A stretch of 63,832 bases of DNA from Aminobacter aganoensis (lineage in GTDB: Bacteria > Pseudomonadota > Alphaproteobacteria > Rhizobiales > Rhizobiaceae), in assembly GCF_014206975.1 (NCBI RefSeq), contig NZ_JACHOU010000024.1, positions 1 through 63,832 of the forward strand, in the 5' to 3' direction. Below, one piece after another: positions 1-63,832 of the stretch; within the stretch, counting starts at the first letter, position 1; every line of letters starts with the position of its first letter. The position numbers and the translations under genes were made by a program. Below the pieces are notes generated by a model. That model was given only the letters and a program-made list of their open reading frames with translations, searched no databases and was not told where the DNA came from.

Positions 1-84
1 ATCGGCCACCTCGTCGAAACCATCGAGGCAGCCGAATGCAGGAACTACTTCGAAAACGCCGGATACGCTTCCGTTAAAACATGA
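1..84 (+). CDS. IS630-family transposase, C-terminal end only (cut by window edge)
   Basis: An open frame enters from the left edge and stops at TGA 82-84. It translates to 27 residues containing the run ECRNYFENAGYAS. The pattern ECxNYFxxAGY is the usual C-terminus of IS630-family transposases, so this is the tail of such a gene or of a remnant. Whether the upstream part is intact cannot be seen. The stop lies only 6 bp from the stop of the convergent AI-2E transporter gene, so the element sits directly against that gene. No terminal inverted repeat is recognisable in the few remaining bases. Confidence 0.7.
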   Translation: MGHLVETIEAAECRNYFENAGYASVKT

Positions 85-90
85 AGGGCT

Positions 91-1203
91 CTAGCGTCCG
101 TACTGGCGGTCCAGGTCGTCGACGCCCCAGTTCACGCCCGGCAGCACGTTGCGGATGATGGCGTAGCCGACGAGCAGCGCCGGGATGGCGATGAAGCCGC
201 CGATGGCGCCCCACAGCCAGATCCAGAATGCCAGGGCGAGCAGCACGACGAAGGGATTGAGCGTCATCGTGCGGCCGATGACCATCGGCGTGACGAACTG
301 GCCCTCGATGGTGTTGACGCCGAGATAGAGCGCGACCGGCAGCAGGCTGGTGCCGATGGTGTCGAACTCGGTCAGGCCGACGGCGAACAGGATGACCACC
401 ATGACCAGGGGGCCGACGAAAGGCACGAAATTGGTGACGATCGCCAACGCCCCCCACAGGGGTGCCGAGGGCACGCCGAGAAGGTAAAGCCCGATGCCGA
501 CAGTCAGGCCTTCGGCGAAGTTGATCGCGGTGATCGACAGCAGATATTGCGAGACGAGCTGTTCGACGTCGCGGAAGATATGGGCGACGCGCCAGCGCAG
601 GCGGCGGTTGAAGCAGACGCGAAGGACGGCGGTGCGGGTCTGGTAGCGGGTTGCTACAAAGAAATAGAGACTGGCGAAAAACAGCAGCACCTGGGCGACG
701 ACGGCAGGAGCGAGGGTCGCCATCGTCTCGACACCCATGCCTTCGTCGACGGAAACCGAAACGCCTTCGCCGCCGGTGACCTGGCGCAATTGCTCGCGCA
801 TGCTCTTGAAGGTTTCGAGAGGCCCCTGCAGTTCGGACAGCTGCCTGGCCAGCTGGGCCCATATCTGCGGCAGGCGCTGAAGCCAGAAGCTGAGCGGCGA
901 GGCGACCAGAAGCGCAAAGATGCCGACGGCGAGGATGAACAGCAACACCACGACGGCGGCGGACAGCGCCGGCGGGACGCCGGGCCGCTCGAGCCGGGAG
1001 GCCAGCGGGCCCAGCATCAGGCCGATGACGACGCCGAGGCCGATCGGGGTGAGGATGAACTCGCCGGCGTGGAGCGCGAACACGGTGGCGATGATCCCGA
1101 CGAAGATGATCGACACCTGCGAACCGCGCACCAGCAGCAGTTCGAAGTTCGATTTCGGCGGCAGGCGAACGGTCGGTGCCTTCTTGATGGTGCGGTTCGA
1201 CAT
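91..1203 (-). CDS. AI-2E family transporter (YdiK/PerM-type membrane protein)
   Basis: A 370-residue polytopic membrane protein. Two hydrophobic segments near residues 30-65 are followed by a third, then a long soluble stretch (about 115-170) and a C-terminal block of closely spaced helices. It has the family-typical pieces NFVPFVGPL, EGQFVTPMVIGR and NPFVVLLALAFW. The AI-2E exporter/PerM family includes transporters for autoinducer-2 and other solutes; the substrate cannot be told from sequence. I chose the ATG at 1203 (MSNRTIKK). A longer in-frame reading to 1425 would add a non-membrane, low-complexity leader and run into the divergent gene at 1325. Family assignment is firm; function is generic. 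Confidence 0.88.
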   Translation of the reverse strand: MSNRTIKKAPTVRLPPKSNFELLLVRGSQVSIIFVGIIATVFALHAGEFILTPIGLGVVIGLMLGPLASRLERPGVPPALSAAVVVLLFILAVGIFALLVASPLSFWLQRLPQIWAQLARQLSELQGPLETFKSMREQLRQVTGGEGVSVSVDEGMGVETMATLAPAVVAQVLLFFASLYFFVATRYQTRTAVLRVCFNRRLRWRVAHIFRDVEQLVSQYLLSITAINFAEGLTVGIGLYLLGVPSAPLWGALAIVTNFVPFVGPLVMVVILFAVGLTEFDTIGTSLLPVALYLGVNTIEGQFVTPMVIGRTMTLNPFVVLLALAFWIWLWGAIGGFIAIPALLVGYAIIRNVLPGVNWGVDDLDRQYGR

Positions 1204-1324
1204 CGACGGTTTCCAGCTCGACGGGACTGGCAAAACGTCCGGCGGTCGGCGATGGTTCCTGCGGCGACGGGAACCGACGGGCGCATAGGGCGTTTCGACC
1301 CCATCGAACGCAAGGAGTATCGAC

Positions 1325-1651
1325 ATGGCGACAGCTGCAGGAAAGCCCGGCAACGGCACCAAGACGCCCCCGGACCTCGAAGCCGACATCAAGCAATTGA
1401 AGGCCGACATCGAAGCGCTCGCCAAGCAGCTGGCGGCGACTGGAGAGCACGGCTATGGCGCCGCGCGACGGGCGGCGGCGCAAGGCGCGGACCAGCTGAA
1501 GGCGCAAAGCGATGCAGCCGTCGAGGCCTTGCGCAGCAATGCCAGGGACATCGAGGAACAGTTCATGGCCACCGTGCGCGAAAAGCCGGTGACGTCCCTG
1601 GCCATCGCCGCCGGCGTCGGTTTTCTCGTTGCGCTTCTGGCGCGGCGCTAG
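1325..1651 (+). CDS. DUF883 (ElaB/YqjD-like) membrane-anchored protein
   Basis: A 108-residue protein with an Ala/Lys/Glu/Gln-rich, coiled-coil-prone helix over roughly residues 17-85. It ends in the DUF883 signature: a VREKPVTSLAIAAGVGFLVALLARR-type tail, one transmembrane helix closing on Arg-Arg. E. coli ElaB/YqjD members are inner-membrane tail-anchored proteins linked to ribosome binding and stationary-phase or envelope stress. The same role here is inference. The stop is followed 3 bp later by the GTG of a small membrane protein, so the two are probably co-transcribed. It is divergent from the AI-2E transporter. Confidence 0.85.
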   Translation: MATAAGKPGNGTKTPPDLEADIKQLKADIEALAKQLAATGEHGYGAARRAAAQGADQLKAQSDAAVEALRSNARDIEEQFMATVREKPVTSLAIAAGVGFLVALLARR

Positions 1652-1654
1652 TCG

Positions 1655-2122
1655 GTGGCCGGGGGACCCATGCTGGCATCACTGATTGCGGGTTTCGCCA
1701 CCGGCGAGACGACACTGGCCCTGCGGCGCGCCCGCAGGGCGGCGGTCGCTTATCTGGCGGCCGGACTGGCCGCATTGTGCGGCGTGGGCTTCCTTGTCGG
1801 CGCCGCCTTCGTCTGGGCGGCACGAAGGTTTGGTCACGTCGAGGCAGCGCTCGGCTTCGGCCTGGGCTTCCTGGTGCTCGCCGGACTGATCCTGCTCATC
1901 CACAAGCTCGCCGCCGGCTCCCGCGCTCGCGCCGACCGGAACCGCCGGCGCACCGACCTTGCCGCACTCGGCACTACGGCGGCCGTAGCCTTGCTGCCGG
2001 CATTGCTGCGCAGCAAGGGCGGCATCGGCGCGATGCTGGGGCCGGTCGTGGCACTGGCTGCCTATGCCATCTACCGCGAAAACAGGAAGCCGGACGACAG
2101 CGACGGGGTGGCCGGCGAATGA
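1655..2122 (+). CDS. Small integral membrane protein, phage-holin-like family
   Basis: A 155-residue protein with a pair of strong hydrophobic helices (about residues 28-50 and 60-82), a basic Arg-rich cytoplasmic stretch, and further hydrophobic segments at about 105-140. This resembles the small 'phage holin family' membrane proteins that commonly follow DUF883 genes in alphaproteobacteria. The name does not imply lysis. The start is GTG at 1655, 3 bp after the DUF883 stop; ATG at 1670 (MLASLIAG) is an alternative that keeps the whole membrane domain. It ends 4 bp before the stop of the convergent histidine kinase gene. Function unknown. Confidence 0.7.
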   Translation: MAGGPMLASLIAGFATGETTLALRRARRAAVAYLAAGLAALCGVGFLVGAAFVWAARRFGHVEAALGFGLGFLVLAGLILLIHKLAAGSRARADRNRRRTDLAALGTTAAVALLPALLRSKGGIGAMLGPVVALAAYAIYRENRKPDDSDGVAGE

Positions 2123-2126
2123 CCGC

Positions 2127-3560
2127 CTAGGCGGTGGTTTCTGCGGGCTCGCCGAACGGCAAGGAGATCTCCGCCCGCACGCCTTCGGGAGGGAATTCGT
2201 GCCTGACCTCGCTCGAGATCACCTTGGCCAGGCTGCGCCGGATGAGGATCGAACCGAAGCCATGATGCTGGGGCGGTTCGACTTCCGGGCCGCCGCGCTC
2301 CATCCATTCGAGGTGCAGGCGCTTTGCGCCCTTGCCGCCCCTGATCGTCCATGACAGGGACACCTTGCCGCCCGGCACCGACAGCGCGCCGTATTTCAGC
2401 GCGTTGCTGGCGAGTTCGTGGAGGATGAGCGCGAGGCCCAGCGCCTGGTCGGGCGTCAGCAGCGCATCCTGGCCGACGATCGAAATTCGCGGCACGTCGG
2501 CGTCGTCGAACGGGCTGAGCTCCATCCTGGAGAGATCGCGGATGCCGATGCCGCGCCACTCATATTCCGACAGAAGCCCATGGGCGAGGCCGAGGGCGCG
2601 CAGCCGCTGGCTGAAGGCGTCGAGGAACTCGCGCGGCTCGCGGGCATAGCGCACGGTCTGGGTGGCGAGCGCCTGCACGGTCGCCAGCGTGTTCTTGACG
2701 CGATGGTTGATCTCGCGCAGCAGCAGGCGCTGGCGCTCCTCGGCGTGGCGGCGTTCGGTGACGTCGTAGTTGACGCCGAAGACCAGCGTCGGCCGCCCGT
2801 CGGCATCGCGTTCGACGACCCGGCCGCGGGCCGCCAGCCAGCGCAGGGGATGGGGACCCTTGATGCGGTATTCGCCGGAGTAGTCGTCGCTGCCTTCGAG
2901 GGCCTCGCGGAACATCTTGCGCGTCTTGTCGATGTCGCGCCGGTCGATGGCAACGACGATGTCGCGCGCCCGCATCCTGGTTGCCGGGGGCATGTTGAAG
3001 AGTTCGGGCAGGAGCGTGTCGCATTCGACCACGCCCGTGCGCGGATCCCAGACCCAGCTTGCCAGCGCCGCCGCTTCGAGCGCGACCGCCCGGCGGGTCT
3101 CGGCATGGGCCAGGGCGGCCTCGGCGCGGGCGCCAGCCTGCGATCGGGTGCGCAGCATGACCAGGCTGGCGGCGATCCCGGCGATCGCCTCGAGGTGCTG
3201 GACCTGTACAGGCTCAGGCGGCGGACGCTGCTCGCGGTCGAGGATGATGAGCGATCCGACCTGGCTGCCAGCGGCGACAATCGGCACGGCGAAGCGGAAG
3301 GCGAAAGCCGGGCTCGGCGAAGCGGCAGCGATCACGTCGGCGGCCTCGCCGGCATCGATGCCGACATGCGAGTGGATCGATTGCACACCTGCCGTATCGA
3401 CCAGCGTGAGCAGGACGGCGGGTGCCTGACAGAGTGCCGCCGCGAGGCTGGTCAGCCGGTCGAAATCCGGATCGGGCAGGGCTTCGGCAGCGCCGGCAAC
3501 GCTTGCCTTGTCCTGGTCGCTTTCGACCACGCCAGCGTCGATGGTTTCGTTGTCCTGCAC
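2127..3560 (-). CDS. HWE-family sensor histidine kinase with GAF and PAS domains
   Basis: A 477-residue soluble kinase. A GAF-like region (about residues 20-165) is followed by a short helix, then a PAS domain (about 170-290, with GEYRIKGP and VFGVNYDVTERRHAEE at its end). The HWE kinase core follows: the phosphoacceptor box EINHRVKNTLATVQALA, then HELASNALKYGALS, WMERGGP and the GFGS turn. HWE kinases are typical of Rhizobiales and often signal to the general stress response or act as light or redox sensors. No response regulator is adjacent. I place the start at GTG 3560, preceded by GGGAAGGGGG. A longer ATG reading to 3698 would overlap the divergent small gene at 3685. No membrane segment is seen. 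Confidence 0.85.
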   Translation of the reverse strand: MQDNETIDAGVVESDQDKASVAGAAEALPDPDFDRLTSLAAALCQAPAVLLTLVDTAGVQSIHSHVGIDAGEAADVIAAASPSPAFAFRFAVPIVAAGSQVGSLIILDREQRPPPEPVQVQHLEAIAGIAASLVMLRTRSQAGARAEAALAHAETRRAVALEAAALASWVWDPRTGVVECDTLLPELFNMPPATRMRARDIVVAIDRRDIDKTRKMFREALEGSDDYSGEYRIKGPHPLRWLAARGRVVERDADGRPTLVFGVNYDVTERRHAEERQRLLLREINHRVKNTLATVQALATQTVRYAREPREFLDAFSQRLRALGLAHGLLSEYEWRGIGIRDLSRMELSPFDDADVPRISIVGQDALLTPDQALGLALILHELASNALKYGALSVPGGKVSLSWTIRGGKGAKRLHLEWMERGGPEVEPPQHHGFGSILIRRSLAKVISSEVRHEFPPEGVRAEISLPFGEPAETTA

Positions 3561-3684
3561 GACGGCCCCCTTCCCAGAATGGAAACTAGACGGGCGAAGC
3601 GCGCTTGAAAAGCCTTGGCCGAAACAGCGGAACCATGCCGGAAGACGGTCGTTAGCCCTATCCGAACCCGAAGGGAGAGTACCG

Positions 3685-3855
3685 ATGACCAAGATCATTC
3701 CAGCCCGGAAAGCGCGTCAGGGGACGCGCGGCCGCCATGTGCTGCTCGTGCTCCTGGCGGCAATGCTGCTGGCCTTCGCTGCCTGGGGCGGCGCAGAATT
3801 CTACGGCGAGATGATCGACAAGAACGCCACCCAGTCGACCACGACGCCGGGCTAA
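3685..3855 (+). CDS. Small single-pass membrane protein (56 aa), unknown function
   Basis: Starts at ATG 3685 with GGGAGA eight bases upstream. It encodes a basic N-terminus (KIIPARKARQGTRGRH), one clear transmembrane helix (VLLVLLAAMLLAFAAWGGAEF) and a short polar tail. Codon use matches its neighbours. It lies divergent from the HWE kinase with about 124 bp between the starts, so they may share a promoter region. I do not recognise a family; topology suggests an N-in, C-out inner-membrane peptide. Being this small, it rests on RBS, composition and topology rather than on homology. Confidence 0.55.
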   Translation: MTKIIPARKARQGTRGRHVLLVLLAAMLLAFAAWGGAEFYGEMIDKNATQSTTTPG

Positions 3856-4062
3856 ATAGACGTCAGCAAAGAACTTTTCGAATTGCCCGCTGGGTCAGCG
3901 GAGCATGGTACCGGAACCCGTATCGGGGGAAATCAGCGGGGCAAAATTCGGAACCATGACGGGATCGCGACGTTGTGAACCGGTAAGGGCCGCGCCGGAC
4001 CCTTCCCGCAAAAGACTGATCCAGGCGCGGCATGCATGAAACACGCACGAGGAGACTTTACC

Positions 4063-5022
4063 ATGATCCGCAATCTTTTGGCCACGACCGCTATCGCAGC
4101 TCTGCTCGCCACCGGCGCCTATGCCCAGGACACCACGGCTCCTGCGCCGGCTCCGGCCACGCCGACTGAAGCAGCTCCGGCAACCCCGGAGGTGATTCCG
4201 CACGCCGACGGCTTCCTCGCCACCAACATCATCGGCGAGAAGGTCTACAACAGTGCTGCCGACGACGCCGAGAATATCGGTAACGTCAACGACATCGTGC
4301 TTGCCGCCGACGGCACGGCCGACCAGCTGATCATCGGCGTCGGCGGGTTCCTCGGCATCGGCGAAAAGAACGTCGCCCTGCCGTACAAAGAATTCGACTG
4401 GGCCGAGAAGAACGGCGACCGCTGGCTGGTGATGGCGACGACCAAGGAACAGCTGCAGGCGCTGCCCGATTTCGACCGCCGCGGCTATGATCCCGCCCCT
4501 GCACCCGTAGCGGCGACCGATCCGGCAGCGCCGGCGGCCGACCAGACCGCGCAGGCACCGGTTGCGCCGGCAACGCCGGAAGCCACGACCCCGCCGGCCG
4601 ACCAGAGTGCCGAGGCCCCGGCGGCGACGACGCCTGACGCGGCCACGACCGACGACACCAAGACCGCGGCGATCGACAAGTCGACGCTCAAGGAAATGCC
4701 TGCCGCCGACCTGCGTGCCGAAGAGCTGATGGGCACCACGGTCTACGGTGCCGATGACGCCAATATCGGCGAGATCGGCGATATCCTGATGACGGCGGAC
4801 GGCAAGATCGACGCCTATGTCATCGATGTCGGCGGCTTCCTCGGCATGGGCGAAAAGAAGGTCGCGGTCGGCAGCGACAACCTTGCCTTCATGGTCGACG
4901 CCGATGGCAACAAGTATCTCTACACGAACTTCAACAAGGAGCAGCTCGAGGCCCAGCCGGCCTACGACGCCAGCAGCTGGGCTGCGAAGCGTGACGAGCA
5001 GCGCCTGATCATCACCCAGTAG
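4063..5022 (+). CDS. Secreted protein with two PRC-barrel domains
   Basis: A 319-residue protein with a Sec signal peptide (MIRNLLATTAIAALLATGAYAQ). A short Pro/Ala spacer leads to a first PRC-barrel domain (about 50-145, ENIGNVNDIVLAADG and GVGGFLGIGEKNVALPY). A Pro/Ala/Thr-rich linker follows (about 148-215), then a second PRC-barrel (about 225-310, NIGEIGDILMTADGKIDAYV and GVGGFLGMGEKKVAV-like core). The two domains are clearly internal repeats. PRC-barrels are protein- or RNA-binding modules; periplasmic two-copy versions are common in Mesorhizobium and relatives but have no settled function. ATG 4063 is chosen because GAGGAG lies just upstream; an in-frame ATG at 4036 lacks this. Two hairpins follow the stop. 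Confidence 0.85.
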   Translation: MIRNLLATTAIAALLATGAYAQDTTAPAPAPATPTEAAPATPEVIPHADGFLATNIIGEKVYNSAADDAENIGNVNDIVLAADGTADQLIIGVGGFLGIGEKNVALPYKEFDWAEKNGDRWLVMATTKEQLQALPDFDRRGYDPAPAPVAATDPAAPAADQTAQAPVAPATPEATTPPADQSAEAPAATTPDAATTDDTKTAAIDKSTLKEMPAADLRAEELMGTTVYGADDANIGEIGDILMTADGKIDAYVIDVGGFLGMGEKKVAVGSDNLAFMVDADGNKYLYTNFNKEQLEAQPAYDASSWAAKRDEQRLIITQ

Positions 5023-5037
5023 ATGCGGCGGACCAGG

Positions 5038-5105
5038 TGCCGCGCGACAGAACCGTCGCGCGGCATCGGAGCCGGAAGGCCCGCGCTTCGGCGCGGGTCT
5101 TCTGC
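5038..5105 (+). terminator. Tandem hairpins between convergent genes
   Basis: The first stem is TGCCGCGCGAC (5038-5048) pairing with GTCGCGCGGCA (5055-5065). The second is CCCGCGC (5080-5086), loop TTCG-type, GCGCGGG (5091-5097), followed by the T-rich TCTTCTGCGTTT. They lie 15-75 bp after the PRC-barrel stop and just before the end of the convergent sulfatase gene. The second is the better intrinsic terminator for the + strand gene. Confidence 0.6.
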
Positions 5106-5108
5106 GTT

Positions 5109-6665
5109 TCAGGGCAGCCTGGCAAAATGGCCGGTAGCGCCGCCGGCGGCGAGTTCCGACAGGGCAAGCGACTGGTCGAGATGCCGTGCACGCCAGGCCA
5201 GCAGCCGCTCGGCGAATTCCAGGCGTATGCGTAGCCAGGCCGGATCATCGGCCAGGTTGCGCGTTTCGCCGGGGTCGTTGGCGAGGTCATAGAGCAGCGG
5301 CGGCAGGCCGCCGCCGAAATGCACATACTTGACCGCTTCCGTGCGGATGACAGCGAGGTTGAGGGCGCGCGAGCCGAGGCCGAAATACGCTTCGGTGGTG
5401 CCTTCGGCGACCGAGCGGAAATCATATTCCCAAAAGGCTGCGTCGCGCCAGTTTTCGGGTTCTTCGCGGTCCAGGAATGGTTTCAGCGACTGGCCGTCGA
5501 GATGCGGCAAGGGTTCGCCGCCGATCAGGTCGAGCAGGGTCGGCATGATGTCGACGGCACTGGTGAAATGGTCGACCCGGGTGCCTGCCGCCGCGTCGTG
5601 ACCGGGGGCCTTGACGATGAGCGGGAGGTGATAGCTGCCGTCGAACCAGCCGCCCTTGCCGAGCATGAAATGGTCGCCCATCATCTCGGCGTGGTCGGAA
5701 GTAAGAATGACGATGGTGTCGTCCCAGTCGCCCTTGTCCCTGATGCCCTGCCAGATGCGGCCGAGCTGGGAATCGACCTCCGAGATCATGCCGTAGTAGA
5801 GCGCGCGGATCTTGCGGAACTCGTCCTCGCTCCAATCGCCGACGGTGCCTGTTGCCCCGGGGATGAAGCTCGATTTTTTCTGGTGATGCTCGAGGTGATA
5901 GGCGAGGAAGGGATGGCTGGCCTTCTCCGCTTCGACGCTTGCGGCGCCATGATAGGCAGGCCCTTCGGCCGGGTCGTACATGGTGTTGAACGGCTCCGGG
6001 ACGATGAAGGGCGGATGCGGGCTGAGGAACGAGACATGGGCGAACCAGGGCTCGCTTTGGTCCTGTTCGCCGAGCCAGCGCAGGAATTCGCCGGCGAGGA
6101 AGGCGGCCGGGGTCTCGTCGGCGGAATAGACGGGCACGGCGGAGCTCACTTCCGGTGCCCCGGTGTCGGCCGGGCGATGAATGTCGGGGAAGCCGGCGCT
6201 GGAATCGATGCCGCGCATGGCGAGCCAGGACAGCCAGGCCTTCTGGTGTTCGGGCAGAAGCTGCCTGGTGGTGAAGCCGGGCAAGACGCCTTCATAGGTG
6301 CGCAGGAACGGGTCGCCGGGCGCGCGGGTGCGCGGGTCGGGGGAGACGTCGGTATAGCCGAACAGGGTCGGGTCATAGCCGACGCGGCGGGCGGCGCGGG
6401 CGATGTTGTCGTGCCTGTCGTCGAGCGGCGTGCCGTTGCGGCAGACGCGGTTGTTCATCTGATAGAGACCGGTATAGAGGCAGGCACGTGCCGGCGAGCA
6501 GGGCGCGGTGCCGGCGTAATGGCGGCTGAACAGCACGCCTTCGCGGGCGAGCGCGTCGGCATTGGGCGTGCGGACGACCGGATGGCCGACGGCCGACAGG
6601 CTGTCGCCGCGCCATTGGTCACAGGTGATGAGCAGGATGTTCTTTCGTCGGCCGGTGTTTGCCAC
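5109..6665 (-). CDS. Sulfatase-superfamily hydrolase, phosphonate monoester hydrolase-like
   Basis: About 518 residues of the alkaline-phosphatase/sulfatase superfamily. The N-terminal metal site is in NILLITCDQWRGD. The nucleophile motif is CSPARACLYTGLY, whose Cys should be converted to formylglycine. MNNRVCRNGTPLDDRH, GYDPTLFGYTDVSPDPRT, the metal site TSDHAEMMGDH and the C-terminal EYDFRSV and KYVHFGGGLPPLLYDL blocks match, from memory, the rhizobial/Burkholderia phosphonate monoester hydrolase group. These enzymes cleave phosphate and phosphonate di- and monoesters as well as sulfate esters. I prefer the GTG start at 6665 over an ATG at 6749, which adds an unlikely leader. There is no signal peptide. 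True substrate unknown; arylsulfatase or choline-sulfatase activity is possible. Confidence 0.8.
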   Translation of the reverse strand: MANTGRRKNILLITCDQWRGDSLSAVGHPVVRTPNADALAREGVLFSRHYAGTAPCSPARACLYTGLYQMNNRVCRNGTPLDDRHDNIARAARRVGYDPTLFGYTDVSPDPRTRAPGDPFLRTYEGVLPGFTTRQLLPEHQKAWLSWLAMRGIDSSAGFPDIHRPADTGAPEVSSAVPVYSADETPAAFLAGEFLRWLGEQDQSEPWFAHVSFLSPHPPFIVPEPFNTMYDPAEGPAYHGAASVEAEKASHPFLAYHLEHHQKKSSFIPGATGTVGDWSEDEFRKIRALYYGMISEVDSQLGRIWQGIRDKGDWDDTIVILTSDHAEMMGDHFMLGKGGWFDGSYHLPLIVKAPGHDAAAGTRVDHFTSAVDIMPTLLDLIGGEPLPHLDGQSLKPFLDREEPENWRDAAFWEYDFRSVAEGTTEAYFGLGSRALNLAVIRTEAVKYVHFGGGLPPLLYDLANDPGETRNLADDPAWLRIRLEFAERLLAWRARHLDQSLALSELAAGGATGHFARLP

Positions 6666-6896
6666 GCTGGTCCCCAAATGTTCAGAAGCGTGGCCAAGGA
6701 AGCGGGATTCACCGGTCCGGACAAGCGCCATTGTGCGACGAACAACCATACCAAAAAGTGTGAACGGATTTGTCTTTATTGTTCACAAAATGAGTACAGA
6801 CCATTCTGCGACCGGCGCCTATGCCGCACCGGTCGATGCGCCCATATTCCTCCCGACGCCGCGGCAAGGGCCGGGGCAAGCGAAAGGAGCGAGATC

Positions 6897-7829
6897 ATGC
6901 TCAACCAGATCAAGGGCCTGCACCACGTCACTTCGATGGCCAGGGATGCGGCCGAGAACAATCAGTTCTTCACCCACAAGCTCGGTCTGCGCCGGGTCAA
7001 GAAGACGGTCAATTTCGACGCGCCCGACGTCTATCATCTCTATTATGCTGACGAGCTTGGCACGCCGGGTTCGGTGATGACCTATTTTCCGTTCCCCAAT
7101 ATCGGCAAGGGCCGCCCCGGCGTCGGCGAGGTGGGCACGACCGTGTTCTCCGTTCCCGAGGGTGCGCTGCCGTTCTGGGAAAAGCGTTTTGCCGATGCAG
7201 GCGTGAGAGGGCTCGCCCGCGATGAAAAGTTCGGCGAGCAGCGCCTCGGCTTTGCCGGCCCGGATGGCGACGGTTTCGCGCTCGTCGAGGCCAAGGGCGA
7301 CAACCGCGCCCCGTGGGTCAAGGGTGGCGTGGCCGCCGACCAGGCGATCCGCGGCTTTCATTCGGCTTCGCTTCGGCTGCGCGATGGCGGCGCTACCGAG
7401 GAGTTGCTGAAGTTCATGGGTTATGAGGACGTCGATGCGTCGGGCAACACCAAACGCCTGGCGGTGAAGAATGGCAATGGCGCCGACTTCATCGACATCG
7501 AGACGCTGCCGGGTGCCGGCGCAGCGGGACTGGGCGCCGGGTCGGTTCATCACATCGCCTTTGCGGTGGAGAACCGGGCCAAGCAGCTCGAAGTTCGCAA
7601 GGCGCTGATGGATACGGGCTACCAGGTGACGCCGGTGATCGACCGCGATTATTTCTGGGCGATCTATTTCCGCACGCCTGGCGGCGTGCTGTTCGAGGTG
7701 GCGACAAACGAGCCCGGCTTCGACCGCGACGAGGATACGGCTCATCTCGGCGAAGCGCTGAAGCTGCCATCGCAGCATGCGCATCTGCGCGACTACCTGG
7801 AAAAGAACCTGCAGCCGCTGGGCGACTGA
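6897..7829 (+). CDS. Ring-cleaving dioxygenase / glyoxalase-fold protein (MhqO-like)
   Basis: A 310-residue tandem vicinal-oxygen-chelate protein. The first module (about 5-150) starts with GLHHVTSMARDAAENNQFF. The second (about 155-290) carries FHSASLRLRDGG, VHHIAFAVENR and GGVLFEVATNEPGF. The paired His residues and final Glu (FEVAT) are the metal ligands expected of Fe-dependent extradiol-type dioxygenases in this family. B. subtilis MhqO belongs here and acts in quinone resistance. ATG 6897 has AAAGGAG upstream; the longer open frame has no support. It is the first gene of a three-gene operon with an MhqD-like esterase (10 bp gap) and a GNAT-like protein, and is divergent from the sulfatase. 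Confidence 0.85.
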   Translation: MLNQIKGLHHVTSMARDAAENNQFFTHKLGLRRVKKTVNFDAPDVYHLYYADELGTPGSVMTYFPFPNIGKGRPGVGEVGTTVFSVPEGALPFWEKRFADAGVRGLARDEKFGEQRLGFAGPDGDGFALVEAKGDNRAPWVKGGVAADQAIRGFHSASLRLRDGGATEELLKFMGYEDVDASGNTKRLAVKNGNGADFIDIETLPGAGAAGLGAGSVHHIAFAVENRAKQLEVRKALMDTGYQVTPVIDRDYFWAIYFRTPGGVLFEVATNEPGFDRDEDTAHLGEALKLPSQHAHLRDYLEKNLQPLGD

Positions 7830-7839
7830 GGAGGGACAG

Positions 7840-8457
7840 ATGAGCAAGGACGCCTACATTCACAAGCTGCTGCCCGGCAATCAGGGCAGCCCGCTGGTTT
7901 TTGCCTTCCATGGCACGGGCGGCGACGAAAACCAGCTGATCGGTTTTGCCAGGGACCTGGTGCCGGGGGCGACCGTTGTGTCGCCCCGCGGCGACGTTTC
8001 CGAGATGGGGGCGGCGCGCTTCTTTCGCCGTACCGGCGAGGGCGTCTACGACATGGACGACCTTGCCCGGGCGACGGCGAAGATGGCCGGGTTCGTGAAG
8101 GCTCATGTCGAGGCGGAGAAGCCTTCGGAGGTTTACGCGCTGGGCTATTCCAACGGCGCCAACATCCTGGCTTCGGTGCTGTTTGCCGCGCCCGATGCGT
8201 TCGATGCGACGGCGCTGATGCATCCGCTGATCCCGTTCGCACCCGACTTGAAAGGCAGCCTGGCCGGGCGCCGCGTGCTGATCACTGCCGGGCGGCGCGA
8301 CCCGATCTGCCCGCCCGACATGACCAGCCGGCTCGAGTCCCATCTGCGGGACGCAGGTGCGACTGTCAGCCTGGAATGGCATGAAGGCGGGCACGAAGTA
8401 CGGCCCAATGAAATCGAAGCCGCGAAGCGGTTCTTCGCCAAGACGGAGCAGGAATGA
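7840..8457 (+). CDS. Phospholipase/carboxylesterase family hydrolase (MhqD-like)
   Basis: A 205-residue alpha/beta hydrolase. The oxyanion region is FAFHGTGGDENQL, the nucleophile elbow GYSNGANI, the acid in AGRRDPICP and the catalytic His in GGHEV, a complete triad. It matches the small carboxylesterase/phospholipase family that includes MhqD, which often sits next to the dioxygenase MhqO. ATG 7840 follows GAGGAGG at ideal distance. The stop overlaps the next gene by ATGA, so translation is probably coupled. The operon context suggests metabolism or detoxification of quinone-like electrophiles; this is inference. Confidence 0.85.
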   Translation: MSKDAYIHKLLPGNQGSPLVFAFHGTGGDENQLIGFARDLVPGATVVSPRGDVSEMGAARFFRRTGEGVYDMDDLARATAKMAGFVKAHVEAEKPSEVYALGYSNGANILASVLFAAPDAFDATALMHPLIPFAPDLKGSLAGRRVLITAGRRDPICPPDMTSRLESHLRDAGATVSLEWHEGGHEVRPNEIEAAKRFFAKTEQE

Positions 8458-8756
8458 TGTCGGAACAACTTCAAGAGATCGAGTTCGAGGATCATGGCGC
8501 CAAGGGACGCTACGTCATTCGCGCTCCGAACGGCGAAGAGGCGGAAATGACGTTCGTGAAGGTCGGCGACGACCAGATCATCATCGACCACACCGGGGTG
8601 CCCGATGCCTTCCGCGGCCAGGGCGCGGGCCTGAGGCTGGTGACCCGGGCGGTGCACGATGCGCGGGCCGCGGGCAAGAAGATCATCCCGCTCTGCCCAT
8701 TCGCCGCGGCACAGTTCCGCCGACATCCAGAATGGGCCGATGTGCTGAAGAGCTGA
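8454..8756 (+). CDS. Small GNAT-fold N-acetyltransferase-like protein (NATD1/YjdJ type)
   Basis: A 100-residue protein overlapping the preceding esterase by four bases. It has the compact GCN5-related fold: acidic N-terminal strands, HTGVPDAFRGQGAGLRLV as the acetyl-CoA pyrophosphate-binding loop (RGQGxG), then KIIPLCPFAAAQFRRHPEW with the C-P-F-A...HPE ending typical of the NATD1-like domain. The acceptor is unknown. As the third gene of the mhqO/mhqD-like operon it may share the detoxification role. A strong terminator follows. Confidence 0.8.
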   Translation: MMSEQLQEIEFEDHGAKGRYVIRAPNGEEAEMTFVKVGDDQIIIDHTGVPDAFRGQGAGLRLVTRAVHDARAAGKKIIPLCPFAAAQFRRHPEWADVLKS

Positions 8757-8801
8757 CAAAGGCGGTGGGCTTCAGGGCCGATCCGCACGAACGGGTGAAC
8801 T

Positions 8802-8845
8802 CGAAAGGGCCGATGCAAGACCGTTGCGTCGGCCCTTTCGTTTGG
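8802..8845 (+). terminator. Intrinsic terminator of the mhqO/mhqD-like operon
   Basis: A 17-bp stem with a single G-U wobble: 8802-8818 (CGAAAGGGCCGATGCAA) pairs with 8824-8840. The loop is short and the tail is TTTGG. It lies 45 bp after the GNAT stop. Confidence 0.75.
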
Positions 8846-9022
8846 TTCGAATTTTATCCGCTCACTGCAAGAGCTGTTACACGGGCGACGTGGGTCATTT
8901 CTCAAAATGGTACAGACAATTGCCCGATGTGACGGAAATTGCGGATTATTGTGACCGATTTGGCAGTATTACTGACTGGTTTTGTGGTTTCTGGATTGTT
9001 GCATTAGGTGCTTCTGATCAGC

Positions 9023-9046
9023 ATCCGCGCGTTACAAAGCGCGGAT
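9023..9046 (+). promoter_or_regulatory. Hairpin in the leader of the 136-aa gene
   Basis: ATCCGCGC (9023-9030) and GCGCGGAT (9039-9046) form a perfect 8-bp stem with the 8-nt loop GTTACAAA. It sits in an otherwise AT-rich 200-bp stretch (8850-9090), about 48 bp before the ATG at 9095. It could be a leader structure or an operator. The AT-rich stretch is the likely promoter of that gene. Confidence 0.35.
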
Positions 9047-9094
9047 ATGTTCATTTTAATAGGGGAATGAAATTTAGCGAAAAAGGCAAATCCG

Positions 9095-9505
9095 ATGTCC
9101 GGCACCAAGCAGGTTTCCGAATTCGACCGTCAGTTCCAGCCGCGCGCGCATATCTACCGCCGCCCGCGCCTGGCTCTTCGCCAGCGTGCGAACGAGCACC
9201 CGATGGCGATGTTTTCGGTGCTGGTCATCGCCTCGCTTTCGTCGATGGCCTGGGCGCCGGGCAGCGGGCCGGCATTCGCCTCGGTTGGCTCGGCGCCACG
9301 GATGATGGACGGTGCGCGCACGACGCCAAAGACCGACCGGCTGCCGCAGTCGGAGACCGATATCGCCTGCCGCGGGCAGGCCTGGGGTGTCGAGAACGAG
9401 ATCTGCCTCGAGGCCATCGCCAAGGAGGCCGGCATTCGCGAGGCACGCAAGGTGCGGCTGATCGCCAGCGCCGAGCCGCTCCGCACCACACCCAACATCT
9501 TCTGA
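9095..9505 (+). CDS. Hypothetical protein, 136 aa, one hydrophobic segment
   Basis: Starts at ATG 9095 after AAAAGG. A basic N-terminal part (about 1-40) is followed by one hydrophobic stretch (MAMFSVLVIASLSSMAWAP, about 37-55). The C-terminal half has two Cys (DIACRGQAWGVENEICLEAI), which could form a disulfide. If the hydrophobic stretch is an uncleaved anchor or late signal, the Cys pair is periplasmic. I do not recognise a family. It is monocistronic: the mhq terminator lies upstream, and an intrinsic terminator (9579-9611) follows. Confidence 0.6.
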   Translation: MSGTKQVSEFDRQFQPRAHIYRRPRLALRQRANEHPMAMFSVLVIASLSSMAWAPGSGPAFASVGSAPRMMDGARTTPKTDRLPQSETDIACRGQAWGVENEICLEAIAKEAGIREARKVRLIASAEPLRTTPNIF

Positions 9506-9578
9506 TCAGCGTTCGGGGCGATGGCCCCGCAACGTGGCACGTTCCCTGCCGCGCACTCAGATCCTCCAGCGCGTACCT

Positions 9579-9611
9579 GCCCCTGCAGCTTCGGCTGTGG
9601 GGGCTTTTTTT
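9579..9611 (+). terminator. Intrinsic terminator after the 136-aa gene
   Basis: GCCCCTGCAGC (9579-9589), loop TTCG, GCTGTGGGGGC (9594-9604), then TTTTTTTG. A textbook rho-independent signal. Confidence 0.8.
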
Positions 9612-9720
9612 GTCCGGTAGGCGGGGTCGACTCTGTAAAATGGGGGTGTCAGAGTTAGCGTGGGGAGAGCCTGTGCTGACCTCCGTGCCGCGTTTGCTGC
9701 GGACCCCGGGACGGGGTCGT

Positions 9721-11808
9721 CTACTCGTTGTCCGCGACCTGATCGCTGACTGCACTCAGGGCACTGCGCACGTCGAAGGTGCTGAACGGCTTTTCGAGAA
9801 TGTGCGGCTTGAGGTTCGGCGGCAGCTGCTCGAGCTCGGCCTTGGCGCCGATCAGGTCGCCGGTGACGAGCACGAAACGCTGCGCCATGCCGGGCTGCTT
9901 GGCGACGATCTCGCGGAAAATGGTGATGCCGCTCCGGTCGGGCATGCGCAGATCGGAGAAGATGATGTCGACCGGCTGATCCAGCAGCGCTTCGGCATCC
10001 GAATCCCAGGTCGAGAAGATCCGCGCCTTGACGCCCATCAGTTCGAGGATGTCGGACAGCGAACCTGCGACATCGGGCTCGTCGTCGATGATGACCGCAT
10101 GGCGCAGGCCGCTCGACTTGGGAACTGATTCCATGGCCGTGCCGTGGCCGGCCTGCATGGGAGGGAGCTCGACGACGAAACGCGCGCCGGCCGGCTCCAC
10201 CGGCTCGAACCAGATCTTGCCGTTGTGGCGGTCGACGATGGCTTTCGAGATGGACAGGCCGATGCCGGTGCCGACGCCGACCGGCTTGGTGGTGAAGTAG
10301 GACTCGAAGATGCGGTCGCGGATGGTCTCGGCGATGCCGGGGCCTGAGTCCTCGACCGAGAAACCGGCGCTGCCGTCGGCATTGCGGAACGTCCGGACCT
10401 TGATGCTGCGCAGCTCGCTTGCGGCGGCAAGGGCATGCTGGCTGTTGACCAGGAAGTTGGCTGCCACCTGGGTCATGTGGTCGGCGTCGGCCATCACGCT
10501 GAGCGGGCCCGGCGCCAGGTCGGTGTCGATGCTGATGCCGCTCGAACGCGCGCCATAGGCGGTCACTTCGAGGGCGGCGCGGATGACCTGGTTGAGGTCC
10601 GTCTCGGAGCGGGCGGTGGGATGCAGGCGCACCATGCCAAGGAAGCTCTTGACGATGCGGCCACAGCGCTCGGCGGCTGCGCGCACCTTTTCGGCCCGCA
10701 GCTTGGTCTGCGGGTCGGGGGCAAACTCGTACAGCAGCGTCGACTGGGCAACGACGACCGCGAGCGGGTTGTTGAGTTCGTGCGAGACACCGGCGAGCAG
10801 CGAGCCCATGGCCGCCATCTTCTCGTTCTGGTGCAGCTTCTCGCGCTGGCGGTTGATCTCTTCTTCGGCGTGGTGCTTTTCCCTGAGGTCGCGGATCGAG
10901 CCGAGGATCAGCCGCCGGTCGGCAAGCCGCATCTCGTTGGCGGTGAGTTCGATCGGAATGATCTCGCCGGCCGCATTCTGGGTCACCGTCTCGAGCCGGT
11001 GGCCGACCATCGGCGAGCCGCGGCCCGCGAGGTATTCGGCGCCGTTGTTGTAGCCCTTGCGGTAGTAGGTGGGGATGACCGTATCGAGCAGGTCCTTGCC
11101 GAGGACCTCGTCGCGCGTCCAGCCGAACATCTTCTCGGCGGCCGGGTTGAACTCGATGATCGAACCAGTCTCGTCGACCACCATGATCGCGTCGAGAGAG
11201 GCTTGCAACATGGTGCGGCGGATGATCTCGCTGACATGGTATTCCGACAGCGAGCGTTCGACGGCGTCGCCAAGGGCTGCGGCGATGATTTCGAGGGCGG
11301 CGATTTCGTCGTCTGTCCAGTTGCGTTCGACGATGCAATCGTTGACCGCCAGCGTGCCCCAGAGATGGCCGTGTGCCGAGACCGCCACCGACAGAAACGA
11401 CTTGATGTGCTGCTGTTCGAAATCGTTGCGCAGGAAGCCGGTCAGGTCCCGCGTCAGCCCGGCGAAGATCTTGCCCTGGCGGCCTTCCTCGGCGAGGCGT
11501 TCGAGCAGCGGGTCGGACTCCACCAGTGCCTGGTTGATCGTCGTCGGCGGTGCTGCGAAGGCGTCGATCCTGGGGTCGACCCAATAGGCGGCGATGGACT
11601 GCGCGAAGCCCTGGCCGGGCAGGTCGCGCAGCCGGAACAGGATGGTGCGATGGCCGCCGAAGCCGCGGGCAAAACATTCCAGGATGTGATCGATCTCGAT
11701 CTGCCAATCCTGGGCCTGACGCAGCCGACGCACGATCTGTCCCGCCACGATGGTGGGGCTCGGCGTGCCCGACGGATTGTCGGTGCGTGAGACGGTCAAC
11801 AAGGTCAT
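9721..11808 (-). CDS. Hybrid sensor kinase: GAF-PAS-HisKA-HATPase-REC
   Basis: A 695-residue soluble hybrid kinase. GAF region at about 25-185, PAS at about 195-310 (DAIMVVDETGSIIEFNPAAEKMFGW). HisKA has the phosphoacceptor His near residue 343 (GVSHELNNPLAV). The ATP-binding domain has NFLVNSQHAL, VEDSGPGI and GTGIGLSISKAIVDRHNG. The C-terminal receiver has the acceptor Asp near 619 (DIIFSDLRMPDRSG) and Lys in ILEKPF. ATG 11808 follows AGGAACC. It lies downstream of an OmpR-type regulator on the same strand, with 129 bp between them holding a Rhizobiales palindrome, so RR-kinase co-transcription is likely. GAF plus PAS without membrane segments suggests a cytoplasmic signal. The FixL-type LHPTARSE stretch is common in this subfamily. 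Confidence 0.88.
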   Translation of the reverse strand: MTLLTVSRTDNPSGTPSPTIVAGQIVRRLRQAQDWQIEIDHILECFARGFGGHRTILFRLRDLPGQGFAQSIAAYWVDPRIDAFAAPPTTINQALVESDPLLERLAEEGRQGKIFAGLTRDLTGFLRNDFEQQHIKSFLSVAVSAHGHLWGTLAVNDCIVERNWTDDEIAALEIIAAALGDAVERSLSEYHVSEIIRRTMLQASLDAIMVVDETGSIIEFNPAAEKMFGWTRDEVLGKDLLDTVIPTYYRKGYNNGAEYLAGRGSPMVGHRLETVTQNAAGEIIPIELTANEMRLADRRLILGSIRDLREKHHAEEEINRQREKLHQNEKMAAMGSLLAGVSHELNNPLAVVVAQSTLLYEFAPDPQTKLRAEKVRAAAERCGRIVKSFLGMVRLHPTARSETDLNQVIRAALEVTAYGARSSGISIDTDLAPGPLSVMADADHMTQVAANFLVNSQHALAAASELRSIKVRTFRNADGSAGFSVEDSGPGIAETIRDRIFESYFTTKPVGVGTGIGLSISKAIVDRHNGKIWFEPVEPAGARFVVELPPMQAGHGTAMESVPKSSGLRHAVIIDDEPDVAGSLSDILELMGVKARIFSTWDSDAEALLDQPVDIIFSDLRMPDRSGITIFREIVAKQPGMAQRFVLVTGDLIGAKAELEQLPPNLKPHILEKPFSTFDVRSALSAVSDQVADNE

Positions 11809-11890
11809 CGCGGTTCCTGGCTGGGCCGGAGGCTTTGGAGCGCCGTGCGTCCCATCAGACGCACAAAGGACGCTCCAAGTGTCTAATATT

Positions 11891-11938
11891 GCGCATCGTG
11901 CTTTCCGAAAATCGACTCCGATTTTCGGGCCGATGCGC
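11891..11938. repeat. Rhizobiales intergenic palindrome, copy 1
   Basis: A 48-bp imperfect palindrome: outer arms GCGCATCG (11891-11898) and CGATGCGC (11931-11938), inner arms CCGAAAATCG and CGATTTTCGG around ACTC. It abuts the stop codon of the response regulator and lies between it and the kinase gene. The same general architecture recurs at 37107-37155. It can form a strong hairpin in the RR-kinase transcript and may tune the ratio of the two products. Confidence 0.7.
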
Positions 11939-12717
11939 TAGTAGCCTTCGCTGCCGGGCAGGGAGAAGATATAGCCTTCCCCGCGTACGGTGCGCAGAAA
12001 TTTCGGGTTCGCCGGATCGTCCTCGATCTTTTTCCTGAGCCGCATGATGCGGATGTCGACGGCGCGCGAGGATTCGGGGTCTTCGGCGAAGCCGATGGCC
12101 TCCGAGATCGTGGCGCGGCTGAGCAGCCGGTTGGGCCGGGTCAGGAAGACCTCGAGCATGTCGAACTCGCTCTTGGCCATGTCGATGATGGTGCCGGCGC
12201 TGCCGGTGACCAGGCGGCCGTCGAGATCGGCCTGGAAGGCGCCGAAGGCGATGGTGCGGCGTGGCGGCTGGGCGGCGAGCAGCGACTGCCTGAAGCTCTC
12301 GGGTTGCGGCACGCGTCGGATGACGCTGCGAACGCGCGCGAGAAGCTCACGCAATTCGTAGGGCTTGACCATGTAGTCGTCGGCGCCGATCTCGAGCCCG
12401 ACGATGCGGTCGAGCGCGGTGCCCGCTGCGGTGGCGTAGATGATGCCGATCGGCATCCTGGAGCGCAGCCAGCGGCCAAGCGACAGACCGTCCTCGCCGG
12501 GCATGGCGATGTCGAGAATGGCAAGCTGGAACTGTTCGGTCTCGATCAGGGCGCGCAGGGCAGCTGCGCTTTCGACGGCGGTCACGTCAAAGCCGTTCGC
12601 GCCGAGATACTCGGCCACGGCATCCCTCAGGTCGGGCTCATCTTCAACGATGACAATCCGAGCGCGCAGTTTAGTCTCGCCTCCGCTATCGGCGGAAAGT
12701 AGATTGGGTATAAACAT
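11938..12717 (-). CDS. OmpR/PhoB-type response regulator
   Basis: 259 residues. The receiver (about 20-135) has the acidic pocket VEDEPDL, phosphoacceptor D69 in LAILDIAMPGEDG, a Thr/Ala switch in YATAAGT, and Lys in DDYMVKPYELREL. A winged-helix DNA-binding domain follows (about 160-255), with LLSRATISEAIGF and SRAVDIRIMRLRKKIEDDP...RTVRGEGYIF. All catalytic residues are present. It precedes the hybrid kinase gene and is divergent from a second, degenerate regulator at 12917, with a 199-bp shared promoter region. Target genes unknown. Confidence 0.9.
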   Translation of the reverse strand: MFIPNLLSADSGGETKLRARIVIVEDEPDLRDAVAEYLGANGFDVTAVESAAALRALIETEQFQLAILDIAMPGEDGLSLGRWLRSRMPIGIIYATAAGTALDRIVGLEIGADDYMVKPYELRELLARVRSVIRRVPQPESFRQSLLAAQPPRRTIAFGAFQADLDGRLVTGSAGTIIDMAKSEFDMLEVFLTRPNRLLSRATISEAIGFAEDPESSRAVDIRIMRLRKKIEDDPANPKFLRTVRGEGYIFSLPGSEGY

Positions 12718-12916
12718 GATGTCCAGTGATCATTTGGCGTGGGCAGTTGCTAACGGCGTTGTGCCTCGTTAGGGGCGAATAGAGGCTTCGAACGTCCAGA
12801 CTGGGGATCCATCCCCGGCCAAGCGCGTCTCGCGGCATCTTCTTGCCCCTGGGAGCGGCGACAAGACCGGCCCGGCAGGCAATGGTCGCGACGACACTGT
12901 TGCTGCGGGATGGAAC

Positions 12917-13639
12917 ATGGCTGGAAGATCGGTCGTAGCACTTGTTGCCATAGCGGAGGTCGTTGCCTCCGACCTGACCGATCATCTCGACCGGCGCGGC
13001 CATGACGTGCGCACGGCGCGTCGGCTGTGGGAGGCCGAGTCGCTGCTTTCGGCGCGCGGTATCGACGTGGTCGTGGTGGGCGACGGCCTGACGCCATCGC
13101 AAGGCCGCGACCTGCTGCGCTCCTTTGGCGGCGAGGGCGGACCCGATTTCATCCTGATCTGCCGGCCGACCGAACTGGTCGACAAGGTGCTGGCACTGGA
13201 ACTCGGCGCCGCCGATGTCGTGGAGAGCCCTCTCAATGTCAGAGAGCTTGCCGCGCGCATCGGCGGTCTCCTGGCGCGCCGGGGACGCGGCACCCAGGAA
13301 TTGGTGGTGCTGGAGAATTCGACCGTCGACCTGAGGTCGGCGCTGGTGATGCACCGTTCCGGCGAGGAGGAGCAGTTGTCGCCAGGACAGATCGCCTTGC
13401 TCAAGCTGTTCCTGTCGCAGCCCAGGAAGGTGCTGACGCGCGACGACATCATGGCCGCGGCGCCGGCCGAGAGCGCCGACGCCTTCGACCGCTCGATCGA
13501 CTCGCGCATCGTGCGCCTGCGCCGCAAGCTCGATACGGAAAGCATCACCACGATCCGCGGATCGGGCTACCGGTTCGATCCGCCGACAAAGGCGGCCGGC
13601 CAGGAGGCCGGCTCTGCTCCAGCCGAAAATCCGAACTGA
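12917..13639 (+). CDS. Winged-helix regulator with a degenerate receiver domain
   Basis: 240 residues in OmpR layout, but the receiver lacks its active site. The acidic pair is replaced by AIAEVV. The phosphoacceptor position in VVVVGDGLTPSQG is Gly (about residue 55). The conserved Lys is Ser (VESPLNVREL, about 104). The C-terminal winged helix is intact (LSPGQIALLKLFLSQPRKVLTRDDIM and SIDSRIVRLRRKLDTE...IRGSGYRF). It should therefore bind DNA without canonical phosphorylation, like other atypical response regulators. It is divergently transcribed from the conventional regulator at 11938-12717, which may be its partner or target. ATG 12917 lacks a strong Shine-Dalgarno. Confidence 0.82.
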   Translation: MAGRSVVALVAIAEVVASDLTDHLDRRGHDVRTARRLWEAESLLSARGIDVVVVGDGLTPSQGRDLLRSFGGEGGPDFILICRPTELVDKVLALELGAADVVESPLNVRELAARIGGLLARRGRGTQELVVLENSTVDLRSALVMHRSGEEEQLSPGQIALLKLFLSQPRKVLTRDDIMAAAPAESADAFDRSIDSRIVRLRRKLDTESITTIRGSGYRFDPPTKAAGQEAGSAPAENPN

Positions 13640-13661
13640 CGTCGCTGCGGCGACCAAGATT

Positions 13662-13832
13662 TCAGCGCGCCGGCGCGGCTGCGGCCGGTACGGCCGTCTC
13701 GACGATGCCGGTCGTCATCGTTTCGGCGTGGGCCCTGTCCTTCAGGAGCACGCTCGCCACTGCGGCGAAGCCAAGAAGCCCCTGGGTGTAGAGAAGTGCC
13801 GAAAGCACGGATGCGACGAATTTGTTCTTCAT
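13662..13832 (-). CDS. Possible small secreted or membrane protein (56 aa)
   Basis: An open frame starting at ATG 13832 with GGAA upstream. It encodes a Lys-start hydrophobic segment (MKNKFVASVLSALLYTQG and on to LLGFAAVASVLL), KDRAHAE, then a short Ala/Thr/Pro-rich tail. This looks like a signal anchor or signal peptide with a tiny mature part. It is convergent with the degenerate regulator, ending 22 bp past that gene's stop. I do not recognise it; support is codon composition and topology only. Confidence 0.4.
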   Translation of the reverse strand: MKNKFVASVLSALLYTQGLLGFAAVASVLLKDRAHAETMTTGIVETAVPAAAAPAR

Positions 13833-13881
13833 GGTCGTGGGTTCCGTTTCCGTCCCAGGGGTTGGTGGTGTCGGCCTGCAA

Positions 13882-14196
13882 TCAACCGAATACCCGCGCC
13901 GCCTGACCTGCCGTGGACGGCGCGGGTATCCTGTCCTCGCTGCGAGTGACGCGCGAGGTTCTGCTCACCCAGGCCAGGCACCCACGCCCATGGACCCGAC
14001 CGATGTGCAGAGTTGCGACGAACAATGCTGTTGCGAAGACAAGAATGGCGTGGTCTGCCGGCGCCATGTCCTGCACCGGCAGCAAATCCGCTGCCATGGC
14101 GTTGCCCGGGTCGGCCAGAACTCCGATCCCCGACAGTATCGCCGTAGCGACGCCCACCCGCAGGAACCATCTTGCAGCCAACCGTTTCGCGCCCAT
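13882..14196 (-). CDS. Hypothetical membrane protein (104 aa)
   Basis: Read from ATG 14196 it gives MGAKRLAARWFLRVGVATAIL..., a signal-like first hydrophobic segment ending near NAMAADL. A second transmembrane stretch (ADHAILVFATALFVATLHIG) is followed by a basic tail of unremarkable composition. A longer reading to 14400 adds a segment with no protein-like character. The abrupt, low-quality C-terminus could mean a truncated or frameshifted gene whose downstream part has been lost; I cannot show this. No family recognised. Confidence 0.35.
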   Translation of the reverse strand: MGAKRLAARWFLRVGVATAILSGIGVLADPGNAMAADLLPVQDMAPADHAILVFATALFVATLHIGRVHGRGCLAWVSRTSRVTRSEDRIPAPSTAGQAARVFG

Positions 14197-14438
14197 CCTG
14201 CTTTCGCAACGTTCGTTTCGTCGGGAGTGAATTTGGCGGGCCGCTGTATCGGGAAGATGCCGCCGGGTTGTCCCTGACAGGCCTCTATTGTTGCAATGCT
14301 GTTGCGGATTCAGCCGTGGCGGCCATTTTTCGCCGGATGTGCGATGAGGAATGCCCGTCGCGCAGGTGCCAACGGATATCATGGGCTCTCCGCCAGCCAA
14401 TTTTCGGTGGCGGATAGGTCAGAAACTGAAACGGCGTG

Positions 14439-14444
14439 TATAAT
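14439..14444 (+). promoter_or_regulatory. Candidate -10 element upstream of the L,D-transpeptidase gene
   Basis: A TATAAT hexamer at 14439-14444, preceded by GTG, in the AT-rich stretch upstream of the transpeptidase. No good -35 is visible at 17 bp. It would give a leader of about 110 nt. The rest of the 14197-14561 gap shows nothing recognisable. Confidence 0.3.
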
Positions 14445-14561
14445 TTATGAAACACAACCGAAACGAGAAAATAGCTCAAACGAAATATTAACGAAACATG
14501 GAGCGCGCATAACGCTGCCCATCAATTCAACGTCCGGCGTGGCCGGCAGATGGAGCAAGAC

Positions 14562-15023
14562 ATGCAGTTCGCCCTTTCCACCCGGTTCATCAACATCACG
14601 GCCGTCGCAATGACCGGCGCGGCCCTTCTCCTCGGGGTCGGGCAGGGTGCGGCGCAGGCTGCCAGCAAGATCGTCGCCCGTGTGTCGATCGGCGAGCAGA
14701 GGATGCATGTCATGATCGACGGACGCACCACTTTCGTCTGGAAGGTCTCCACTGGCGGCAAGGGCTATGTCACGCCGAAGGGCTCCTTCAAGCCGACGCG
14801 TATGCACGAGATGTGGTACTCGCGGAAATACGACAACGCGCCGATGCCGCATTCGGTGTTCTTCAACGGCGGCTATGCCGTACACGCCACCGACCACATC
14901 AGCCGGCTCGGCCGGCCGGCGTCGCATGGCTGCGTGCGCCTGCATCCTGACAATGCCGAGGATTTCTACGAACTGGTCGAGGCCTTCGGTCCGGCCAATA
15001 CCAGCATCCAGATCGTCAAGTAG
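14562..15023 (+). CDS. L,D-transpeptidase (YkuD domain), secreted
   Basis: 153 residues with a signal peptide (about 1-33, ending GAAQAAS) and a minimal YkuD catalytic domain: IVARVSIGEQRMHVMIDG, VSTGGKGYVTPKGSF, then the active-site block SHGCVRLHP with the nucleophilic Cys and the paired His upstream (AVHATDHISRLG). Such enzymes make 3-3 peptidoglycan crosslinks or attach proteins to peptidoglycan in the periplasm; rhizobia carry many paralogues. ATG 14562 is preferred over 14550 because GGAG lies six bases upstream of it. A terminator follows 30 bp after the stop; the gene appears monocistronic. Confidence 0.9.
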   Translation: MQFALSTRFINITAVAMTGAALLLGVGQGAAQAASKIVARVSIGEQRMHVMIDGRTTFVWKVSTGGKGYVTPKGSFKPTRMHEMWYSRKYDNAPMPHSVFFNGGYAVHATDHISRLGRPASHGCVRLHPDNAEDFYELVEAFGPANTSIQIVK

Positions 15024-15053
15024 GCTCGCCGGATATCTGGCTCGAGCTTCGAG

Positions 15054-15099
15054 GCCCGCCCTGGGTCGGCCGCTACGCCGTTCCCGGGGCGGGCTTTTT
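15054..15099 (+). terminator. Intrinsic terminator after the L,D-transpeptidase gene
   Basis: GCCCGCCCTGGG (15054-15065) pairs with CCCGGGGCGGGC (15083-15094), with one wobble, followed by TTTTTG. Confidence 0.7.
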
Positions 15100-15126
15100 G
15101 CTGCCCGCAGCGGGTGAAAACTCAAC

Positions 15127-15142
15127 TTGCACGGCAGTGCAC
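15127..15142. promoter_or_regulatory. Putative LacI-family operator, upstream copy (O2)
   Basis: TTGCACGGCAGTGCAC matches the TTGCAC-N4-GTGCAA pattern seen at three other places in this locus, with one mismatch in the last base. Its centre is 101 bp from the perfect copy at 15228-15243, so a looped repressor complex is possible. Confidence 0.55.
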
Positions 15143-15225
15143 AATTTTCTCTGATCTCATGCTGCGTTGCCGACGGAAAGCTCATTGCAAACGAATAAAT
15201 TAGGCTTTTCATCCAATTTTTGCTG

Positions 15226-15245
15226 TTTTGCACGCCTGTGCAAAA
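15226..15245. promoter_or_regulatory. Putative LacI-family operator of the ABC/phosphatase operon (O1)
   Basis: TTTTGCACGCCTGTGCAAAA: the outer eight bases on each side are a perfect inverted repeat. Identical half-sites occur upstream of the phosphatase gene at 22730 and upstream of the lacI-type gene at 25958-26977. It lies about 270 bp before the permease start. The stretch from 15246 to 15514 has no convincing gene and is presumably a long leader. Confidence 0.75.
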
Positions 15246-15514
15246 ATATGACGAATCCGGATTGACATGAACGTGCCGCGGATGGAATGAATATGCCAAC
15301 AGGCGCAGCGATGGGCCGGTCTGCCCGGAGGAGGGCGGGCGTGCCTGAAGCAAGGGCGGCGAGGAAGCAGCGGACCTAGTCCGCCAGGCCCAGCCACAGG
15401 CACCAGCGGAGGAGAATGCATGTTCGTGCCAACGCATGAAGGACTGGCCGCGCGTCCGATGGATCGCGGCTGTCGCCAAGGCGCCGTCCCGACTGGGGAA
15501 GGGAGGGGGGCTTC

Positions 15515-17380
15515 GTGAGCGGGCCTGCCCAGACATCGACCAAACCCGCAGTCATGGCACCCAGGTCGGCATCCCGGCTTGCGGCGCCGACGCGGGGCCA
15601 GCGCCTGCGCTATCGGATGAAGGTGGCGCTGCGCGAACCGACGACGACCATCGGAATCCTGGCCGCCGCGCTGTTTGCCTATCTCATCGTCGTGCCGATC
15701 ATCTCGATGCTGTCGGACGCGATGCGCGTCCAGTTCGGCGACGAGCGCCGCATCAAGCAGGATGTCGGCGAGCTGACCTGGTATTATCTCGATCGCGTCT
15801 TTCTCTCGCGCATCTCGCACGATTTGTTCTGGGAGCCACTGGTCAACACGCTGAGCGTGGCGGCGGGCGCCATCGTGCTGTCGATGTTGGTGGGCGGCAC
15901 GCTGGCCTGGCTGCTCAGCCGCACCGACATGTTCGGACGGCGCTGGTTCGCGACAGCCCTCATCGTGCCCTACATGCTGCCGGCCTGGACCTTCGCGCTG
16001 GCATGGACGACGCTGTTCAAGAACCGCACCGTCGGCGGCCAGCCCGGCTGGCTGGAGTCGCTTGGCTTTTCGCCGCCCGACTGGCTGTCCTATGGCCAGC
16101 TGCCGGTGACGATCATCCTGGCGCTGCATTACTCGCCCTTCGTCATCCTGCTGTTCGGCAACGCGCTGCGCCGCTTCGATTCCCAGCTCGAGGACTCGGC
16201 CCGCATCCTCGGTGCCGGCAGGCTGACAGTGGCGAGCAAGATCATCATGCCGCTGATGCGCCCGTCCCTGATGTCGGCGATGGTGCTGATCTTCGCCAAG
16301 TGCCTCGGCGAATTCGGCGTGCCCTACGTGCTCGGCCTGCCGGTCAATTTCGACGTGCTGGCGACATCGCTGTACCAGAACATCTCGTCGCGCCAGGTCG
16401 GCGTCGGTGCCGTGCTCGCAGGTGCGATCATGCTGATCGGCATCATCACCATCACCATCGACGCCCGGCTGATGCGCGAGGCGCGCCGCTTCGTCACCAT
16501 CGGCTCGAAGGGCTCGATGAACCGGTTGAGCCCGCTCGGCATCCTGAGAATGCCGGCAACCGGCTTCGCGGCGCTGATGTTCGTGCTCAGCGTCGGCCTG
16601 CCGATCGGCACGCTGTTCCTGTCGACGATCATGCGGGTGCCGGGCCAGTTCAATCTCGACAATTTCACGCTCGACTACTGGATAGGCACCAACCTTAACA
16701 CAGTAGCGCTCCAGACCGGCATCCTGTTGAGTCCAGACCTGTGGAATGCGGCGTGGAACAGCCTGCGCATCGTCGGCGTCGCCTCGATCACCTCCGGCAT
16801 TCTTGGGCTTCTGGTCGGTTATGTCGTGGCCCGCACGCCGGTGAGGCCGCTCGGCACCTTCCTGCGCCAGGTGACGTTCCTGCCTTATCTGGTGCCGGGC
16901 ATCGCCTTTGCCGCGGCCTATCTGTCGCTGTTCGCCGTGCCGCGCGGCCCGATCCCCGCGCTCTACGGCACGACGCTGATCCTGATGCTGGCGCTGATCG
17001 CCGACCAGATGCCCTATGCCTCGCGCGCCGGCATCGCCGCGATGACGCAACTCGGCAAGGACCCGGAGGAAGCGGCGCAGATCGCCGGCGCCGGCTGGTT
17101 CCGCCGCATGACCTCGATCGTCATCCCGATCCAGAAGGGGTCGCTGACGACGGGCATCCTGCTGCCCTTCATCTCGGGCATCAAGGGGCTCAGCCTGTTC
17201 GTCGTGCTGGCGGTGCCGTCGACCGACGTGCTGACCACCTATTCGCTCAGGCTGGTCGACTACCACTACACGCAGGCCGCCAATGCCGTCGTGCTCATCA
17301 TCGCGGGCCTCGCCTATTTCGGTGCGCTGCTCGGCCAGAAGCTGACCAAGACCAATCTCGCGCAAGGACTGGGGAACTGA
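15515..17380 (+). CDS. ABC transporter permease, fused double-permease of the iron(III)/AfuB type
   Basis: 621 residues with about 12 membrane helices. It contains two binding-protein-dependent permease domains in one chain, each with an EAA loop (first: LEDSARILGAGRLTVASKIIMP; second: PEEAAQIAGAGWFRRMTSIVIP). This single-chain layout is typical of FbpB/AfuB-type importers, which carry iron(III) or, in the AfuABC group, sugar phosphates. The start is GTG 15515 behind GGGAGGGGGG. The ATPase gene starts 1 bp after the stop. Preceded by two LacI-type operators and followed by two binding proteins and a set of phosphatases, it is more likely to carry a phosphorylated organic solute than iron. This is inference. 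Confidence 0.9.
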   Translation: MSGPAQTSTKPAVMAPRSASRLAAPTRGQRLRYRMKVALREPTTTIGILAAALFAYLIVVPIISMLSDAMRVQFGDERRIKQDVGELTWYYLDRVFLSRISHDLFWEPLVNTLSVAAGAIVLSMLVGGTLAWLLSRTDMFGRRWFATALIVPYMLPAWTFALAWTTLFKNRTVGGQPGWLESLGFSPPDWLSYGQLPVTIILALHYSPFVILLFGNALRRFDSQLEDSARILGAGRLTVASKIIMPLMRPSLMSAMVLIFAKCLGEFGVPYVLGLPVNFDVLATSLYQNISSRQVGVGAVLAGAIMLIGIITITIDARLMREARRFVTIGSKGSMNRLSPLGILRMPATGFAALMFVLSVGLPIGTLFLSTIMRVPGQFNLDNFTLDYWIGTNLNTVALQTGILLSPDLWNAAWNSLRIVGVASITSGILGLLVGYVVARTPVRPLGTFLRQVTFLPYLVPGIAFAAAYLSLFAVPRGPIPALYGTTLILMLALIADQMPYASRAGIAAMTQLGKDPEEAAQIAGAGWFRRMTSIVIPIQKGSLTTGILLPFISGIKGLSLFVVLAVPSTDVLTTYSLRLVDYHYTQAANAVVLIIAGLAYFGALLGQKLTKTNLAQGLGN

Positions 17381-17381
17381 C

Positions 17382-18512
17382 ATGCCGAAGATCAACCTGA
17401 GCGGCGTCGAGAAGAACTACGGCGGCAATTCCGCCAATGCGGTGGCCGACCTCGATCTCGAAATCGGCGATGGCGAGTTCATGTGCCTTTTGGGACCGTC
17501 CGGCTGTGGCAAGACGACGACCTTGCGCATGATCGCGGGGCTGGAGCACCTGACGGCGGGCGAGATCCGCGTCGGGCCCAAGGTGGTCGATTCCGTGGTC
17601 GAGGGCGTGTTCGTGCCGCCGGAACGGCGCGAGATGGGGCTGGTGTTCCAGAGCTACGCGCTGTGGCCGCATCTGACCATCGAGCGTAACACCGACTTCG
17701 GCCTGCGCCTGCGCAAGATGCCGAAGGCCGAGCGCGAGGCGCGCGTCGACCAGGTGATGAAGACGCTGGGCATCGAGAAGTACCGCGACCGCTATCCCTC
17801 GCAGCTGTCGGGCGGCCAGCAGCAGCGCGTGGCTTTGGCCCGCATGCTGGCGGTCAATCCGGAGGTGCTCCTGCTCGACGAGCCGCTGTCCAACCTCGAC
17901 GCTGCCCTTCGCCTGGAGATGCGGGCCGAGCTCAAGCGGCTGCATGCCGAGTTCAAGACGACGATCGTCTTCGTGACCCACGACCAGTGGGAGGCGATGA
18001 CGCTCGCCACCACCATCGCCGTGATGAGCGAGGGCCAGCTGCAGCAGGTCGGTACGCCCAACGACATCTATGACCGCCCGGCCAACCGCTTCGTGGCGCA
18101 GTTCGTCGGCAACCCGCCGATCAACATCGTCGAACTGGACGATGGCAATTCGGAGGTGTCGCGGCGGGTCAATGCCTATCTCGGCACGCGCTTTGCCGAG
18201 CTGCGCGACGCCGGTTCGATCGGCATCCGGCCGGAGGCGATCCGCCTCGCCGACGCCGAGCGCGGCGTTGCGGAAGGGGCGCTGTCGGGCAAGGCGGAGG
18301 TGACCGGCATCCTGCCCACGGGCGGCAGCTGGATCATCGAGCTGACCGCTGCCGGCGAAAAACTGTTCTTGACCACCCACCAGTCGCCCGAGGTCGAGGT
18401 CGGCGAGGCCGTGACCTGGTGGGTCAAGCCCAAGGCGCTGCATGTCTTCGACAAGGCCGGCCAACGCGTGGAGGCGGCCGACCGGGCGACGCGACCGGCC
18501 AAGTTGCATTGA
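17382..18512 (+). CDS. ABC transporter ATP-binding protein (iron(III)/sugar-phosphate importer type)
   Basis: 376 residues. Walker A GPSGCGKTTT, Q-loop VFQSYALWPH, signature LSGGQQQRVALARML, Walker B LLLDEPLSNLDA, and the switch His in VTHDQWEAM. The C-terminal third (about 240-370) is the TOBE-type regulatory domain seen in MalK/FbpC/PotA-like ATPases. In VTHDQWEAM, Trp replaces the more usual Glu after Gln. ATG 17382 directly follows the permease stop, so the two are translationally linked. It powers the importer formed with 15515-17380. Confidence 0.93.
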   Translation: MPKINLSGVEKNYGGNSANAVADLDLEIGDGEFMCLLGPSGCGKTTTLRMIAGLEHLTAGEIRVGPKVVDSVVEGVFVPPERREMGLVFQSYALWPHLTIERNTDFGLRLRKMPKAEREARVDQVMKTLGIEKYRDRYPSQLSGGQQQRVALARMLAVNPEVLLLDEPLSNLDAALRLEMRAELKRLHAEFKTTIVFVTHDQWEAMTLATTIAVMSEGQLQQVGTPNDIYDRPANRFVAQFVGNPPINIVELDDGNSEVSRRVNAYLGTRFAELRDAGSIGIRPEAIRLADAERGVAEGALSGKAEVTGILPTGGSWIIELTAAGEKLFLTTHQSPEVEVGEAVTWWVKPKALHVFDKAGQRVEAADRATRPAKLH

Positions 18513-18613
18513 GACGTTCGGTGGGCGGCGGAGGACCGTCCGCCGGGAATGAAGCAGGACTATCGGGAAACAAGACGGCCGGCATGGAGCCGGCCCGAAA
18601 GAGGGAGGAAGAG

Positions 18614-19741
18614 ATGAGCAGACATTTCGATGTGAAACGGCTCCTTGCTGCGACGGCGCTCGGCATTGCCGCCGGCCTGTTTGCCGGTGCAACGCAGGCC
18701 GAGGAGTTCGACCTCAACGCGCTGATCGAGGCGGCCAAGAAGGAGCCGCCGCTCAACGTCTATTCGAGCACCGGCAAGATCGTGAAACAGGCCGAGAATT
18801 TCACCAAGAAGTACGGCGTGCAGGCGACCGGCACCAAGGCCAATGCCGCGGCGCAGCTGGAAATGGTGATCCGCGAAGGCCAGGCCAAGAATGTGCAGGG
18901 CGACGTCATCCAGATCTCCGACGTGCCGGCCGGCGTGGCGCAGCTGGTGCCGCAGGGCTTCGTCGAGAGCTGGCTGCCGCCGGATCTCGCCGACAAGATT
19001 CCGGCGCAGTATCAGAACCCGCTGACCGTCTCCAACGAGGCCAACGTCTTTGCCTACAACACCCAGCTCAACGAAAGCTGCCCGGTGAAGAACATCTGGG
19101 AGCTGACGGAGGCCAAGTGGAAGGGCAAGCTCGCCATGCAGGACCCGCTCAACAAGGCGTCCTATGTCGACTGGTTCAACCAGATGGCGACCAATGCCGA
19201 CGACAAGGTGGCTGCGGCCTACAAGGACCATTTCGGCAAGGAGCTGGTGACCGACGAGGAGGGCGCGACCGCCGCCTGGGTCAAGGCGCTGGCCGCCAAC
19301 GGCCCGCTCCTGACCGATGCCGACGAAGGCGCGGCGCAGGCTGTCGGCGCACCCGACCAGAAGGAGCAGTTCATCGGCCTGATCAGCTCGGCCAAGTTCC
19401 GCAACAACCAGGATGTCGGTTCGAAGCTCGGCCTGTGCACCGGCCTGAAGCCGTTCGCCGGCTGGATGTATCCGAGCCTCGGCTTCATCGCCAAGGGCAC
19501 CGACAGCCCGAATGCGTCCAAGCTGTTCATCCACTACCTGATGACCGAGGAAGGCATCGCCCCGCAGGCGGCCGACGGCAAGATGTCGACGAACACCGAC
19601 GCCAAGCTGCCTGACGACGAGCCTTCGGGTATCGGCAAGGCGCTGGACCAGATCTTCCCCTACGACTCGGCGTCGGCCCAGGGCGACTGGGACGCGCGCC
19701 AGGATTGGCAGGACCTGTGGCGCATCAACTACAAGAAATAG
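18614..19741 (+). CDS. ABC importer substrate-binding protein, tandem copy 1
   Basis: 375 residues with a signal peptide (about 1-29, GLFAGATQAEE) and an iron-type periplasmic binding fold beginning FDLNALIEAAKKEPPLNVYSS. ATG 18614 follows GGGAGGAAGAG. It shares long collinear blocks with the next gene, such as EGQAKN, CPVKNIWELT, SAKFR and AWYWDARQDWQDLWR-like C-termini, so the two arose by duplication. I see no conserved double-Tyr iron site of FbpA. A hairpin follows its stop. The two copies may widen the substrate range of the one permease. Confidence 0.9.
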   Translation: MSRHFDVKRLLAATALGIAAGLFAGATQAEEFDLNALIEAAKKEPPLNVYSSTGKIVKQAENFTKKYGVQATGTKANAAAQLEMVIREGQAKNVQGDVIQISDVPAGVAQLVPQGFVESWLPPDLADKIPAQYQNPLTVSNEANVFAYNTQLNESCPVKNIWELTEAKWKGKLAMQDPLNKASYVDWFNQMATNADDKVAAAYKDHFGKELVTDEEGATAAWVKALAANGPLLTDADEGAAQAVGAPDQKEQFIGLISSAKFRNNQDVGSKLGLCTGLKPFAGWMYPSLGFIAKGTDSPNASKLFIHYLMTEEGIAPQAADGKMSTNTDAKLPDDEPSGIGKALDQIFPYDSASAQGDWDARQDWQDLWRINYKK

Positions 19742-19754
19742 TGCTTGCGATTGC

Positions 19755-19779
19755 CGCGCCCGGCGTTCGGCCGGGCGCG
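19755..19779 (+). promoter_or_regulatory. Intercistronic hairpin between the two binding-protein genes
   Basis: CGCGCCCGGC (19755-19764), loop GTTCG, GCCGGGCGCG (19770-19779), then TTTC. Such stems behind binding-protein genes often protect the upstream mRNA and partly terminate, raising binding-protein output over downstream genes. Confidence 0.6.
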
Positions 19780-19807
19780 TTTCAGCCGGATTTTTCGGGA
19801 GGAAACA

Positions 19808-20950
19808 ATGAAGCCGGCATTTGGAACGAGCAGGAAAATTGCACTCGCGACGACCGCGCTGGCGGGCATGATGGCGGCAGCGGTGCTGGCGTCGGCCCCG
19901 GCGCGGGCCGAGGCCTTCGACCTCAACGCGCTGGTCGAGGCGGCGAAAAAGGAAGCGCCGATCAACATCTACGACAGCACCGGCAAGATCGTCGAAATGG
20001 CCGAGAACTTCTCGGCCAAGTACGGCGTGAAGGCGACCGGCATCAAGGTGTCGGCGAGCGCGCAGCTCGAGATGATCGTGCGCGAGGGCCAGGCCAAGAA
20101 CGTCAAGGGCGACGTGGTGCTGATCACCGATGCGCCGGCCGGGCTGGCACAGCTCCTGCCGCAGAAGTTCGTAGAAAGCTACCTGCCGCCGGACATGGCC
20201 GACAAGATCCCGGCCAAGTTCCAGAACCCGCTGGCGATTACCACCAATGCCAGCGTCTGGGCCTACAATACGGAAGTCCATGACGCTTGCCCGGTGAAGA
20301 ACATCTGGGAGCTCACCGATCCCAAGTGGAAAGGCAAGGTCGCCTTCTACGACCCGCTGTCCAAGGGCACCTATCCCGACTGGTTCAACCAGACCGCGAC
20401 GCATGACGACGACAAGATGAAGGCGGCCTACAAGGCACATTTCGGCAAGGACATCGAGGTCGGCGAAGACAGCGCCACGGCTGCCTGGGTGAAGGCGTTT
20501 GCGGGCAATGCACCACTGCTTTCCGATTCGGACGATGCCATATCGGAAAGCGTGGGTGCGCCGGGCCAGAAGGAGCCGTTCTTCGGATTGATGAGTTCGG
20601 CCAAGTTCCGCGACAACGCCGACAAGGGCTTCAAGCTCGGTCTGTGCGAAGGCCTCGATCCGTGGCCGGGCTGGACCTATGTCAAGCTCGGGCTGATCGC
20701 CACCGGCACCAAGAGCCCGAACGCCGCCAAGCTGTTCATCCACTATATCCTGACCGAAGAAGGCATCGCGCCGCAGGTAAAGGACGGCAAGCTGCCGACC
20801 AATCCCGATATCGGGCTGCCGGCAGACGAGCCTTCGGGCATCGGCAAGGTGCTGGACAAGCTGCAGCAATACGACGCCTCGACGGCGCTCGAAGACTGGG
20901 ATGCGCGCCAGGATTGGCAGGACCTCTGGCGCGTCGCCTACAAGAAATAG
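19808..20950 (+). CDS. ABC importer substrate-binding protein, tandem copy 2
   Basis: 380 residues, signal peptide about 1-37 (VLASAPARAEA), then FDLNALVEAAKKEAPINIYDS. It is a full-length paralogue of the preceding protein. The C-terminal ends are nearly the same (DWDARQDWQDLWR followed by a short YKK tail), while segments in the middle differ (for example PLSKGTYPDWFNQTATHDDD against NKASYVDWFNQMATNADD). ATG 19808 follows GGGAGGAAAC. A strong terminator after the stop separates the transporter genes from the enzyme genes, although read-through is possible. Confidence 0.9.
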   Translation: MKPAFGTSRKIALATTALAGMMAAAVLASAPARAEAFDLNALVEAAKKEAPINIYDSTGKIVEMAENFSAKYGVKATGIKVSASAQLEMIVREGQAKNVKGDVVLITDAPAGLAQLLPQKFVESYLPPDMADKIPAKFQNPLAITTNASVWAYNTEVHDACPVKNIWELTDPKWKGKVAFYDPLSKGTYPDWFNQTATHDDDKMKAAYKAHFGKDIEVGEDSATAAWVKAFAGNAPLLSDSDDAISESVGAPGQKEPFFGLMSSAKFRDNADKGFKLGLCEGLDPWPGWTYVKLGLIATGTKSPNAAKLFIHYILTEEGIAPQVKDGKLPTNPDIGLPADEPSGIGKVLDKLQQYDASTALEDWDARQDWQDLWRVAYKK

Positions 20951-20965
20951 TTTCCCGGTGGGCTA

Positions 20966-21006
20966 GGGACGGGGCCCGTCTCCTTCGGCTCCGTCCCGCT
21001 TTTTTC
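20966..21006 (+). terminator. Terminator-like hairpin after the binding-protein pair
   Basis: GGGACGG (20966-20972) pairs with CCGTCCC (20991-20997), followed by GCTTTTTTCC. It lies only about 40 bp before the HAD gene and probably allows partial read-through. Confidence 0.65.
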
Positions 21007-21032
21007 CACTGGCTCGATCTGGAGATCATGGC

Positions 21033-21833
21033 ATGACCGAACCCTCGGCGAGAACCCTCGCGGCGCCAAAGGCGCTGTTGCTCGACTTTGGCGGCGTGAT
21101 CGTTTCGACGGCGCATGTGCCGGGGTGGCGCGAACGGCTGGCCTCGCATGTGCACGGGCTGCTCGGCAAGGCTGGGGTATCAGGGCTTTCGGCCGAGCAG
21201 ATCGCCGCCGACATCAAGGCGGGCGGCATTGCCGATTCGCATTGGAAGGATGCGATGTCGCGGCCGTTTGCGCCGCGCGAACTGAAGCACGAGGAATTCT
21301 GGGGCGATTTCGTTGCCGGCGACTGGCCAAAACAGGCACGCGACGTGGTGGTGGCCGAGGCCTACGACCTGTGCCGCAAGATGGGCAGCTGGAAGAGCGA
21401 GCGCGTGTTGCGCACCGGCATGCTCGACCTGCTCGATGCAGCGGATGCAGCCGGCGTGCCGGTCGGCATCGTCAGCAACGCGCTGTGCGGCCAGGTGCAT
21501 GTCGATTTCCTCGACGCCCATGGGTTGACCGGGCGGTTCGCCACGGTCGTCCACAGCGACGAGGCGAAGGTGCGCAAGCCGAACCCGGAGATGATCTGGC
21601 TGGCGACGCGTGAGCTGGGCATAGAGGCTGGCGAGGCCTGGTATGTCGGCGACAATTTCGACCGTGACGTGCTGTGCGGCAAACGCGCCGGGGTCGGCGG
21701 CAACATCCTGATGGAGGACAAGGGCACCTATGACCTGCCCTACGAGTTGAAGCTCAAGCCCGATGCCGTCGTTGCCGATCCAGTCGGGCTGCTGGCGCTG
21801 TTCGCCAAGACGACGCGGGGGATCGCGGCATGA
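21033..21833 (+). CDS. HAD-superfamily hydrolase (subfamily IA)
   Basis: 266 residues. Motif I LLLDFGGVIVS with the nucleophilic Asp, a helical cap (about 30-120), motif II IVSNA, Lys motif RKPNPEM, and motif IV YVGDNFDRDVLCG. All four HAD motifs are present, so a phosphatase or related phosphotransfer activity is expected. Substrate unknown. Its stop overlaps the start of the next gene (ATGA). Set in a LacI-regulated importer locus with several other phosphatases, it may act on the imported phosphoester or on a downstream intermediate. Confidence 0.85.
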   Translation: MTEPSARTLAAPKALLLDFGGVIVSTAHVPGWRERLASHVHGLLGKAGVSGLSAEQIAADIKAGGIADSHWKDAMSRPFAPRELKHEEFWGDFVAGDWPKQARDVVVAEAYDLCRKMGSWKSERVLRTGMLDLLDAADAAGVPVGIVSNALCGQVHVDFLDAHGLTGRFATVVHSDEAKVRKPNPEMIWLATRELGIEAGEAWYVGDNFDRDVLCGKRAGVGGNILMEDKGTYDLPYELKLKPDAVVADPVGLLALFAKTTRGIAA

Positions 21834-22597
21834 CCGGCATCGAGGAATCCCGGCACCTGCGAGCGATTGCCGAGAGGGCGTCGCGGTTGATGCGCGAGCC
21901 GCTCCTGGCGGCGTTCCGCTCCAGCATGGCTGTCGACTACAAGGTCGACCTGCACGACGTGGTGACGAAACACGACAAGGAGGCGGAGGTGGCGATCCGC
22001 GCCTTCATCCTGGGCGAGGTGCCCGACTCCGTCGTGGTCGGCGAGGAGGCCGGCGAGATCGTCGCCGGCGCGGTCTACGACCCTGTTGCCGGCATGCTGT
22101 TTTCGGCCGACCTGACCGGTGCCTGGCTGAACGGCGCGCCCCTGCGTTCGCGCGCCATAGCCGACGAGCGGCATGCGACGCTGATCACTGGCTATCCGGT
22201 GGCGCGCGACCTCAGGCTGGACGGGCGCGAGCGGGCGCTGGAGAATTTCGGCGTGCTGGCCGAGACATTCTCGACCCTGCGGCGGCCGGGCAGCGGGGCG
22301 CTCAGCCTCTGCCACGTCGCTGCCGGCTGGGTCGATGCCTCCGCCGGGTTCGGCTCCAACCCGTGGGACGTGGCGGCGGCGGTGCTCATCCTCAAGCAGG
22401 CCGGCGGCAGCTATCACCCGCTGAGCCTAGGCAAGGTCGATGCCGGCACGCCTGACTTCATGTGTCCAGGCTATGTCGCGCTGGGCGAGGGCGCCGACTA
22501 TCCGACACTGATGCGCGTGGCTCGCGAAATTTCCGACAGCCGCGATGCAGCGATGGTCGGCGGGCCGAAGCTTTCGGTTGCTGGAGGCGCGGCATGA
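21830..22597 (+). CDS. Inositol-monophosphatase-family protein lacking the central metal motif
   Basis: 255 residues of the IMPase/FIG superfamily. The N-terminal helices and metal Glu pair (VVGEEAG, residues 69-75) are present, as are the C-terminal GSNPWDVAAAVLILKQAGG and the strand GAVYDP. The segment that should lie between GEE and the YDP strand, containing WxxDPIDGT, is missing. The intact paralogue 22730-23566 has 51 residues from GEE to the NP of that strand; this protein has 15. This looks like an in-frame deletion of about 36 codons, which removes two metal-binding Asp residues. It is probably inactive as a phosphatase unless it serves as a partner of the intact copy. It overlaps the HAD gene by ATGA. 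Confidence 0.8.
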   Translation: MTGIEESRHLRAIAERASRLMREPLLAAFRSSMAVDYKVDLHDVVTKHDKEAEVAIRAFILGEVPDSVVVGEEAGEIVAGAVYDPVAGMLFSADLTGAWLNGAPLRSRAIADERHATLITGYPVARDLRLDGRERALENFGVLAETFSTLRRPGSGALSLCHVAAGWVDASAGFGSNPWDVAAAVLILKQAGGSYHPLSLGKVDAGTPDFMCPGYVALGEGADYPTLMRVAREISDSRDAAMVGGPKLSVAGGAA

Positions 22598-22693
22598 TCA
22601 TGCCCGGCACGGCTGTGCATCAGCGCATTCGGTGCGGCGCCATCACCTTCCGTGCAACGGAAAAACATTATTCGTCTTATAACGTTGACCAAT

Positions 22694-22709
22694 TTGCACA
22701 CGTGTGCAA
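22694..22709. promoter_or_regulatory. Putative LacI-family operator before the second phosphatase unit
   Basis: TTGCACACGTGTGCAA, a perfect palindrome of the shared TTGCAC-N4-GTGCAA pattern, 20 bp upstream of the ATG at 22730. It marks a second, internal promoter controlling the genes 22730-26000. Confidence 0.75.
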
Positions 22710-22729
22710 CTTGACCTCGAAAGCCACAC

Positions 22730-23566
22730 ATGAGCATTGACATGACCGTTCACGCAGTCGCCCCGCAGCTGAATGCCGACGCCGAGCTGGACCGGCGTAC
22801 CGCCTTCTGCCGCGAGATCGCCATGTCCGCCGGTGCCGTGGCGCTCGACGGCTTCAGGAACAGGACGCCGGGCTTTGGCATGAAGGGCCCGCAGGATTTC
22901 CTGACCGAGACCGATGCCGCGGTGGAGCGTCATCTCAAGGCGCGCATCGCCGAGGCGTTCCCCGACGATGGCTTTCTTGGCGAAGAAACCGGTGGCGCGA
23001 TCAAGTCGGACGTATGGGTAGTGGACCCGATCGACGGCACGGCAAATTTTGCGCGCGACATCCCGCATTTCTGCATCTCCATCGCCTTTGTCAGCAAAGG
23101 CGAGATCGAAATCGGCGCGATCTACAATCCGGCGCTCGACGAGCTCTACGTCGCCAGGCGAGGCGAGGGGGCGACCCGTGACGGCAAACCGATCTCGGTG
23201 TCCAAGACCAGCGATTTCGATGCCGCCTGCGTCGAGTTCGGGTGGTCGAACCGCAAGACCAACACGCGTTACCTCGAAGTGCTGTCCAACATCCTCGAGC
23301 GTGGCGCCAATGTACGCCGCGGCGCCTCCGGTGCGCTCGGCCTCGCCTATGTCGCCGACGGCCGTTCCGATGCCTACGCGGAATTGCACATGCATGCCTG
23401 GGATTGCCTGGCCGGGCTTTTGCTGGTCAAGGAGGCCGGCGGTGTGGTCGCACCGTTTCTTTCGCTCGACGGCCTGACCAAGGGCGGGGCGGTTCTGGCG
23501 GCGGCACCCGGCGTGGCGCAGGGCATCAGTGAAGCAACGGGCATCAGCCTCGAAGGCGCGCGCTGA
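22730..23566 (+). CDS. Inositol-monophosphatase-family phosphatase (intact)
   Basis: 278 residues with the complete IMPase set: FLTETDAAVE, FLGEETG, the metal-binding VWVVDPIDGTANF, strand GAIYNP, and the C-terminal HAWDCLAGLLLVKEAGG. It should be a Mg-dependent, Li-sensitive phosphatase for inositol phosphate, a sugar phosphate or a related polyol phosphate. ATG 22730 is taken; ATG 22742 is possible and has a GAG upstream. It is preceded at 20 bp by a LacI-type operator and followed by a dual-specificity-type phosphatase, so it starts the second transcription unit of the locus. Confidence 0.88.
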   Translation: MSIDMTVHAVAPQLNADAELDRRTAFCREIAMSAGAVALDGFRNRTPGFGMKGPQDFLTETDAAVERHLKARIAEAFPDDGFLGEETGGAIKSDVWVVDPIDGTANFARDIPHFCISIAFVSKGEIEIGAIYNPALDELYVARRGEGATRDGKPISVSKTSDFDAACVEFGWSNRKTNTRYLEVLSNILERGANVRRGASGALGLAYVADGRSDAYAELHMHAWDCLAGLLLVKEAGGVVAPFLSLDGLTKGGAVLAAAPGVAQGISEATGISLEGAR

Positions 23567-23604
23567 CGGCGGCCGGACAACGACGAACGGAAGGCCAAAC
23601 ATCC

Positions 23605-24243
23605 ATGGACATGACCAGCCCGCGCCATGAGCGGCCTGCACTCAGCCTGATCGAACGCGACATCGCCGGCTACGGCGTCGACATCTATGTCGGCGGCATG
23701 GATGGCGCGGGCGATCTCGAATTGCTGCGCGACAAGAACATCACCACCGTGGTGAACTGCGCCGTCAATCTCGACTTCAACTATGCGACCGAGCCATTCG
23801 GCGAAGGCGAGGCGGCAGACGCGATCTACGGTGTCGGTGCGGTGCGCTATTACAAGCTCGGGCTGATAGACGGACACGGCAACCCCGAGACCATGATGCT
23901 GTCGGGTTTCTACCTGCTGCGCGGCGCCTTCAGCCAGGTGCTGCCGGAGAAGGCGACCTATCGACGGCGCGAGAAGGGCAATGTGCTGGTCAATTGCCGC
24001 GGCGGCCGCAGCCGCTCGGTGTCGCTGGTCGCGCTGTTCCTGCATGTCGAGATGCCGGAGAAATTCCCGACGCTGGACGCCGCGCTCGACCATGTGCGGA
24101 CCCAGCGCGAGTTGCGCCGCGACGAATGGCACGAGGCACCCAAGCCGATGCTGGTCGAGGCCGCCCGCAAGGCGGCGCAGTGGATCGCCATGATCGACAG
24201 GGGATTGCCGGCGCCGGTCACGGCGCTGGCCGACAACGACTGA
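23605..24243 (+). CDS. Dual-specificity-type protein or phosphoester phosphatase
   Basis: 212 residues with a Cys-phosphatase fold. An N-terminal IYVGGMDGAGDLELLRDKNITTVVNCA strand-helix-strand resembles DSP folds. The P-loop is VLVNCRGGRSRSVSLVALFL, where Asn takes the place of the usual His before the Cys and the Cys-x5-Arg-Ser core is intact. A general acid may lie in LGLIDGHGNPE. Bacterial members act on phosphotyrosine, phosphoinositides or other phosphoesters. It sits between the intact IMPase (38 bp) and the metallophosphoesterase (29 bp) on one transcript. A phosphoinositol- or sugar-phosphate-directed activity fits the context but is inference. Confidence 0.78.
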   Translation: MDMTSPRHERPALSLIERDIAGYGVDIYVGGMDGAGDLELLRDKNITTVVNCAVNLDFNYATEPFGEGEAADAIYGVGAVRYYKLGLIDGHGNPETMMLSGFYLLRGAFSQVLPEKATYRRREKGNVLVNCRGGRSRSVSLVALFLHVEMPEKFPTLDAALDHVRTQRELRRDEWHEAPKPMLVEAARKAAQWIAMIDRGLPAPVTALADND

Positions 24244-24272
24244 CGGCGAGGCCGCCCAGCTGTGAGAATGAA

Positions 24273-26000
24273 ATGAAGATTGCCGTCATCGCCGACCCCC
24301 ATTTCCACGATATCGACTACCGCCAGGGCGTGGGGCGCGGGGACAGGGTGGCGGTGCGGACGCTGGTCGACACAAGTGCCTCGACACGCGTCTTCAACGA
24401 GAGTTTCCATGCCACAAAGGCGCTGCTCGACGACATCGTGCGGCGTGGCATCTCGCTGGTCATCGTTGCGGGCGACCTGACCGACGACGGCCAGCAATCG
24501 ACGATGGCTGCGGCGACGGCGCTGCTTGCGGACTACTCCCGGCGGTTCGGCCTGCGCTTCGTGGCGACCGCGGGCAATCATGACCTCTATGCCAGCCATG
24601 GCCGGCACCAGAGCAAGCGTTTCCTCAACGCAGACGGCTCGCACACGCTGGTGACCAGCGACCCTGCGATGGCGTATGGGGATTCCGTCGAGCGCATCGT
24701 TTCGGATGAGATGTACTGCGGTGGCTATGGCTCGGCGATCCCAGCGATGGGAGCATATGGCTTCTTTCGCAGCGAAGACGACAGGCACTGGGAATGTCCG
24801 TTCGGGACCGATGACAGACTGGAGGCGCGGACCTTCGAGATCGCCTCGGCCGATGGCCGGACAGTCCGGCGCATGGTGGACGCCTCGTTCCTGGTCGAGC
24901 CGGTGGACGGGCTTTGGTTGCTGTCGATCGACGCCAATGTTTTCGAGCCGAAGGACGGCGATCTCGATGAAAGGCTGGAGAAGAGCTATCACGACAGTAC
25001 CGACGCCGGCTGGAACGCGATGCCGCGCAACAAGGGTTTCGTGCTCGACTGGATGAAGGACGTTGCCGCCCGGGCAAAGGCCTTGGGCAAGCGGCTGGTC
25101 GCGTTTTCGCACTATCCGGCCATCGACCCGCTGAACGGTACCTCGGCGGATGAGGCGAAACTGCTCAACGACACCAGTTTCCTGCGCCGGACACCGCTGC
25201 CGGAGGCGTCGAAGGCTGTGGCGGCGACCGGCATCAAGGTGCATCTCAGCGGCCATTTGCACATCAACGACACGGCCCTTTTCCGCGACGGCGACGACTG
25301 GCTGGTCAACATCGCCGTGCCGTCGATGGTTGGCTTTCCGCCGGCATACAAAGTCCTGGAGATCGGCGACCGGCGGCTGGAGGTCGAAACGGTGGTCGTC
25401 GCCGACGTGCCCGGCCATGACGCCGCCTTCGCGCACTACCGTGTCGAGGTGGCGCGGGAGGGGACGTCCGCTGCCGTCACAGAGGCCACAAGCCATGCCG
25501 ATTTCCTGAGCCGGCATCTCGCCGAGATGGTCAGGCACCGCTACCTGCCCAAGGAGTGGCCCAGGGATCTCGCGGCGCTGGTGCCGCACGTGAACCTCGG
25601 CGATCTGGAACGGCTGGCGGAAACGGCTTCACCCTTGTCGGTGACCGACGCCCTGCCGCTTCTGGCCTCGTCTGCCCGCATGGCCGGCGACGATTGGCGC
25701 GCGCTGCCGTTCTTCGAAATGATCGTCGACTGGTACAGGCTGCGCAAGGGACGCGAGGTGGCGCTCGATTTCATCGATCCGCTGCGCATCGCCGCCTATC
25801 GACATCTCGCGGCGCGGTTCGCCGTCGGCGCGTGGCCGGAGGGCTGCCTGCAGGACCGGCTGGCATCGTTCATGCGGATGATGATGGATTGGCTGGCCAG
25901 CGCTCCGTCACGCGATTTCGCGGTCGACCTCGCGACCGGCGAGGTGACGTCGAGGGATCATCTGGGACGGACCGTGCGACGCCAGACCGGGTCGGCGTGA
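24273..26000 (+). CDS. Calcineurin-like metallophosphoesterase
   Basis: 575 residues. The dimetal motifs appear in order: IADPHFHD near the N-terminus, VAGDLTDDG (about 65-73), TAGNHDLY (about 95), an FSHYPA motif and a GHLHIND motif at about 320-330. A C-terminal extension of about 200 residues has no clear motif. The protein is predicted to be cytoplasmic, with no signal peptide. Possible substrates are phosphodiesters such as glycerophosphodiesters. ATG 24273 is chosen because the family motif begins at once; the longer open frame is spurious. Its 3' end overlaps the convergent LacI regulator by 43 bp. Confidence 0.85.
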   Translation: MKIAVIADPHFHDIDYRQGVGRGDRVAVRTLVDTSASTRVFNESFHATKALLDDIVRRGISLVIVAGDLTDDGQQSTMAAATALLADYSRRFGLRFVATAGNHDLYASHGRHQSKRFLNADGSHTLVTSDPAMAYGDSVERIVSDEMYCGGYGSAIPAMGAYGFFRSEDDRHWECPFGTDDRLEARTFEIASADGRTVRRMVDASFLVEPVDGLWLLSIDANVFEPKDGDLDERLEKSYHDSTDAGWNAMPRNKGFVLDWMKDVAARAKALGKRLVAFSHYPAIDPLNGTSADEAKLLNDTSFLRRTPLPEASKAVAATGIKVHLSGHLHINDTALFRDGDDWLVNIAVPSMVGFPPAYKVLEIGDRRLEVETVVVADVPGHDAAFAHYRVEVAREGTSAAVTEATSHADFLSRHLAEMVRHRYLPKEWPRDLAALVPHVNLGDLERLAETASPLSVTDALPLLASSARMAGDDWRALPFFEMIVDWYRLRKGREVALDFIDPLRIAAYRHLAARFAVGAWPEGCLQDRLASFMRMMMDWLASAPSRDFAVDLATGEVTSRDHLGRTVRRQTGSA

Positions 26001-26977
26001 AAGCAGGCACGGCCGCCTTGCGCGGGTTCGGGGTCGTCGCTGTCGAGCAGCTTGGTGATATGGTCGGCGACCTGGGCGATTGGCTGGCGGAAGGTGGTCA
26101 GCTGGTATGATGCCCAGCCCGCCTGTTCGATGTCGTCGAAACCGACGACGCACAGCTCGGCCGGCACGTTCATGCCGAATTCGACGCGCGCGGCATCCAT
26201 GAATCCGCAGGCGAGCAGGTCGGTGACGCAGAAGGCGGCATCGGGCCGGTCCGAGCCGCTGAGCAGCAGGCGCCCCGCCTCGAAGCCGGCGCCATAGCCG
26301 GTGGGCCCGGCACGGGTGATGGTGACCGACAGGCCGGCCTCGCCGGCGGCAGCCTCGAAGGCGCGCTCGCGCGCAACCAGGCTCGGCGTGCCTGCTTGCG
26401 ACGACACCACGGCGATGCGGCGGCAGCCGGCGCGGTGCAGCATGTGGAAGGCTTCGCGGGCTGCGGCCGCATTATCGACGGTGATGTTTTCGGGGCCGTC
26501 GAGATGGTCGTCGCGGTTGATCAGGATAACGTGCTGACCGCTGTTGATGCAGGTGTTGATCAGGGACGCCGGCGGCGTGCCAGACAGCACCACGGTTGCG
26601 TTGGCCCGGTAGTTGAGCGTCTGGCGCAGCGCCGCATCGACGCTGTCGCTGTCGCCAGAAGTGTTGATGACCATGGCGACGCGGTTGATGGCCTGCAGGC
26701 GCCGCGTGATCGCGTCGAGCAGGCGCGAATGATAGGGCGTGTTGATGTCGGCGCCGATGAGGCAGACGATGCCGCTGTCTTCGTGGATCAGGCTGCGGGC
26801 GAGGTGGTTGACGTGGTAGCCGAGCGTCTCGGCAGCCTCGAGCACCTTCTTGCGGGTGGTCTCGGAAACGCTGGCGCCGTCGGTGAATGTGCGGGAGACC
26901 GCCGAGCGAGAAACGCCGGCGAGTTCGGCGACCTGCTGGGCGCTTACGAATGACCTGCCCGGCTTCAGTTCGGACAT
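25958..26977 (-). CDS. LacI-family transcriptional regulator of the ABC/phosphatase locus
   Basis: 339 residues. N-terminal HTH (about 11-57: VSAQQVAELAGVSRSAVSRTF, then GASVSETTRKKVLEAAETLGY) and a hinge leading into a periplasmic-binding-like effector domain (VCLIGADINTPYHSRLL, VVGFDDIEQAGWASYQLTTFRQPI). ATG 26977 follows GGAG; the in-frame ATG further upstream would place the operator inside the gene. It is convergent with the phosphatase operon. A TTGCAC-N4-GTGCAA palindrome lies 45 bp upstream of its own start and the same palindrome precedes both operon promoters, so it very likely autoregulates and controls the locus. The effector is unknown, presumably a sugar or polyol (phosphate). 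Confidence 0.92.
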   Translation of the reverse strand: MSELKPGRSFVSAQQVAELAGVSRSAVSRTFTDGASVSETTRKKVLEAAETLGYHVNHLARSLIHEDSGIVCLIGADINTPYHSRLLDAITRRLQAINRVAMVINTSGDSDSVDAALRQTLNYRANATVVLSGTPPASLINTCINSGQHVILINRDDHLDGPENITVDNAAAAREAFHMLHRAGCRRIAVVSSQAGTPSLVARERAFEAAAGEAGLSVTITRAGPTGYGAGFEAGRLLLSGSDRPDAAFCVTDLLACGFMDAARVEFGMNVPAELCVVGFDDIEQAGWASYQLTTFRQPIAQVADHITKLLDSDDPEPAQGGRACFHADPVWRRTVRPR

Positions 26978-27021
26978 TGGCGGCTCCAGTTTGGGTCGGT
27001 CGTCAAACCGCTTCTGAGCCT

Positions 27022-27037
27022 TTGCACAAATGTGCAA
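27022..27037. promoter_or_regulatory. Putative LacI-family operator, autoregulatory copy
   Basis: TTGCACAAATGTGCAA, the third perfect TTGCAC-N4-GTGCAA palindrome, 45-60 bp upstream of the regulator's ATG on the minus strand. Confidence 0.75.
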
Positions 27038-27131
27038 CGGCAGCCTCCTGATACAATCGGATTTGACGGCCTGCAATCCTGCAACTGGAATCTTGCAGCC
27101 GCGTATCACGCATCAGGCTGCGAGCCAGCAC

Positions 27132-27611
27132 TCAGGCCAGTTCCGCCTCGGGCTGGACCAGATTGGCGACGGTCAGGCCGCGGATCAGGGTCGAGAGCTC
27201 GGGCTCGTCGATCAGCACCGCCGCATCCGAGGGCGTGAGCCAGGCGCGCTGGCGGGCACCCGCCTCCTGCCATTCCTCGAGCTCCTCGCTGACCTGGATA
27301 AGGTAAGCGGTGACTTCGACATGGACGAAGCTGGTCGACAGCCGCTTCCAGTAACAATAGCTGCCGGCCGGCTTTTTCAACGCCTTGCCACGGACGCCGG
27401 CCTCTTCGCGGGCTTCGATGAGCGCGGCCTGGCGGCCGCTCTTGCCTTTCATGGGCCAACCCTTGGGAACGATGAAACGACGGGTGCCGCGCGAGGTGAC
27501 AAGCATGACCTCAAGTTCGCCGGCCTCGTTCACGCGGAACGGGATGGCAGCGACCTGGGCGATGATCTCGCCCCTGTTCGCCTTGCGTATGGTCTTCTTG
27601 TCCTTCGGCAT
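27132..27611 (-). CDS. Nudix hydrolase
   Basis: 159 residues. After a basic start (MPKDKKTIRK) comes QVAAIPFRVNEAGELEVMLVTSRGTRRFIVPKGWPMKGKS, then a Nudix helix ending in EAREEAGV. The core EExGV is present. The Arg of the classical REUXEE box is Ile here, as often seen in the diphosphoinositol-polyphosphate/diadenosine-polyphosphate (MTH3/DIPP-like) group, whose PKGWP signature it also has. It is divergent from the AfuABC-like transporter with about 200 bp between starts. A role in inositol pyrophosphate or dinucleotide hydrolysis is possible but not shown. Confidence 0.85.
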   Translation of the reverse strand: MPKDKKTIRKANRGEIIAQVAAIPFRVNEAGELEVMLVTSRGTRRFIVPKGWPMKGKSGRQAALIEAREEAGVRGKALKKPAGSYCYWKRLSTSFVHVEVTAYLIQVSEELEEWQEAGARQRAWLTPSDAAVLIDEPELSTLIRGLTVANLVQPEAELA

Positions 27612-27679
27612 TTTCGCCCCGGCGCTCCTTTCCTGCGGCCTCTCACGGCCGTCTTTCCCTTGCCTAGCACTTCGGCCAG

Positions 27680-27719
27680 ATCGTGTTCATGACACCAAAG
27701 ATAGTGCGATGAACACGAT
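27680..27719. promoter_or_regulatory. Spaced inverted repeat upstream of the AfuABC-like operon
   Basis: ATCGTGTTCAT (27680-27690) and ATGAACACGAT (27709-27719) are perfect 11-bp inverted arms separated by 18 bp, a centre-to-centre distance of 29 bp. They lie about 92 bp upstream of the binding-protein ATG in the divergent Nudix/ABC region. This is a candidate operator for an unknown regulator, or a long hairpin. Confidence 0.5.
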
Positions 27720-27810
27720 TGCAAAATGCGTAAAAACCACTCACTCTGCAATAGACCAAAGCGACACCAGATCGTTAGACGGCGAATAATTATGTGGAGG
27801 GAACTGGAAT

Positions 27811-28836
27811 ATGAAAACTGTCCTTTTGCGTTCGGCCGCGCTGGCCGCATTGATGATGGCCGGCGGCGCGTCGGCGCAGGCTGAAAGCCTGACGCTCTAT
27901 TGCAGCGCCGACGAGGCCTGGTGCCAGCAGATCAAGACCGGTTTCGAGGAAAAGACGGGCATCACCGTCGACATGACCCGCAAGAGCTCGGGCGAGACCT
28001 ATGCCCAGGTGCGCGCCGAAGCCAGCAATCCCAAGGGCGACGTGTGGTGGGGCGGCACCGGCGATCCGCATCTGCAGGCGGCCGAGGAAAACCTGACCGA
28101 AGAATACATGTCGCCGATGCGCGGCGAGCTGCACGACTGGGCGATCAAGCAGGCCGAGGCCGCCGGCAACAAGACCATCGGCGTCTATTCGGGCGCGCTC
28201 GGCTTCGGCTACAACAAGGACCTTCTGGCCAAGAACGGCCTGCCCGAGCCGAAGTGCTGGGCGGATCTCACCAAGCCGGAATTCAAGGGCCAGATCCAGA
28301 TCGCCAACCCGAATTCGTCGGGCACCGCCTACACGACGCTGGCGACGATGGTGCAGCTGATGGGCGAGGACAAGGGCTTCGAATACATGAAGGCCCTGCA
28401 TGCGAACATCAACCAATACACCAAGTCGGGCTCGGCGCCGATCAAGGCCGCGGGCCTCGGCGAAACCACTGTCGGCATCGTGTTCATGCACGACGCGGTG
28501 GCGCAGACGGCGGCGGGCTTCCCGATCGTCACGGTGGCACCCTGCGAGGGCACCGGCTACGAGATCGGCTCGATGTCGCTGATCAAGGGCGCCCGCAATC
28601 CCGAGGCGGCCAAGAAGTTCTACGACTGGGCGCTGTCGGCCGAGATGCAGGGCAAGGCCAAGGACGTGAAGTCGTTCCAGCTGCCGTCGAACAAGGCGGC
28701 TGCCGTATCCGAGCTGACGCCCGACCTGTCGACGATCAAGCTGATCGACTACGACTTCAAGAAGTACGGCTCGAGCGAAGAACGCAAGCGGCTGCTTTCG
28801 AAGTGGGACACGGAAGTCTCGACGCTGCCGCAATAA
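27811..28836 (+). CDS. ABC importer substrate-binding protein, AfuA-like
   Basis: 341 residues with a signal peptide (MKTVLLRSAALAALMMAGG, cleavage near AQAES). An iron-type/AfuA-like fold follows: LTLYCSADEAWCQQIKTGFEEKTG, SSGETYAQVRAEASNPKGDVWWGGTGDPH, NSSGTAYTTLATMVQ. The DVWWGGTGDPH and NSSGTAYT blocks are shared with AfuA-type proteins. From memory, the characterised AfuA binds hexose phosphates rather than iron. ATG 27811 follows GGAGGGAAC. The permease starts 3 bp after the stop. Good candidate for organophosphate uptake; iron cannot be excluded. Confidence 0.88.
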   Translation: MKTVLLRSAALAALMMAGGASAQAESLTLYCSADEAWCQQIKTGFEEKTGITVDMTRKSSGETYAQVRAEASNPKGDVWWGGTGDPHLQAAEENLTEEYMSPMRGELHDWAIKQAEAAGNKTIGVYSGALGFGYNKDLLAKNGLPEPKCWADLTKPEFKGQIQIANPNSSGTAYTTLATMVQLMGEDKGFEYMKALHANINQYTKSGSAPIKAAGLGETTVGIVFMHDAVAQTAAGFPIVTVAPCEGTGYEIGSMSLIKGARNPEAAKKFYDWALSAEMQGKAKDVKSFQLPSNKAAAVSELTPDLSTIKLIDYDFKKYGSSEERKRLLSKWDTEVSTLPQ

Positions 28837-28839
28837 CAG

Positions 28840-31095
28840 ATGCGTTCCCGCGACTTTAGCGGCGGCCTGCACCCGACCGTCATCCTTTGGATGGCGGTCG
28901 GAATGCTCGGCTTTGCCGTGCTCCCCTGGTATGGCGTCGAAGACGGGTTCTTCGGCTTGTCCTGGCTGTTCGAGGGTTATCCCCTCGACAGCAAGCTCGC
29001 GCCGGCTTTGGTGCTCAATCTCAAGGGCGAGAAGCTGTGGCTGGCGCCGCTCGGCCTGCTGCTGGCTGCGCCGCTGTTGCTATGGGGGCGGCAAAAATCC
29101 GATCCGCTGTTCGGCAAGCTGCTGGTCGCGATAGGTGCTGCGGGCTTCGCCTGGCTGTTGTTTCAGGGTTTTGCCATCGGCTTGCGCGGCTGGCAGTTCG
29201 GCTGGCTGCAAAGCCTGTTCGGCGAACTGGGCGACCGCCAGTTCGGAATGGGCTATGGCGCGCTGCTGGTCGGGCTCGCCTTCCTGTTCCTGTTTTCCAT
29301 CGGCCTTGCCGCGCGCGGGGCGGTTGGGGGCGATGTCTTCGTGGTCTCGACCATCGCCTTCGTGGTGGCGTCGGTCGGCCTGTTCATCTTCATGCCGATC
29401 CTGCAGATGCTGGCCAATGCGCTGATCACCGAGGACGGCAGCTATTCGTTGACGACGTTCCTCGGCAAGCTGTCCAGCCCGCGGCTGTGGAGCCTCGATT
29501 GCCTTGCCGGCGGCAGCCGCTGTGGCGTCGCCTGGAACTCGCTGTTCCTCGCAGTCCTCGTCGGCGTGCTGACCACCGTGCTCGGCCTCGTCTTCGCGCT
29601 GATGGTGACCCGCACCGGCTTCAGGCATGGCAAGCTGCTGAGGGCGCTGACGGTGCTGCCGATCATCACGCCGCCCTTCGTCATCGGCCTCGCCATCATC
29701 CTGCTGTTCGGCCTGTCGGGTGCCGTGACACAGACGTTTTCGGAGCTGTTCGGTATCCAGCCGACGCGTTGGATCTACGGCCTGCCCGGGCTGCTGATCG
29801 CCCAGTTGCTGGCGTTTACGCCGATCGCCTTCCTGGTGCTGATCGGTGTCGTCGAGGGTGTCAGCCCGTCGATGGAGGAGGCGGCGCAGACCCTGCGCGC
29901 CAACCGCTGGCAGACCTTCTGGACGGTGTCGTTGCCCTTGATGCGGCCTGGCCTCGCCAACGCCTTCCTGCTCGGCTTCATCGAAAGCATGGCCGATTTC
30001 GGCAATCCGCTGGTGCTCGGCGGCAATTTCGACGTGCTGTCGACGGAGATATTCTTCGCCATCGTCGGTGCGCAGAATGACGAGGCGCAAGCGGCGGTGC
30101 TGGCCATCGTGCTGCTGGCCTTCACGTTGCTGGCCTTCTATGCTCAGCGCTTCTGGCTCGGCAAGAAATCCTACACGACGATGTCGGGCAAGGGCGACGC
30201 CGGCATGCATCCGGAGCTGCCCACCGGCCTGAAGCGCGGCGTCTATGGCGTCGCCGGCTTCTGGGTCGCCTTCACCATCTTCGTCTATGCGACCATCTTC
30301 TACGGCAGCTTTGTCAAGCTCTGGGGCGTCGACCACAGCCTGACCTTCGCGCACTATGTGAAGGCCTTCGCGGTGGGCTGGAACGAGTTCGGCATCCACT
30401 GGAAAGGGTCGGCCTGGAGCTCGTTCTGGACGACGCTGCAGATCGCGCTGATCTCGTCGCCGCTGACGGCTGCCATCGGCCTGCTCACCGCCTATCTCCT
30501 GGTGCGGCAGAATTTTGCCGGCAAGAACGCCTTCGAGTTCGGCACGATGCTGTCGTTCGCCATTCCCGGCACCGTGATCGGCGTGAGTTATGTCATTGCC
30601 TTCAACGTGCCGCCGATCGAGCTGACCGGCACCGGCATCATCCTGGTGCTGTCCTTCATCTTCCGCAACATGCCGGTGGGGGTGCGGGCCGGCGTGGCGT
30701 CGATGTCGCAGATCGACAAGAGCCTCGACGAGTCGTCGCTGACGCTTGGCGCCAATTCCTGGCAGACCTTTCGCAAGGTGGTGCTGCCGCTGCTGAGGCC
30801 GGCGATCGTCGCCGCGCTGGTCTATTCCTTCGTGCGCGCCATGACGGCGATCAGCGCCATCATCTTCCTTGTCAGCGCCCGTTACGACATGTCGACGAGC
30901 TACATCGTCGGCCGTGTCGAGAACAACGAATACGGCATCGCGATCGCCTATTCGGCGGTGTTGATCGGCGTCATGCTGGCGGTGGTCGGGCTGATGCAAC
31001 TCTTGGTCGGGCGGCGCAACATCGGCCGGCGCGGCCACGAGCTGTCGCAGTCGCGCACCAATGTGAGCCAACCGGCATTTTCAGGAGGTGGCTGA
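28840..31095 (+). CDS. ABC transporter permease, large AfuB-like double permease
   Basis: 751 residues. The first ~180 residues hold several extra membrane helices (WMAVGMLGFAVLPWYGVEDGFF and following) before two permease domains, with EAA loops MEEAAQTLRANRWQTFWTVSLP and DESSLTLGANSWQTFRKVVLP. The extra N-terminal helices and overall size are the AfuB-type layout, longer than the 621-residue permease of the LacI locus. It starts at ATG 28840, 3 bp after the binding-protein stop. Its stop TGA overlaps an ATG (TGATG) that opens a 76-codon frame through a repeat element before the ATPase gene. Confidence 0.9.
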   Translation: MRSRDFSGGLHPTVILWMAVGMLGFAVLPWYGVEDGFFGLSWLFEGYPLDSKLAPALVLNLKGEKLWLAPLGLLLAAPLLLWGRQKSDPLFGKLLVAIGAAGFAWLLFQGFAIGLRGWQFGWLQSLFGELGDRQFGMGYGALLVGLAFLFLFSIGLAARGAVGGDVFVVSTIAFVVASVGLFIFMPILQMLANALITEDGSYSLTTFLGKLSSPRLWSLDCLAGGSRCGVAWNSLFLAVLVGVLTTVLGLVFALMVTRTGFRHGKLLRALTVLPIITPPFVIGLAIILLFGLSGAVTQTFSELFGIQPTRWIYGLPGLLIAQLLAFTPIAFLVLIGVVEGVSPSMEEAAQTLRANRWQTFWTVSLPLMRPGLANAFLLGFIESMADFGNPLVLGGNFDVLSTEIFFAIVGAQNDEAQAAVLAIVLLAFTLLAFYAQRFWLGKKSYTTMSGKGDAGMHPELPTGLKRGVYGVAGFWVAFTIFVYATIFYGSFVKLWGVDHSLTFAHYVKAFAVGWNEFGIHWKGSAWSSFWTTLQIALISSPLTAAIGLLTAYLLVRQNFAGKNAFEFGTMLSFAIPGTVIGVSYVIAFNVPPIELTGTGIILVLSFIFRNMPVGVRAGVASMSQIDKSLDESSLTLGANSWQTFRKVVLPLLRPAIVAALVYSFVRAMTAISAIIFLVSARYDMSTSYIVGRVENNEYGIAIAYSAVLIGVMLAVVGLMQLLVGRRNIGRRGHELSQSRTNVSQPAFSGGG

Positions 31096-31128
31096 TGAGC
31101 CAACTCTTGGTACCATTCGCGGACTTGA

Positions 31129-31287
31129 TACCCCCACCCCAGACCCCTCCCTACAAGGTGGAGGGGAATTTCTGCGCCTTCGCCCCGACACCAGCAGTTT
31201 GCCTTGCACGCCGATTGGGAGCGAGAACCACGGCAGCGCGCCGGCAGTCCCCCTCCCCCTTGTGGGGAGGGGTTAGGGGTGGGGGTA
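31129..31287. repeat. REPIN-like element inserted between permease and ATPase genes
   Basis: Two GC-rich hairpins face each other. The left arm 31129-31154 and right arm 31262-31287 are inverted copies of 26 bp with three differences (TACCCCCACCCC...). Each arm is itself part of a hairpin: CCCCTCC...GGAGGGG at left, CCCCTCCCC-TTGT-GGGGAGGGG at right. The 159-bp unit with paired REP-like ends is the REPIN/MITE layout. A TA dinucleotide occurs at each edge. The element interrupts an otherwise tightly packed operon. A 76-codon frame (31095-31325) crosses it, beginning in TGATG with the permease stop and ending in TGATG with the ATPase start. Confidence 0.75.
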
Positions 31288-31324
31288 CAGCTCGCTACCC
31301 GCAAACAACCCCGAGGAGGCGCTG

Positions 31325-32401
31325 ATGGCCGAGATCAAGAGCAACGCCGCTTCGGTCGAGTTCCGCGAGGTCACCAAGGTCTACGGCAAGAGCCCGGTGC
31401 CGGCGGTCAACAACGTGTCGCTGTTTGTCGAAGCGGGCAAGCTGGTGACGCTGCTCGGGCCATCCGGCTGCGGCAAGACGACGACGCTGCGCATGATCGC
31501 AGGCCTCGAGATGGCAACGCGCGGGCAGATCCTGATCGGCGGCGCCGACGTCACGCATCTGCCCGCGACCGACCGCGACGTCTCGATGGTGTTCCAGTCC
31601 TACGCGCTGTTCCCGCACATGACGGTCAACGAGAACGTCGAGTACGGGCTCAAGTTCTCCGGCTTCGCCAAGAAGGAGATCGGCGACCGGGCCCGTGCCG
31701 GGCTGGAGCTGGTGGGGCTTTCGGGCTATGGCGGCCGCTTGCCGAGCGAGCTGTCCGGCGGCCAGCAGCAGCGTGTCGCCGTTGCACGGGCGCTGGTTCT
31801 GGAGCCGCAGGTGCTTTTGTTCGACGAGCCGCTGTCCAATCTCGACGCCAAGCTCAGGCGCCGGGTGCGCGAGGAAATCCGCGACATCCAGACCAAGCTC
31901 GGGCTGACCGTGGTCTATGTCACCCATGACCAGGAGGAGGCGCTGGCCGTCTCCGACCGCATCATCGTGATGAACAATGCCGTCATCGCCCAGGATGGCA
32001 CGCCGCGCGAACTCTACGATGCGCCGGCGGACGCCTTCGTCGCCGACTTCATCGGCGAGGCCAACATCTTCGACTGTGAGATCGCGTCGGTTGCCGACGG
32101 CCTGGCCAATGTGCGGCTGGGCGGGCTGGAGACGAAACTCGACGCGCGCGGCATGGCGCCGGGGCCGGCCAAACTCGCCGTGCGGCCGAGCCGCATCGAG
32201 ATCAAGCCGGCAGGCAGTGCGCGCACGATTCCGGGCCGGCTCGACAAGGTCACCTATGTCGGCTCCGACCTGGAGTTCATGGTCGGGACCGAATTCGGCG
32301 AGGTGTTTGCCGTGTCGTCGGATGTCGATGCGCCGTTCGTGCCGGGACAGGACGTCGGGATTGGATTTGCCGCGCGCGGGCCGGTGCTGATCAGGGCTTG
32401 A
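31325..32401 (+). CDS. ABC transporter ATP-binding protein, AfuC-like
   Basis: 358 residues. Walker A GPSGCGKTTT, Q-loop VFQSYALFPHM, signature LSGGQQQRVAVARAL, Walker B LLFDEPLSNLDA, H-loop VTHDQEEALA, and a C-terminal TOBE-like domain (about 245-355). It has its own RBS (GAGGAGG) before ATG 31325. It completes the importer with 27811-31095, although a repeat element separates it from the permease gene. Confidence 0.92.
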   Translation: MAEIKSNAASVEFREVTKVYGKSPVPAVNNVSLFVEAGKLVTLLGPSGCGKTTTLRMIAGLEMATRGQILIGGADVTHLPATDRDVSMVFQSYALFPHMTVNENVEYGLKFSGFAKKEIGDRARAGLELVGLSGYGGRLPSELSGGQQQRVAVARALVLEPQVLLFDEPLSNLDAKLRRRVREEIRDIQTKLGLTVVYVTHDQEEALAVSDRIIVMNNAVIAQDGTPRELYDAPADAFVADFIGEANIFDCEIASVADGLANVRLGGLETKLDARGMAPGPAKLAVRPSRIEIKPAGSARTIPGRLDKVTYVGSDLEFMVGTEFGEVFAVSSDVDAPFVPGQDVGIGFAARGPVLIRA

Positions 32402-32474
32402 GCGACAGGCTCAACTGACCCTCGTCCACTGCCGCCTCAAAGTCGGGGTGTTGCTGAGTTGAGGCTGCCAGGTC

Positions 32475-32611
32475 GTGCGTCCTTCGACAAGCTCAGGATG
32501 AGGAGCGCTGGTGCCGACGGATTTCGCATTGCGAGCCCGGTTTTCATGTCGCGAAAAAACCGGTAGCGGTTGCGCCCACGGTCCTCATCCTGAGCTTGTC
32601 GAAGGACGCAC
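32475..32611. repeat. Perfect 30-bp inverted-repeat element
   Basis: The arms 32475-32504 and 32582-32611 are perfect 30-bp inverted copies containing CCTTCGACAAGCTCAGGATG. They are separated by 77 bp. This repeat motif is widespread in alphaproteobacterial intergenic DNA. It fills most of the 330-bp gap between the ABC ATPase stop and the YqaA-like gene and probably acts as a bidirectional stem between the convergent units. No gene is seen in the gap. Confidence 0.85.
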
Positions 32612-32728
32612 GGCCTAGCGGCCATCGAGTGTGCGGAGCCATGTGCTGCATCGGCCTTGGCTCTATCCATGCCGTGACAAAGTCACTGCCGATCCGGCCC
32701 AAGTCGGTCGACCAGTCGACGAATTTGG

Positions 32729-33166
32729 CTAGATGAAACTCTGCGCCGCCGCTGCCACTGCGAGGTAGCGCACGAGCTTGGCTATGCCAACCAACCCGAG
32801 AAAGCTCCATAGCGGCTCTTTCAGCGTGCCGGCGATCAGCGTCAGCGGGTCGCCGATGACGGGCACCCAGGAAAGCAGCAGCGACCAGCGGCCATAGCGG
32901 CGATACCAATTTTCGGCGCGGGCGAGCGCGGCGGGGCTGGCCGGGAACCAGCGGCGGTGCTTGAAGCGCTCGACCTGGCGGCCGAGCAGCCAGTTGATCC
33001 ATGAGCCCAGCACATTGCCAAGCGTCGCGACGCCGATCAGCACGGCAAGCGAATACCCGCCATTGATGACCAGCCCGGCGAGCACGGCTTCGGACTGCGC
33101 CGGCAACAAGGTCGCGGCCGCGAAAGCCGCGACGAAGAGGCCGCCATAGGCGGCGAGGCTGGTCAT
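32729..33166 (-). CDS. YqaA-family membrane protein (DedA/SNARE-associated fold)
   Basis: 145 residues, short DedA-superfamily member: GLFVAAFAAATLLPAQSEAVLAGLVINGGYSLAVLIGVATLGNVLGSWINWLLGR, then RWSLLLSWVPVIGDPLTLIAGTLKE. The conserved E/P and GDP-x-T positions of YqaA proteins are present. DedA-type proteins act in lipid or phospholipid handling at the inner membrane; the exact role is unknown. ATG 33166 is taken; a longer frame reads through cueR. It starts 21 bp after the cueR stop and is probably co-transcribed with it. Confidence 0.85.
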   Translation of the reverse strand: MTSLAAYGGLFVAAFAAATLLPAQSEAVLAGLVINGGYSLAVLIGVATLGNVLGSWINWLLGRQVERFKHRRWFPASPAALARAENWYRRYGRWSLLLSWVPVIGDPLTLIAGTLKEPLWSFLGLVGIAKLVRYLAVAAAAQSFI

Positions 33167-33186
33167 GCCGAGGCCCGGCCTGCCGC

Positions 33187-33582
33187 TTACTGGGTCGCCT
33201 TGCCGGACAGCCCGTCGATGATCGGGCAGTCTGGCCGGTCGTCGCCGTGGCAATTGTGCACGAGGTGGCGCAGCGTGTTGCGCAGCTCGGTCAGCTCGGC
33301 CAGCTTGCGGTCGATCTCGACCAGCTTGATTTCGGCGATGGCCTTGACGTCGGCGCTCTCGCGTTCCTTGTCGCCATAGAGCGACAGCAGCTGGCGGCAC
33401 TCCTCGACTGAAAAGCCGAGGCTGCGTGAGCGCTGCAGGAAGCGCAGGCGGTGCACGTCCGACATCGAATAGTCGCGATAGCCGTTGCCGGCGCGATCGG
33501 GGCGCAGCAGGCCGATGTCTTCGTAGTAGCGGATGGTCTTGGCCGGCAGGCCCGACTTCTCCGAAGCGGTACCAATGTTCAT
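33187..33582 (-). CDS. cueR: MerR-family copper-responsive regulator CueR
   Basis: 131 residues. N-terminal MerR winged HTH (MNIGTASEKSGLPAKTIRYYEDIGLL and RAGNGYRDY), a dimerisation helix (about 80-110) and the Cu(I)-binding loop HNCHGDDRPDCPI, where the two Cys are separated by seven residues as in CueR. ATG 33582 follows GAGGAG. Its own promoter has the MerR-type 19-bp spacer with a TTCCAGT-AACTGGAA palindrome. It should activate copA and the chaperone gene, which carry matching promoters (39733-39763 and 39896-39926). Confidence 0.92.
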   Translation of the reverse strand: MNIGTASEKSGLPAKTIRYYEDIGLLRPDRAGNGYRDYSMSDVHRLRFLQRSRSLGFSVEECRQLLSLYGDKERESADVKAIAEIKLVEIDRKLAELTELRNTLRHLVHNCHGDDRPDCPIIDGLSGKATQ

Positions 33583-33608
33583 GGTCACTCCTCGATCAAC
33601 TTGGGTCT

Positions 33609-33639
33609 CATATAAGGCTTCCAGTAACTGGAAACTCAA
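33609..33639 (-). promoter_or_regulatory. CueR-type promoter of cueR
   Basis: On the minus strand: -35 TTGAGT (33639-33634), a 19-bp spacer and -10 TATATG (33614-33609). The palindrome TTCCAGTTACTGGAA (33619-33633) fills the spacer. The over-long 19-bp spacer is characteristic of MerR-family promoters. Confidence 0.8.
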
Positions 33640-33699
33640 GGGGCTGGCGAAATCGTGATGCAGGCCGGCGCCATTGGTGCGCCGGCCTGCTGTTTCAGG

Positions 33700-35214
33700 T
33701 CAGTTGTCGTAGGCCATCGAGGTCATCATGCCGCCGGCCATGTGGTAGAGGTGGTGGCAGTGCAGCGCCCATTTGCCGGCATTGTCGGCGTCGAAGGCGA
33801 TGGTCACCATGCCCATGTTGGCGGGGACCAGAACCGTGTCGCGCATGGCGCCGGCAAAGCGCTTGCCGTTGACCGCGACGACCTGGAACAGGTGGCCGTG
33901 CAGGTGCATCGGGTGCGACATGGTGGTGTGGTTCATGAAGGTGAGCTCGAAGCGGTCGCCGCTCTTCACCGCCAGCGGCTTGTCGGAGCCGTGCATGGCG
34001 CCGTCGAGTGTCCAGACATAGTTCTGCCCTTCGCCCAGCATCATGGTGTGCTGGCGCGTGGCGGTCTTTTCGGCCAGCGGACTGGCGGCGCGCAGCTTTT
34101 GCTCGAGCTCGACGCCGACAGCCGGGAAGTCCTCGTCGGCCACATCAGTGAGCTTGCCGACCGATGCGCCCTTGGCAGCGAGTACGACACCGGTGCGCAT
34201 GCGGCCTCCTTCCTGGACGGCGAAGACCGGCCAGGCCGAGGCTTCCTTCGGCAGCTCGAGAACGATGTCGAGGCGCTGGGCCACGGCGAACTCGAAGCGC
34301 GAGCCCTCGATAGGCTCGACCGGCATGCCGTCCACGGCGACCAGCTTGCCCTGGAGCTTGCCGAGGTCGAGCCACATGTTGGTCGAGGCGGCACCATTGA
34401 TGAGGCGCAGGCGGACGCGACCGCCGGGCTCGACGGCGAACACCTCGGGGTCGTCGAGGGTGCGGTCGTTGGCAAGCAGGGCGTCGTATTGCACGTCCTG
34501 TAGATGGGACATGCCACCCGGCTGGCCGTCCATCTGCGTGCCGCCCATGTTCATCGAGCCGCCGCTGCCCATAGACATGCCGGACATCCCCGACATGTCA
34601 TGGCCTTCATGCCCGGCTGCCGCCGGGGTGGGGGCCTGCATGGCGCCCATGTCGTGGCCGCCGGCCTTGAGTTCGGCGAGGATTTCCCGCGGGTCGCGGA
34701 AGGTGAAGTCGTGGAACAGCACCACCACTTCCTGCATGTCCTGGCCGGCCTCCGCGGGGTCGCGCACGATCAGCGGAGCGGCGAGCATCAACTGCTCCTG
34801 CAGGCCGAAATGCGAATGCATCCAGAAGGTGCCGGGACGGGCGACAGGGAAGTCGTAGTCGTGGCTGCCGCCGTCGGGGATAGGTTCCTGCGAGATGCCG
34901 GCGACGCCGTCCTGCTGCCATGGCGGGGTGAGGCCGTGCCAGTGGATGACGGTCGGCTCGCCGATCAGGTTCTTCAGCGTGACGCGGAAGTTGTCGCCGG
35001 CATTCATGACGAGGCCGGAAGAGCCGTCGGCCTGGGTCAAGCCGAACACGTTGGCGGCCTTGCCCTTGACCTCGATGACGCGCTTGCCGGCCGTGATGAC
35101 CTTGTGGGCATCGGCGCGGGCCTGGCGCACTGGCATCAGCAGCGACGGGATGGCGGCAGCCGAAAGCGTGGCCGCCGAGGCCGCGAGGAAGCCGCGGCGT
35201 GAAAGGGTATTCAT
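33700..35214 (-). CDS. Multicopper oxidase (copper-resistance, Tat-exported)
   Basis: 504 residues. Tat signal with NTLSRRGFLAASAAT. Copper ligands: HWHG (about 91-94), HSHF (133-136), HPMHLHGHLF (about 437) and HCHHLYHMAGGM (about 486), the last with an axial Met for type-1 copper. A Met/His/Gly-rich insert (about 190-235: GHDMGAMQ, GHEGHDMSGMSGMSMGSGG) resembles the Cu(I)-binding methionine-rich segments of CopA/CueO-type enzymes. It should oxidise Cu(I) to Cu(II) in the periplasm. ATG 35214 follows GGAG. It lies at the end of a minus-strand copper cluster, 118 bp upstream of cueR. Confidence 0.9.
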   Translation of the reverse strand: MNTLSRRGFLAASAATLSAAAIPSLLMPVRQARADAHKVITAGKRVIEVKGKAANVFGLTQADGSSGLVMNAGDNFRVTLKNLIGEPTVIHWHGLTPPWQQDGVAGISQEPIPDGGSHDYDFPVARPGTFWMHSHFGLQEQLMLAAPLIVRDPAEAGQDMQEVVVLFHDFTFRDPREILAELKAGGHDMGAMQAPTPAAAGHEGHDMSGMSGMSMGSGGSMNMGGTQMDGQPGGMSHLQDVQYDALLANDRTLDDPEVFAVEPGGRVRLRLINGAASTNMWLDLGKLQGKLVAVDGMPVEPIEGSRFEFAVAQRLDIVLELPKEASAWPVFAVQEGGRMRTGVVLAAKGASVGKLTDVADEDFPAVGVELEQKLRAASPLAEKTATRQHTMMLGEGQNYVWTLDGAMHGSDKPLAVKSGDRFELTFMNHTTMSHPMHLHGHLFQVVAVNGKRFAGAMRDTVLVPANMGMVTIAFDADNAGKWALHCHHLYHMAGGMMTSMAYDN

Positions 35215-35283
35215 TGCGATAATCTCCAAAACTGGTTGTCTCCCGGCCGTGGGCCGGGGTCGTGCGCATCGATGCGCGTCAGT

Positions 35284-35634
35284 TCAGGAGAAGGATGGCG
35301 GTCGCAGGTGAGGCGATGCCGTGGCCCCGTGCATGGGCTCGGTTACCGCGGGAGGCGGCGACTTGATCGTTGCGCCCGGGAATGCCGCAGGCACGGGGAG
35401 CGGCGTGCAATAGCTGCACGACGCCAGGCATTGGGCAAGGCAGGCATTGCCATCTTCGTCCTGCGAGTGATCGCCGCAGCAGGCTTCATCGGCCGCTTCG
35501 GCGTGATGCGACATGGTCTTCATGGCATGCGGCTGGTGCTGGCTGGCAGCCGGGTGGGCGGAGGCCGCCTGCCCGAGCGCGAGCAAGAACAGAAGCAGCA
35601 GCGGCAACATCAGTCGCAGGGCTCTCAGCGCCAT
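35284..35634 (-). CDS. Periplasmic His/Cys/Met-rich protein in the copper cluster
   Basis: Read from ATG 35634 it has a clear signal peptide (MALRALRLMLPLLLLFLLAL, cleaved near ASAHP). The mature part is rich in potential copper ligands (HPAASQHQPHAMKTMSHHAEA, then EACCGDHSQDEDGNACLAQCLASCSYC). Six or seven Cys and many His resemble small periplasmic metal-binding proteins such as CopL-type ones. The family is uncertain. An upstream in-frame ATG at 35727 or 35736 would give a longer, Arg-rich leader. The start is not fixed by a good RBS. Lies between the multicopper oxidase and the 2Fe-2S reductase. Confidence 0.65.
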   Translation of the reverse strand: MALRALRLMLPLLLLFLLALGQAASAHPAASQHQPHAMKTMSHHAEAADEACCGDHSQDEDGNACLAQCLASCSYCTPLPVPAAFPGATIKSPPPAVTEPMHGATASPHLRPPSFS

Positions 35635-35767
35635 GGAGCGGCCATCGGCGACAACGGCAACGCGCACGCCAGCCTGTCCGCGCTGGGTCGCGCGGTGGGG
35701 CTGGGTCGTGGCTGAAATGTGCCGCATCGAATGCATGCCTTATCAATGGGTACTGGACCCGCCGTGG

Positions 35768-36787
35768 TCAAGCGGCGTTGTTGTCGCTTCCCTCGGGCGT
35801 GAAGAAAACATCGGCGTGAATGTCCGCCGCCAAAACTCCACGGGCGCCGAGAACGGCCATGGCCGCGTCAACCATGGCCGGAGGGCCGGCGACATAGGCC
35901 TTGGCGCCGGTGAGGTTGCCATGATCTGCGGCGAGGGCATCGGAGACGAAGCCGCTGCGCCAGCCATCGGAAGCGGTCTGCGACAGCACCGGCACGAAGG
36001 CCAGGTTGGCGAATCTCCGTTCCAGCGCGCGGAAGTGTTCGACCAGATAGAGGTCGCGTTCGGCGCGGGCACCGAAATAGACATGGATCGGCTGGTCCAT
36101 GCCGGCATGGAGCGCCGTCTCGACGATCGACTTGATCGGCGCAAGGCCGCTGCCGCCGGCAAGCGCCACGATCGGGCCGGCATGCGCCTCGCGCAGATAG
36201 GCGGAACCCGCAGGGCCCTCGATGCGGACCGTGTCGCCTGGCGCCAGCGACTCGTGAATCAGGCCGCTGGCGCGGCCGCCGGGTACTGCCCTGACGTGAA
36301 GCTCGACAATTTCCTCGTCGGGCCGGTTCGCCATCGAATAGCTGCGCGGCGGTGCACCCGGCACCGACAACGACAGATATTGCCCGGCGGCGAAGCGGAA
36401 GCTCTCGCGCTCGGTGAGTTCGAGCCGGATTGCCAGGATGTCGTGCGTCATGCGGTCGATGGCGATGACCTGTGCATCCTGTGCAGCAGGCTGCCCGGCA
36501 GCGAAAGCCTCGTCGAGCCATTCGACGACGACGTCATCGATCGGGATGGAGCGGCAGGCGAGGATGAGCCCGTCGGCGCGCTCCTGTTCGCTAAGCGCAA
36601 ATGGCGAGTGCTTGCCGAGCTCGACGTGGCCGGAAACGAGGCGCGACTTGCAGGCGCCACAGCGGCCGGAGCGGCAGCTGTGCGGATAGCTGATGCCGGC
36701 CGCCTGCGCTGCCTGGAGGATCGTCTGGGCATCGCCGACCGCAATGCGGCGACCGGGCTGTGGCAGGGTAATGTAGGTCATGGTCAT
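35768..36787 (-). CDS. Ferredoxin-FNR-type oxidoreductase (2Fe-2S plus FAD/NAD)
   Basis: 339 residues. An N-terminal plant-type ferredoxin domain (about 1-90) has SCRSGRCGACKSR and a distal Cys (LACRS), ligating one 2Fe-2S cluster. An FNR module follows: RSYSMAN (flavin), GPAGSAYLRE, LAGGSGLAPIKSI (NAD(P)H) and YVAGPPAMVDAAM. This is the layout of CDP-6-deoxyglucoseen-reductase/methane-monooxygenase-reductase-like enzymes. ATG 36787 overlaps the glutaredoxin stop by ATGA. A reductase in a copper operon could reduce a metal centre or a glutaredoxin partner; the acceptor is unknown. Confidence 0.88.
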   Translation of the reverse strand: MTMTYITLPQPGRRIAVGDAQTILQAAQAAGISYPHSCRSGRCGACKSRLVSGHVELGKHSPFALSEQERADGLILACRSIPIDDVVVEWLDEAFAAGQPAAQDAQVIAIDRMTHDILAIRLELTERESFRFAAGQYLSLSVPGAPPRSYSMANRPDEEIVELHVRAVPGGRASGLIHESLAPGDTVRIEGPAGSAYLREAHAGPIVALAGGSGLAPIKSIVETALHAGMDQPIHVYFGARAERDLYLVEHFRALERRFANLAFVPVLSQTASDGWRSGFVSDALAADHGNLTGAKAYVAGPPAMVDAAMAVLGARGVLAADIHADVFFTPEGSDNNAA

Positions 36788-37047
36788 GCTGCCCGGGTCA
36801 GGTCCAGAAGCGCTTCGATCTCGGGGCGCTGGGTGGCGAAGGTGCCAAAGAAGACGTGCTTGTTGTCGATGATCGTGATGGGGGCGACGCGCACGCCGGT
36901 GCGGCGCTTGGCTTCGTCGGCGATGGCAGGATCGCGCAAGTCGCGCTCGACAAAAGGCAGGCTCTGCGCATTCAGCCAGCGCTTCAGCGCCAGGCAATCC
37001 GGGCAAGTGGGCGTGGTGAAGATTTCGATCCAGGGAGCGTTGGGCAT
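36784..37047 (-). CDS. Glutaredoxin-like protein with CPDC active site
   Basis: 87 residues, thioredoxin fold: WIEIFTTPTCPDCLALKRWL with the redox pair CPDC, the cis-Pro in VRVAPITIID, and a C-terminal helix. CPDC differs from the usual CPYC/CGFS. It overlaps the reductase gene (ATGA), suggesting the two proteins work together, for example in thiol or copper handling. Lies 131 bp downstream of copA on the same strand, with a Rhizobiales palindrome in between. Confidence 0.82.
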   Translation of the reverse strand: MPNAPWIEIFTTPTCPDCLALKRWLNAQSLPFVERDLRDPAIADEAKRRTGVRVAPITIIDNKHVFFGTFATQRPEIEALLDLTRAA

Positions 37048-37106
37048 GGCGGCCTCGCGTGATGAGGAGATTTGATTTGGGGCGGAGCGGCCTGCCTTCT
37101 TTGTTG

Positions 37107-37155
37107 GAGCATGATCTTGCCCGAAAACCGGGTCCCACTTTTCGGGATCATGCTC
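37107..37155. repeat. Rhizobiales intergenic palindrome, copy 2
   Basis: Outer arms GAGCATGATC (37107-37116) and GATCATGCTC (37146-37155), inner arms CCGAAAA and TTTTCGG around CCGGGTCCCAC. It lies between copA and the glutaredoxin gene. The same layout as at 11891-11938; this version is the common GCATGATC...GATCATGC form. Confidence 0.8.
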
Positions 37156-37178
37156 TGCGAGGCAGGCCGTAGGTGGAG

Positions 37179-39695
37179 TTACTCGGCCGGGACCAGCGAT
37201 GGGGCGCCCGACGGGGCCGCAGCACGGGCCGGGGCCTTGAAGCGCTTCAGCCGCATCGCATTGCCGAGCACGAAGACGCTCGACATCGCCATCGCACCCG
37301 CCGCCAGCATCGGCGACAGCAGCGTGCCGCTGACCGGGTAGAGCACGCCCGCCGCGACCGGAATGAGGGCGGCGTTGTAGGCGAAGGCCCAGAACAGGTT
37401 CTGCCTGATGTTGGCGATGGTCGCCTTGGACAGCGCAATCGCGTTGGTGACGCCAAGCAGGTCGCCGGACATCAGCACCACGTCGGCGCTTTCGATGGCA
37501 ACGTCGGTGCCGGTGCCGATGGCAATGCCGACCTCGGCCTCGGCGAGCGCCGGGGCGTCGTTGATGCCGTCGCCGACGAAGGCTACGGCCCTGCCACCGG
37601 CGCGGAGGCGCTTGATGGCATCGACCTTGCCGTCGGGCAGCACTTCGGCGACGACCTCGTCGATGCCGAGCTGGGCGGCGATGGCCTCGGCCGTGCGGCG
37701 GTTGTCGCCGGTGATCATCGCCACCTTCAGGCCCATGTCGTGCAGGGCGCGAATGGCCTGCGGCGTCGTCGCCTTGATCGGGTCGGAGACCGCGATGGCT
37801 GCTGCGAGCTTGCCGTCGATCGCCGCATAGAGCGGGGTCTTGGCCTTCAGGCCCATGCGGATCGCAGTTTCGGCAAACGCCTGCACCGAGATGCCGAGCT
37901 TGGTCATGTAGCGGTCGGCGCCGATGGCGATGCGGTGCGCACCGACGTTGGCGCTGACGCCGAAGCCGGGTTCTGCTTCGAAGGCCGCGATCTCGGCCAG
38001 GGCAACGCCTTCTTCCTTGGCAGCGGCGACGATTGCGGCGGCAACCGGATGCTCGGACTGGGCCTCGACGGAAGCGACGAGCGCCAGCACCTTGGCACGG
38101 TCAAAACCTGTGGCAACTTCCAGGTCGGTCATGACAGGCTTGCCGGCGGTCAGCGTACCCGTCTTGTCGAGCGCCACGACTTGCGTCGACTTCAGTGACT
38201 GCAACGCTTCGCCGTTGCGGTACAGGACGCCCATCTCGGCGGCGCGGCCCGTGCCTACCATGATCGAGGTCGGCGTCGCCAAACCCATGGCACACGGGCA
38301 GGCGATGATGAGCACGGCAACCGCGTTGACCAGCGCGAAGGTCGCGGCGGGCTCGGGGCCGAAGACCAGCCAGACGAGGAAGGTCAGTGCGGCAGCGACC
38401 ATGACGGCAGGCACGAACCAGGACGTGACCTTGTCGACCATCGCCTGGATCGGCAGCTTCGAGCCTTGCGCTGTCTCGACCATGCGGATGATCTGGGCCA
38501 GCAGCGTGTCGGCGCCGACCTTGGTGGCACGGTAAGTGAAGCTGCCGGTCTTGTTGATCGTGCCGCCGACGACTTCCGCGCCCTCGCCCTTGCTGACGGG
38601 GATCGGCTCGCCGGAGATCATGGATTCGTCGACGAAGGACGAGCCGGACAGAACCATGCCGTCGACCGGAACCTTGTCGCCGGGGCGCACCTGGACGACG
38701 TCACCGGCGGTGACTTCCTCGAGCGGAATGTCGACGAACTCGCCATTGCGCTCGACCCGTGCCGACTTGGCCTGCAGGCCCATCAGCCGCTTGATCGCTT
38801 CCGACGTGCGGCCCTTGGCCTTGGCTTCGAGCACGCGGCCGAGCAGGATCAGCGTGATGATGACGGCCGACGCCTCGAAATAGACGTTGACCGTGCCTGC
38901 CGGCAGTACGCCGGGCGCAAAGGTGGCGACGACCGAATAGGCCCAGGCGGCGGTGGAACCGAGCACCACCAGCGAGTTCATGTCGGGCGCGAGGCGCAGC
39001 AGGGCCGGGACACCCTTGCTGTAGAAGCGCAGGCCGGGGCCGAACTGGACGATGGTCGCCAGCACGAAGTAGGCAAGGTACAGGCTTTGCTGGCTAATGT
39101 TGGCCAGCAGCCAGTGGTGCATCGCCGGGAAGGCGTGCGAGCCCATTTCCAGCACGAAGATCGGCAGGGTCAGGATTGCGGCGATGCCGAAGTCGCGCTT
39201 GAGGTTGGAGAATTCGCGGTTGCGGGCGTCCTCGCGGCTGTCGCCCTCGACGCCCGCGGTGTCGCTGCGGCGCGGCTCGTAGCCTGCCTTGCGGATGGCG
39301 GCATCGATGGCAGCGCGGGTGGTGCCGGCCAGGGTCTCGACGGTGGCGCGTTCGGTAGCGAGATTGACCGAAGCGCTCTTCACGCCGGGGACGGCTGCGA
39401 TGGCCTTTTCGACGCGGCCGACGCAGGAGGCGCAGGTCATGCCCTCGATCTCGACCTCGATCTTTTCGACCGGCACGTCATAGCCGGCGTTGCGGATGGC
39501 GGCGATCACGCCGTCGGAATTGATCTCGCCGCCGAAGCTCACATCGGCGCTCTCGGTGGCAAGATTGACGGCAGCGGTGGTGACACCCGGGACTGCCGCG
39601 ATGGCCTTCTCGACGCGGCCGACGCAGGAAGCGCAGGTCATACCCTCGATCGGGAAACTTTGCCGTGTGGTTGTCAGGTTCAAGGGAGCGTTCAT
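37179..39695 (-). CDS. copA: Cu(I)-exporting P1B-type ATPase CopA
   Basis: 838 residues. Two N-terminal HMA domains with GMTCASC (Cys 21/24 and 88/91), eight predicted membrane helices, the transport motif CPC in [13 protein letters not shown] (about 467), the phosphorylation site DKTGT (about 509), HP in SEHPVAAAI, and the hinge [11 protein letters not shown]. These mark P1B-1 Cu(I)/Ag(I) ATPases. The tandem HMA domains are near-repeats of each other. It is transcribed from a promoter with a 19-bp spacer (39733-39763) and is first in the minus-strand copper cluster. Rhizobial literature also uses the name actP. Confidence 0.93.
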
Positions 39696-39732
39696 GGGTA
39701 CCGGACCTCTATTTCATCACTTTCGGCCCAGA

Positions 39733-39763
39733 GGTCTAAGGGTTCCAGCGTTGGGAAGGTCAA
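39733..39763 (-). promoter_or_regulatory. CueR-type promoter of copA
   Basis: Minus strand: -35 TTGACC (39763-39758), exactly 19 bp, then -10 TAGACC (39738-39733). The spacer holds TTCCCAACGCTGGAA, a version of the CueR palindrome. It is 38 bp upstream of the copA ATG. Confidence 0.75.
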
Positions 39764-39895
39764 CAGGATTTTTCCGGAATTTTCCAGTTTCAGCCAACTC
39801 GCTGAAAATATTATGTTTTCATACGGGCGTCAGTCCATTGCCGGGTTTTGAGGCGTGATCCAGGTCCGGTAACAAAGCCGTGATCGAAAAGCCAA

Positions 39896-39926
39896 TTGAC
39901 CTTACAGTGGCTGGAAACACCACATT
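39896..39926 (+). promoter_or_regulatory. CueR-type promoter of the copper chaperone gene
   Basis: -35 TTGACC (39896-39901), a 19-bp spacer containing TTACAGTGGCTGGAAA, then the weak -10 CACATT (39921-39926). It matches the spacer length and half-site of the cueR and copA promoters. Confidence 0.65.
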
Positions 39927-39967
39927 GCGGTTACGGCGCTGTGCCGGCCCGAAACAAGGTTCTTGAA

Positions 39968-40165
39968 ATGCTGAAGATGAATGTTCCCGACATGACCTGT
40001 GGCCATTGCGCCGGCATGGTCACCAAGGCTGTGCAGAGCGTGGATGCGGCCGCGCGCATCGAGATCGACCTGAAGTCGCAGACGGTCTCGATCGAGACTT
40101 CGGCCGATGCCGCCAAGGTGGCGCAGGCGCTCGACACTGCCGGCTATCCAGCCCAGGCTGTCTGA
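39968..40165 (+). CDS. HMA-domain copper chaperone (CopZ-like)
   Basis: 65 residues, a single HMA ferredoxin-like fold: MLKMNVPDMTCGHCAGMVTKAVQ with the Cu(I)-binding GHC pair (MTCGHC), ending DTAGYPAQ. It should carry Cu(I) in the cytoplasm to CopA. ATG 39968 gives the expected short protein; the longer frame lacks support. Divergent from copA with paired CueR-type promoters in between, and closed by an intrinsic terminator. Confidence 0.9.
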   Translation: MLKMNVPDMTCGHCAGMVTKAVQSVDAAARIEIDLKSQTVSIETSADAAKVAQALDTAGYPAQAV

Positions 40166-40183
40166 CAGGCGACCGAACATCAG

Positions 40184-40220
40184 GGCGGTGCGGCGGGGAA
40201 ATCCAGCCGCACCGCCTTTT
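40184..40220 (+). terminator. Intrinsic terminator after the copper chaperone gene
   Basis: GGCGGTGCGGC (40184-40194) pairs perfectly with GCCGCACCGCC (40206-40216), followed by TTTTG. Confidence 0.8.
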
Positions 40221-40409
40221 GTATTTCGTCCGGCCGGCAACAACATAACGCCGGTCGCGCAACAGTTTTCGCGACGCGGTCAAGGCGGTTGCAACATGAC
40301 GCGACCTTGCCTGGACCGGCTCCCCTAGTATTTCGACGACAAATCAAGCTATGATGCGGCCGGCCTTCCTCAGGGGACAGCGTCCCCCGGAATGCCGGGA
40401 GGACAGAGG

Positions 40410-41255
40410 ATGGCCATAGCGCTCGTACTCGTTCTTGTTGTCATCGGCTCGGTGCTGTTCCATGTGCTGAGCCCCTGGTGGTGGACGCCGATAGCCTCCA
40501 ACTGGGGCTACATCGACAGCACTCTCGTCGTCACTTTCTGGATCACCGGCGCCGTCTTCTCGGCGGTCGTGCTGTTTATGGCCTATTGCGTCTACCGCTT
40601 CCGCCACAAGGAAGGGCAGAAGGCCGCCTACGAGCCTGAAAGCAGGAAGCTCGAATCCTGGCTGACCCTGATCACGGCGGTCGGCGTGGCGGCGATGCTG
40701 GCTCCCGGCCTCTATGTCTGGAAGCAGTTCGTCACCGTGCCGAAGGATGCGACCGAGGTCGAGGTCGTCGCCCAGCAGTGGCAGTGGAGTTTCCGCCTGC
40801 CCGGCGCCGACGGCAAGCTCGGCACGTCGAATGCCCGGTTGATCAATTCCGACAACCCGCTCGGCATCAATCCCGAGGATCCGAACGGCCAGGACGATGT
40901 CGTGGTCGAGGCGGCCGACCTGCACCTGCCGATCGACAAGCCGGTCAAGATGCTGCTGCGCTCGATCGACGTGCTGCATGATTTCTACGTGCCCGAGTTC
41001 CGCGCCAAGATGGACATGGTACCGGGCATGGTCACCTATTTCTGGTTCACGCCGACGCGGACCGGCACGTTCGAAGTGCTGTGCGCCGAGCTCTGCGGAA
41101 CAGGGCACGGCTTCATGCGCGGCATCGTCATGGTCGACACCGCGCAGGACTACACGACGTGGCTGCAGCAGCAGTCGACATTCGCCCAACTGACCGGGCC
41201 CGCCAAGGTGGGCGCGCTGGTCGAGAAGGCGAAGGCTGCGGCGAAACTGGAATAG
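40410..41255 (+). CDS. coxM: Cytochrome c oxidase subunit II (CoxM-like)
   Basis: 281 residues. Two N-terminal membrane helices (about 1-25 and 38-62, 80-100), the aromatic electron-entry stretch AQQWQWSF, and the CuA site C225-AEL-C229-GTGH233-GF-M236. This is a heme-copper oxidase subunit II that takes electrons from cytochrome c. ATG 40410 follows GGGAGGACAGAGG. It heads a five-gene oxidase operon in the order II-I-III-III-IV, like coxMNOP of Bradyrhizobium, an alternative aa3-type oxidase. It lies next to the copper-homeostasis cluster, fitting its copper need. Confidence 0.88.
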   Translation: MAIALVLVLVVIGSVLFHVLSPWWWTPIASNWGYIDSTLVVTFWITGAVFSAVVLFMAYCVYRFRHKEGQKAAYEPESRKLESWLTLITAVGVAAMLAPGLYVWKQFVTVPKDATEVEVVAQQWQWSFRLPGADGKLGTSNARLINSDNPLGINPEDPNGQDDVVVEAADLHLPIDKPVKMLLRSIDVLHDFYVPEFRAKMDMVPGMVTYFWFTPTRTGTFEVLCAELCGTGHGFMRGIVMVDTAQDYTTWLQQQSTFAQLTGPAKVGALVEKAKAAAKLE

Positions 41256-41324
41256 GAGACACGGCGCGACCGCTTGAAGGCGGCCTCACCGCGACAGGCA
41301 GAGGCAAGAGCAACAGGTGCACGC

Positions 41325-43097
41325 ATGGTCGATGTCACGCCCCACGGAGCAGACCTGATCCCGCCGGCCGAAGTGGGCGAGATGGATCTCTACCATCCGC
41401 ACAGCTGGTGGACGAAATACGTCTTCTCGCAAGATGCCAAGGTCATCGCCATCCAGTATTCCGGAACCGCGATGGCCATCGGACTGGTGGCGCTGGTGCT
41501 GTCCTGGTTGATGCGGCTGCAACTCGGCTTTCCCGGCACCTTCGATTTCATCACGCCCGAGGCCTACTACCAATTCATGACCATGCACGGCATGATCATG
41601 GTGATCTACCTGCTCACGGCTCTCTTTCTCGGCGGCTTCGGCAATTACCTGATCCCGCTGATGGTCGGCGCGCGCGACATGGTGTTCCCCTATGTCAACA
41701 TGCTGAGCTACTGGATCTACCTGCTCGCGGTGCTGGTCCTGGTGTCGAGCTTCTTTGCGCCGGGCGGGCCGACGGGAGCGGGATGGACGCTCTATCCGCC
41801 GCAGGCGATCACCTCGGGCACGCCGGGCGGTCAGGACTGGGGCATCATCCTGATGCTGGTGTCGCTGATCCTGTTCATCATCGGCTTCACCATGGGCGGG
41901 CTCAACTACGTGGTAACCGTGCTGCAGGCGCGCACGCGCGGCATGACGCTGATGCGGATGCCGTTGACCGTGTGGGGCATCTTCACGGCGACCGTCATGG
42001 CGCTGCTCGCCTTCCCGGCGCTGTTCGTCGCCTGCGTGATGATGCTGTTCGACCGCATCATCGGCTCGAGCTTCTTCATGCCGGCCATCGTCGAGATGGG
42101 CGAGCAGTCGCCGCACAATGGTGGCAGCCCGATCATGTTCCAGCACCTGTTCTGGTTCTTCGGCCACCCCGAGGTCTACATCGTGGCGCTGCCCGCCTTC
42201 GGTATCGTCTCCGACCTGATCAGCACGCATGCGCGCAAGAACATCTTCGGCTACCGCATGATGGTGTGGGCGATCGTCGGCATCGGCGCGCTCAGCTTCG
42301 TCGTCTGGGCGCACCACATGTACGTGTCGGGCATGCACCCGTATTTCGGCTTCTTCTTCGCCACGACGACGCTGATCATCGCGGTGCCGACCGCGATCAA
42401 GGTCTACAACTGGGTGCTGACGCTGTGGCGCGGCGACATCCACCTGACCTTGCCGATGCTGTTTGCGCTCGCCTTCATCGTTACCTTCGTCAATGGCGGG
42501 CTGACCGGCCTGTTCCTCGGCAACGTGGTGGTCGACGTGCCGCTGTCGGACACGATGTTCGTGGTGGCGCATTTCCACATGGTGATGGGCGTGGCACCGA
42601 TCATGGTCGTCTTCGGCGCGATCTATCACTGGTATCCCAAGATTACCGGCCGGATGCTCAACGAGGCGATGGGCCGCTTCCACTTCTGGGTCACGTTCGT
42701 CGGCGCCTATCTGATCTTCTTCCCGATGCACTATGTCGGGCTGGTCGGCGTTCCCAGGCGCTATCCCGAACTCGGCGATACGGCGTTCATCCCACCGTCG
42801 GTGCATACGCTGAACGAATTCATCACCATCGCCGCGCTGACCGTCGGTTTTGCCCAGATGGTGTTCCTGTTCAACCTGTTCTGGAGCCTGCGCAACGGCA
42901 AGGACGCCGGCGACAATCCATGGCGGGCGACTTCGCTCGAATGGCAGACGGCGGGGACGCCGCCGCCGCACGGCAATTTCGGCAAGGAACTGCCGGTCGT
43001 CTATCGCTGGGCCTACGACTACAGCGTGCCGGGCGCGCCCGAGGACTTCATTCCGCAGAACGACCCGCGTCCGATGACGCAAGGCGGGCCGGCATGA
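41325..43097 (+). CDS. coxN: Cytochrome c oxidase subunit I (CoxN-like)
   Basis: 590 residues, 12 or more membrane helices, with the heme-copper oxidase signature. MTMHGMIMV carries a heme-a ligand His, FWFFGHPEVYIV has the CuB ligand H281 and cross-linking Tyr285, then AHHMYVSGMHPYFG (CuB His pair) and VVAHFHMVMGV (heme ligands). The YIV and K-channel residues point to an A-type oxidase. The start is ATG 41325 (MVDVTPHG); an in-frame ATG at 41274 is possible. The stop overlaps the next gene by ATGA. Confidence 0.9.
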   Translation: MVDVTPHGADLIPPAEVGEMDLYHPHSWWTKYVFSQDAKVIAIQYSGTAMAIGLVALVLSWLMRLQLGFPGTFDFITPEAYYQFMTMHGMIMVIYLLTALFLGGFGNYLIPLMVGARDMVFPYVNMLSYWIYLLAVLVLVSSFFAPGGPTGAGWTLYPPQAITSGTPGGQDWGIILMLVSLILFIIGFTMGGLNYVVTVLQARTRGMTLMRMPLTVWGIFTATVMALLAFPALFVACVMMLFDRIIGSSFFMPAIVEMGEQSPHNGGSPIMFQHLFWFFGHPEVYIVALPAFGIVSDLISTHARKNIFGYRMMVWAIVGIGALSFVVWAHHMYVSGMHPYFGFFFATTTLIIAVPTAIKVYNWVLTLWRGDIHLTLPMLFALAFIVTFVNGGLTGLFLGNVVVDVPLSDTMFVVAHFHMVMGVAPIMVVFGAIYHWYPKITGRMLNEAMGRFHFWVTFVGAYLIFFPMHYVGLVGVPRRYPELGDTAFIPPSVHTLNEFITIAALTVGFAQMVFLFNLFWSLRNGKDAGDNPWRATSLEWQTAGTPPPHGNFGKELPVVYRWAYDYSVPGAPEDFIPQNDPRPMTQGGPA

Positions 43098-43798
43098 GCG
43101 TCATCCTGGTCTTCCTCGCGCTGATCACGGCCATTGCGGGCTGGTGGCTGTCGCGCCAGCGGCTGATGTCCAAGCCGTGGCTCGAAGCGGGGCCGGTCAC
43201 TGCCTTCCCCGAGACCGAAGCGCCGATCGTGCATCCGGCCAAGCTCGGGCTCGGGGTGTTTCTCGCCGTGGTCGGCGCGCTGTTCGCGTTGATGATCAGC
43301 GCCTATTTCATGCGCATGGTCTATGCCGACTGGCAGCCGGCGCCGGTGCCCGGGCTGTTGTGGCTCAACACCGCGATGCTGGTGCTGGCCAGCGTGGCAC
43401 TGCAATGCGCGGTCGTGGCCGCGCACAAGGGGCAGGCCGACAATCTGCGGCTTGCGCTGCTGGCCGGCGCGCTGACCTCGACGGTCTTCCTCGGTGGCCA
43501 GCTGCTGGCTTGGCGCGATCTTGCGGCACAAGGCTATTTCGCGACCGAGAACCCGGCGGTCAGCTTCTTCTATCTGATTACCGCGATGCACGGGCTGCAC
43601 ATCATCGGCGGCATGGTGGCGCTCGGCCGGACCAATGTCAGGGCATTGCGGGGTGAAAGCGCGGCACGTCTCGTCCTCTCGACGGAACTGTGCGCCATGT
43701 ACTGGCACGTGCTGCTGGTCGTCTGGCTGGTGCTGTTTGCCGTGCTGATGGGCTGGGCGGCCGACTTCATCGACATCTGCCGCCGGCTGTTGAGCTGA
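43094..43798 (+). CDS. coxO: Cytochrome c oxidase subunit III-family protein (CoxO-like)
   Basis: 234 residues with about six or seven membrane helices. Subunit-III hallmarks are FFYLITAMHGLHIIGGMVAL and TELCAMYWHVLLVVWLVLF. The N-terminal part is shortened or divergent compared with standard subunit III. It overlaps coxN by four bases. The presence of two subunit-III-type genes in tandem is the coxO/coxP arrangement of rhizobial coxMNOP operons. Confidence 0.82.
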   Translation: MSVILVFLALITAIAGWWLSRQRLMSKPWLEAGPVTAFPETEAPIVHPAKLGLGVFLAVVGALFALMISAYFMRMVYADWQPAPVPGLLWLNTAMLVLASVALQCAVVAAHKGQADNLRLALLAGALTSTVFLGGQLLAWRDLAAQGYFATENPAVSFFYLITAMHGLHIIGGMVALGRTNVRALRGESAARLVLSTELCAMYWHVLLVVWLVLFAVLMGWAADFIDICRRLLS

Positions 43799-43809
43799 GG
43801 AGAACAGGG

Positions 43810-44532
43810 ATGGCCGAGACCACGCTGGGACATGCCGACCAAACCGCGCCACGGCCGCCGGGCCTGCGCGGCTTCGTTGCCGACTGGTCTTCGGACCAGA
43901 GGGCGTTCAAGGGCGTCTCCTGGGGCAAGGCGATGATGTGGATCTTCCTGCTCAGCGACACCTTCATCTTCGGCTGCTTCCTGCTGTCTTACATGACCGC
44001 GCGCATGTCGACCGTGGTGCCATGGCCGAACCCGAGCGAGGTCTTCGCGCTGCACCTGTTCGGCCAGGACATCCCGCTGATCCTGATCGCGATCATGACC
44101 TTCGTGCTGATCTCTTCCTCGGGCACGATGGCGATGGCGGTCAATTTCGGCTACCGCCGCGACCGCCGCAAGACGGCGATCCTGATGCTGTTGACGGCGG
44201 CGCTTGGCGCGACCTTCGTCGGCATGCAGGCCTTCGAGTGGACCAAGCTGATCACCGAGGGCGTGCGGCCGTGGGAGAACCCATGGGGCGCGGCGCAATT
44301 CGGCTCGACCTTCTTCATGATCACCGGCTTCCACGGCACCCATGTGACGATAGGCGTGATCTTTCTTCTGATCGTCGCGCGCAAGGTCTGGCGGGGCGAC
44401 TACGAGACCGGCGCGCGCGGGTTCTTCACCAGCCGGCGGGGCCAGTATGAGAGCGTCGAGATCATGGGGCTCTACTGGCACTTCGTCGATCTGGTGTGGG
44501 TGTTCATCTTCGCGTTCTTCTATCTTTGGTGA
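43810..44532 (+). CDS. coxP: Cytochrome c oxidase subunit III (CoxP-like)
   Basis: 240 residues, seven membrane helices. WIFLLSDTFIFGCFLLSY, GMQAFEWTKLI (Glu of subunit III), FFMITGFHGTHVTIGVIFLL and YWHFVDLVWVFIFAFFYLW are classical subunit-III blocks. ATG 43810 lies 11 bp after the coxO stop behind GGAGAACAGG. It stabilises the subunit I core and the D-channel. Confidence 0.88.
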   Translation: MAETTLGHADQTAPRPPGLRGFVADWSSDQRAFKGVSWGKAMMWIFLLSDTFIFGCFLLSYMTARMSTVVPWPNPSEVFALHLFGQDIPLILIAIMTFVLISSSGTMAMAVNFGYRRDRRKTAILMLLTAALGATFVGMQAFEWTKLITEGVRPWENPWGAAQFGSTFFMITGFHGTHVTIGVIFLLIVARKVWRGDYETGARGFFTSRRGQYESVEIMGLYWHFVDLVWVFIFAFFYLW

Positions 44533-44541
44533 GGTGAAGCG

Positions 44542-44925
44542 ATGGCACAGGTAGAAGCGCGGGATCATGGCCTCCACGGGCACGCCGCACCGGCTCAGGC
44601 GGGCGCGCATGCGCAAGGGCAGCAGCACCCGATCAAGCTTTATCTCGTGGTCTGGGGCTGGCTGTTCATCCTCAGCGCCTGTTCCTATGCCGTCGACTAT
44701 TTCGCCCTTCAGGGCATGCTCAGATGGAGCCTGATCCTGATCTTCATGATGCTGAAGGCCGGGCTCATCGTTGCCGTGTTCATGCACATGGCCTGGGAGC
44801 GGCTGGCGCTTGCCTATGCGATCATCGTGCCGCCGCTGGTGATCCTGGTGTTCGTGGCGATCATGGTCGTGGAGTCACGCTACACCGAAATCACGCGCGT
44901 GCTGTCGTTCGGCGCTGGACAGTAG
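44542..44925 (+). CDS. Cytochrome c oxidase subunit IV-family protein
   Basis: 127 residues. A His/Ala/Gln-rich N-terminus (HGLHGHAAPAQAGAHAQGQQH) precedes three membrane helices (YLVVWGWLFILSACSYAVDYF; LILIFMMLKAGLIVAVFMHMAWE; IIVPPLVILVFVAIMVVES). The KxxxVxxxFMHM pattern is typical of the small prokaryotic subunit IV (CtaF/CyoD-like) family. It is the last gene of the oxidase operon, 9 bp after coxP. Confidence 0.85.
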   Translation: MAQVEARDHGLHGHAAPAQAGAHAQGQQHPIKLYLVVWGWLFILSACSYAVDYFALQGMLRWSLILIFMMLKAGLIVAVFMHMAWERLALAYAIIVPPLVILVFVAIMVVESRYTEITRVLSFGAGQ

Positions 44926-45034
44926 GCATGGCCGCTCCAGGCGGCCGGCGCGTTCTTCGTTGACAGGAAAAAGGATGGGAGGAGAATGTGGGTTCTCGTT
45001 CTTCGAGGATCCCCCCAACAGAAGGACGCCCAAG

Positions 45035-45505
45035 ATGACGATCGCAAGGAAACTTCAAGACTACATAGCCGGCAAGGGTATCCCCTTCGATACCGTTGCC
45101 CATCACCGGACCTCGACCAGCAGCCAGACGGCGCAGGCGGCACACATTCCGGGCAGGCGGCTTGCCAAGCCGGTGCTGTTGCACCACGAAATGGGCTACG
45201 CGCTGGCCGTGGTTCCGAGCAGCCACAGGGTCGAGCTCAACACGCTGCAGGACGTGCTTGGCAAGCGGCTGGGCCTCGCTTCGGAAGACGAGGTCGGGCA
45301 ATTGTTCAGCGACTGTGACATCGGTGCCGTGCCCCCGGTGGGCGCTGCCTATGACGTACCCGTCATTCTCGACGAAAGCTTCGGCGCGGAAGGCGACGTC
45401 TATTTCGAAGGCGGCGACCACAAGACGCTGGTGCATGTCAGCGGCGGCGATTTCCGTAACCTGCTGCAGGGCGCGCAAGTGGCGCGTTTCAGCCACCCGG
45501 CCTGA
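45035..45505 (+). CDS. YbaK/EbsC-type aminoacyl-tRNA deacylase domain protein
   Basis: 156 residues of the YbaK/ProX editing-domain family: KLQDYIAGKGIPFDTVAHHRTSTSSQTAQAAHIPGRRLAKPVLLHHE with the conserved Lys, VVPSSHRVELNTLQDVLG, and DCDIGAVPPVGAAYDVPVILD. Such stand-alone domains hydrolyse mischarged tRNAs (Cys/Ala-tRNAPro). ATG 45035 is the start at the domain boundary. It lies 110 bp after the oxidase operon and has no evident functional link to it. A bidirectional terminator follows. Confidence 0.85.
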   Translation: MTIARKLQDYIAGKGIPFDTVAHHRTSTSSQTAQAAHIPGRRLAKPVLLHHEMGYALAVVPSSHRVELNTLQDVLGKRLGLASEDEVGQLFSDCDIGAVPPVGAAYDVPVILDESFGAEGDVYFEGGDHKTLVHVSGGDFRNLLQGAQVARFSHPA

Positions 45506-45517
45506 CAGGGCCCGGAA

Positions 45518-45559
45518 ACTTCAACGCCCGCCCCTCATCAGGGCGGGCGAAGTTTTTCT
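45518..45559. terminator. Bidirectional terminator between convergent genes
   Basis: CGCCCGCCC (45525-45533) and GGGCGGGCG (45541-45549) with a CTCATCA-type loop, flanked by AACTT and AAGTTTTT. It serves the ybaK-like gene and the convergent DUF2189 gene. Confidence 0.7.
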
Positions 45560-45600
45560 AGACAGAACCGGCGGCAGGGCCGCCACCGGCGAAGTGAGGG

Positions 45601-46425
45601 TCAGGCGCGATTGCCCGTCGATGCCGGTGCTGCCTCGATCACCTTGCGGTAAAGGTGCCAGGTCGAATGGCCGAGCACGGGCAGCACAATTGCCAGTCCG
45701 ACGAGCAGGGGCAGCGTGCCGATCACCAGTCCGACCGCGACGATCAGGCCCCAGAGCAGCATCGGCATCGGGTTGGCCATGATCGCGCGTGCCGACGTCT
45801 CGACGGCGGCGTAGGCGCCGATGTCACGATCGAGCAGCAGCGGGAAGGCGATGACCGTCGTGCTCAACGCGACGAGTGCGAACAGGAAGCCGATGACGTT
45901 GCCGAGGATGATCAGCGTCCAGCCTCGCTGGGTGGTCAGCACGTCGCTGGCGAGACCGAAGAAGGTCGCCGGAGCGCTGTCGCCGTATAGCCACGAGAAC
46001 AAGGCCTGCGCGGTGAACAGCCAGACGATGAACAGCGCCATCAGCATGACGCCGAGCACGGCAATGGCCGGCATGGCGGGCGAGTTCCTGACTTCGAGCG
46101 CATGCCACCAGGAGGTGTCCATGTTCTGCTCGCGCCGACGGCTGATCTCGTAGAGGCCGATCGCGGCGAATGGTCCAAGCAGCGCGAAGCCCGTCATCAG
46201 CGGGTAGATCAGCTGCAGTGCGTTGCCGCCGGAGGTCCATGTAATGAGGAACACGCCAACGACCGGATAGATCAGGCATAAAAAGACGTAGTGTGAAGGT
46301 TTGTCCCAAAAGTCTTCAAATCCTCGGCGAAGCGCGTCAAACACATCCGAAACCCCTATCCGACGTATGGCGGGATGTTCGACGTTGCTGCCGGTTCCTG
46401 CTGCGTAAACGTGGAAGTTTGCCAT
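45601..46425 (-). CDS. DUF2189 membrane protein
   Basis: 274 residues with six predicted membrane helices. The family blocks SDVFDALRRGFEDFWDKPSHYVFLCLIYPVVG, FALLGPFAAIGLYEISRRRE, and PLLLDRDIGAYAAVETSARAIMANP-like segments are visible. DUF2189 proteins often lie near cytochrome oxidase genes but have no established function. ATG 46425 follows GGAGGA. Divergent from the cytochrome c gene at 46689 with 263 bp between starts, in which no further gene is seen. Confidence 0.85.
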   Translation of the reverse strand: MANFHVYAAGTGSNVEHPAIRRIGVSDVFDALRRGFEDFWDKPSHYVFLCLIYPVVGVFLITWTSGGNALQLIYPLMTGFALLGPFAAIGLYEISRRREQNMDTSWWHALEVRNSPAMPAIAVLGVMLMALFIVWLFTAQALFSWLYGDSAPATFFGLASDVLTTQRGWTLIILGNVIGFLFALVALSTTVIAFPLLLDRDIGAYAAVETSARAIMANPMPMLLWGLIVAVGLVIGTLPLLVGLAIVLPVLGHSTWHLYRKVIEAAPASTGNRA

Positions 46426-46688
46426 GAACCATTCCTCCGAGATCGGGCCCGGTTCGGTCGCGGCTTCGCGGTGCTGCCGTCCAGCGTGACTGGTCACGCG
46501 AACCGCGACCTGCACCGTGGACGATGATAGCAATCATCGCGGCCCTTGTCGCCCCTGCCGCACGGCCTCCTATTTCGGCCGTGCTGGCTCCAGAAGCTGC
46601 AACGCAATGGAGCATGGCGCGTTACCACAGCCGGGGATAGTATCGCTGGCGTCGACGTGGAGCGCCGACCCTGACTTAGGAGATAGCC

Positions 46689-47084
46689 ATGAGACTGACG
46701 GCATGGGGCGCATTCGCCCTTCTTGCAGCTTCGGTTCTAGCCAACAATCCGGTCCATGCGGCAGGCGACGCGGCCGCCGGCAAGAAGGTGTTCAGCAAGT
46801 GCATGGCCTGCCATGACCTGGCGGTCGACAAGAACAAGATAGGCCCGTCCCTGCACGGCGTGGTCGGCCGCACGGCGGGAACGCTCCCCAGCTTCGAGGC
46901 CAAATATTCCGATGCCATGAAGCAGGCTGGTGCCGGCGGCCTCGTCTGGGACGAGACCAACATCGCCGCCTACATGAAGGCGCCGAAGGAAAAGGTGCCC
47001 GGCAACAAGATGGCCTTTCCCGGTCTCAAGGACGATGCCGACATCGCCAATGTGATCGCCTATATCGAGGAAGCCTCGAAATAA
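46689..47084 (+). CDS. Cytochrome c, class I (c2-like), periplasmic
   Basis: 131 residues. Signal peptide (about 1-24, NNPVHAAG), heme attachment CMACH at about 38-42, and the axial Met in PGNKMAFPG near 107. GPSLHGVVGRTAG is typical of soluble class I cytochromes (c2/c550). It follows GGAGATAGCC. A small soluble cytochrome close to the coxMNOP operon is a plausible electron donor to that oxidase. Confidence 0.92.
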   Translation: MRLTAWGAFALLAASVLANNPVHAAGDAAAGKKVFSKCMACHDLAVDKNKIGPSLHGVVGRTAGTLPSFEAKYSDAMKQAGAGGLVWDETNIAAYMKAPKEKVPGNKMAFPGLKDDADIANVIAYIEEASK

Positions 47085-47351
47085 ACTGCCAGCGTGGTTG
47101 CGTGTGGGCATCAGGTGGCCCGTCGCTGCGCGGCGACCGCGCGGACCATGCCTAATTTTTGGGCGGCATACTCCAAACGGGGGATGCTGCAGAATTTGGA
47201 ATCGTGTTGGTAGTTTGGGTGCTCTAACAACGCATGACATATGCAGAAACAAGATATTGCCGTTGGCGCACAGCCATTTCTACCTAAGTCTGTATTGCAG
47301 ACCTGCGTTTTAAATAATCTAGCTATTACAGCCTCTGTGAGGGGGGAAACT

Positions 47352-47395
47352 GCGGCTTCTTGGGGGACCCTCGGAAGCCGCGACATTTTCCTTTA
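47352..47395. terminator. Hairpin in the 47.1-47.5 kb gap
   Basis: GCGGCTTC (47352-47359) and GAAGCCGC (47374-47381) form a stem followed by ACATTTTCCTTT. The gap 47085-47466 is notably AT-richer than its surroundings (47150-47340) and holds no convincing gene. A 91-codon minus-strand frame there has atypical composition. Confidence 0.4.
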
Positions 47396-47466
47396 GCCGC
47401 GAGCTTCCTTCATCTCCGAATTGTCCAGACTCAGCCATACGTCAGCTGCTGGCGACCGGCGCGACC

Positions 47467-48071
47467 TCAGTCCGGCGCATCGAAATCCGGCGTGACGGCT
47501 GCGATGTTGTAGGCCTCGAGCCGCGCTGCTGGCGCATCGGCGGTATCGAAGCTCAGGATCGTCGCGGTACCCGGCGTCACCGGAACCACGCGCGAGGGCG
47601 GAAGCCCCAGGAAGGCGTGGCAGGCGGCTCGGATGACGCCGCCATGGACGATGGCAAGCGTGTCGCCGCTGCATGTTCTGAGACAATCACGCAGGCCCTC
47701 GACGATGCGGGCGCAGAAATCCGCCCATGGCTCGCCCCTGTCGGGCGTGAAGGTGCCGGCGCGCCAGGCGAGATATTCATGTGGACGCTCGGCCTCTAGC
47801 TCGTGCTTGATGCGGCCGGTCCAGTTGCCCATGTCGATCTCGCGCAGCCGCGGATCGAGCGGCGCATCGCCATAGCCGAGCAGGCTGGCCGTCTCGCGGG
47901 TTCGGCCAAGATCGGAGACCACGACATGGTCGGGCTCCATGGCCTTCGCGAAATCGATGAAACGCTGGACCTGCCTGATGCCCCGTGGCGACAGCGGCGC
48001 GTTGTCGTGGCCCTGGAGCCTGTGTTCGGCATTCCAGGTGGTCTCGCCATGGCGCACCATTATCAATCTCA

Positions 48072-48072
<1 letters not shown>
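47467..48072 (-). CDS. Histidine phosphatase superfamily protein (phosphoglycerate-mutase fold)
   Basis: 201 residues. The catalytic RHG box MVRHGETTWN, proton-donor region REIDMGNWTGR with Glu, and the second His in IVHGGVIRAACHAF are all present. A cytoplasmic phosphatase of the GpmB/CobC-like branch is expected. ATG 48072 overlaps the stop of the ABC ATPase gene (ATGA), so it is the last gene of the RpiR-headed importer operon. A phosphatase translationally coupled to an importer suggests that the imported solute is phosphorylated. Confidence 0.88.
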
Positions 48073-49165
<1,093 letters not shown>

Positions 49166-49169
<4 letters not shown>

Positions 49170-50911
49170 GCGGATTTCCACTTCTGGACGCGGTTCTGGA
49201 GGCGATGCGCCAGAAGCGTGGCGACGACGCAGAGGACGAGGATCACCATGGTGATGGCGTTGGCGAACTGCATGAAGCCTTCGGCGGCGTAGCGGTAGGC
49301 GAGCATGCTGAGGACCGGCGAGGTCGAGGTGAACAGAAGCACCACCAGCGACAGGTCGCGGACGATCTTGACGAAGACCAGCAGCGCACCGGCAAGCAGG
49401 CCGCGGATGGCGAGCGGCATGATGATGGCGCCCATGCGACGGAAGAAGCCGGCGCCGGTCAGCCGGGCGCTTTCCTCGATGTCGGCTGAGATCTGGCCGA
49501 GCACCGAGCGGCCCGACTGCACCGCGTAGGGCAGCAGATGTGCCGAGGCGGCCAGCACCAGAAGCAGGAAGGTGCCGTAGAGCGAGGGCAGCGGGCCGAT
49601 GGGCGCGCCGAACAGCGCGATGTATGCCGCTGCGAAGGCGATGCTCGGGATGAGGATAGGGGTGAACGACACCTGGCCGAGGACGGTGGCCAGCACCGAA
49701 CCCTTGTTGCGGGCGATGGTGTGGGCCAGCGCCAGGCCGAGCGCCATCGTGGTGAATGCCACGGTGACGGCGAGCTTCAGCGTCATCCACAGGGCTTCGA
49801 TCAAGACAGGGTTGCGGAAGATACCGGCCTGGCCCTGCGCCATGTCGGTACCGCCTTCGCCGATCCAGAAATGTGTCGTCCAGTTGGAGAACAGCGAGCC
49901 GTTCTGCAGCGCGAAACTCGATGCGGTGAGGATCACCGCCGGCAGGAAGGTGGTCAGCGCGCACATCAGTACGGCGACCGTAAACAGTGGCCAGCGCCAT
50001 TTGCCGAGTGGAAAGCGCTTGGTGCGGCCGCCCTTGCCGGTGACGGTGACGTAGCTCTTGCGGCCGGCGACGAGGCGCTCGCCGAGCCACAGGAAGGATG
50101 CGGAGACGATGATCAGCAGCAGCGCGATGACGAAGCCGCGTTCGGTCTGGCCGGTCTCGATCATGCCGAACAGTCGCGTCGACAGCGTTTGCATCCTGAC
50201 CGGCAGGCCGAGCAGGGCAGGGGCGGCGAAGTTGGAGACCGCACCGGCGAAGGTGAGTGAGGCCGCCGCAATCAGCGCGGGCGTGACGACAGGCAGGATG
50301 ATACCGAAGAAGATCCGCGACCGCTTGGCGCCGGCCACCTGTGCCGCCTCGACGAGGTCGGCGCCGACAGAGCTGAGGGCCGCCGAAATGACGGTGAAGG
50401 CCAGCGAATAGTAGTGCGCGATCAGCACGATCAGGGTCGGCAGCAGGCCCCAGGCGAGCCAGTCGGGCACGATGTAGCCGTTGGCTTCGAAGAAGCCGAC
50501 CGAGCCGCCAAGCCGGCTGTTGCGGAACAGGGCGCCCCAGGCGAGGGCAGCGGCAAAGCTCGGGATCATGAAGGGCAGCGTGGCGAGCAGGCCAAGGGTC
50601 TTCGGCGCCGGCACGTCGGTCAGCACAACCAGCCAGGCGAGGAAGCCGCCCATCAGGATGCAGCCGGCTGCGACGCCGATGCCGAGCAGGATGGTGTTCC
50701 AGAGCGGACGCCACCACAGGTTCTCGGACATCTTGCTGGCAAGCACGGCCTGCCAGGCATCAAGGCCCTCGACCGTCAGCGTCGACAGGACGATCTTGAC
50801 CAGCGGCGCGATGACCAGGATGCCGACGACCAGGATGAGGATGATGGGTACGAGCGTTTCGGAGCGCAAAAAGCCTCTCCGGGACAACACGGATGTTGCA
50901 GCGGCGGACAT
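49166..50911 (-). CDS. ABC transporter permease, iron(III)-type double permease
   Basis: 581 residues with two permease domains. The first EAA-like loop is LVEAAQVAGAKRSRIFFGIILP and the second IEESARLTGAGFFRRMGAIIMP, each following a conserved hydrophobic block (LATLPFMIPSFAAALAWGALF; VSFTPILIPSIAFAAAYIALF). It is closely similar in layout to the 621-residue permease of the LacI locus. ATG 50911 (MSAAATS) is the start; an in-frame ATG at 50977 is less likely. Confidence 0.9.
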
Positions 50912-50984
50912 GACAATCTTTCTCGCGGAATTGAAGCGCGGGGCAGCCGGGCCGCGGCGACGCGGTCGGAAAGGCAAGGGGAAC

Positions 50985-51014
50985 GGACCGGCGCCTCCCC
51001 CAAGGCGCCGGTCC
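50985..51014 (-). promoter_or_regulatory. Intercistronic hairpin between binding-protein and permease genes
   Basis: GGACCGGCGCC (50985-50995) pairs perfectly with GGCGCCGGTCC (51004-51014). It sits 9 bp after the binding-protein stop on the minus strand, followed by a modest T-rich run. It is probably an mRNA-stabilising or partly terminating stem, as after the binding-protein gene of the LacI locus. Confidence 0.6.
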
Positions 51015-51022
51015 GGCCGCAG

Positions 51023-52144
51023 TCATTGCAGCGTCAGCACCAGGTCGGCGATACGCTTGCGGGCGGCGGCAGTCTTCACCGGATCGATGCGCCAGGCCTT
51101 GAGGTCCTTGAGCGGTACCGAATCCGGGCTGTCCTTCACCGACGGTCGCACGGCATAGTCGCCCGGCACATTGAAGGGCTCGAAGGCCGGTCCGCCAGTG
51201 GCCGAGTCGTCGCCCATCATGAAGTCGATCAGCAACCGAGCCGCAGCCGGGCTCGGTGCCTTGTCGACCAGTGCAAGGACTGCTGGAAACAGAATGCCAT
51301 TGGAAGGCGCGACGTCGTTGGCAACCTGCAACGCCCAGCCTTCCTTTTCGTTGTCGCGGCGGTCGGAATAGGTGGCGAAACCGACCGGCGGGTTCGCCGT
51401 CGTCTTGTCGCCGATGGCCTTGTTGATGGCGTCGCTGTTGGGCACCAGCACGAGGTCGTTGGCGAAGAGGTCGCGGATGAACTGTTCTCCCGCGCCCTCA
51501 AGGTCGCTGTCGACGGCGATCGGCTTGCCGAACTGGGCCTCGTAGGCCTTTGCCATGTCGTCGGGCCGCAGCGAGAACTCGACAAGAAGGTCGAGCAGTT
51601 CGCCACGTTGCATCGGGTCGACCATCAGCACGCGGCCCTTCCACTCGGGTGTGGTCAGCTGCCAGAGGTTGTTGATCGGCGCGCCATTCGGGTTGGCCGC
51701 CTCGTTGTACATCAGGACCTTGGTCGACAGGCGCTGGGTCAGCAGCGGCGTCTTGTGTTCGTCGGCGAGTTCGCCCGCCACGCGCGGCGGGATGTAGGGC
51801 ACGACGCGGTTGGTCTTGACCAGGTCTTCGTAGACCACGGGCGTGTCGGCGATGTAGAGCACGTCGACGGCGTTGACGCCGGCGGTCTGCTCGGCGACGA
51901 CGCGGGCGATCTGCTTGACCGAACTCATGTCGACGCCGACGAGGTCGATGCCCGGATAGGCTTCCTCAAATGCCTTCTCGACCTTGGCGATGCGGCTCGA
52001 CAACGAGAAGACGGTGACCTTGCCTTCCTTCTGCGCGAGCGGCAGCAGTTCGGCCGTGCTCATGGTGTCGAGCTCGGCAGCGCTGGCTGCAAGGGGCAGT
52101 ATGGCGACCGTTGCAAACAGCGCCCATTTCATCGACTTGAGCAT
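51023..52144 (-). CDS. ABC importer substrate-binding protein of the RpiR-linked system
   Basis: 373 residues with a signal peptide (MLKSMKWALFATVAILPLA, cleavage near ASAAE) and an iron-type binding fold: TAELLPLAQKEGKVTVFSLSSRI, VEKAFEEAYPGIDLVGVDMSS, NLWQLTTPEWKGRVLMVDPMQRGELLD. It is in the same superfamily as the binding proteins of the other two systems but clearly separate from them. ATG 52144 follows GGGAGGGAACC. It begins 19 bp after the RpiR gene. Confidence 0.9.
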   Translation of the reverse strand: MLKSMKWALFATVAILPLAASAAELDTMSTAELLPLAQKEGKVTVFSLSSRIAKVEKAFEEAYPGIDLVGVDMSSVKQIARVVAEQTAGVNAVDVLYIADTPVVYEDLVKTNRVVPYIPPRVAGELADEHKTPLLTQRLSTKVLMYNEAANPNGAPINNLWQLTTPEWKGRVLMVDPMQRGELLDLLVEFSLRPDDMAKAYEAQFGKPIAVDSDLEGAGEQFIRDLFANDLVLVPNSDAINKAIGDKTTANPPVGFATYSDRRDNEKEGWALQVANDVAPSNGILFPAVLALVDKAPSPAAARLLIDFMMGDDSATGGPAFEPFNVPGDYAVRPSVKDSPDSVPLKDLKAWRIDPVKTAAARKRIADLVLTLQ

Positions 52145-52163
52145 GGTTCCCTCCCAGGTTTTC

Positions 52164-53003
52164 TCAATCGAATTCGTCGAACAGACCCGATAGCCGCTCC
52201 AGGGCACTCATGACGCGGGGCTGGTGGCGGCCGGCGATGGTCAGAAGGATGGCGTTGACGATGGCGAACGGCACCGTCGGTGTCTGGAACTCGCTGCCCG
52301 AACGGCCGCGCGGTGCTGCCAGCACCAGGTCGGCCTGTGGCTGCATCATGGTTCCGGCAAGGTCGGTGACCAGCATGGCCTTGGCGCCTTGCGCATGGCA
52401 GTGCTCGACAAGCGGCGCGTAGCTGGTCGGCTGCTTGCGGAAGGCGAGCGCCAGGACGAGATCGCCCTCGCGCATGCCGACGACGCGCTCGGCGATGTCG
52501 CGGCCGCGGCCCTCGAGCACGATCGGGGTCATGCCGAAGCGGTCGAGCCGGCGGCGCAGGAACTGGGTGATCGACTGGGCGTGGCCCTGGCCGAACAGGA
52601 ACACCCGCTTCGCCTCGACGATCATGTCGGCGGCGCGGTTGATGCTGTCCTGGGGGACGGCAAGGCGGAGATGTTCGAGCGCCGCGATCTCGGTGCCGAT
52701 CAGGTCGAGCAGGAAGTCGCCATGCTCGACCTTGGCAACGGAGCGGCGCATGCGCTCGGCGGCATCCTGGCTTTCGACCAGTTCGCGCTGCAGCTGCGAG
52801 CGCAGCTCCGGGTAGCCCTTGAAGCCAAGCTTCTGGGCAAGCCGGGTGGTTGCAGCCTCATGCACGCTGGCGCGCTCGGCAAGGCGGGCGCTCGACAGGA
52901 AGGCGGCTTCGGCGGCGTTTTCAAGCAGGGCGGAGACGAGTCGCTGGTCGGCCTCGGTGAGGCGGGTCGAATGGCTTTTGATGCGATCCAGCAGCGTCAT
53001 CAT
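52164..53003 (-). CDS. RpiR/MurR-family regulator (HTH plus SIS domain)
   Basis: 279 residues. An N-terminal HTH_6 domain (about 1-75, LTEADQRLVSALLENAAEAAFLSSARLAERASVHEAATTRLAQKLGF) is followed by a C-terminal SIS domain (about 110-250, KRVFLFGQGHAQSITQFLRRRL). SIS domains bind phosphosugars, so the effector is probably a sugar phosphate. The start is ATG 53003, or the adjacent ATG 53000. It is the first gene of the operon RpiR-binding protein-permease-ATPase-phosphatase. Repeated ATCTTGCA boxes cover its start and upstream region, indicating autoregulation. Confidence 0.9.
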   Translation of the reverse strand: MMTLLDRIKSHSTRLTEADQRLVSALLENAAEAAFLSSARLAERASVHEAATTRLAQKLGFKGYPELRSQLQRELVESQDAAERMRRSVAKVEHGDFLLDLIGTEIAALEHLRLAVPQDSINRAADMIVEAKRVFLFGQGHAQSITQFLRRRLDRFGMTPIVLEGRGRDIAERVVGMREGDLVLALAFRKQPTSYAPLVEHCHAQGAKAMLVTDLAGTMMQPQADLVLAAPRGRSGSEFQTPTVPFAIVNAILLTIAGRHQPRVMSALERLSGLFDEFD

Positions 53004-53091
53004 CTTGCATCCACATTGCACTCGACTCTTAGAATGCAAGATATCTTGCAGTCAAGCGCAAAGATTGCAAGATCGACTTTTCTGTCTTGCA
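53002..53091. promoter_or_regulatory. RpiR operator region with repeated ATCTTGCA boxes
   Basis: ATCTTGCA at 53002-53009 overlaps the start codon. The perfect 16-bp palindrome TGCAAGATATCTTGCA lies at 53035-53050, TGCAAGAT at 53066-53073, and GTCTTGCA at 53084-53091 (one mismatch). The fused inverted pair plus single boxes form the likely binding site for the RpiR regulator. Confidence 0.75.
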
Positions 53092-53113
53092 GGGGCCATG
53101 CGGGAAAAGAAAA

Positions 53114-53131
53114 GGCGCCCCAAGGGGCGCC
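53114..53131 (-). terminator. Terminator of the BMP-importer operon
   Basis: GGCGCCCC-TT-GGGGCGCC read on the minus strand, followed by TTTTCTTTT. It lies 35 bp past the stop of the SnoaL-like gene and separates that operon from the RpiR operon. Confidence 0.85.
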
Positions 53132-53165
53132 GTTTCCCGAGGACGATCAGCCACGCGCGAAGCGG

Positions 53166-53639
53166 TTATTTGTATTCCAGGTACCCGACGAAACCGGTGA
53201 TCTTCCAGCGGTCGCCGGCCTTGCGGCAGAAATAGAGCGTCTGCCAGTTCAGCCGATCGTCGCTGCCGTCGGCACGGCGGATGGTGCCGTCAAATTTCTT
53301 GCGGGCCACGGCGACGTCGTTCGTGATGTCGATCTGCGTCAACCGCGTGGCACGGAAGATCGCGTCTGCCAGCGGCTCGGCATAGGCGGTGGCGGCCGTC
53401 TCCGCCGCCTGGCGCAGCCACTCGTCGCGATAGGTTGCGAGCGAGGGGAAGGCGGCATCCCAGTGGTCGGGGTCGGTCGAGTTGTGGGCGTGGACGCCGA
53501 GAAAGCGCTGCTCGTCGAAATCGCCTGCGACTATGGCCCAGTCCTGGCCGACAAACGCTGCGATGTCGCGGCGCACCAGCATCTCCCAGATCGCGGTGCG
53601 ATCCGGGTCGTTGGGGAAGGGGTTTTCGGCAGGGGGCAT
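53166..53639 (-). CDS. SnoaL/NTF2-like protein
   Basis: 157 residues: DRTAIWEMLVRRDIAAFVGQDWAIVAGDF, then ATYRDEWLRQAAET and a C-terminal sheet (LNWQTLYFCRKAGDRWKITGFVGYL). This is an NTF2-like alpha+beta cone, cytoplasmic, without a signal. Such domains serve as small-molecule-binding or isomerase/hydroxylase-like enzymes, or have structural roles. It is the last gene of the GntR-BMP importer operon, 24 bp after the permease start-proximal gene end, which suggests action on the imported compound. Function not assigned. Confidence 0.72.
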   Translation of the reverse strand: MPPAENPFPNDPDRTAIWEMLVRRDIAAFVGQDWAIVAGDFDEQRFLGVHAHNSTDPDHWDAAFPSLATYRDEWLRQAAETAATAYAEPLADAIFRATRLTQIDITNDVAVARKKFDGTIRRADGSDDRLNWQTLYFCRKAGDRWKITGFVGYLEYK

Positions 53640-53663
53640 GGTGACGTCTCGCGGCCCGGCGAC

Positions 53664-54584
53664 TTATGTCGCCGGACGGAATGGCTTTGCCAGCGATGCC
53701 GGGAAGTGCAGGGCGAGCATCTGCCGGTTCTGCGAGATGATGACCAGCACGACGATCGTCGCGAGATAGGGCAAAGCGGAGAGCAGTTCGGAGGGAACCG
53801 CAATGCCCAGCGCCTGGCCCTGAAGCTGCAGGATGGTCATGCCGCCGAACAGCCAGGCGCCGAGCAGCACGCGCAGCGGCCGCCAGGTGGCGAAGACCAC
53901 GAGCGCCAGCGAGATCCAGCCCTTGCCGGCCGTCATGTTTTCGACCCAGAGTGGGGTATAGGCGACCGACAGGTAGGCACCGGCAAGCCCGGCCATCAGC
54001 CCGCCGAACAGCACCGCGAGATAGCGGATCCTGATCACCGGATAGCCGATGGCGTGCGCGGTCTCCGGCGACTCACCGATGGTGCGCAGGATCAGCCCGC
54101 CCTTGGTGCGGTAGAGGAACCAGCTGATGACGGCGAACATGACGATGGCGAAATAGACCATCGGGTCGAAACGGAAGAACATCGGCCCGATGACGGGGAT
54201 GTCCGACAGGAACGGGATGCTGATGCGGTCGAGCGCGTCGATCGGAGCGGAGCCGAAATTGCGCCCGAGGAAGGCCGAGACGCCGGAGCCGAAGATGGCG
54301 AGGGCCAGGCCGGCGGCATACTGGTTGGTGAGGAACGTCAGCGCCAGCACGCCGAACAGCAGCGAGGCGGCTGCCCCGCCGAGCGCGCCGGCGAGGATCG
54401 CCACCGGCATCGGCAAGCCTGCGATGACCGCCCAGAAGGCGAAGGCGGCGCCGATCAGCATCATGCCTTCGATGCCGAGGTTGAGGACGCCGGATTTTTC
54501 GACGACGAGTTCGCCGAGGGCCGCGAAGATCAGCGGCGTGGCGGCAATGATGGTGCCGGTGAAGATGGCAATGAACAGGTCCAT
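53664..54584 (-). CDS. ABC transporter permease, nucleoside/BMP-type (NupQ-like)
   Basis: 306 residues with about eight membrane helices. PLIFAALGELVVEKSGVLNLGIEGMMLIGAAFAFW and TIGESPETAHAIGYPVIRIRYLAVLFGG are the characteristic blocks of the second permease in BMP-family (purine nucleoside) importers. ATG 54584 overlaps the stop of the first permease (ATGA). Longer frames extending to 55466 are spurious. Confidence 0.92.
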   Translation of the reverse strand: MDLFIAIFTGTIIAATPLIFAALGELVVEKSGVLNLGIEGMMLIGAAFAFWAVIAGLPMPVAILAGALGGAAASLLFGVLALTFLTNQYAAGLALAIFGSGVSAFLGRNFGSAPIDALDRISIPFLSDIPVIGPMFFRFDPMVYFAIVMFAVISWFLYRTKGGLILRTIGESPETAHAIGYPVIRIRYLAVLFGGLMAGLAGAYLSVAYTPLWVENMTAGKGWISLALVVFATWRPLRVLLGAWLFGGMTILQLQGQALGIAVPSELLSALPYLATIVVLVIISQNRQMLALHFPASLAKPFRPAT

Positions 54585-55651
54585 CAGGCGTGCTCCGGGA
54601 TGCGGCGAAGTCGATAGAAGATGAAGAAGTCGGCGGCGAGCAGGAAAAACAGCAATATGCCCTGGAAGATTCGCGTCAATGCCGCCGACAGGCCAAGGTT
54701 CATCTGCACTGCCTCGCCGCCGAGGAACAGCAGCGACATCAGCAGGCCGCCGAGGACGATGCCGAAGGCATTGAGACGGCCGATGAAGGCGACGATGATC
54801 GCGGCGAAGCCGTAACCGGGCGAGATCTGCGGCGACAACTGCCCGAGCGGTCCGGCCACTTCGGCCATGCCGGCAACGCCTGCGGCAGCGCCGCCGGCCA
54901 GCAGGCCGATCCAGACGGCCGAGGATTCGCGGAAGCCCGCATAACGTGCCGCCAGGGGGGCGGCGCCGCTGACCGACATCTTGTAGCCGAGGAAGCTGCG
55001 GTCGGTGAACAGCCACATCAGGAACACCGCGACCACGGTGATGAAGACCGAGGCGTTGAGCCGGTAGGCATAGTCGAAGGGCTCGAACATCGCAGCGGCA
55101 GACAGAAGTGCGGTCTGCGGATAATTGAAACCGGCGGGGTCGCGCCACGGCCCGTGCACCAGCCACGACAGGAGAAGCGTCGCGATATAGGTCAGCATCA
55201 GCGTGACCAGGATCTCGTTGGTGTTCATCCGCGCCCTGAGGAAGGCCGGGATGGCGGCCCAGGCCATGCCGCCGCAGGCACCAGCCAGGACCATCAGCGG
55301 CAGCAGGATGGGGCTTTCGGGGTTGGGGTAGAACAGGCCGACGCCGCAAGCGGCGATGGCGCCGACGATCAGCTGTCCCTCGGCGCCGATGTTCCAGACA
55401 TTGGCACGGAAGCCGACGGCCAGGCCGCAGGCGATGAGGATCAGCGGCGACGCCTTGAGCAGCCATTCGGAGAGCCCGTTCAACGAATTGAGCGGAGCGA
55501 TGAAGAAGGCCTGCAGCGTCGCCAGCGGGTCATAGCCGAGCGCGGCAAACAAAAGCGAGCCGACGACAAGCGTCAGGCCGGTCGCGACGACCGGCGCCGC
55601 CACCCGCATCCTGGCGGATGGTTCCGGTCTTTGTTCAATCCTGTACCGCAA
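54584..55651 (-). CDS. ABC transporter permease, nucleoside/BMP-type (NupP-like)
   Basis: 355 residues with about nine membrane helices. WLLKASPLILIACGLAVGFRANVWNIGAEGQLIVGAIAA, FLRARMNTNEILVTLMLTYIA and SPGYGFAAIIVAFIGRLNAFGI are the conserved blocks of the first permease of this type. It overlaps the ATPase 3' end by 17 bp (55635-55651). With the NupQ-like partner it forms the channel of the BMP importer. Confidence 0.92.
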   Translation of the reverse strand: MRYRIEQRPEPSARMRVAAPVVATGLTLVVGSLLFAALGYDPLATLQAFFIAPLNSLNGLSEWLLKASPLILIACGLAVGFRANVWNIGAEGQLIVGAIAACGVGLFYPNPESPILLPLMVLAGACGGMAWAAIPAFLRARMNTNEILVTLMLTYIATLLLSWLVHGPWRDPAGFNYPQTALLSAAAMFEPFDYAYRLNASVFITVVAVFLMWLFTDRSFLGYKMSVSGAAPLAARYAGFRESSAVWIGLLAGGAAAGVAGMAEVAGPLGQLSPQISPGYGFAAIIVAFIGRLNAFGIVLGGLLMSLLFLGGEAVQMNLGLSAALTRIFQGILLFFLLAADFFIFYRLRRIPEHA

Positions 55652-57176
55652 CTTCGCCTCTCCCGTTGGTTCCGTTGCCGCGGTCGACCCTGGTCATCAG
55701 CAGGCCTATCTCCTCGCGGTTGGTTTTTGTTCTGATCAGCGGCGGCGAAACCTGTCCCTGGCAGATGACCAGCAGGCGATCGCAAATCTCGAACAGCTCG
55801 TCGAGTTCCTCCGAGATCACCAGCACGGCCGCACCCGAACGGCTGAGATCGACCAGCGTCTGGCGAATGAAGGCTGCCGCGCCGACATCGACGCCCCAGG
55901 TCGGCTGGGCGACGAGGAACAGCTTGGGCTGGAGTGCGATCTCGCGGCCGACGATGAACTTCTGCAGGTTGCCGCCCGACAGGCTCTGGGCGCTCGCCTG
56001 AGGCCCGTTGGCCTTGACCTTGAAGCGCTCGATGATCTTCGCGGCGAAGCTGTTTGCTCCCTTGCGGTCGACGAGGCCGTTGCGGACGAGCCCGGTGCGG
56101 TGGGCGGTCAGCACCGCATTCTGCCACAGCGCATGCGGCGGCACGGCGCCGCGGCCAAGACGTTCTTCCGGCACGAAGGCCATGCCGAGCTTGCGCCGTT
56201 CGCTGGCGTTGAGATGGGCGGCAGCCTTGCCGTCGATGTGGATCGTCAGGGCATTGGGATGGGTACGCTCGCCGCTGAGCAGCGAGATCAGCTCGGCCTG
56301 GCCATTACCGGAGACGCCGGCAAGGCCGACGATCTCGCCGCCACGCACCTCAAACGAGACGTTCTTCAGCTCGACGCCGTAGCGGTCGCGCGCCGGGGCG
56401 GTGAGGCCACGCACTTCGAGCACCGGCTTTTCGCTCGGCACCGAGGGGCTGACGTGCATCTCCGGCAGTTCCGCGCCGACCATCAGCCGTGCCAGTTGGG
56501 CGGAGGTGCTTTCCTTGGGCCGTGCCGTGCCCGTCACCTTGCCGTTGCGCAGCACGGTTGCGGTGTCGCAGAGTTCCTGGACCTCGTCGAGCTTGTGGCT
56601 GATGTAGACGATGGAGCAGCCTTCGCTGGCGAGCTGGCGCAAGGTGTCGAACAGCTTGACCACCGCCTGTGGCGTCAGCACCGAGGTCGGCTCGTCGAGG
56701 ATCAGCAGTTTCGGCGCCTGCAACAGGCAACGCACGATCTCGACGCGCTGGCGCTCGCCGACGGAGAGGTCGTGCACGCGGCGGTGCGGATCGATCGGCA
56801 TGCCGTAGCGGTTCGACAGCTCGGTGATCTGGCGGGCAAGCGCGTCGAGGTCGAAGGTGTTGGAAACGGCCAGCGCGATGTTCTCGACCACGGTCACGGA
56901 TTCGAACAAAGCGAAGTGCTGATAAACCATCTCGATGCCCAGCGCTCGCGAGGTGGCTGGCGTGTGCGCGGCGATGGGTTTGCCGTCGCAGAAGATTTCG
57001 CCGGAATCGGCCTGGGCCGCGCCGTAGATGATCTTCATCAAGGTCGACTTGCCGGCGCCGTTTTCGCCGAGCACCGCATGGATTTCGCCCGGCATGATCG
57101 ACATCGAGATGTCGTCATTTGCAACGATGCCGGGATAGCTTTTGGTGATGTTGCGCAATTCGAGGCGTGGGGGCAT
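55635..57176 (-). CDS. ABC transporter ATP-binding protein, duplicated (RbsA/NupO-like)
   Basis: 513 residues with two ATPase halves. The first has Walker A GENGAGKSTLMKI, signature LSVGERQRVEIVR and LLILDEPTSVLTP. The second has the weak GVSGNGQAELISLL, signature LSGGNLQKFIVGRE and LVAQPTWGVDVG in place of a normal Walker B Glu. The degenerate second half is normal for sugar/nucleoside ATPases of this type. ATG 57176 (MPPRLELRN) follows AGGA; upstream ATGs exist. The ATPase energises the BMP importer. Confidence 0.92.
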   Translation of the reverse strand: MPPRLELRNITKSYPGIVANDDISMSIMPGEIHAVLGENGAGKSTLMKIIYGAAQADSGEIFCDGKPIAAHTPATSRALGIEMVYQHFALFESVTVVENIALAVSNTFDLDALARQITELSNRYGMPIDPHRRVHDLSVGERQRVEIVRCLLQAPKLLILDEPTSVLTPQAVVKLFDTLRQLASEGCSIVYISHKLDEVQELCDTATVLRNGKVTGTARPKESTSAQLARLMVGAELPEMHVSPSVPSEKPVLEVRGLTAPARDRYGVELKNVSFEVRGGEIVGLAGVSGNGQAELISLLSGERTHPNALTIHIDGKAAAHLNASERRKLGMAFVPEERLGRGAVPPHALWQNAVLTAHRTGLVRNGLVDRKGANSFAAKIIERFKVKANGPQASAQSLSGGNLQKFIVGREIALQPKLFLVAQPTWGVDVGAAAFIRQTLVDLSRSGAAVLVISEELDELFEICDRLLVICQGQVSPPLIRTKTNREEIGLLMTRVDRGNGTNGRGEVAVQD

Positions 57177-57263
57177 AGCCGGTCCTGCCATTTGGGTTGG
57201 ACGATGCGCAGCCATAGCCACCGGAGCCTGGGCTCCGGTGGACTTGCTAGCGTGGGGCGGAAA

Positions 57264-58358
57264 TCAGCCGAGCTTGCCGATCATTCCCTTGACGAACCAG
57301 TTCATGCCGCGGATGTCGGCATCGGCCAGCACGCTGCCGGCTGCGACCTTGACGTTGCCGTCCTGGTCCTTCAGTTCGCCCGCATAGGGATGGATCTTGC
57401 CCGAGCCGATGTCGGCTTCGAGCTGCTTGAGCTTGGCGATGACGTCGGCCGGGATGGCCTCGTTGTAGGGCGCCATCTTGACCACGCCGCCGGCGAGGCC
57501 GTCCCAGCGCGATTCCGGCTTCCAGTTGCCTTCGGCCACGCCCTTGGCGGCGCGGACATAGTCGCTCGACCAGTCGAGGGTGAAGGCGGTCAGCTGCTTA
57601 CCGGAGCCGAACTTAGCCATGTCTGAGGCATAGCCGATCGACCAGGCGCCGCCTTCACCCGCCACCTGCACGCCGGTGGCGGTATCGGTCATCGAGCAGA
57701 TGACATCGCAGCCCTGCGACAGCAGCGTGTTGGCCGCTTCCTTTTCCTTGCCCGGATCGAACCAGGAATTGAGGAAGATTGCATTGCAGGTGATGTCGGG
57801 ATTGACGCTCTGGGCGCCGAGCAACAGCGCATTGGCCGGGCCGACGATGTCGGGGATCGGGAAGCCGCCGATGAAGCCGATCTTGCCGGACTTGCTCATA
57901 TGGGCGCCGGAAGCACCCGCCACGTAGCAGCCTTCATAATATTTGGCTTCGAAGGTGCCGAGATTGGCCAAGTGGACAATGCCCGAGCAATGCTCGAAGG
58001 CGACCTTGGGGAAGCGCGGCGCCACTTTCTGCATCGGCGTGCCGTGCGAGAACGAGGTGCCGAAGATCAGCTGGTTGCCGGAGGCGGCGAGTTCGCGGAA
58101 CACGCGTTCGGCGTCCTGGGGCATGAAGATGTTGTCGATGACGGTCAGCGCGACCTTGTCGCCGAATTCCGCCTTGATGGCATCGACGCCCAGGCTGTGC
58201 TGCTTGGTCCAGCCGATGTCGGCGATCGGCGAGACATAGACGACGCCGATCTTGAGTGGCTCCTGGGCGCTGGCGAGGCCAGCCCAGCTGCCGGTGCCGA
58301 GTGCCGCGCCGGCAGCGCCGGAATATTGCAGGAATTTGCGTCTGTTGAGATTAAGCAT
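57264..58358 (-). CDS. BMP-family ABC importer substrate-binding protein
   Basis: 364 residues. A Tat-like signal (MLNLNRRKFLQYSGAAGAA, cleavage near ASAQE) precedes a BMP-family basic-membrane/PnrA-like fold: KIGVVYVSPIADIGWTKQHSLGVDAI, GTSFSHGTPMQKVAPRFPKVAFEHCSG, NLGTFEAKYYEGCYVAG, GFIGGFPIPDIVGPANALLLG, LNSWFDPGKEKEAANTLLSQGCDVI. Members of this family bind purine nucleosides, and rhizobial and Agrobacterium relatives are annotated for related purines. The Trp/Asp/Phe pattern could stack on a purine ring. It is coded between the GntR regulator and the ATPase. Confidence 0.92.
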   Translation of the reverse strand: MLNLNRRKFLQYSGAAGAALGTGSWAGLASAQEPLKIGVVYVSPIADIGWTKQHSLGVDAIKAEFGDKVALTVIDNIFMPQDAERVFRELAASGNQLIFGTSFSHGTPMQKVAPRFPKVAFEHCSGIVHLANLGTFEAKYYEGCYVAGASGAHMSKSGKIGFIGGFPIPDIVGPANALLLGAQSVNPDITCNAIFLNSWFDPGKEKEAANTLLSQGCDVICSMTDTATGVQVAGEGGAWSIGYASDMAKFGSGKQLTAFTLDWSSDYVRAAKGVAEGNWKPESRWDGLAGGVVKMAPYNEAIPADVIAKLKQLEADIGSGKIHPYAGELKDQDGNVKVAAGSVLADADIRGMNWFVKGMIGKLG

Positions 58359-58404
58359 TGTGGTAACCCTCTGTTGGTAGTCGGCGCCCGGCTTCGTGCC
58401 GGGT

Positions 58405-59172
58405 CTATTTAGCGGTGTGGACGTGGGCGTGCGCCCCTGTTCCACCTCTATCTCCCGTCTTTTTTCGTGGCGCAGGCTTCGGCGCTTCGCCGGCCTTGCC
58501 GTCGAGATACGGCTCCAGCGCTTCGCGGGGCGTCAGCTCCGGGAACACCTGCCGGTCCATGATGTAGCCGCGCACGACGCTGCGGTGATGTGCATCAATG
58601 AGCTCCATCGCCGGCTTGAGCCGGCCCTTTTCGAGCAGTTCGACCACGCGGGCATGGTCGTCGAGCAGGTTGCAGTAGTCGAAATCGGCGGTGATCAGCG
58701 ACCGGAGCAGCGTGGTGCGGCGCACCAGCTGGGCGTGGATTTCCTGCATCACCTTGTTGCGGCTGAGGCGGACGAAAACGGTGTGGAATTCCTGGCCGAG
58801 GACGTCGGCGAGGGCATCGTTGCCCGAGGCAACCGCCTGGCGCTGGCGCTCGACATGCTGGCGCAATTCGGCCCAGCCGGCGGGGCCGAGGCGATCGCTG
58901 AGCTGGGCCGCCACGCCCTGTTCGACCAGGGTCAGGGCGTCGTAGATCTCCATCGCGTCCTGCATGCTGGGACGGGCGACGAAGGCGCCGCGATTGCGCT
59001 CGATCTGGGCAAGCCCGTCGTCGGCAAGGCGGATCAGCGACTGGCGGATGACAATGCGGCTGACGTCGAAAATCTCGGACAGCTCGCGCTCGCCGAGCTT
59101 GCAGCCGGGCACGAGCCGGTGATCGAGGATCGCCCGGGTCAAAATGTCGGCAATCGCCTGCGAGCGGCTCAT
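58405..59172 (-). CDS. GntR-family (FadR/FCD type) transcriptional regulator
   Basis: 255 residues. Winged HTH (about 1-70: ILDHRLVPGCKLGERELSEIFDVSRIVIRQSLIRLADDGLAQIERNRGAFVA) followed by an FCD effector domain (about 75-215) with the metal-type His residues in GQEFHTVFVRLS and HARVVELLEKG and IDAHHRSVVRGYI. The C-terminal tail is basic and His-rich (HAHVHTAK). It follows GGGAGGAGGGAG. It is the first gene of the BMP-importer operon and is divergent from the split oxygenase genes, so it probably controls both directions. Confidence 0.9.
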   Translation of the reverse strand: MSRSQAIADILTRAILDHRLVPGCKLGERELSEIFDVSRIVIRQSLIRLADDGLAQIERNRGAFVARPSMQDAMEIYDALTLVEQGVAAQLSDRLGPAGWAELRQHVERQRQAVASGNDALADVLGQEFHTVFVRLSRNKVMQEIHAQLVRRTTLLRSLITADFDYCNLLDDHARVVELLEKGRLKPAMELIDAHHRSVVRGYIMDRQVFPELTPREALEPYLDGKAGEAPKPAPRKKTGDRGGTGAHAHVHTAK

Positions 59173-59263
59173 GCAACTCCCTCCTCCCGCCAGTGCCTTT
59201 TTGGCTTCTTGGCGGCCAGCTCCGGTTCGCGCTGCGCCGACGGCGCCGCATATCCCGAGTTAC

Positions 59264-59348
59264 GGTATTCCATATCGGTATTCAATCGGTTCGCGCTGTC
59301 AACCAAAATTCTTAACTGGATATGCAATTTCTTATTGATTGATATCCA
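59264..59348. promoter_or_regulatory. Repeats in the divergent GntR/oxygenase promoter region
   Basis: Two direct GGTATTC copies (59264-59270 and 59277-59283) are 13 bp apart. TGGATAT (59317-59323) and ATATCCA (59342-59348) are an inverted pair 18 bp apart. All lie in the AT-rich 59250-59390 stretch between the GntR start (59172) and the oxygenase start (59417). These are candidate operators for the divergent promoters; neither is proven. Confidence 0.4.
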
Positions 59349-59416
59349 ATCCTGTGTTTCCAATTGAGGCATAAGAGAGCTAGGTTCATGGGGAAGTGCT
59401 AGCCAGGGAGGGTGCC

Positions 59417-60283
59417 ATGAGCATAGCAGCCCTTTGTAGCGACAGAGTCCTTCTCAACGACTGGCACGTGGTGGCGGATCTGGCGAACCTGTCCTCGGCC
59501 ACGGCGTTTCAGACAAGGCTTCTCGGCGTCGATCTTACCATTCGAAGCCACGGCCGATACGACAAGCAGATCATCCGCGAAGACAGCGGCGAGGTCGTCA
59601 ATTCGACCAAACGCTATGGCTTCCTGTGGGCATGCCTGGGCAAGCCCGAGCGGGACATCGTCTTCGTGCCCGAAGCCGAGGAGGGCGATCGTTATCTCGT
59701 CACCGGCGGCTCGATCGCCGTCAAGGTGTCGGGGTTGAGGATGGTTGAGAATTTCCTCGACATGGGACATTTTCCTTTCGTCCACACCGGCTGGCTTGGC
59801 GAAGAACCGCATACGGAAGTAGCGCCCTATAAGGTCGAACTGACAGCCGCCGACGAGCTGGTGGCGACCGAATGCCAGTTCTACCAGCCCGTCGCCTCGC
59901 CGACGGCTAGGGAAGGCTTCATCGTCGACTACGTCTACAAGGTGATCCGCCCCTACACGGTGGCGCTGTACAAGAGCAATCCGGCGCAGAAAGGTCGGCT
60001 CGACGTCATTACCCTGTTCGTCCAGCCGGTCGACGAGGAAAATTGCGTCGCTCATCCCTTCCTCACCTACCTCAAGGAAGGCATCGACGAGGCCGGGATC
60101 CGCAGCTTCATGCAGTTGATCTTCGCCCAGGACAAACCGATCCTGGAGAACCAGGTGCCGAGGCGGCTGCCGCTCGATCCGCGTGCCGAAACGCCGATCC
60201 GCGCCGATGCCGTGGCCGTGCTGTACCGGCGCTGGTTGCGCGACAAGTCGGTCACCTATGGTGCCATACCGGCGCGGATGTGA
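59417..60283 (+). CDS. Rieske-less non-heme iron oxygenase subunit, copy 1 (NdmC-like)
   Basis: 288 residues. The C-terminal catalytic domain of Rieske oxygenases of the vanillate-demethylase type is present: N112-F-L-D115-x-x-H118 and H123 in ENFLDMGHFPFVH, and a late QDKPILENQ block with a likely third ligand. The N-terminal Rieske domain (CxH...CxxH) is absent: the protein begins with SIAALCSDRVLLNDWHVVAD and reaches the catalytic domain within about 50 residues of degenerate sequence. This is the layout of NdmC, which relies on a Rieske domain carried by NdmD. ATG 59417 follows AGGGAGG. It heads the oxygenase operon, divergent from the GntR regulator. Confidence 0.85.
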   Translation: MSIAALCSDRVLLNDWHVVADLANLSSATAFQTRLLGVDLTIRSHGRYDKQIIREDSGEVVNSTKRYGFLWACLGKPERDIVFVPEAEEGDRYLVTGGSIAVKVSGLRMVENFLDMGHFPFVHTGWLGEEPHTEVAPYKVELTAADELVATECQFYQPVASPTAREGFIVDYVYKVIRPYTVALYKSNPAQKGRLDVITLFVQPVDEENCVAHPFLTYLKEGIDEAGIRSFMQLIFAQDKPILENQVPRRLPLDPRAETPIRADAVAVLYRRWLRDKSVTYGAIPARM

Positions 60284-60310
60284 AACCGCGCCTTCACTAA
60301 GGAAACGCAT

Positions 60311-61216
60311 ATGACCAAGACGCGATGCACGGATCAGGTGATCCTCGACCTCTGGCACCCGCTGGCCGCCCTTGCGGAGGTGCGGGCAGGTGTCGTCGTC
60401 GATACGGTGCTTCTGGAGGAACGCCTCAGCCTTGCCATCGACGGCAAGGGCAGCGCCGCGGTCTGGCGCGACCGGGCCGATCTTGCCGAGGGCAGCCTGG
60501 TGGACGTGGCGGCCGTTGACGGCAAGCTGCCGGTCAAGCTCGCCTATGGTTATATCTGGACGTCGCTCGGCAATCCGCCGGCCGACCTGTTCCCGATACC
60601 GGAATTCGACGAGCCCGACCGCCGCAAGCTCAATGCCGCGACCGTCGGCGTGAACGTCTCGGCGCCGCGGGCAATCGAGAATTTCCTCGACATGGGACAT
60701 TTCCCCTATGTCCACACCGACATCCTCGGCGCCGAACCGCATACCGAGGTGAAGGAATACGACGTCGAGATTTCGGTCGACCGCGACGAGATCCTGGCCA
60801 CGCGCTGCCGCTTCTTCCAGCCGATGGCCTCGACGACGTCGACCGAGGGCGCCGACGTCGACTACATCTACCGGGTGCCGCATCCCTATTGCTCGGTGCT
60901 CTACAAATCGAGCCCGGTCGATGAAAGCCGCCTAGACGTGATCGCCGTGTTCCTGCAGCCGGTCGACCAGGAGCATGTGCGGGCGCACATGATGCTGTGC
61001 ATCCTCGACGAGGAGAACGAGGACAAGGTCATCAAGCGCTTCCAGCAGACGATCTTCGGGCAGGACAAGCCGATCCTGGAAAACCAGTTCCCGAAACGGT
61101 TGCCGCTCGATCCGCGCGCCGAAACACCCATCCGTGCCGACAAGTCGGCGATCGCATACCGCCGCTGGCTCAGTCAGAAGGGTGTGACCTACGGGGTCAT
61201 TCCCGCCGCTACCTGA
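60311..61216 (+). CDS. Rieske-less non-heme iron oxygenase subunit, copy 2 (NdmC-like)
   Basis: 301 residues, a paralogue of the preceding protein. The iron site is ENFLDMGHFPYVH (N124, D127, H130, H135), followed by EPHTEVKEYDVEI and QDKPILENQFPKRLPLDPRAETPIR, the last block nearly identical in both copies. There is no CxH...CxxH motif, so again no Rieske cluster. It may form a hetero-oligomer with copy 1 or handle a second N-methyl position. It starts 28 bp after copy 1. Confidence 0.85.
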   Translation: MTKTRCTDQVILDLWHPLAALAEVRAGVVVDTVLLEERLSLAIDGKGSAAVWRDRADLAEGSLVDVAAVDGKLPVKLAYGYIWTSLGNPPADLFPIPEFDEPDRRKLNAATVGVNVSAPRAIENFLDMGHFPYVHTDILGAEPHTEVKEYDVEISVDRDEILATRCRFFQPMASTTSTEGADVDYIYRVPHPYCSVLYKSSPVDESRLDVIAVFLQPVDQEHVRAHMMLCILDEENEDKVIKRFQQTIFGQDKPILENQFPKRLPLDPRAETPIRADKSAIAYRRWLSQKGVTYGVIPAAT

Positions 61217-61252
61217 GCGCGAGCCGCGCGAAACCCAGTTCTGGAGACAACA

Positions 61253-63019
61253 ATGCTCGATACCGCCAAGACCAGATGGCATCCCGTTGCCGCGACCTAT
61301 GACCTGCCGTTCCGGCATGTCTTCCATGCCCAGTTGCTCGGCCGCGAGTTCGCCGTCTGGCGTGCCGACGACGGCTACGTCAACGTCTGGGAAAACCGCT
61401 GCCTGCACCGTGGCGTGCGCCTGTCCATCGGCATCAACGATGGCCGCGAACTGAAGTGCCAGTACCATGGCTGGCGCTATTCGAACCGTACCGCCGGCTG
61501 TACCTACATTCCCGCCCATCCGGCCGACGCGCCGGCGCGCACCATCACCAATCGCACCTTCGCCGCCGTCGAGCGCTACGGCCTCATCTGGTCGGCCGAG
61601 GAGCCGCAGGGCGAAGTGCCCGAGTTGCCCGGCCTTGCCGAGGGCGAACTGCTGACCCTGCGCGGCATCCCGGTCAACGCCCCGGCCGACGTCGTTGCGG
61701 CCAGGTTGGAGGGCTACCGCTTCCAGCCGAACGGCCGGACCGACGGCAGCGACGCCAAGGTCTCCGTCGAGGCATCGAACGAGTTTTCGGTCGCGCTGCG
61801 TGCCGTCGATGGCGAAGCTTCGACGCTGGCCGTGTTCTTCGTCCAGCCGGTCGATTCCAACCGTTCGGTGATCCGCGGCGTCCTCGACGGCAAGGTCGAG
61901 GGTGCCGTGCGGCTGGCCGTGCTCCATCACCACAACGACCTCCTGTCGAAGCTGCGCGACATCGCCGAGCACGAGGCCCAGGCACAGCCGGTGCCTGCAC
62001 CGCTGGAGCCCGTCATCGACCGGGTTTCGCCGGAACTCGCCGAGATGCCGGAAGAGACCAAGCACGGTCGCAAGGCGACGATCCGCGTCGAGGTTGCCAG
62101 GAAGTGGCAGGCTGCCGACGGCATCGCCGGCTTCGAGCTTCGGCCGATCAAGGGTCTGTTGCCGACCTTCCAGCCCGGCGCCCATATCGACGTGCATCTG
62201 CCCAACGGCCTGATCCGGCAATATTCGATCACCAACGGCCCGGGCGAAAGCGACAGCTATATCATCGGCGTCAAGCTCGAGCGCGACTCCAAGGGCGGCT
62301 CGACCTGCCTGCACGAGACGGTGCGCCAGGGCGACGTTCTGGCGATTTCCGAGCCGCGCAACAACTTTCCGCTGCGCCGCGATGCGATGAAGACCATCTT
62401 CGTCGCCGGCGGCATCGGCATCACGCCGCTGCTCGCCATGGCCCAGGCGCTCAGCAACCAGAGCCTCAATTTCGAACTGCACTATTTCGCGCAGAACGAG
62501 GCGCAGCTTGCCTTCCCGGAGAAGACCGCCTGTCTCGGCACATCGCTCAAGCCGCATCTCGGCCTTTCGCCCGAGCAGACCGGCGCCAGGCTGCGCGAGA
62601 TCCTGTCCGGCTACAGGTCGGATGCGCATCTCTATCTCTGCGGCCCCGGGCCGATGCTGGAAGCCGCGCGCCATGTCGCCGCCGAGGCCGGCTGGCCGGA
62701 AACGGCGGTGCACTTCGAATACTTCAAGAACACCAATGTCATCGACGACAGCTCGAGCTTCGAGGTGGCGCTGGCGCGTTCCTGCGTCACGCTCAAGGTG
62801 CCCGCGGGCAGGACCATCCTCGACGTCATGCGTGAAGCCGGCATCGACATGCCGTCGTCTTGCGAGCAGGGCGCCTGCGGCACGTGTCTCGCGACCGTCA
62901 TCGAAGGCGAACCGGATCACCAGGACGTCTATCTCAACGATGCCGAGCGCAAGTCCGGCACCAAGATCATGACCTGTGTGTCGCGTGCCAAGTCGGCGCG
63001 GCTCGTCCTCGACCTCTAG
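61253..63019 (+). CDS. NdmD-like reductase carrying a Rieske domain plus FNR and ferredoxin modules
   Basis: 588 residues. The N-terminal Rieske 2Fe-2S domain (about 1-115) has C50-L-H52 and C69-Q-Y-H72. A middle region (about 150-260) is short of any catalytic motif. The flavin/NAD part has RQYSITN (about 322) and GGIGITPLLAM (about 387). A C-terminal plant-type 2Fe-2S ferredoxin has SCEQGACGTCL (about 536-546) with the distal Cys in MTCVSR. The order Rieske-FNR-ferredoxin in one chain is unusual for a reductase. It is that of NdmD, the reductase of methylxanthine N-demethylases, which supplies the Rieske cluster to NdmC. It starts 36 bp after oxygenase copy 2. Confidence 0.9.
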   Translation: MLDTAKTRWHPVAATYDLPFRHVFHAQLLGREFAVWRADDGYVNVWENRCLHRGVRLSIGINDGRELKCQYHGWRYSNRTAGCTYIPAHPADAPARTITNRTFAAVERYGLIWSAEEPQGEVPELPGLAEGELLTLRGIPVNAPADVVAARLEGYRFQPNGRTDGSDAKVSVEASNEFSVALRAVDGEASTLAVFFVQPVDSNRSVIRGVLDGKVEGAVRLAVLHHHNDLLSKLRDIAEHEAQAQPVPAPLEPVIDRVSPELAEMPEETKHGRKATIRVEVARKWQAADGIAGFELRPIKGLLPTFQPGAHIDVHLPNGLIRQYSITNGPGESDSYIIGVKLERDSKGGSTCLHETVRQGDVLAISEPRNNFPLRRDAMKTIFVAGGIGITPLLAMAQALSNQSLNFELHYFAQNEAQLAFPEKTACLGTSLKPHLGLSPEQTGARLREILSGYRSDAHLYLCGPGPMLEAARHVAAEAGWPETAVHFEYFKNTNVIDDSSSFEVALARSCVTLKVPAGRTILDVMREAGIDMPSSCEQGACGTCLATVIEGEPDHQDVYLNDAERKSGTKIMTCVSRAKSARLVLDL

Positions 63020-63030
63020 GAGTTTCCCTT

Positions 63031-63678
63031 GTGATTACGCTCTACGACTACGAACTGTCGGGCAACTGCTACAAGCTGCGCCTGCTGATGGGCATGCTCG
63101 GCGTCGACTGGACGACGGTGCCGATCGACTTCTACCCCGGCCGCGAGCACAAGTCGGAATGGTTCCTCAAGATCAATCCGCTCGGGCAACTGCCTGTGAT
63201 TGAAGACGATGGCCTCGTCTTGCGCGACGCCCAGGCGATCCTTGTCTATCTCGCCTCGAAATACGATGCCGTGGGTACCTGGTATCCGCGCGACAATCCG
63301 GCGCTGCTCGGCGAGATCGGCCAGTGGCTGGCCTTCGCCGACGGCATCACCGGCACGGCTTCAGCGGCCCGGCTGCATGACGCGCTGTTCTACGACTTTG
63401 ACGTCGAGGCGGCCCGTGCCGGCGCCCATCGCCTGTTCCGCATCCTCGACGAGCATCTGTGGTTCGGCGAGCAGGAGGGCCGCGACTGGATCTGCTCGGC
63501 CTCGCATCCGACCATCGCCGACATCGCCTGCTTCCCCTACATCATGCTGTCGGAAGAGGGCGGTGTCCCCAGACAGGACTATCCGGCGATCCGCCGCTGG
63601 TGCGATCGTGTCAAGCGCATCAAAGGCTTCACGGTGATGTCGGGGGTGTTCCCCGCCGGACCGGCCAAGGCAGCCTGA
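63031..63678 (+). CDS. Glutathione S-transferase-like protein (NdmE-like)
   Basis: 215 residues. Thioredoxin-fold N-domain (LYDYELSGNCYKLRLLMGMLG, then NPLGQLPVIEDDGLVLRDAQAILVYLA) and an all-helical C-domain ending HPTIADIACFPYIMLSEEGG...RRWCDRVKRIKGF. The start is GTG 63031, with TAGGAG just upstream and 11 bp after the reductase stop. In the Pseudomonas Ndm system a GST-like protein, NdmE, is required structurally with NdmC and NdmD; the same role is likely here. Its position supports the Ndm-like reading of the operon. Confidence 0.88.
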   Translation: MITLYDYELSGNCYKLRLLMGMLGVDWTTVPIDFYPGREHKSEWFLKINPLGQLPVIEDDGLVLRDAQAILVYLASKYDAVGTWYPRDNPALLGEIGQWLAFADGITGTASAARLHDALFYDFDVEAARAGAHRLFRILDEHLWFGEQEGRDWICSASHPTIADIACFPYIMLSEEGGVPRQDYPAIRRWCDRVKRIKGFTVMSGVFPAGPAKAA

Positions 63679-63739
63679 CCCGTTTTAAGCAATTCCGCCG
63701 GCCATCGGTCCGGTAACCGATATTTTGGGAGTGTAAACC

Positions 63740-63832
63740 ATGAAAACCCGCGCCGCAGTTGCCGTCGGAGCCGGAAAGCCGCTCGAGATCATGGAGGTGG
63801 ACCTGGAGGGTCCGCGCGAGGGCGAGGTGCTC
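63740..63832 (+). CDS. Class III alcohol dehydrogenase / glutathione-dependent formaldehyde dehydrogenase (partial)
   Basis: The gene begins at ATG 63740 after GGGAG and runs off the window after 31 codons. The visible N-terminus (MKTRAAVAVGAGKPLEIMEV) is the standard start of the zinc-dependent class III ADH, S-(hydroxymethyl)glutathione dehydrogenase. The zinc and NAD sites lie beyond the edge. Formaldehyde oxidation is the expected companion of an oxidative demethylase, and it follows the GST-like gene by 61 bp. Confidence 0.8.
   Translation, partial: MKTRAAVAVGAGKPLEIMEVDLEGPREGEVL

Follow-up and report, generated by a model that had tools for sequence, protein, structure and literature searches.

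A putative split-Rieske N-demethylase locus with two catalytic subunits in Aminobacter aganoensis

We found that positions 59417 to 63832 of the window, the 63,832-nucleotide stretch of Aminobacter aganoensis DNA analysed here, carry two Rieske-less oxygenase subunits (C1 and C2), a Rieske-reductase fusion (D), a GST-like protein (E) and the partial start of a formaldehyde dehydrogenase gene (FDH), all on the forward strand. Divergent from C1-C2-D-E lie genes for a GntR regulator and for an ABC importer of the BMP/PnrA type. The domain content, the metal ligands kept and lost, the gene order, the phylogeny and the purifying selection were established directly. We consider that the locus probably encodes a split-Rieske N-demethylase of the NdmCDE type that has a pair of catalytic subunits and acts on an imported compound, either a methylated purine or a heterocycle closely resembling one; both demethylation and an N-methyl rather than an O-methyl substrate are what we infer. 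The features are as follows.

53664..54587, minus strand: ABC permease (BPD_transp_2)
54584..55651, minus strand: ABC permease (BPD_transp_2)
55635..57221, minus strand: ABC ATPase with two ABC domains
57264..58445, minus strand: BMP/PnrA-type substrate-binding protein with TAT signal (PF02608, 147.7 bits)
58405..59172, minus strand: GntR/FCD-type regulator, divergent
59334..59351, no strand assigned: ATTGATTGATATCCAATC, candidate regulator site, intergenic
59417..60283, plus strand: C1, catalytic oxygenase subunit without a Rieske domain, 288 aa (domain search, alignment, tree)
60311..61216, plus strand: C2, the other catalytic oxygenase subunit without a Rieske domain, 301 aa (domain search, alignment, tree)
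61253..63019, plus strand: D, NdmD-like protein, 588 aa (domain search, homology)
61277..61522, plus strand: N-terminal Rieske [2Fe-2S] domain, D residues 9-90, ligands CLH...CQYH
61640..62038, plus strand: central part of D (residues 130-262), putative remnant of an oxygenase catalytic domain, lacking the iron-ligand motif
62078..63016, plus strand: D residues 276-588, reductase part, comprising a flavin/NADH module and a plant-type ferredoxin
63031..63678, plus strand: E, GST-like protein of 215 aa homologous to NdmE, starting with GTG (domain search, homology)
63740..63832, plus strand: S-(hydroxymethyl)glutathione dehydrogenase, first 31 codons, cut by the contig end (TIGR02818)

Locus layout and the divided oxygenase

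The sequence-only reading had described two oxygenase subunits without a Rieske cluster, a 588-residue reductase with an N-terminal Rieske domain plus FNR and ferredoxin modules, a GST-like protein and the start of a glutathione-dependent formaldehyde dehydrogenase, all in a rhizobial-type genome, and our searches bore out each of these points; an importer is present as well. Both C1 and C2 matched VanA_C, a catalytic-domain model, C2 additionally matched KshA_C above the cut-off, and no Rieske model matched either protein. The domain search of D returned Rieske (9-90), NAD-binding and Fer2 (510-580) domains, with Rieske and Fer2 both present in 44/44 members of the D family examined, and the nearest D proteins were those of Mesorhizobium and Aminobacter. 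E likely starts at the GTG at 63031; FDH starts at the ATG at 63740, and its 31 codons matched positions 1-30 of TIGR02818 before the contig ends at 63832. None of C1, C2 and D carries both cluster and iron on one alpha chain, the arrangement of a one-chain Rieske oxygenase.

Comparison with four close relatives gave dN/dS values of 0.07-0.17 for C1, C2 and D, and the order C1-C2-D-E is kept in relatives, indicating that the locus is more than chance. That the 588-aa protein might be a chance open reading frame was ruled out by its domain matches and dN/dS. ATTGATTGATATCCAATC was common to the window and the four close relatives compared; a promoter and terminator scan gave nothing above its shuffles.

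Given that D is homologous to NdmD over its full length (38% identity over 595 columns) and that E is 68% identical to NdmE, we assigned the locus to the NdmCDE type. By their Rieske domains, D and NdmD grouped with three stand-alone Rieske proteins (93/85), and the Rieske-less oxygenases likewise formed a group (93/98), both below the starred level. A scheme in which the C proteins are served by the Rieske protein of another known family was excluded, since both halves group with the Ndm family. In the proposed reaction, the substrate would enter by the BMP/PnrA importer, and electrons would pass from NADH to the flavin of D, to its ferredoxin and to its N-terminal Rieske cluster, from which they would cross the protein interface and reach the mononuclear iron in either C1 or C2. 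Either subunit would hydroxylate an N-methyl group, which, by analogy with the Ndm system, would be lost as formaldehyde and removed by FrmA/FghA, while E, judging from NdmE, would keep C and D together.

With a profile of the middle of D, neither P. putida NdmD nor the stand-alone Rieske proteins were recovered, and the Klebsiella and KF715 NdmD proteins scored only 4.7 and 3.5 bits. On weak sequence evidence, this region may be a vestigial oxygenase catalytic domain, which would hint at the origin of the Rieske split. We tentatively put forward a further possibility, less probable than its opposite, that D and C are two copies of a single Rieske oxygenase alpha subunit, each degenerate where the other is intact, and that the enzyme is a mixed ring. 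D would then retain the cluster after loss of its iron site, C1 and C2 the iron after loss of their cluster, and the pseudo-oxygenase half of D would occupy an alpha position beside C1 and/or C2, with E as a clamp and one cluster carrier feeding two catalysts. If true, an oxygenase would have been rebuilt from complementary broken subunits.

Importer, neighbouring genes and substrate class

The importer has the composition of the BMP/PnrA type, with a PF02608 substrate-binding protein (probable start at 58358), a two-domain ATPase and two permeases; the genome holds six Bmp genes in 5.76 Mb, and xdhA is also present. We then counted neighbours in 80 loci kept of 180 confirmed relatives, over the DNA available for each locus. 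Many genomes, both alphaproteobacterial and acidimicrobial, carry this variant of the split system, frequently with a pair of catalytic subunits. E was present in 78/80 loci, and in the other two the contigs end 39 and 116 bases past D. A BMP-type substrate-binding protein or BMP-like ATPase occurred in 58/80 loci, of types both close to and far from that of the window, and the four divergent substrate-binding proteins tested were all Bmp in Pfam. At the thresholds used, 11 of the 49 full-flank loci had no BMP-type gene, which counts against an imported purine as substrate. Some of the ATPase-only hits may be sugar importers rather than BMP importers.

Genes of purine metabolism recur beside the family. 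Adenosine-deaminase-like genes were found in 11/80 loci (the five tested were A_deaminase in Pfam), a nucleobase:cation symporter or urate hydroxylase lies near the Pseudomonas and Klebsiella clusters, and the Rhizobium leguminosarum form adjoins an amidohydrolase nearest to 8-oxoguanine deaminase, below the cut-off. Against a purine substrate, eight of the 11 deaminase-bearing loci were acidimicrobial by title, distant from the A. aganoensis genome. A purine link through a Sinorhizobium meliloti neighbour annotated as alanine--glyoxylate aminotransferase was discarded, as no NCBIfam model reached its cut-off.

These recurring neighbours argue against the alternative that the enzyme oxidatively demethylates an imported non-purine, such as an N-methylpyridine, a quaternary amine or another N-heterocycle. 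The nearest NCBIfam models of the ATPase and substrate-binding protein were those of a "putative B6" importer, below the cut-off, so that a pyridine-type substrate is possible and the purine reading is weakened; moreover, BMP-family importers are not all purine importers. Weighing both sides, we regard a non-purine substrate as unlikely, though with a real share of the probability.

FDH (best match at least 76% identical) was found in 25/80 loci, and in 20 of the 62 with at least 2.5 kb to the right of D; FghA was found in 11/80. No FDH is annotated within the stretch viewed in S. meliloti ml56. A frequency of only 25/80 speaks against a purine demethylase. Together with the FDH start adjoining the operon, however, the FDH and FghA counts make it improbable that the enzyme is a hydroxylase that releases no formaldehyde, like its SxtT-type relatives, although the solved structures closest to C1 are SxtT and SxtDIOX rather than NdmA, which is itself a point against the purine reading.

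The two catalytic subunits

The iron ligands lie within DMGHFPFVH and QDKPILENQ in C1 and within DMGHFPYVH and QDKPILENQ in C2. In the alignment, both His, the bridging Asp and the Asp ligand were kept in 20/20 C1 rows, and the iron-ligand columns were kept in the C2 rows (n=34) except for one with Arg in place of the first His. No C1 (n=20) or C2 (n=34) row had a ligand in the last three of the four columns for Rieske ligands, and the first column held Cys in one C1 row and three C2 rows. In the oxygenase tree, C1 fell in a clade (24/24 rows, support 100/100) that adjoins the NdmC-containing group, and C2 on a separate branch of 35 rows (97/94); the NdmC clade comprised the four NdmC rows, with C1 and C2 both outside it. 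The two window proteins are old paralogues of each other. The position equivalent to NdmA-282 was Met in 20/20 C1 rows and Gln in 31/34 C2 rows, in 3/3 NdmC and in NdmB. C1 and C2 thus differ in the substrate pocket, and they probably act on different methyl positions or substrates.

The invariant Met is also compatible with C1 being a structural partner rather than a second catalyst, in hetero-oligomers active in C2 only, as is the presence of a C2-type gene in 80/80 loci compared with C1 in 42/80. The complete set of iron ligands and the dN/dS of C1 alone (0.07-0.10 against the four close relatives) argue otherwise, and we judge such a role rather unlikely.

Comparison with known systems

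NdmCDE of Pseudomonas putida CBB5 was compared via the plasmid copy in P. putida MT178 (L092). The two full-length oxygenases of the reference ndm cluster matched NdmA (762 bits) and NdmB (785 bits) of the PDB along their entire length, and its reductase matched the NdmD ferredoxin chain 6icm_D (163.8 bits). The sequence-only reading had equated the locus with the set NdmC-NdmD-NdmE. The homologies of D and E and the grouping of the Rieske-less oxygenases and of the Rieske domains sustain this in part, whereas the two catalytic paralogues, neither in the NdmC clade, the altered iron-helix motif (QDKPILENQ after the Asp ligand in C1 and C2 versus QDxMILxNQ in NdmC) and the lack of a close NdmA in the genome do not fit it: in a search with NdmA, the best match, on contig C3, was 40% identical. 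For these reasons, it appears doubtful that the enzyme is simply the 7-methylxanthine N7-demethylase known from caffeine-degrading Pseudomonas, C2 standing in for NdmC, in spite of the D and E homologies, the shared Gln and the 48% identity of C2 to NdmC.

NdmCDE was described as the first reported case of a Rieske domain split off an oxygenase and fused to a reductase in a 2015 review (PMC4408171), and the structure of its complex as unsolved in 2026 (PMC13237722). Literature searches by S. meliloti locus tags (over guessed tag ranges) and on the BMP family with methylxanthine found nothing; Rieske with methylguanine gave only a match that, by its listing, concerns tRNA enzymes; the phrasing "lacking the Rieske" gave matches on other subjects only, by title and abstract start; and for rhizobia with 7-methylxanthine, none among the matches listed holds 7-methylxanthine. 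The same review notes that Sinorhizobium and Mesorhizobium possess ndmCDE homologues, of unknown function, and its passage on them makes no mention of a catalytic-subunit pair, an importer or the middle of D. Ndm-type homologues in rhizobia are therefore already in the literature, and the window holds a variant of that type. This natural variant makes it testable in what way the cluster of one protein serves iron sites on others, for what reason a GST is required, and which methylated compounds rhizobial-type soil bacteria import.

Among oxygenases, SxtT and SxtDIOX (PDB 6wn3, 6wnc), treated as hydroxylases in the relevant passages of PMC8752792, also provide the nearest solved structures for the Rieske part of D, but they carry cluster and iron on one chain, which the window splits. 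Residues 8-321 of the 321 of phthalate dioxygenase reductase (2pia) align with D 276-588, suggesting FMN in this part, although 2pia is without the Rieske half that D has. With NdmCDE, the locus shares a Rieske-less catalytic subunit, a fusion of Rieske domain with flavin/ferredoxin reductase, a GST-like third protein and FDH in the cluster; it differs in having two catalytic paralogues in tandem instead of one, in their position outside the NdmC clade, in pocket residue and iron-helix motif, and in a BMP ABC importer in place of the nucleobase symporter of L092. A member of the same family lies on pSymA of S. meliloti ml56, where importer, GntR, C1, C2, D and E stand in identical order and C1-C2-D-E are 84-89% identical to those of the window.

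The Rieske-less oxygenases and the reductase at the contig end

The window is an entire contig (C24, 63,832 bp) from a genome of 5.76 Mb and 52 contigs, and it carries the following operon and divergent genes.

Genes of the operon and of the divergent group
59417-60283, + strand: C1, Rieske-less oxygenase catalytic subunit, operon gene
60311-61216, + strand: C2, Rieske-less oxygenase catalytic subunit, operon gene
61253-63019, + strand: D, NdmD-like Rieske-reductase, operon gene
63031-63678, + strand: E, GST-like NdmE homologue, operon gene
63740 to contig end, + strand: glutathione-dependent formaldehyde dehydrogenase (FDH), first 31 codons, operon gene
Divergent from the operon, - strand: GntR/FCD regulator
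Divergent from the operon, - strand: BMP/PnrA-type substrate-binding protein (SBP) with a TAT signal
Divergent from the operon, - strand: two-domain ABC ATPase
Divergent from the operon, - strand: two ABC permeases

Every part that the sequence-only reading had placed in 59417..63832 was borne out, namely two Rieske-less oxygenases, a Rieske-reductase, a GST-like protein and an FDH start. Because an FDH start also lies at the ends of contigs C1, C22 and C35 of the same genome, an FDH repeat may have caused the contig break. Contig C16 starts with an FDH C-terminus, followed by fghA and then, on the opposite strand, two genes encoding 201 and 257 aa. The relative L011 has the operon's FDH and FghA, then one 250-aa gene call and opposite-strand genes of 201 and 257 aa. 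This matching order makes C16 the likely, but not proved, continuation of C24.

C1, C2 and 59/59 members of their alignment matched the catalytic-domain model VanA_C, and no Rieske model was among the families listed for C1 and C2. When aligned with the full-length Rieske oxygenases NdmA and NdmB, all 20 C1 rows kept the two His, the bridging Asp and the Asp ligand, as did the 34 C2 rows bar one with Arg at the first His. Rieske ligands were absent from three of the four ligand columns in every C1 and C2 row of this alignment, and the first column held Cys in one C1 and three C2 rows, within a gapped stretch. The protein of C2 type at L055 (5053-6000) lacks the usual DxxHxxxxH motif and is probably the row in which Arg replaces the first iron-ligating His. 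D contains Rieske, NAD-binding and Fer2 domains, with Rieske and Fer2 present in 44/44 members, and its residues 276-588 aligned with 8-321 of the phthalate dioxygenase reductase chain (321 residues). Against four relatives, dN/dS was 0.07-0.10 for C1, 0.09-0.11 for C2 and 0.08-0.17 for D (0.03-0.07 in its Rieske part, 0.14-0.27 in its middle).

NdmA Asn282 and Phe286 are residues that we take to matter for the N1/N3 choice. The Asn282 position was occupied by Met in 20/20 C1 rows, by Gln (31), Val (2) or His (1) in the 34 C2 rows, and by Gln in NdmB and 3/3 NdmC rows. From the Asp ligand on, NdmC reads QDxMILxNQ; the C1 and C2 types have the consensus QDKPILENQ in a 52-row alignment, where Pro, Ile, Glu, Asn and Gln do not vary. 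On these active-site features, C1 and C2 likely handle different groups or substrates. As few as two active-site mutations are reported to switch NdmA (PMC8055839).

The middle of D

Between its Rieske and reductase parts (residues ~108-262), D contains FFVQPVDSNRSVIRGVL, which resembles LFVQPVDEENCV of the C1 catalytic domain. None of the 85 full-length D rows has the iron-ligand motif D..H....H at residues 96-300. Compared profile to profile, D 130-262 and the catalytic domain of C scored 34.7 over 38 columns, against at best 20.7 in 100 column-shuffled controls and 11.8 in the reversed control, at an hhalign probability of just 61-64%. The D 130-262 profile was then searched against 14,826 translated stretches, leaving out the D proteins of the loci. 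C-family proteins filled ranks 1-48 and all but one of the first 60 (best E = 0.003), and made up 100 of the 140 matches reported at E up to 50; these are mutually related, a few being reference copies of locus rows, and are not independent. NdmA, NdmB and similar proteins were not among the matches reported, and P. putida NdmD and stand-alone Rieske proteins gave no match to this profile. Among solved structures, SxtDIOX came first (E = 0.24) and SxtT third (1.0), with unrelated proteins second (MKL/myocardin-like, 0.48) and fourth. This weak but agreeing sequence evidence suggests that the middle of D may be a vestigial catalytic domain, in which case D and C would be reciprocally degenerate.

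Gene neighbours and related modules

Neighbours were counted in the best 80 of 180 relatives of D, over the DNA examined around each, these loci being related to each other. The C2-type gene was present in 80/80 and E in 78, the contig ending 39 and 116 bases past D in the other two; C1 was found in 42, GntR in 40, FDH in 25, FghA in 11 and an adenosine-deaminase-like gene in 11. Importer genes, as a BMP-type SBP or a BMP-like ATPase, were present in 58 loci (48 when only the SBP is counted), although some ATPase-only matches may be sugar importers; in 37 loci the ATPase resembles that of the window at 60% or more. Importer parts in other loci were ~27-44% alike to the window's, and four such SBPs were all Bmp in Pfam. 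Given six Bmp genes in the own genome, the repeated association with BMP importers across these interrelated loci would not be expected by chance. Divergent deaminase-like genes in L063, L069, L079 and L084 were A_deaminase in Pfam, that of L054 exceeded two curated adenosine deaminase cut-offs, and 8 of the 11 loci were acidimicrobial by title. D was patchy in the genus (6/10 genomes) and the order (16/297 genomes drawn), own genome included in both, and C1 was missing from S. meliloti 4H41 and two S. medicae loci.

Acidimicrobial MAG loci (L050, L051, L054, L056-L064) carry ndmCDE-like genes and, variously, adenosine deaminase, GcvT-like proteins and BMP importers; some have a Rieske-bearing oxygenase branching next to the Rieske-less family. 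Loci L034, L036, L037, L038 and L041 have an additional, third oxygenase of the Rieske-less kind (49-51% to C2); it sits upstream of C1-C2-D, next to a divergent BMP importer. The own genome has a second module on contig C22 (L118, 3-7093), made up of an FDH start where the contig ends, a BMP importer and a full Rieske oxygenase resembling NdmA (33-37%). Contig C3 (L119, 7145-13645) encodes a stand-alone reductase (40% to that of D), an NdmA-like Rieske oxygenase, a xanthine permease above the NCBIfam cut-off and an amidohydrolase. A Komagataeibacter nataicola kombucha plasmid (L094, 4932-11483) combines an NdmA-like oxygenase and a separate reductase with two each of Rieske-less oxygenases, small Rieske proteins and GSTs. 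A different fission was seen on a Variovorax paradoxus plasmid (L098, 9307-12454), in the order stand-alone Rieske protein, catalytic domain fused to reductase and ferredoxin, and GST. This arrangement is close to a self-sufficient Rieske oxygenase system, of which PMC12445004 describes none as identified yet.

Comparison with the Ndm system

Plasmid pTmex-577K of P. putida MT178 served as the Ndm reference. Its two full-length oxygenases matched PDB NdmA (762 bits) and NdmB (785 bits) along their length, and its reductase matched the NdmD ferredoxin chain (87 residues); its NdmC and NdmE were named from position and the published description (PMC4408171). The comparison proposed in the sequence-only reading gave identities to NdmC of 48% for C2 and 44% for C1, with 38% over 595 columns between D and NdmD and 68% between E and NdmE; C1 and C2 were 48% identical to each other. 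In a tree of 90 oxygenases, several with long branches, the 83 Rieske-less rows formed one group (93/98, just below the starred level). C1 (24/24 rows, 100/100) and NdmC (4/4 rows, 100/99) were separate clades within a 32-row branch (99/92) shared with R. leguminosarum, Komagataeibacter and Variovorax forms, and the window's C2 lay on a different branch with 34 other rows (97/94). D, NdmD and three stand-alone Rieske proteins formed one group (93/85) in a tree built on 43 Rieske domains, which was flagged for long branches meeting; koR1, a Rieske protein whose ligand pattern could not be located, was left out.

PMC4408171 describes NdmC as without a Rieske cluster, an extra one being on NdmD, postulates a structural NdmE, and reports ndmCDE homologues of unknown function in 18 further organisms, those beyond the closest being predominantly from Sinorhizobium and Mesorhizobium. 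N-terminally truncated NdmD is reported to give higher activity with NdmA and NdmB (PMC9830774), which fits an N-terminal half serving the NdmC branch only. Structurally known Rieske oxygenases are described as C3-symmetric rings, with ~12 Å from one subunit's cluster to the neighbour's iron (PMC12445004), and the structure of the NdmCDE complex is described as unsolved (PMC13237722).

The proposed Ndm-like split-Rieske set held in the homology of D and E and the grouping of the Rieske-less oxygenases, and needs amending in that there are two catalytic paralogues, both outside the NdmC clade. Judged from sequence, the locus is predicted to encode a split-Rieske enzyme of the NdmCDE type with two catalytic paralogues and an adjoining importer; the enzyme probably N-demethylates a methylated purine.
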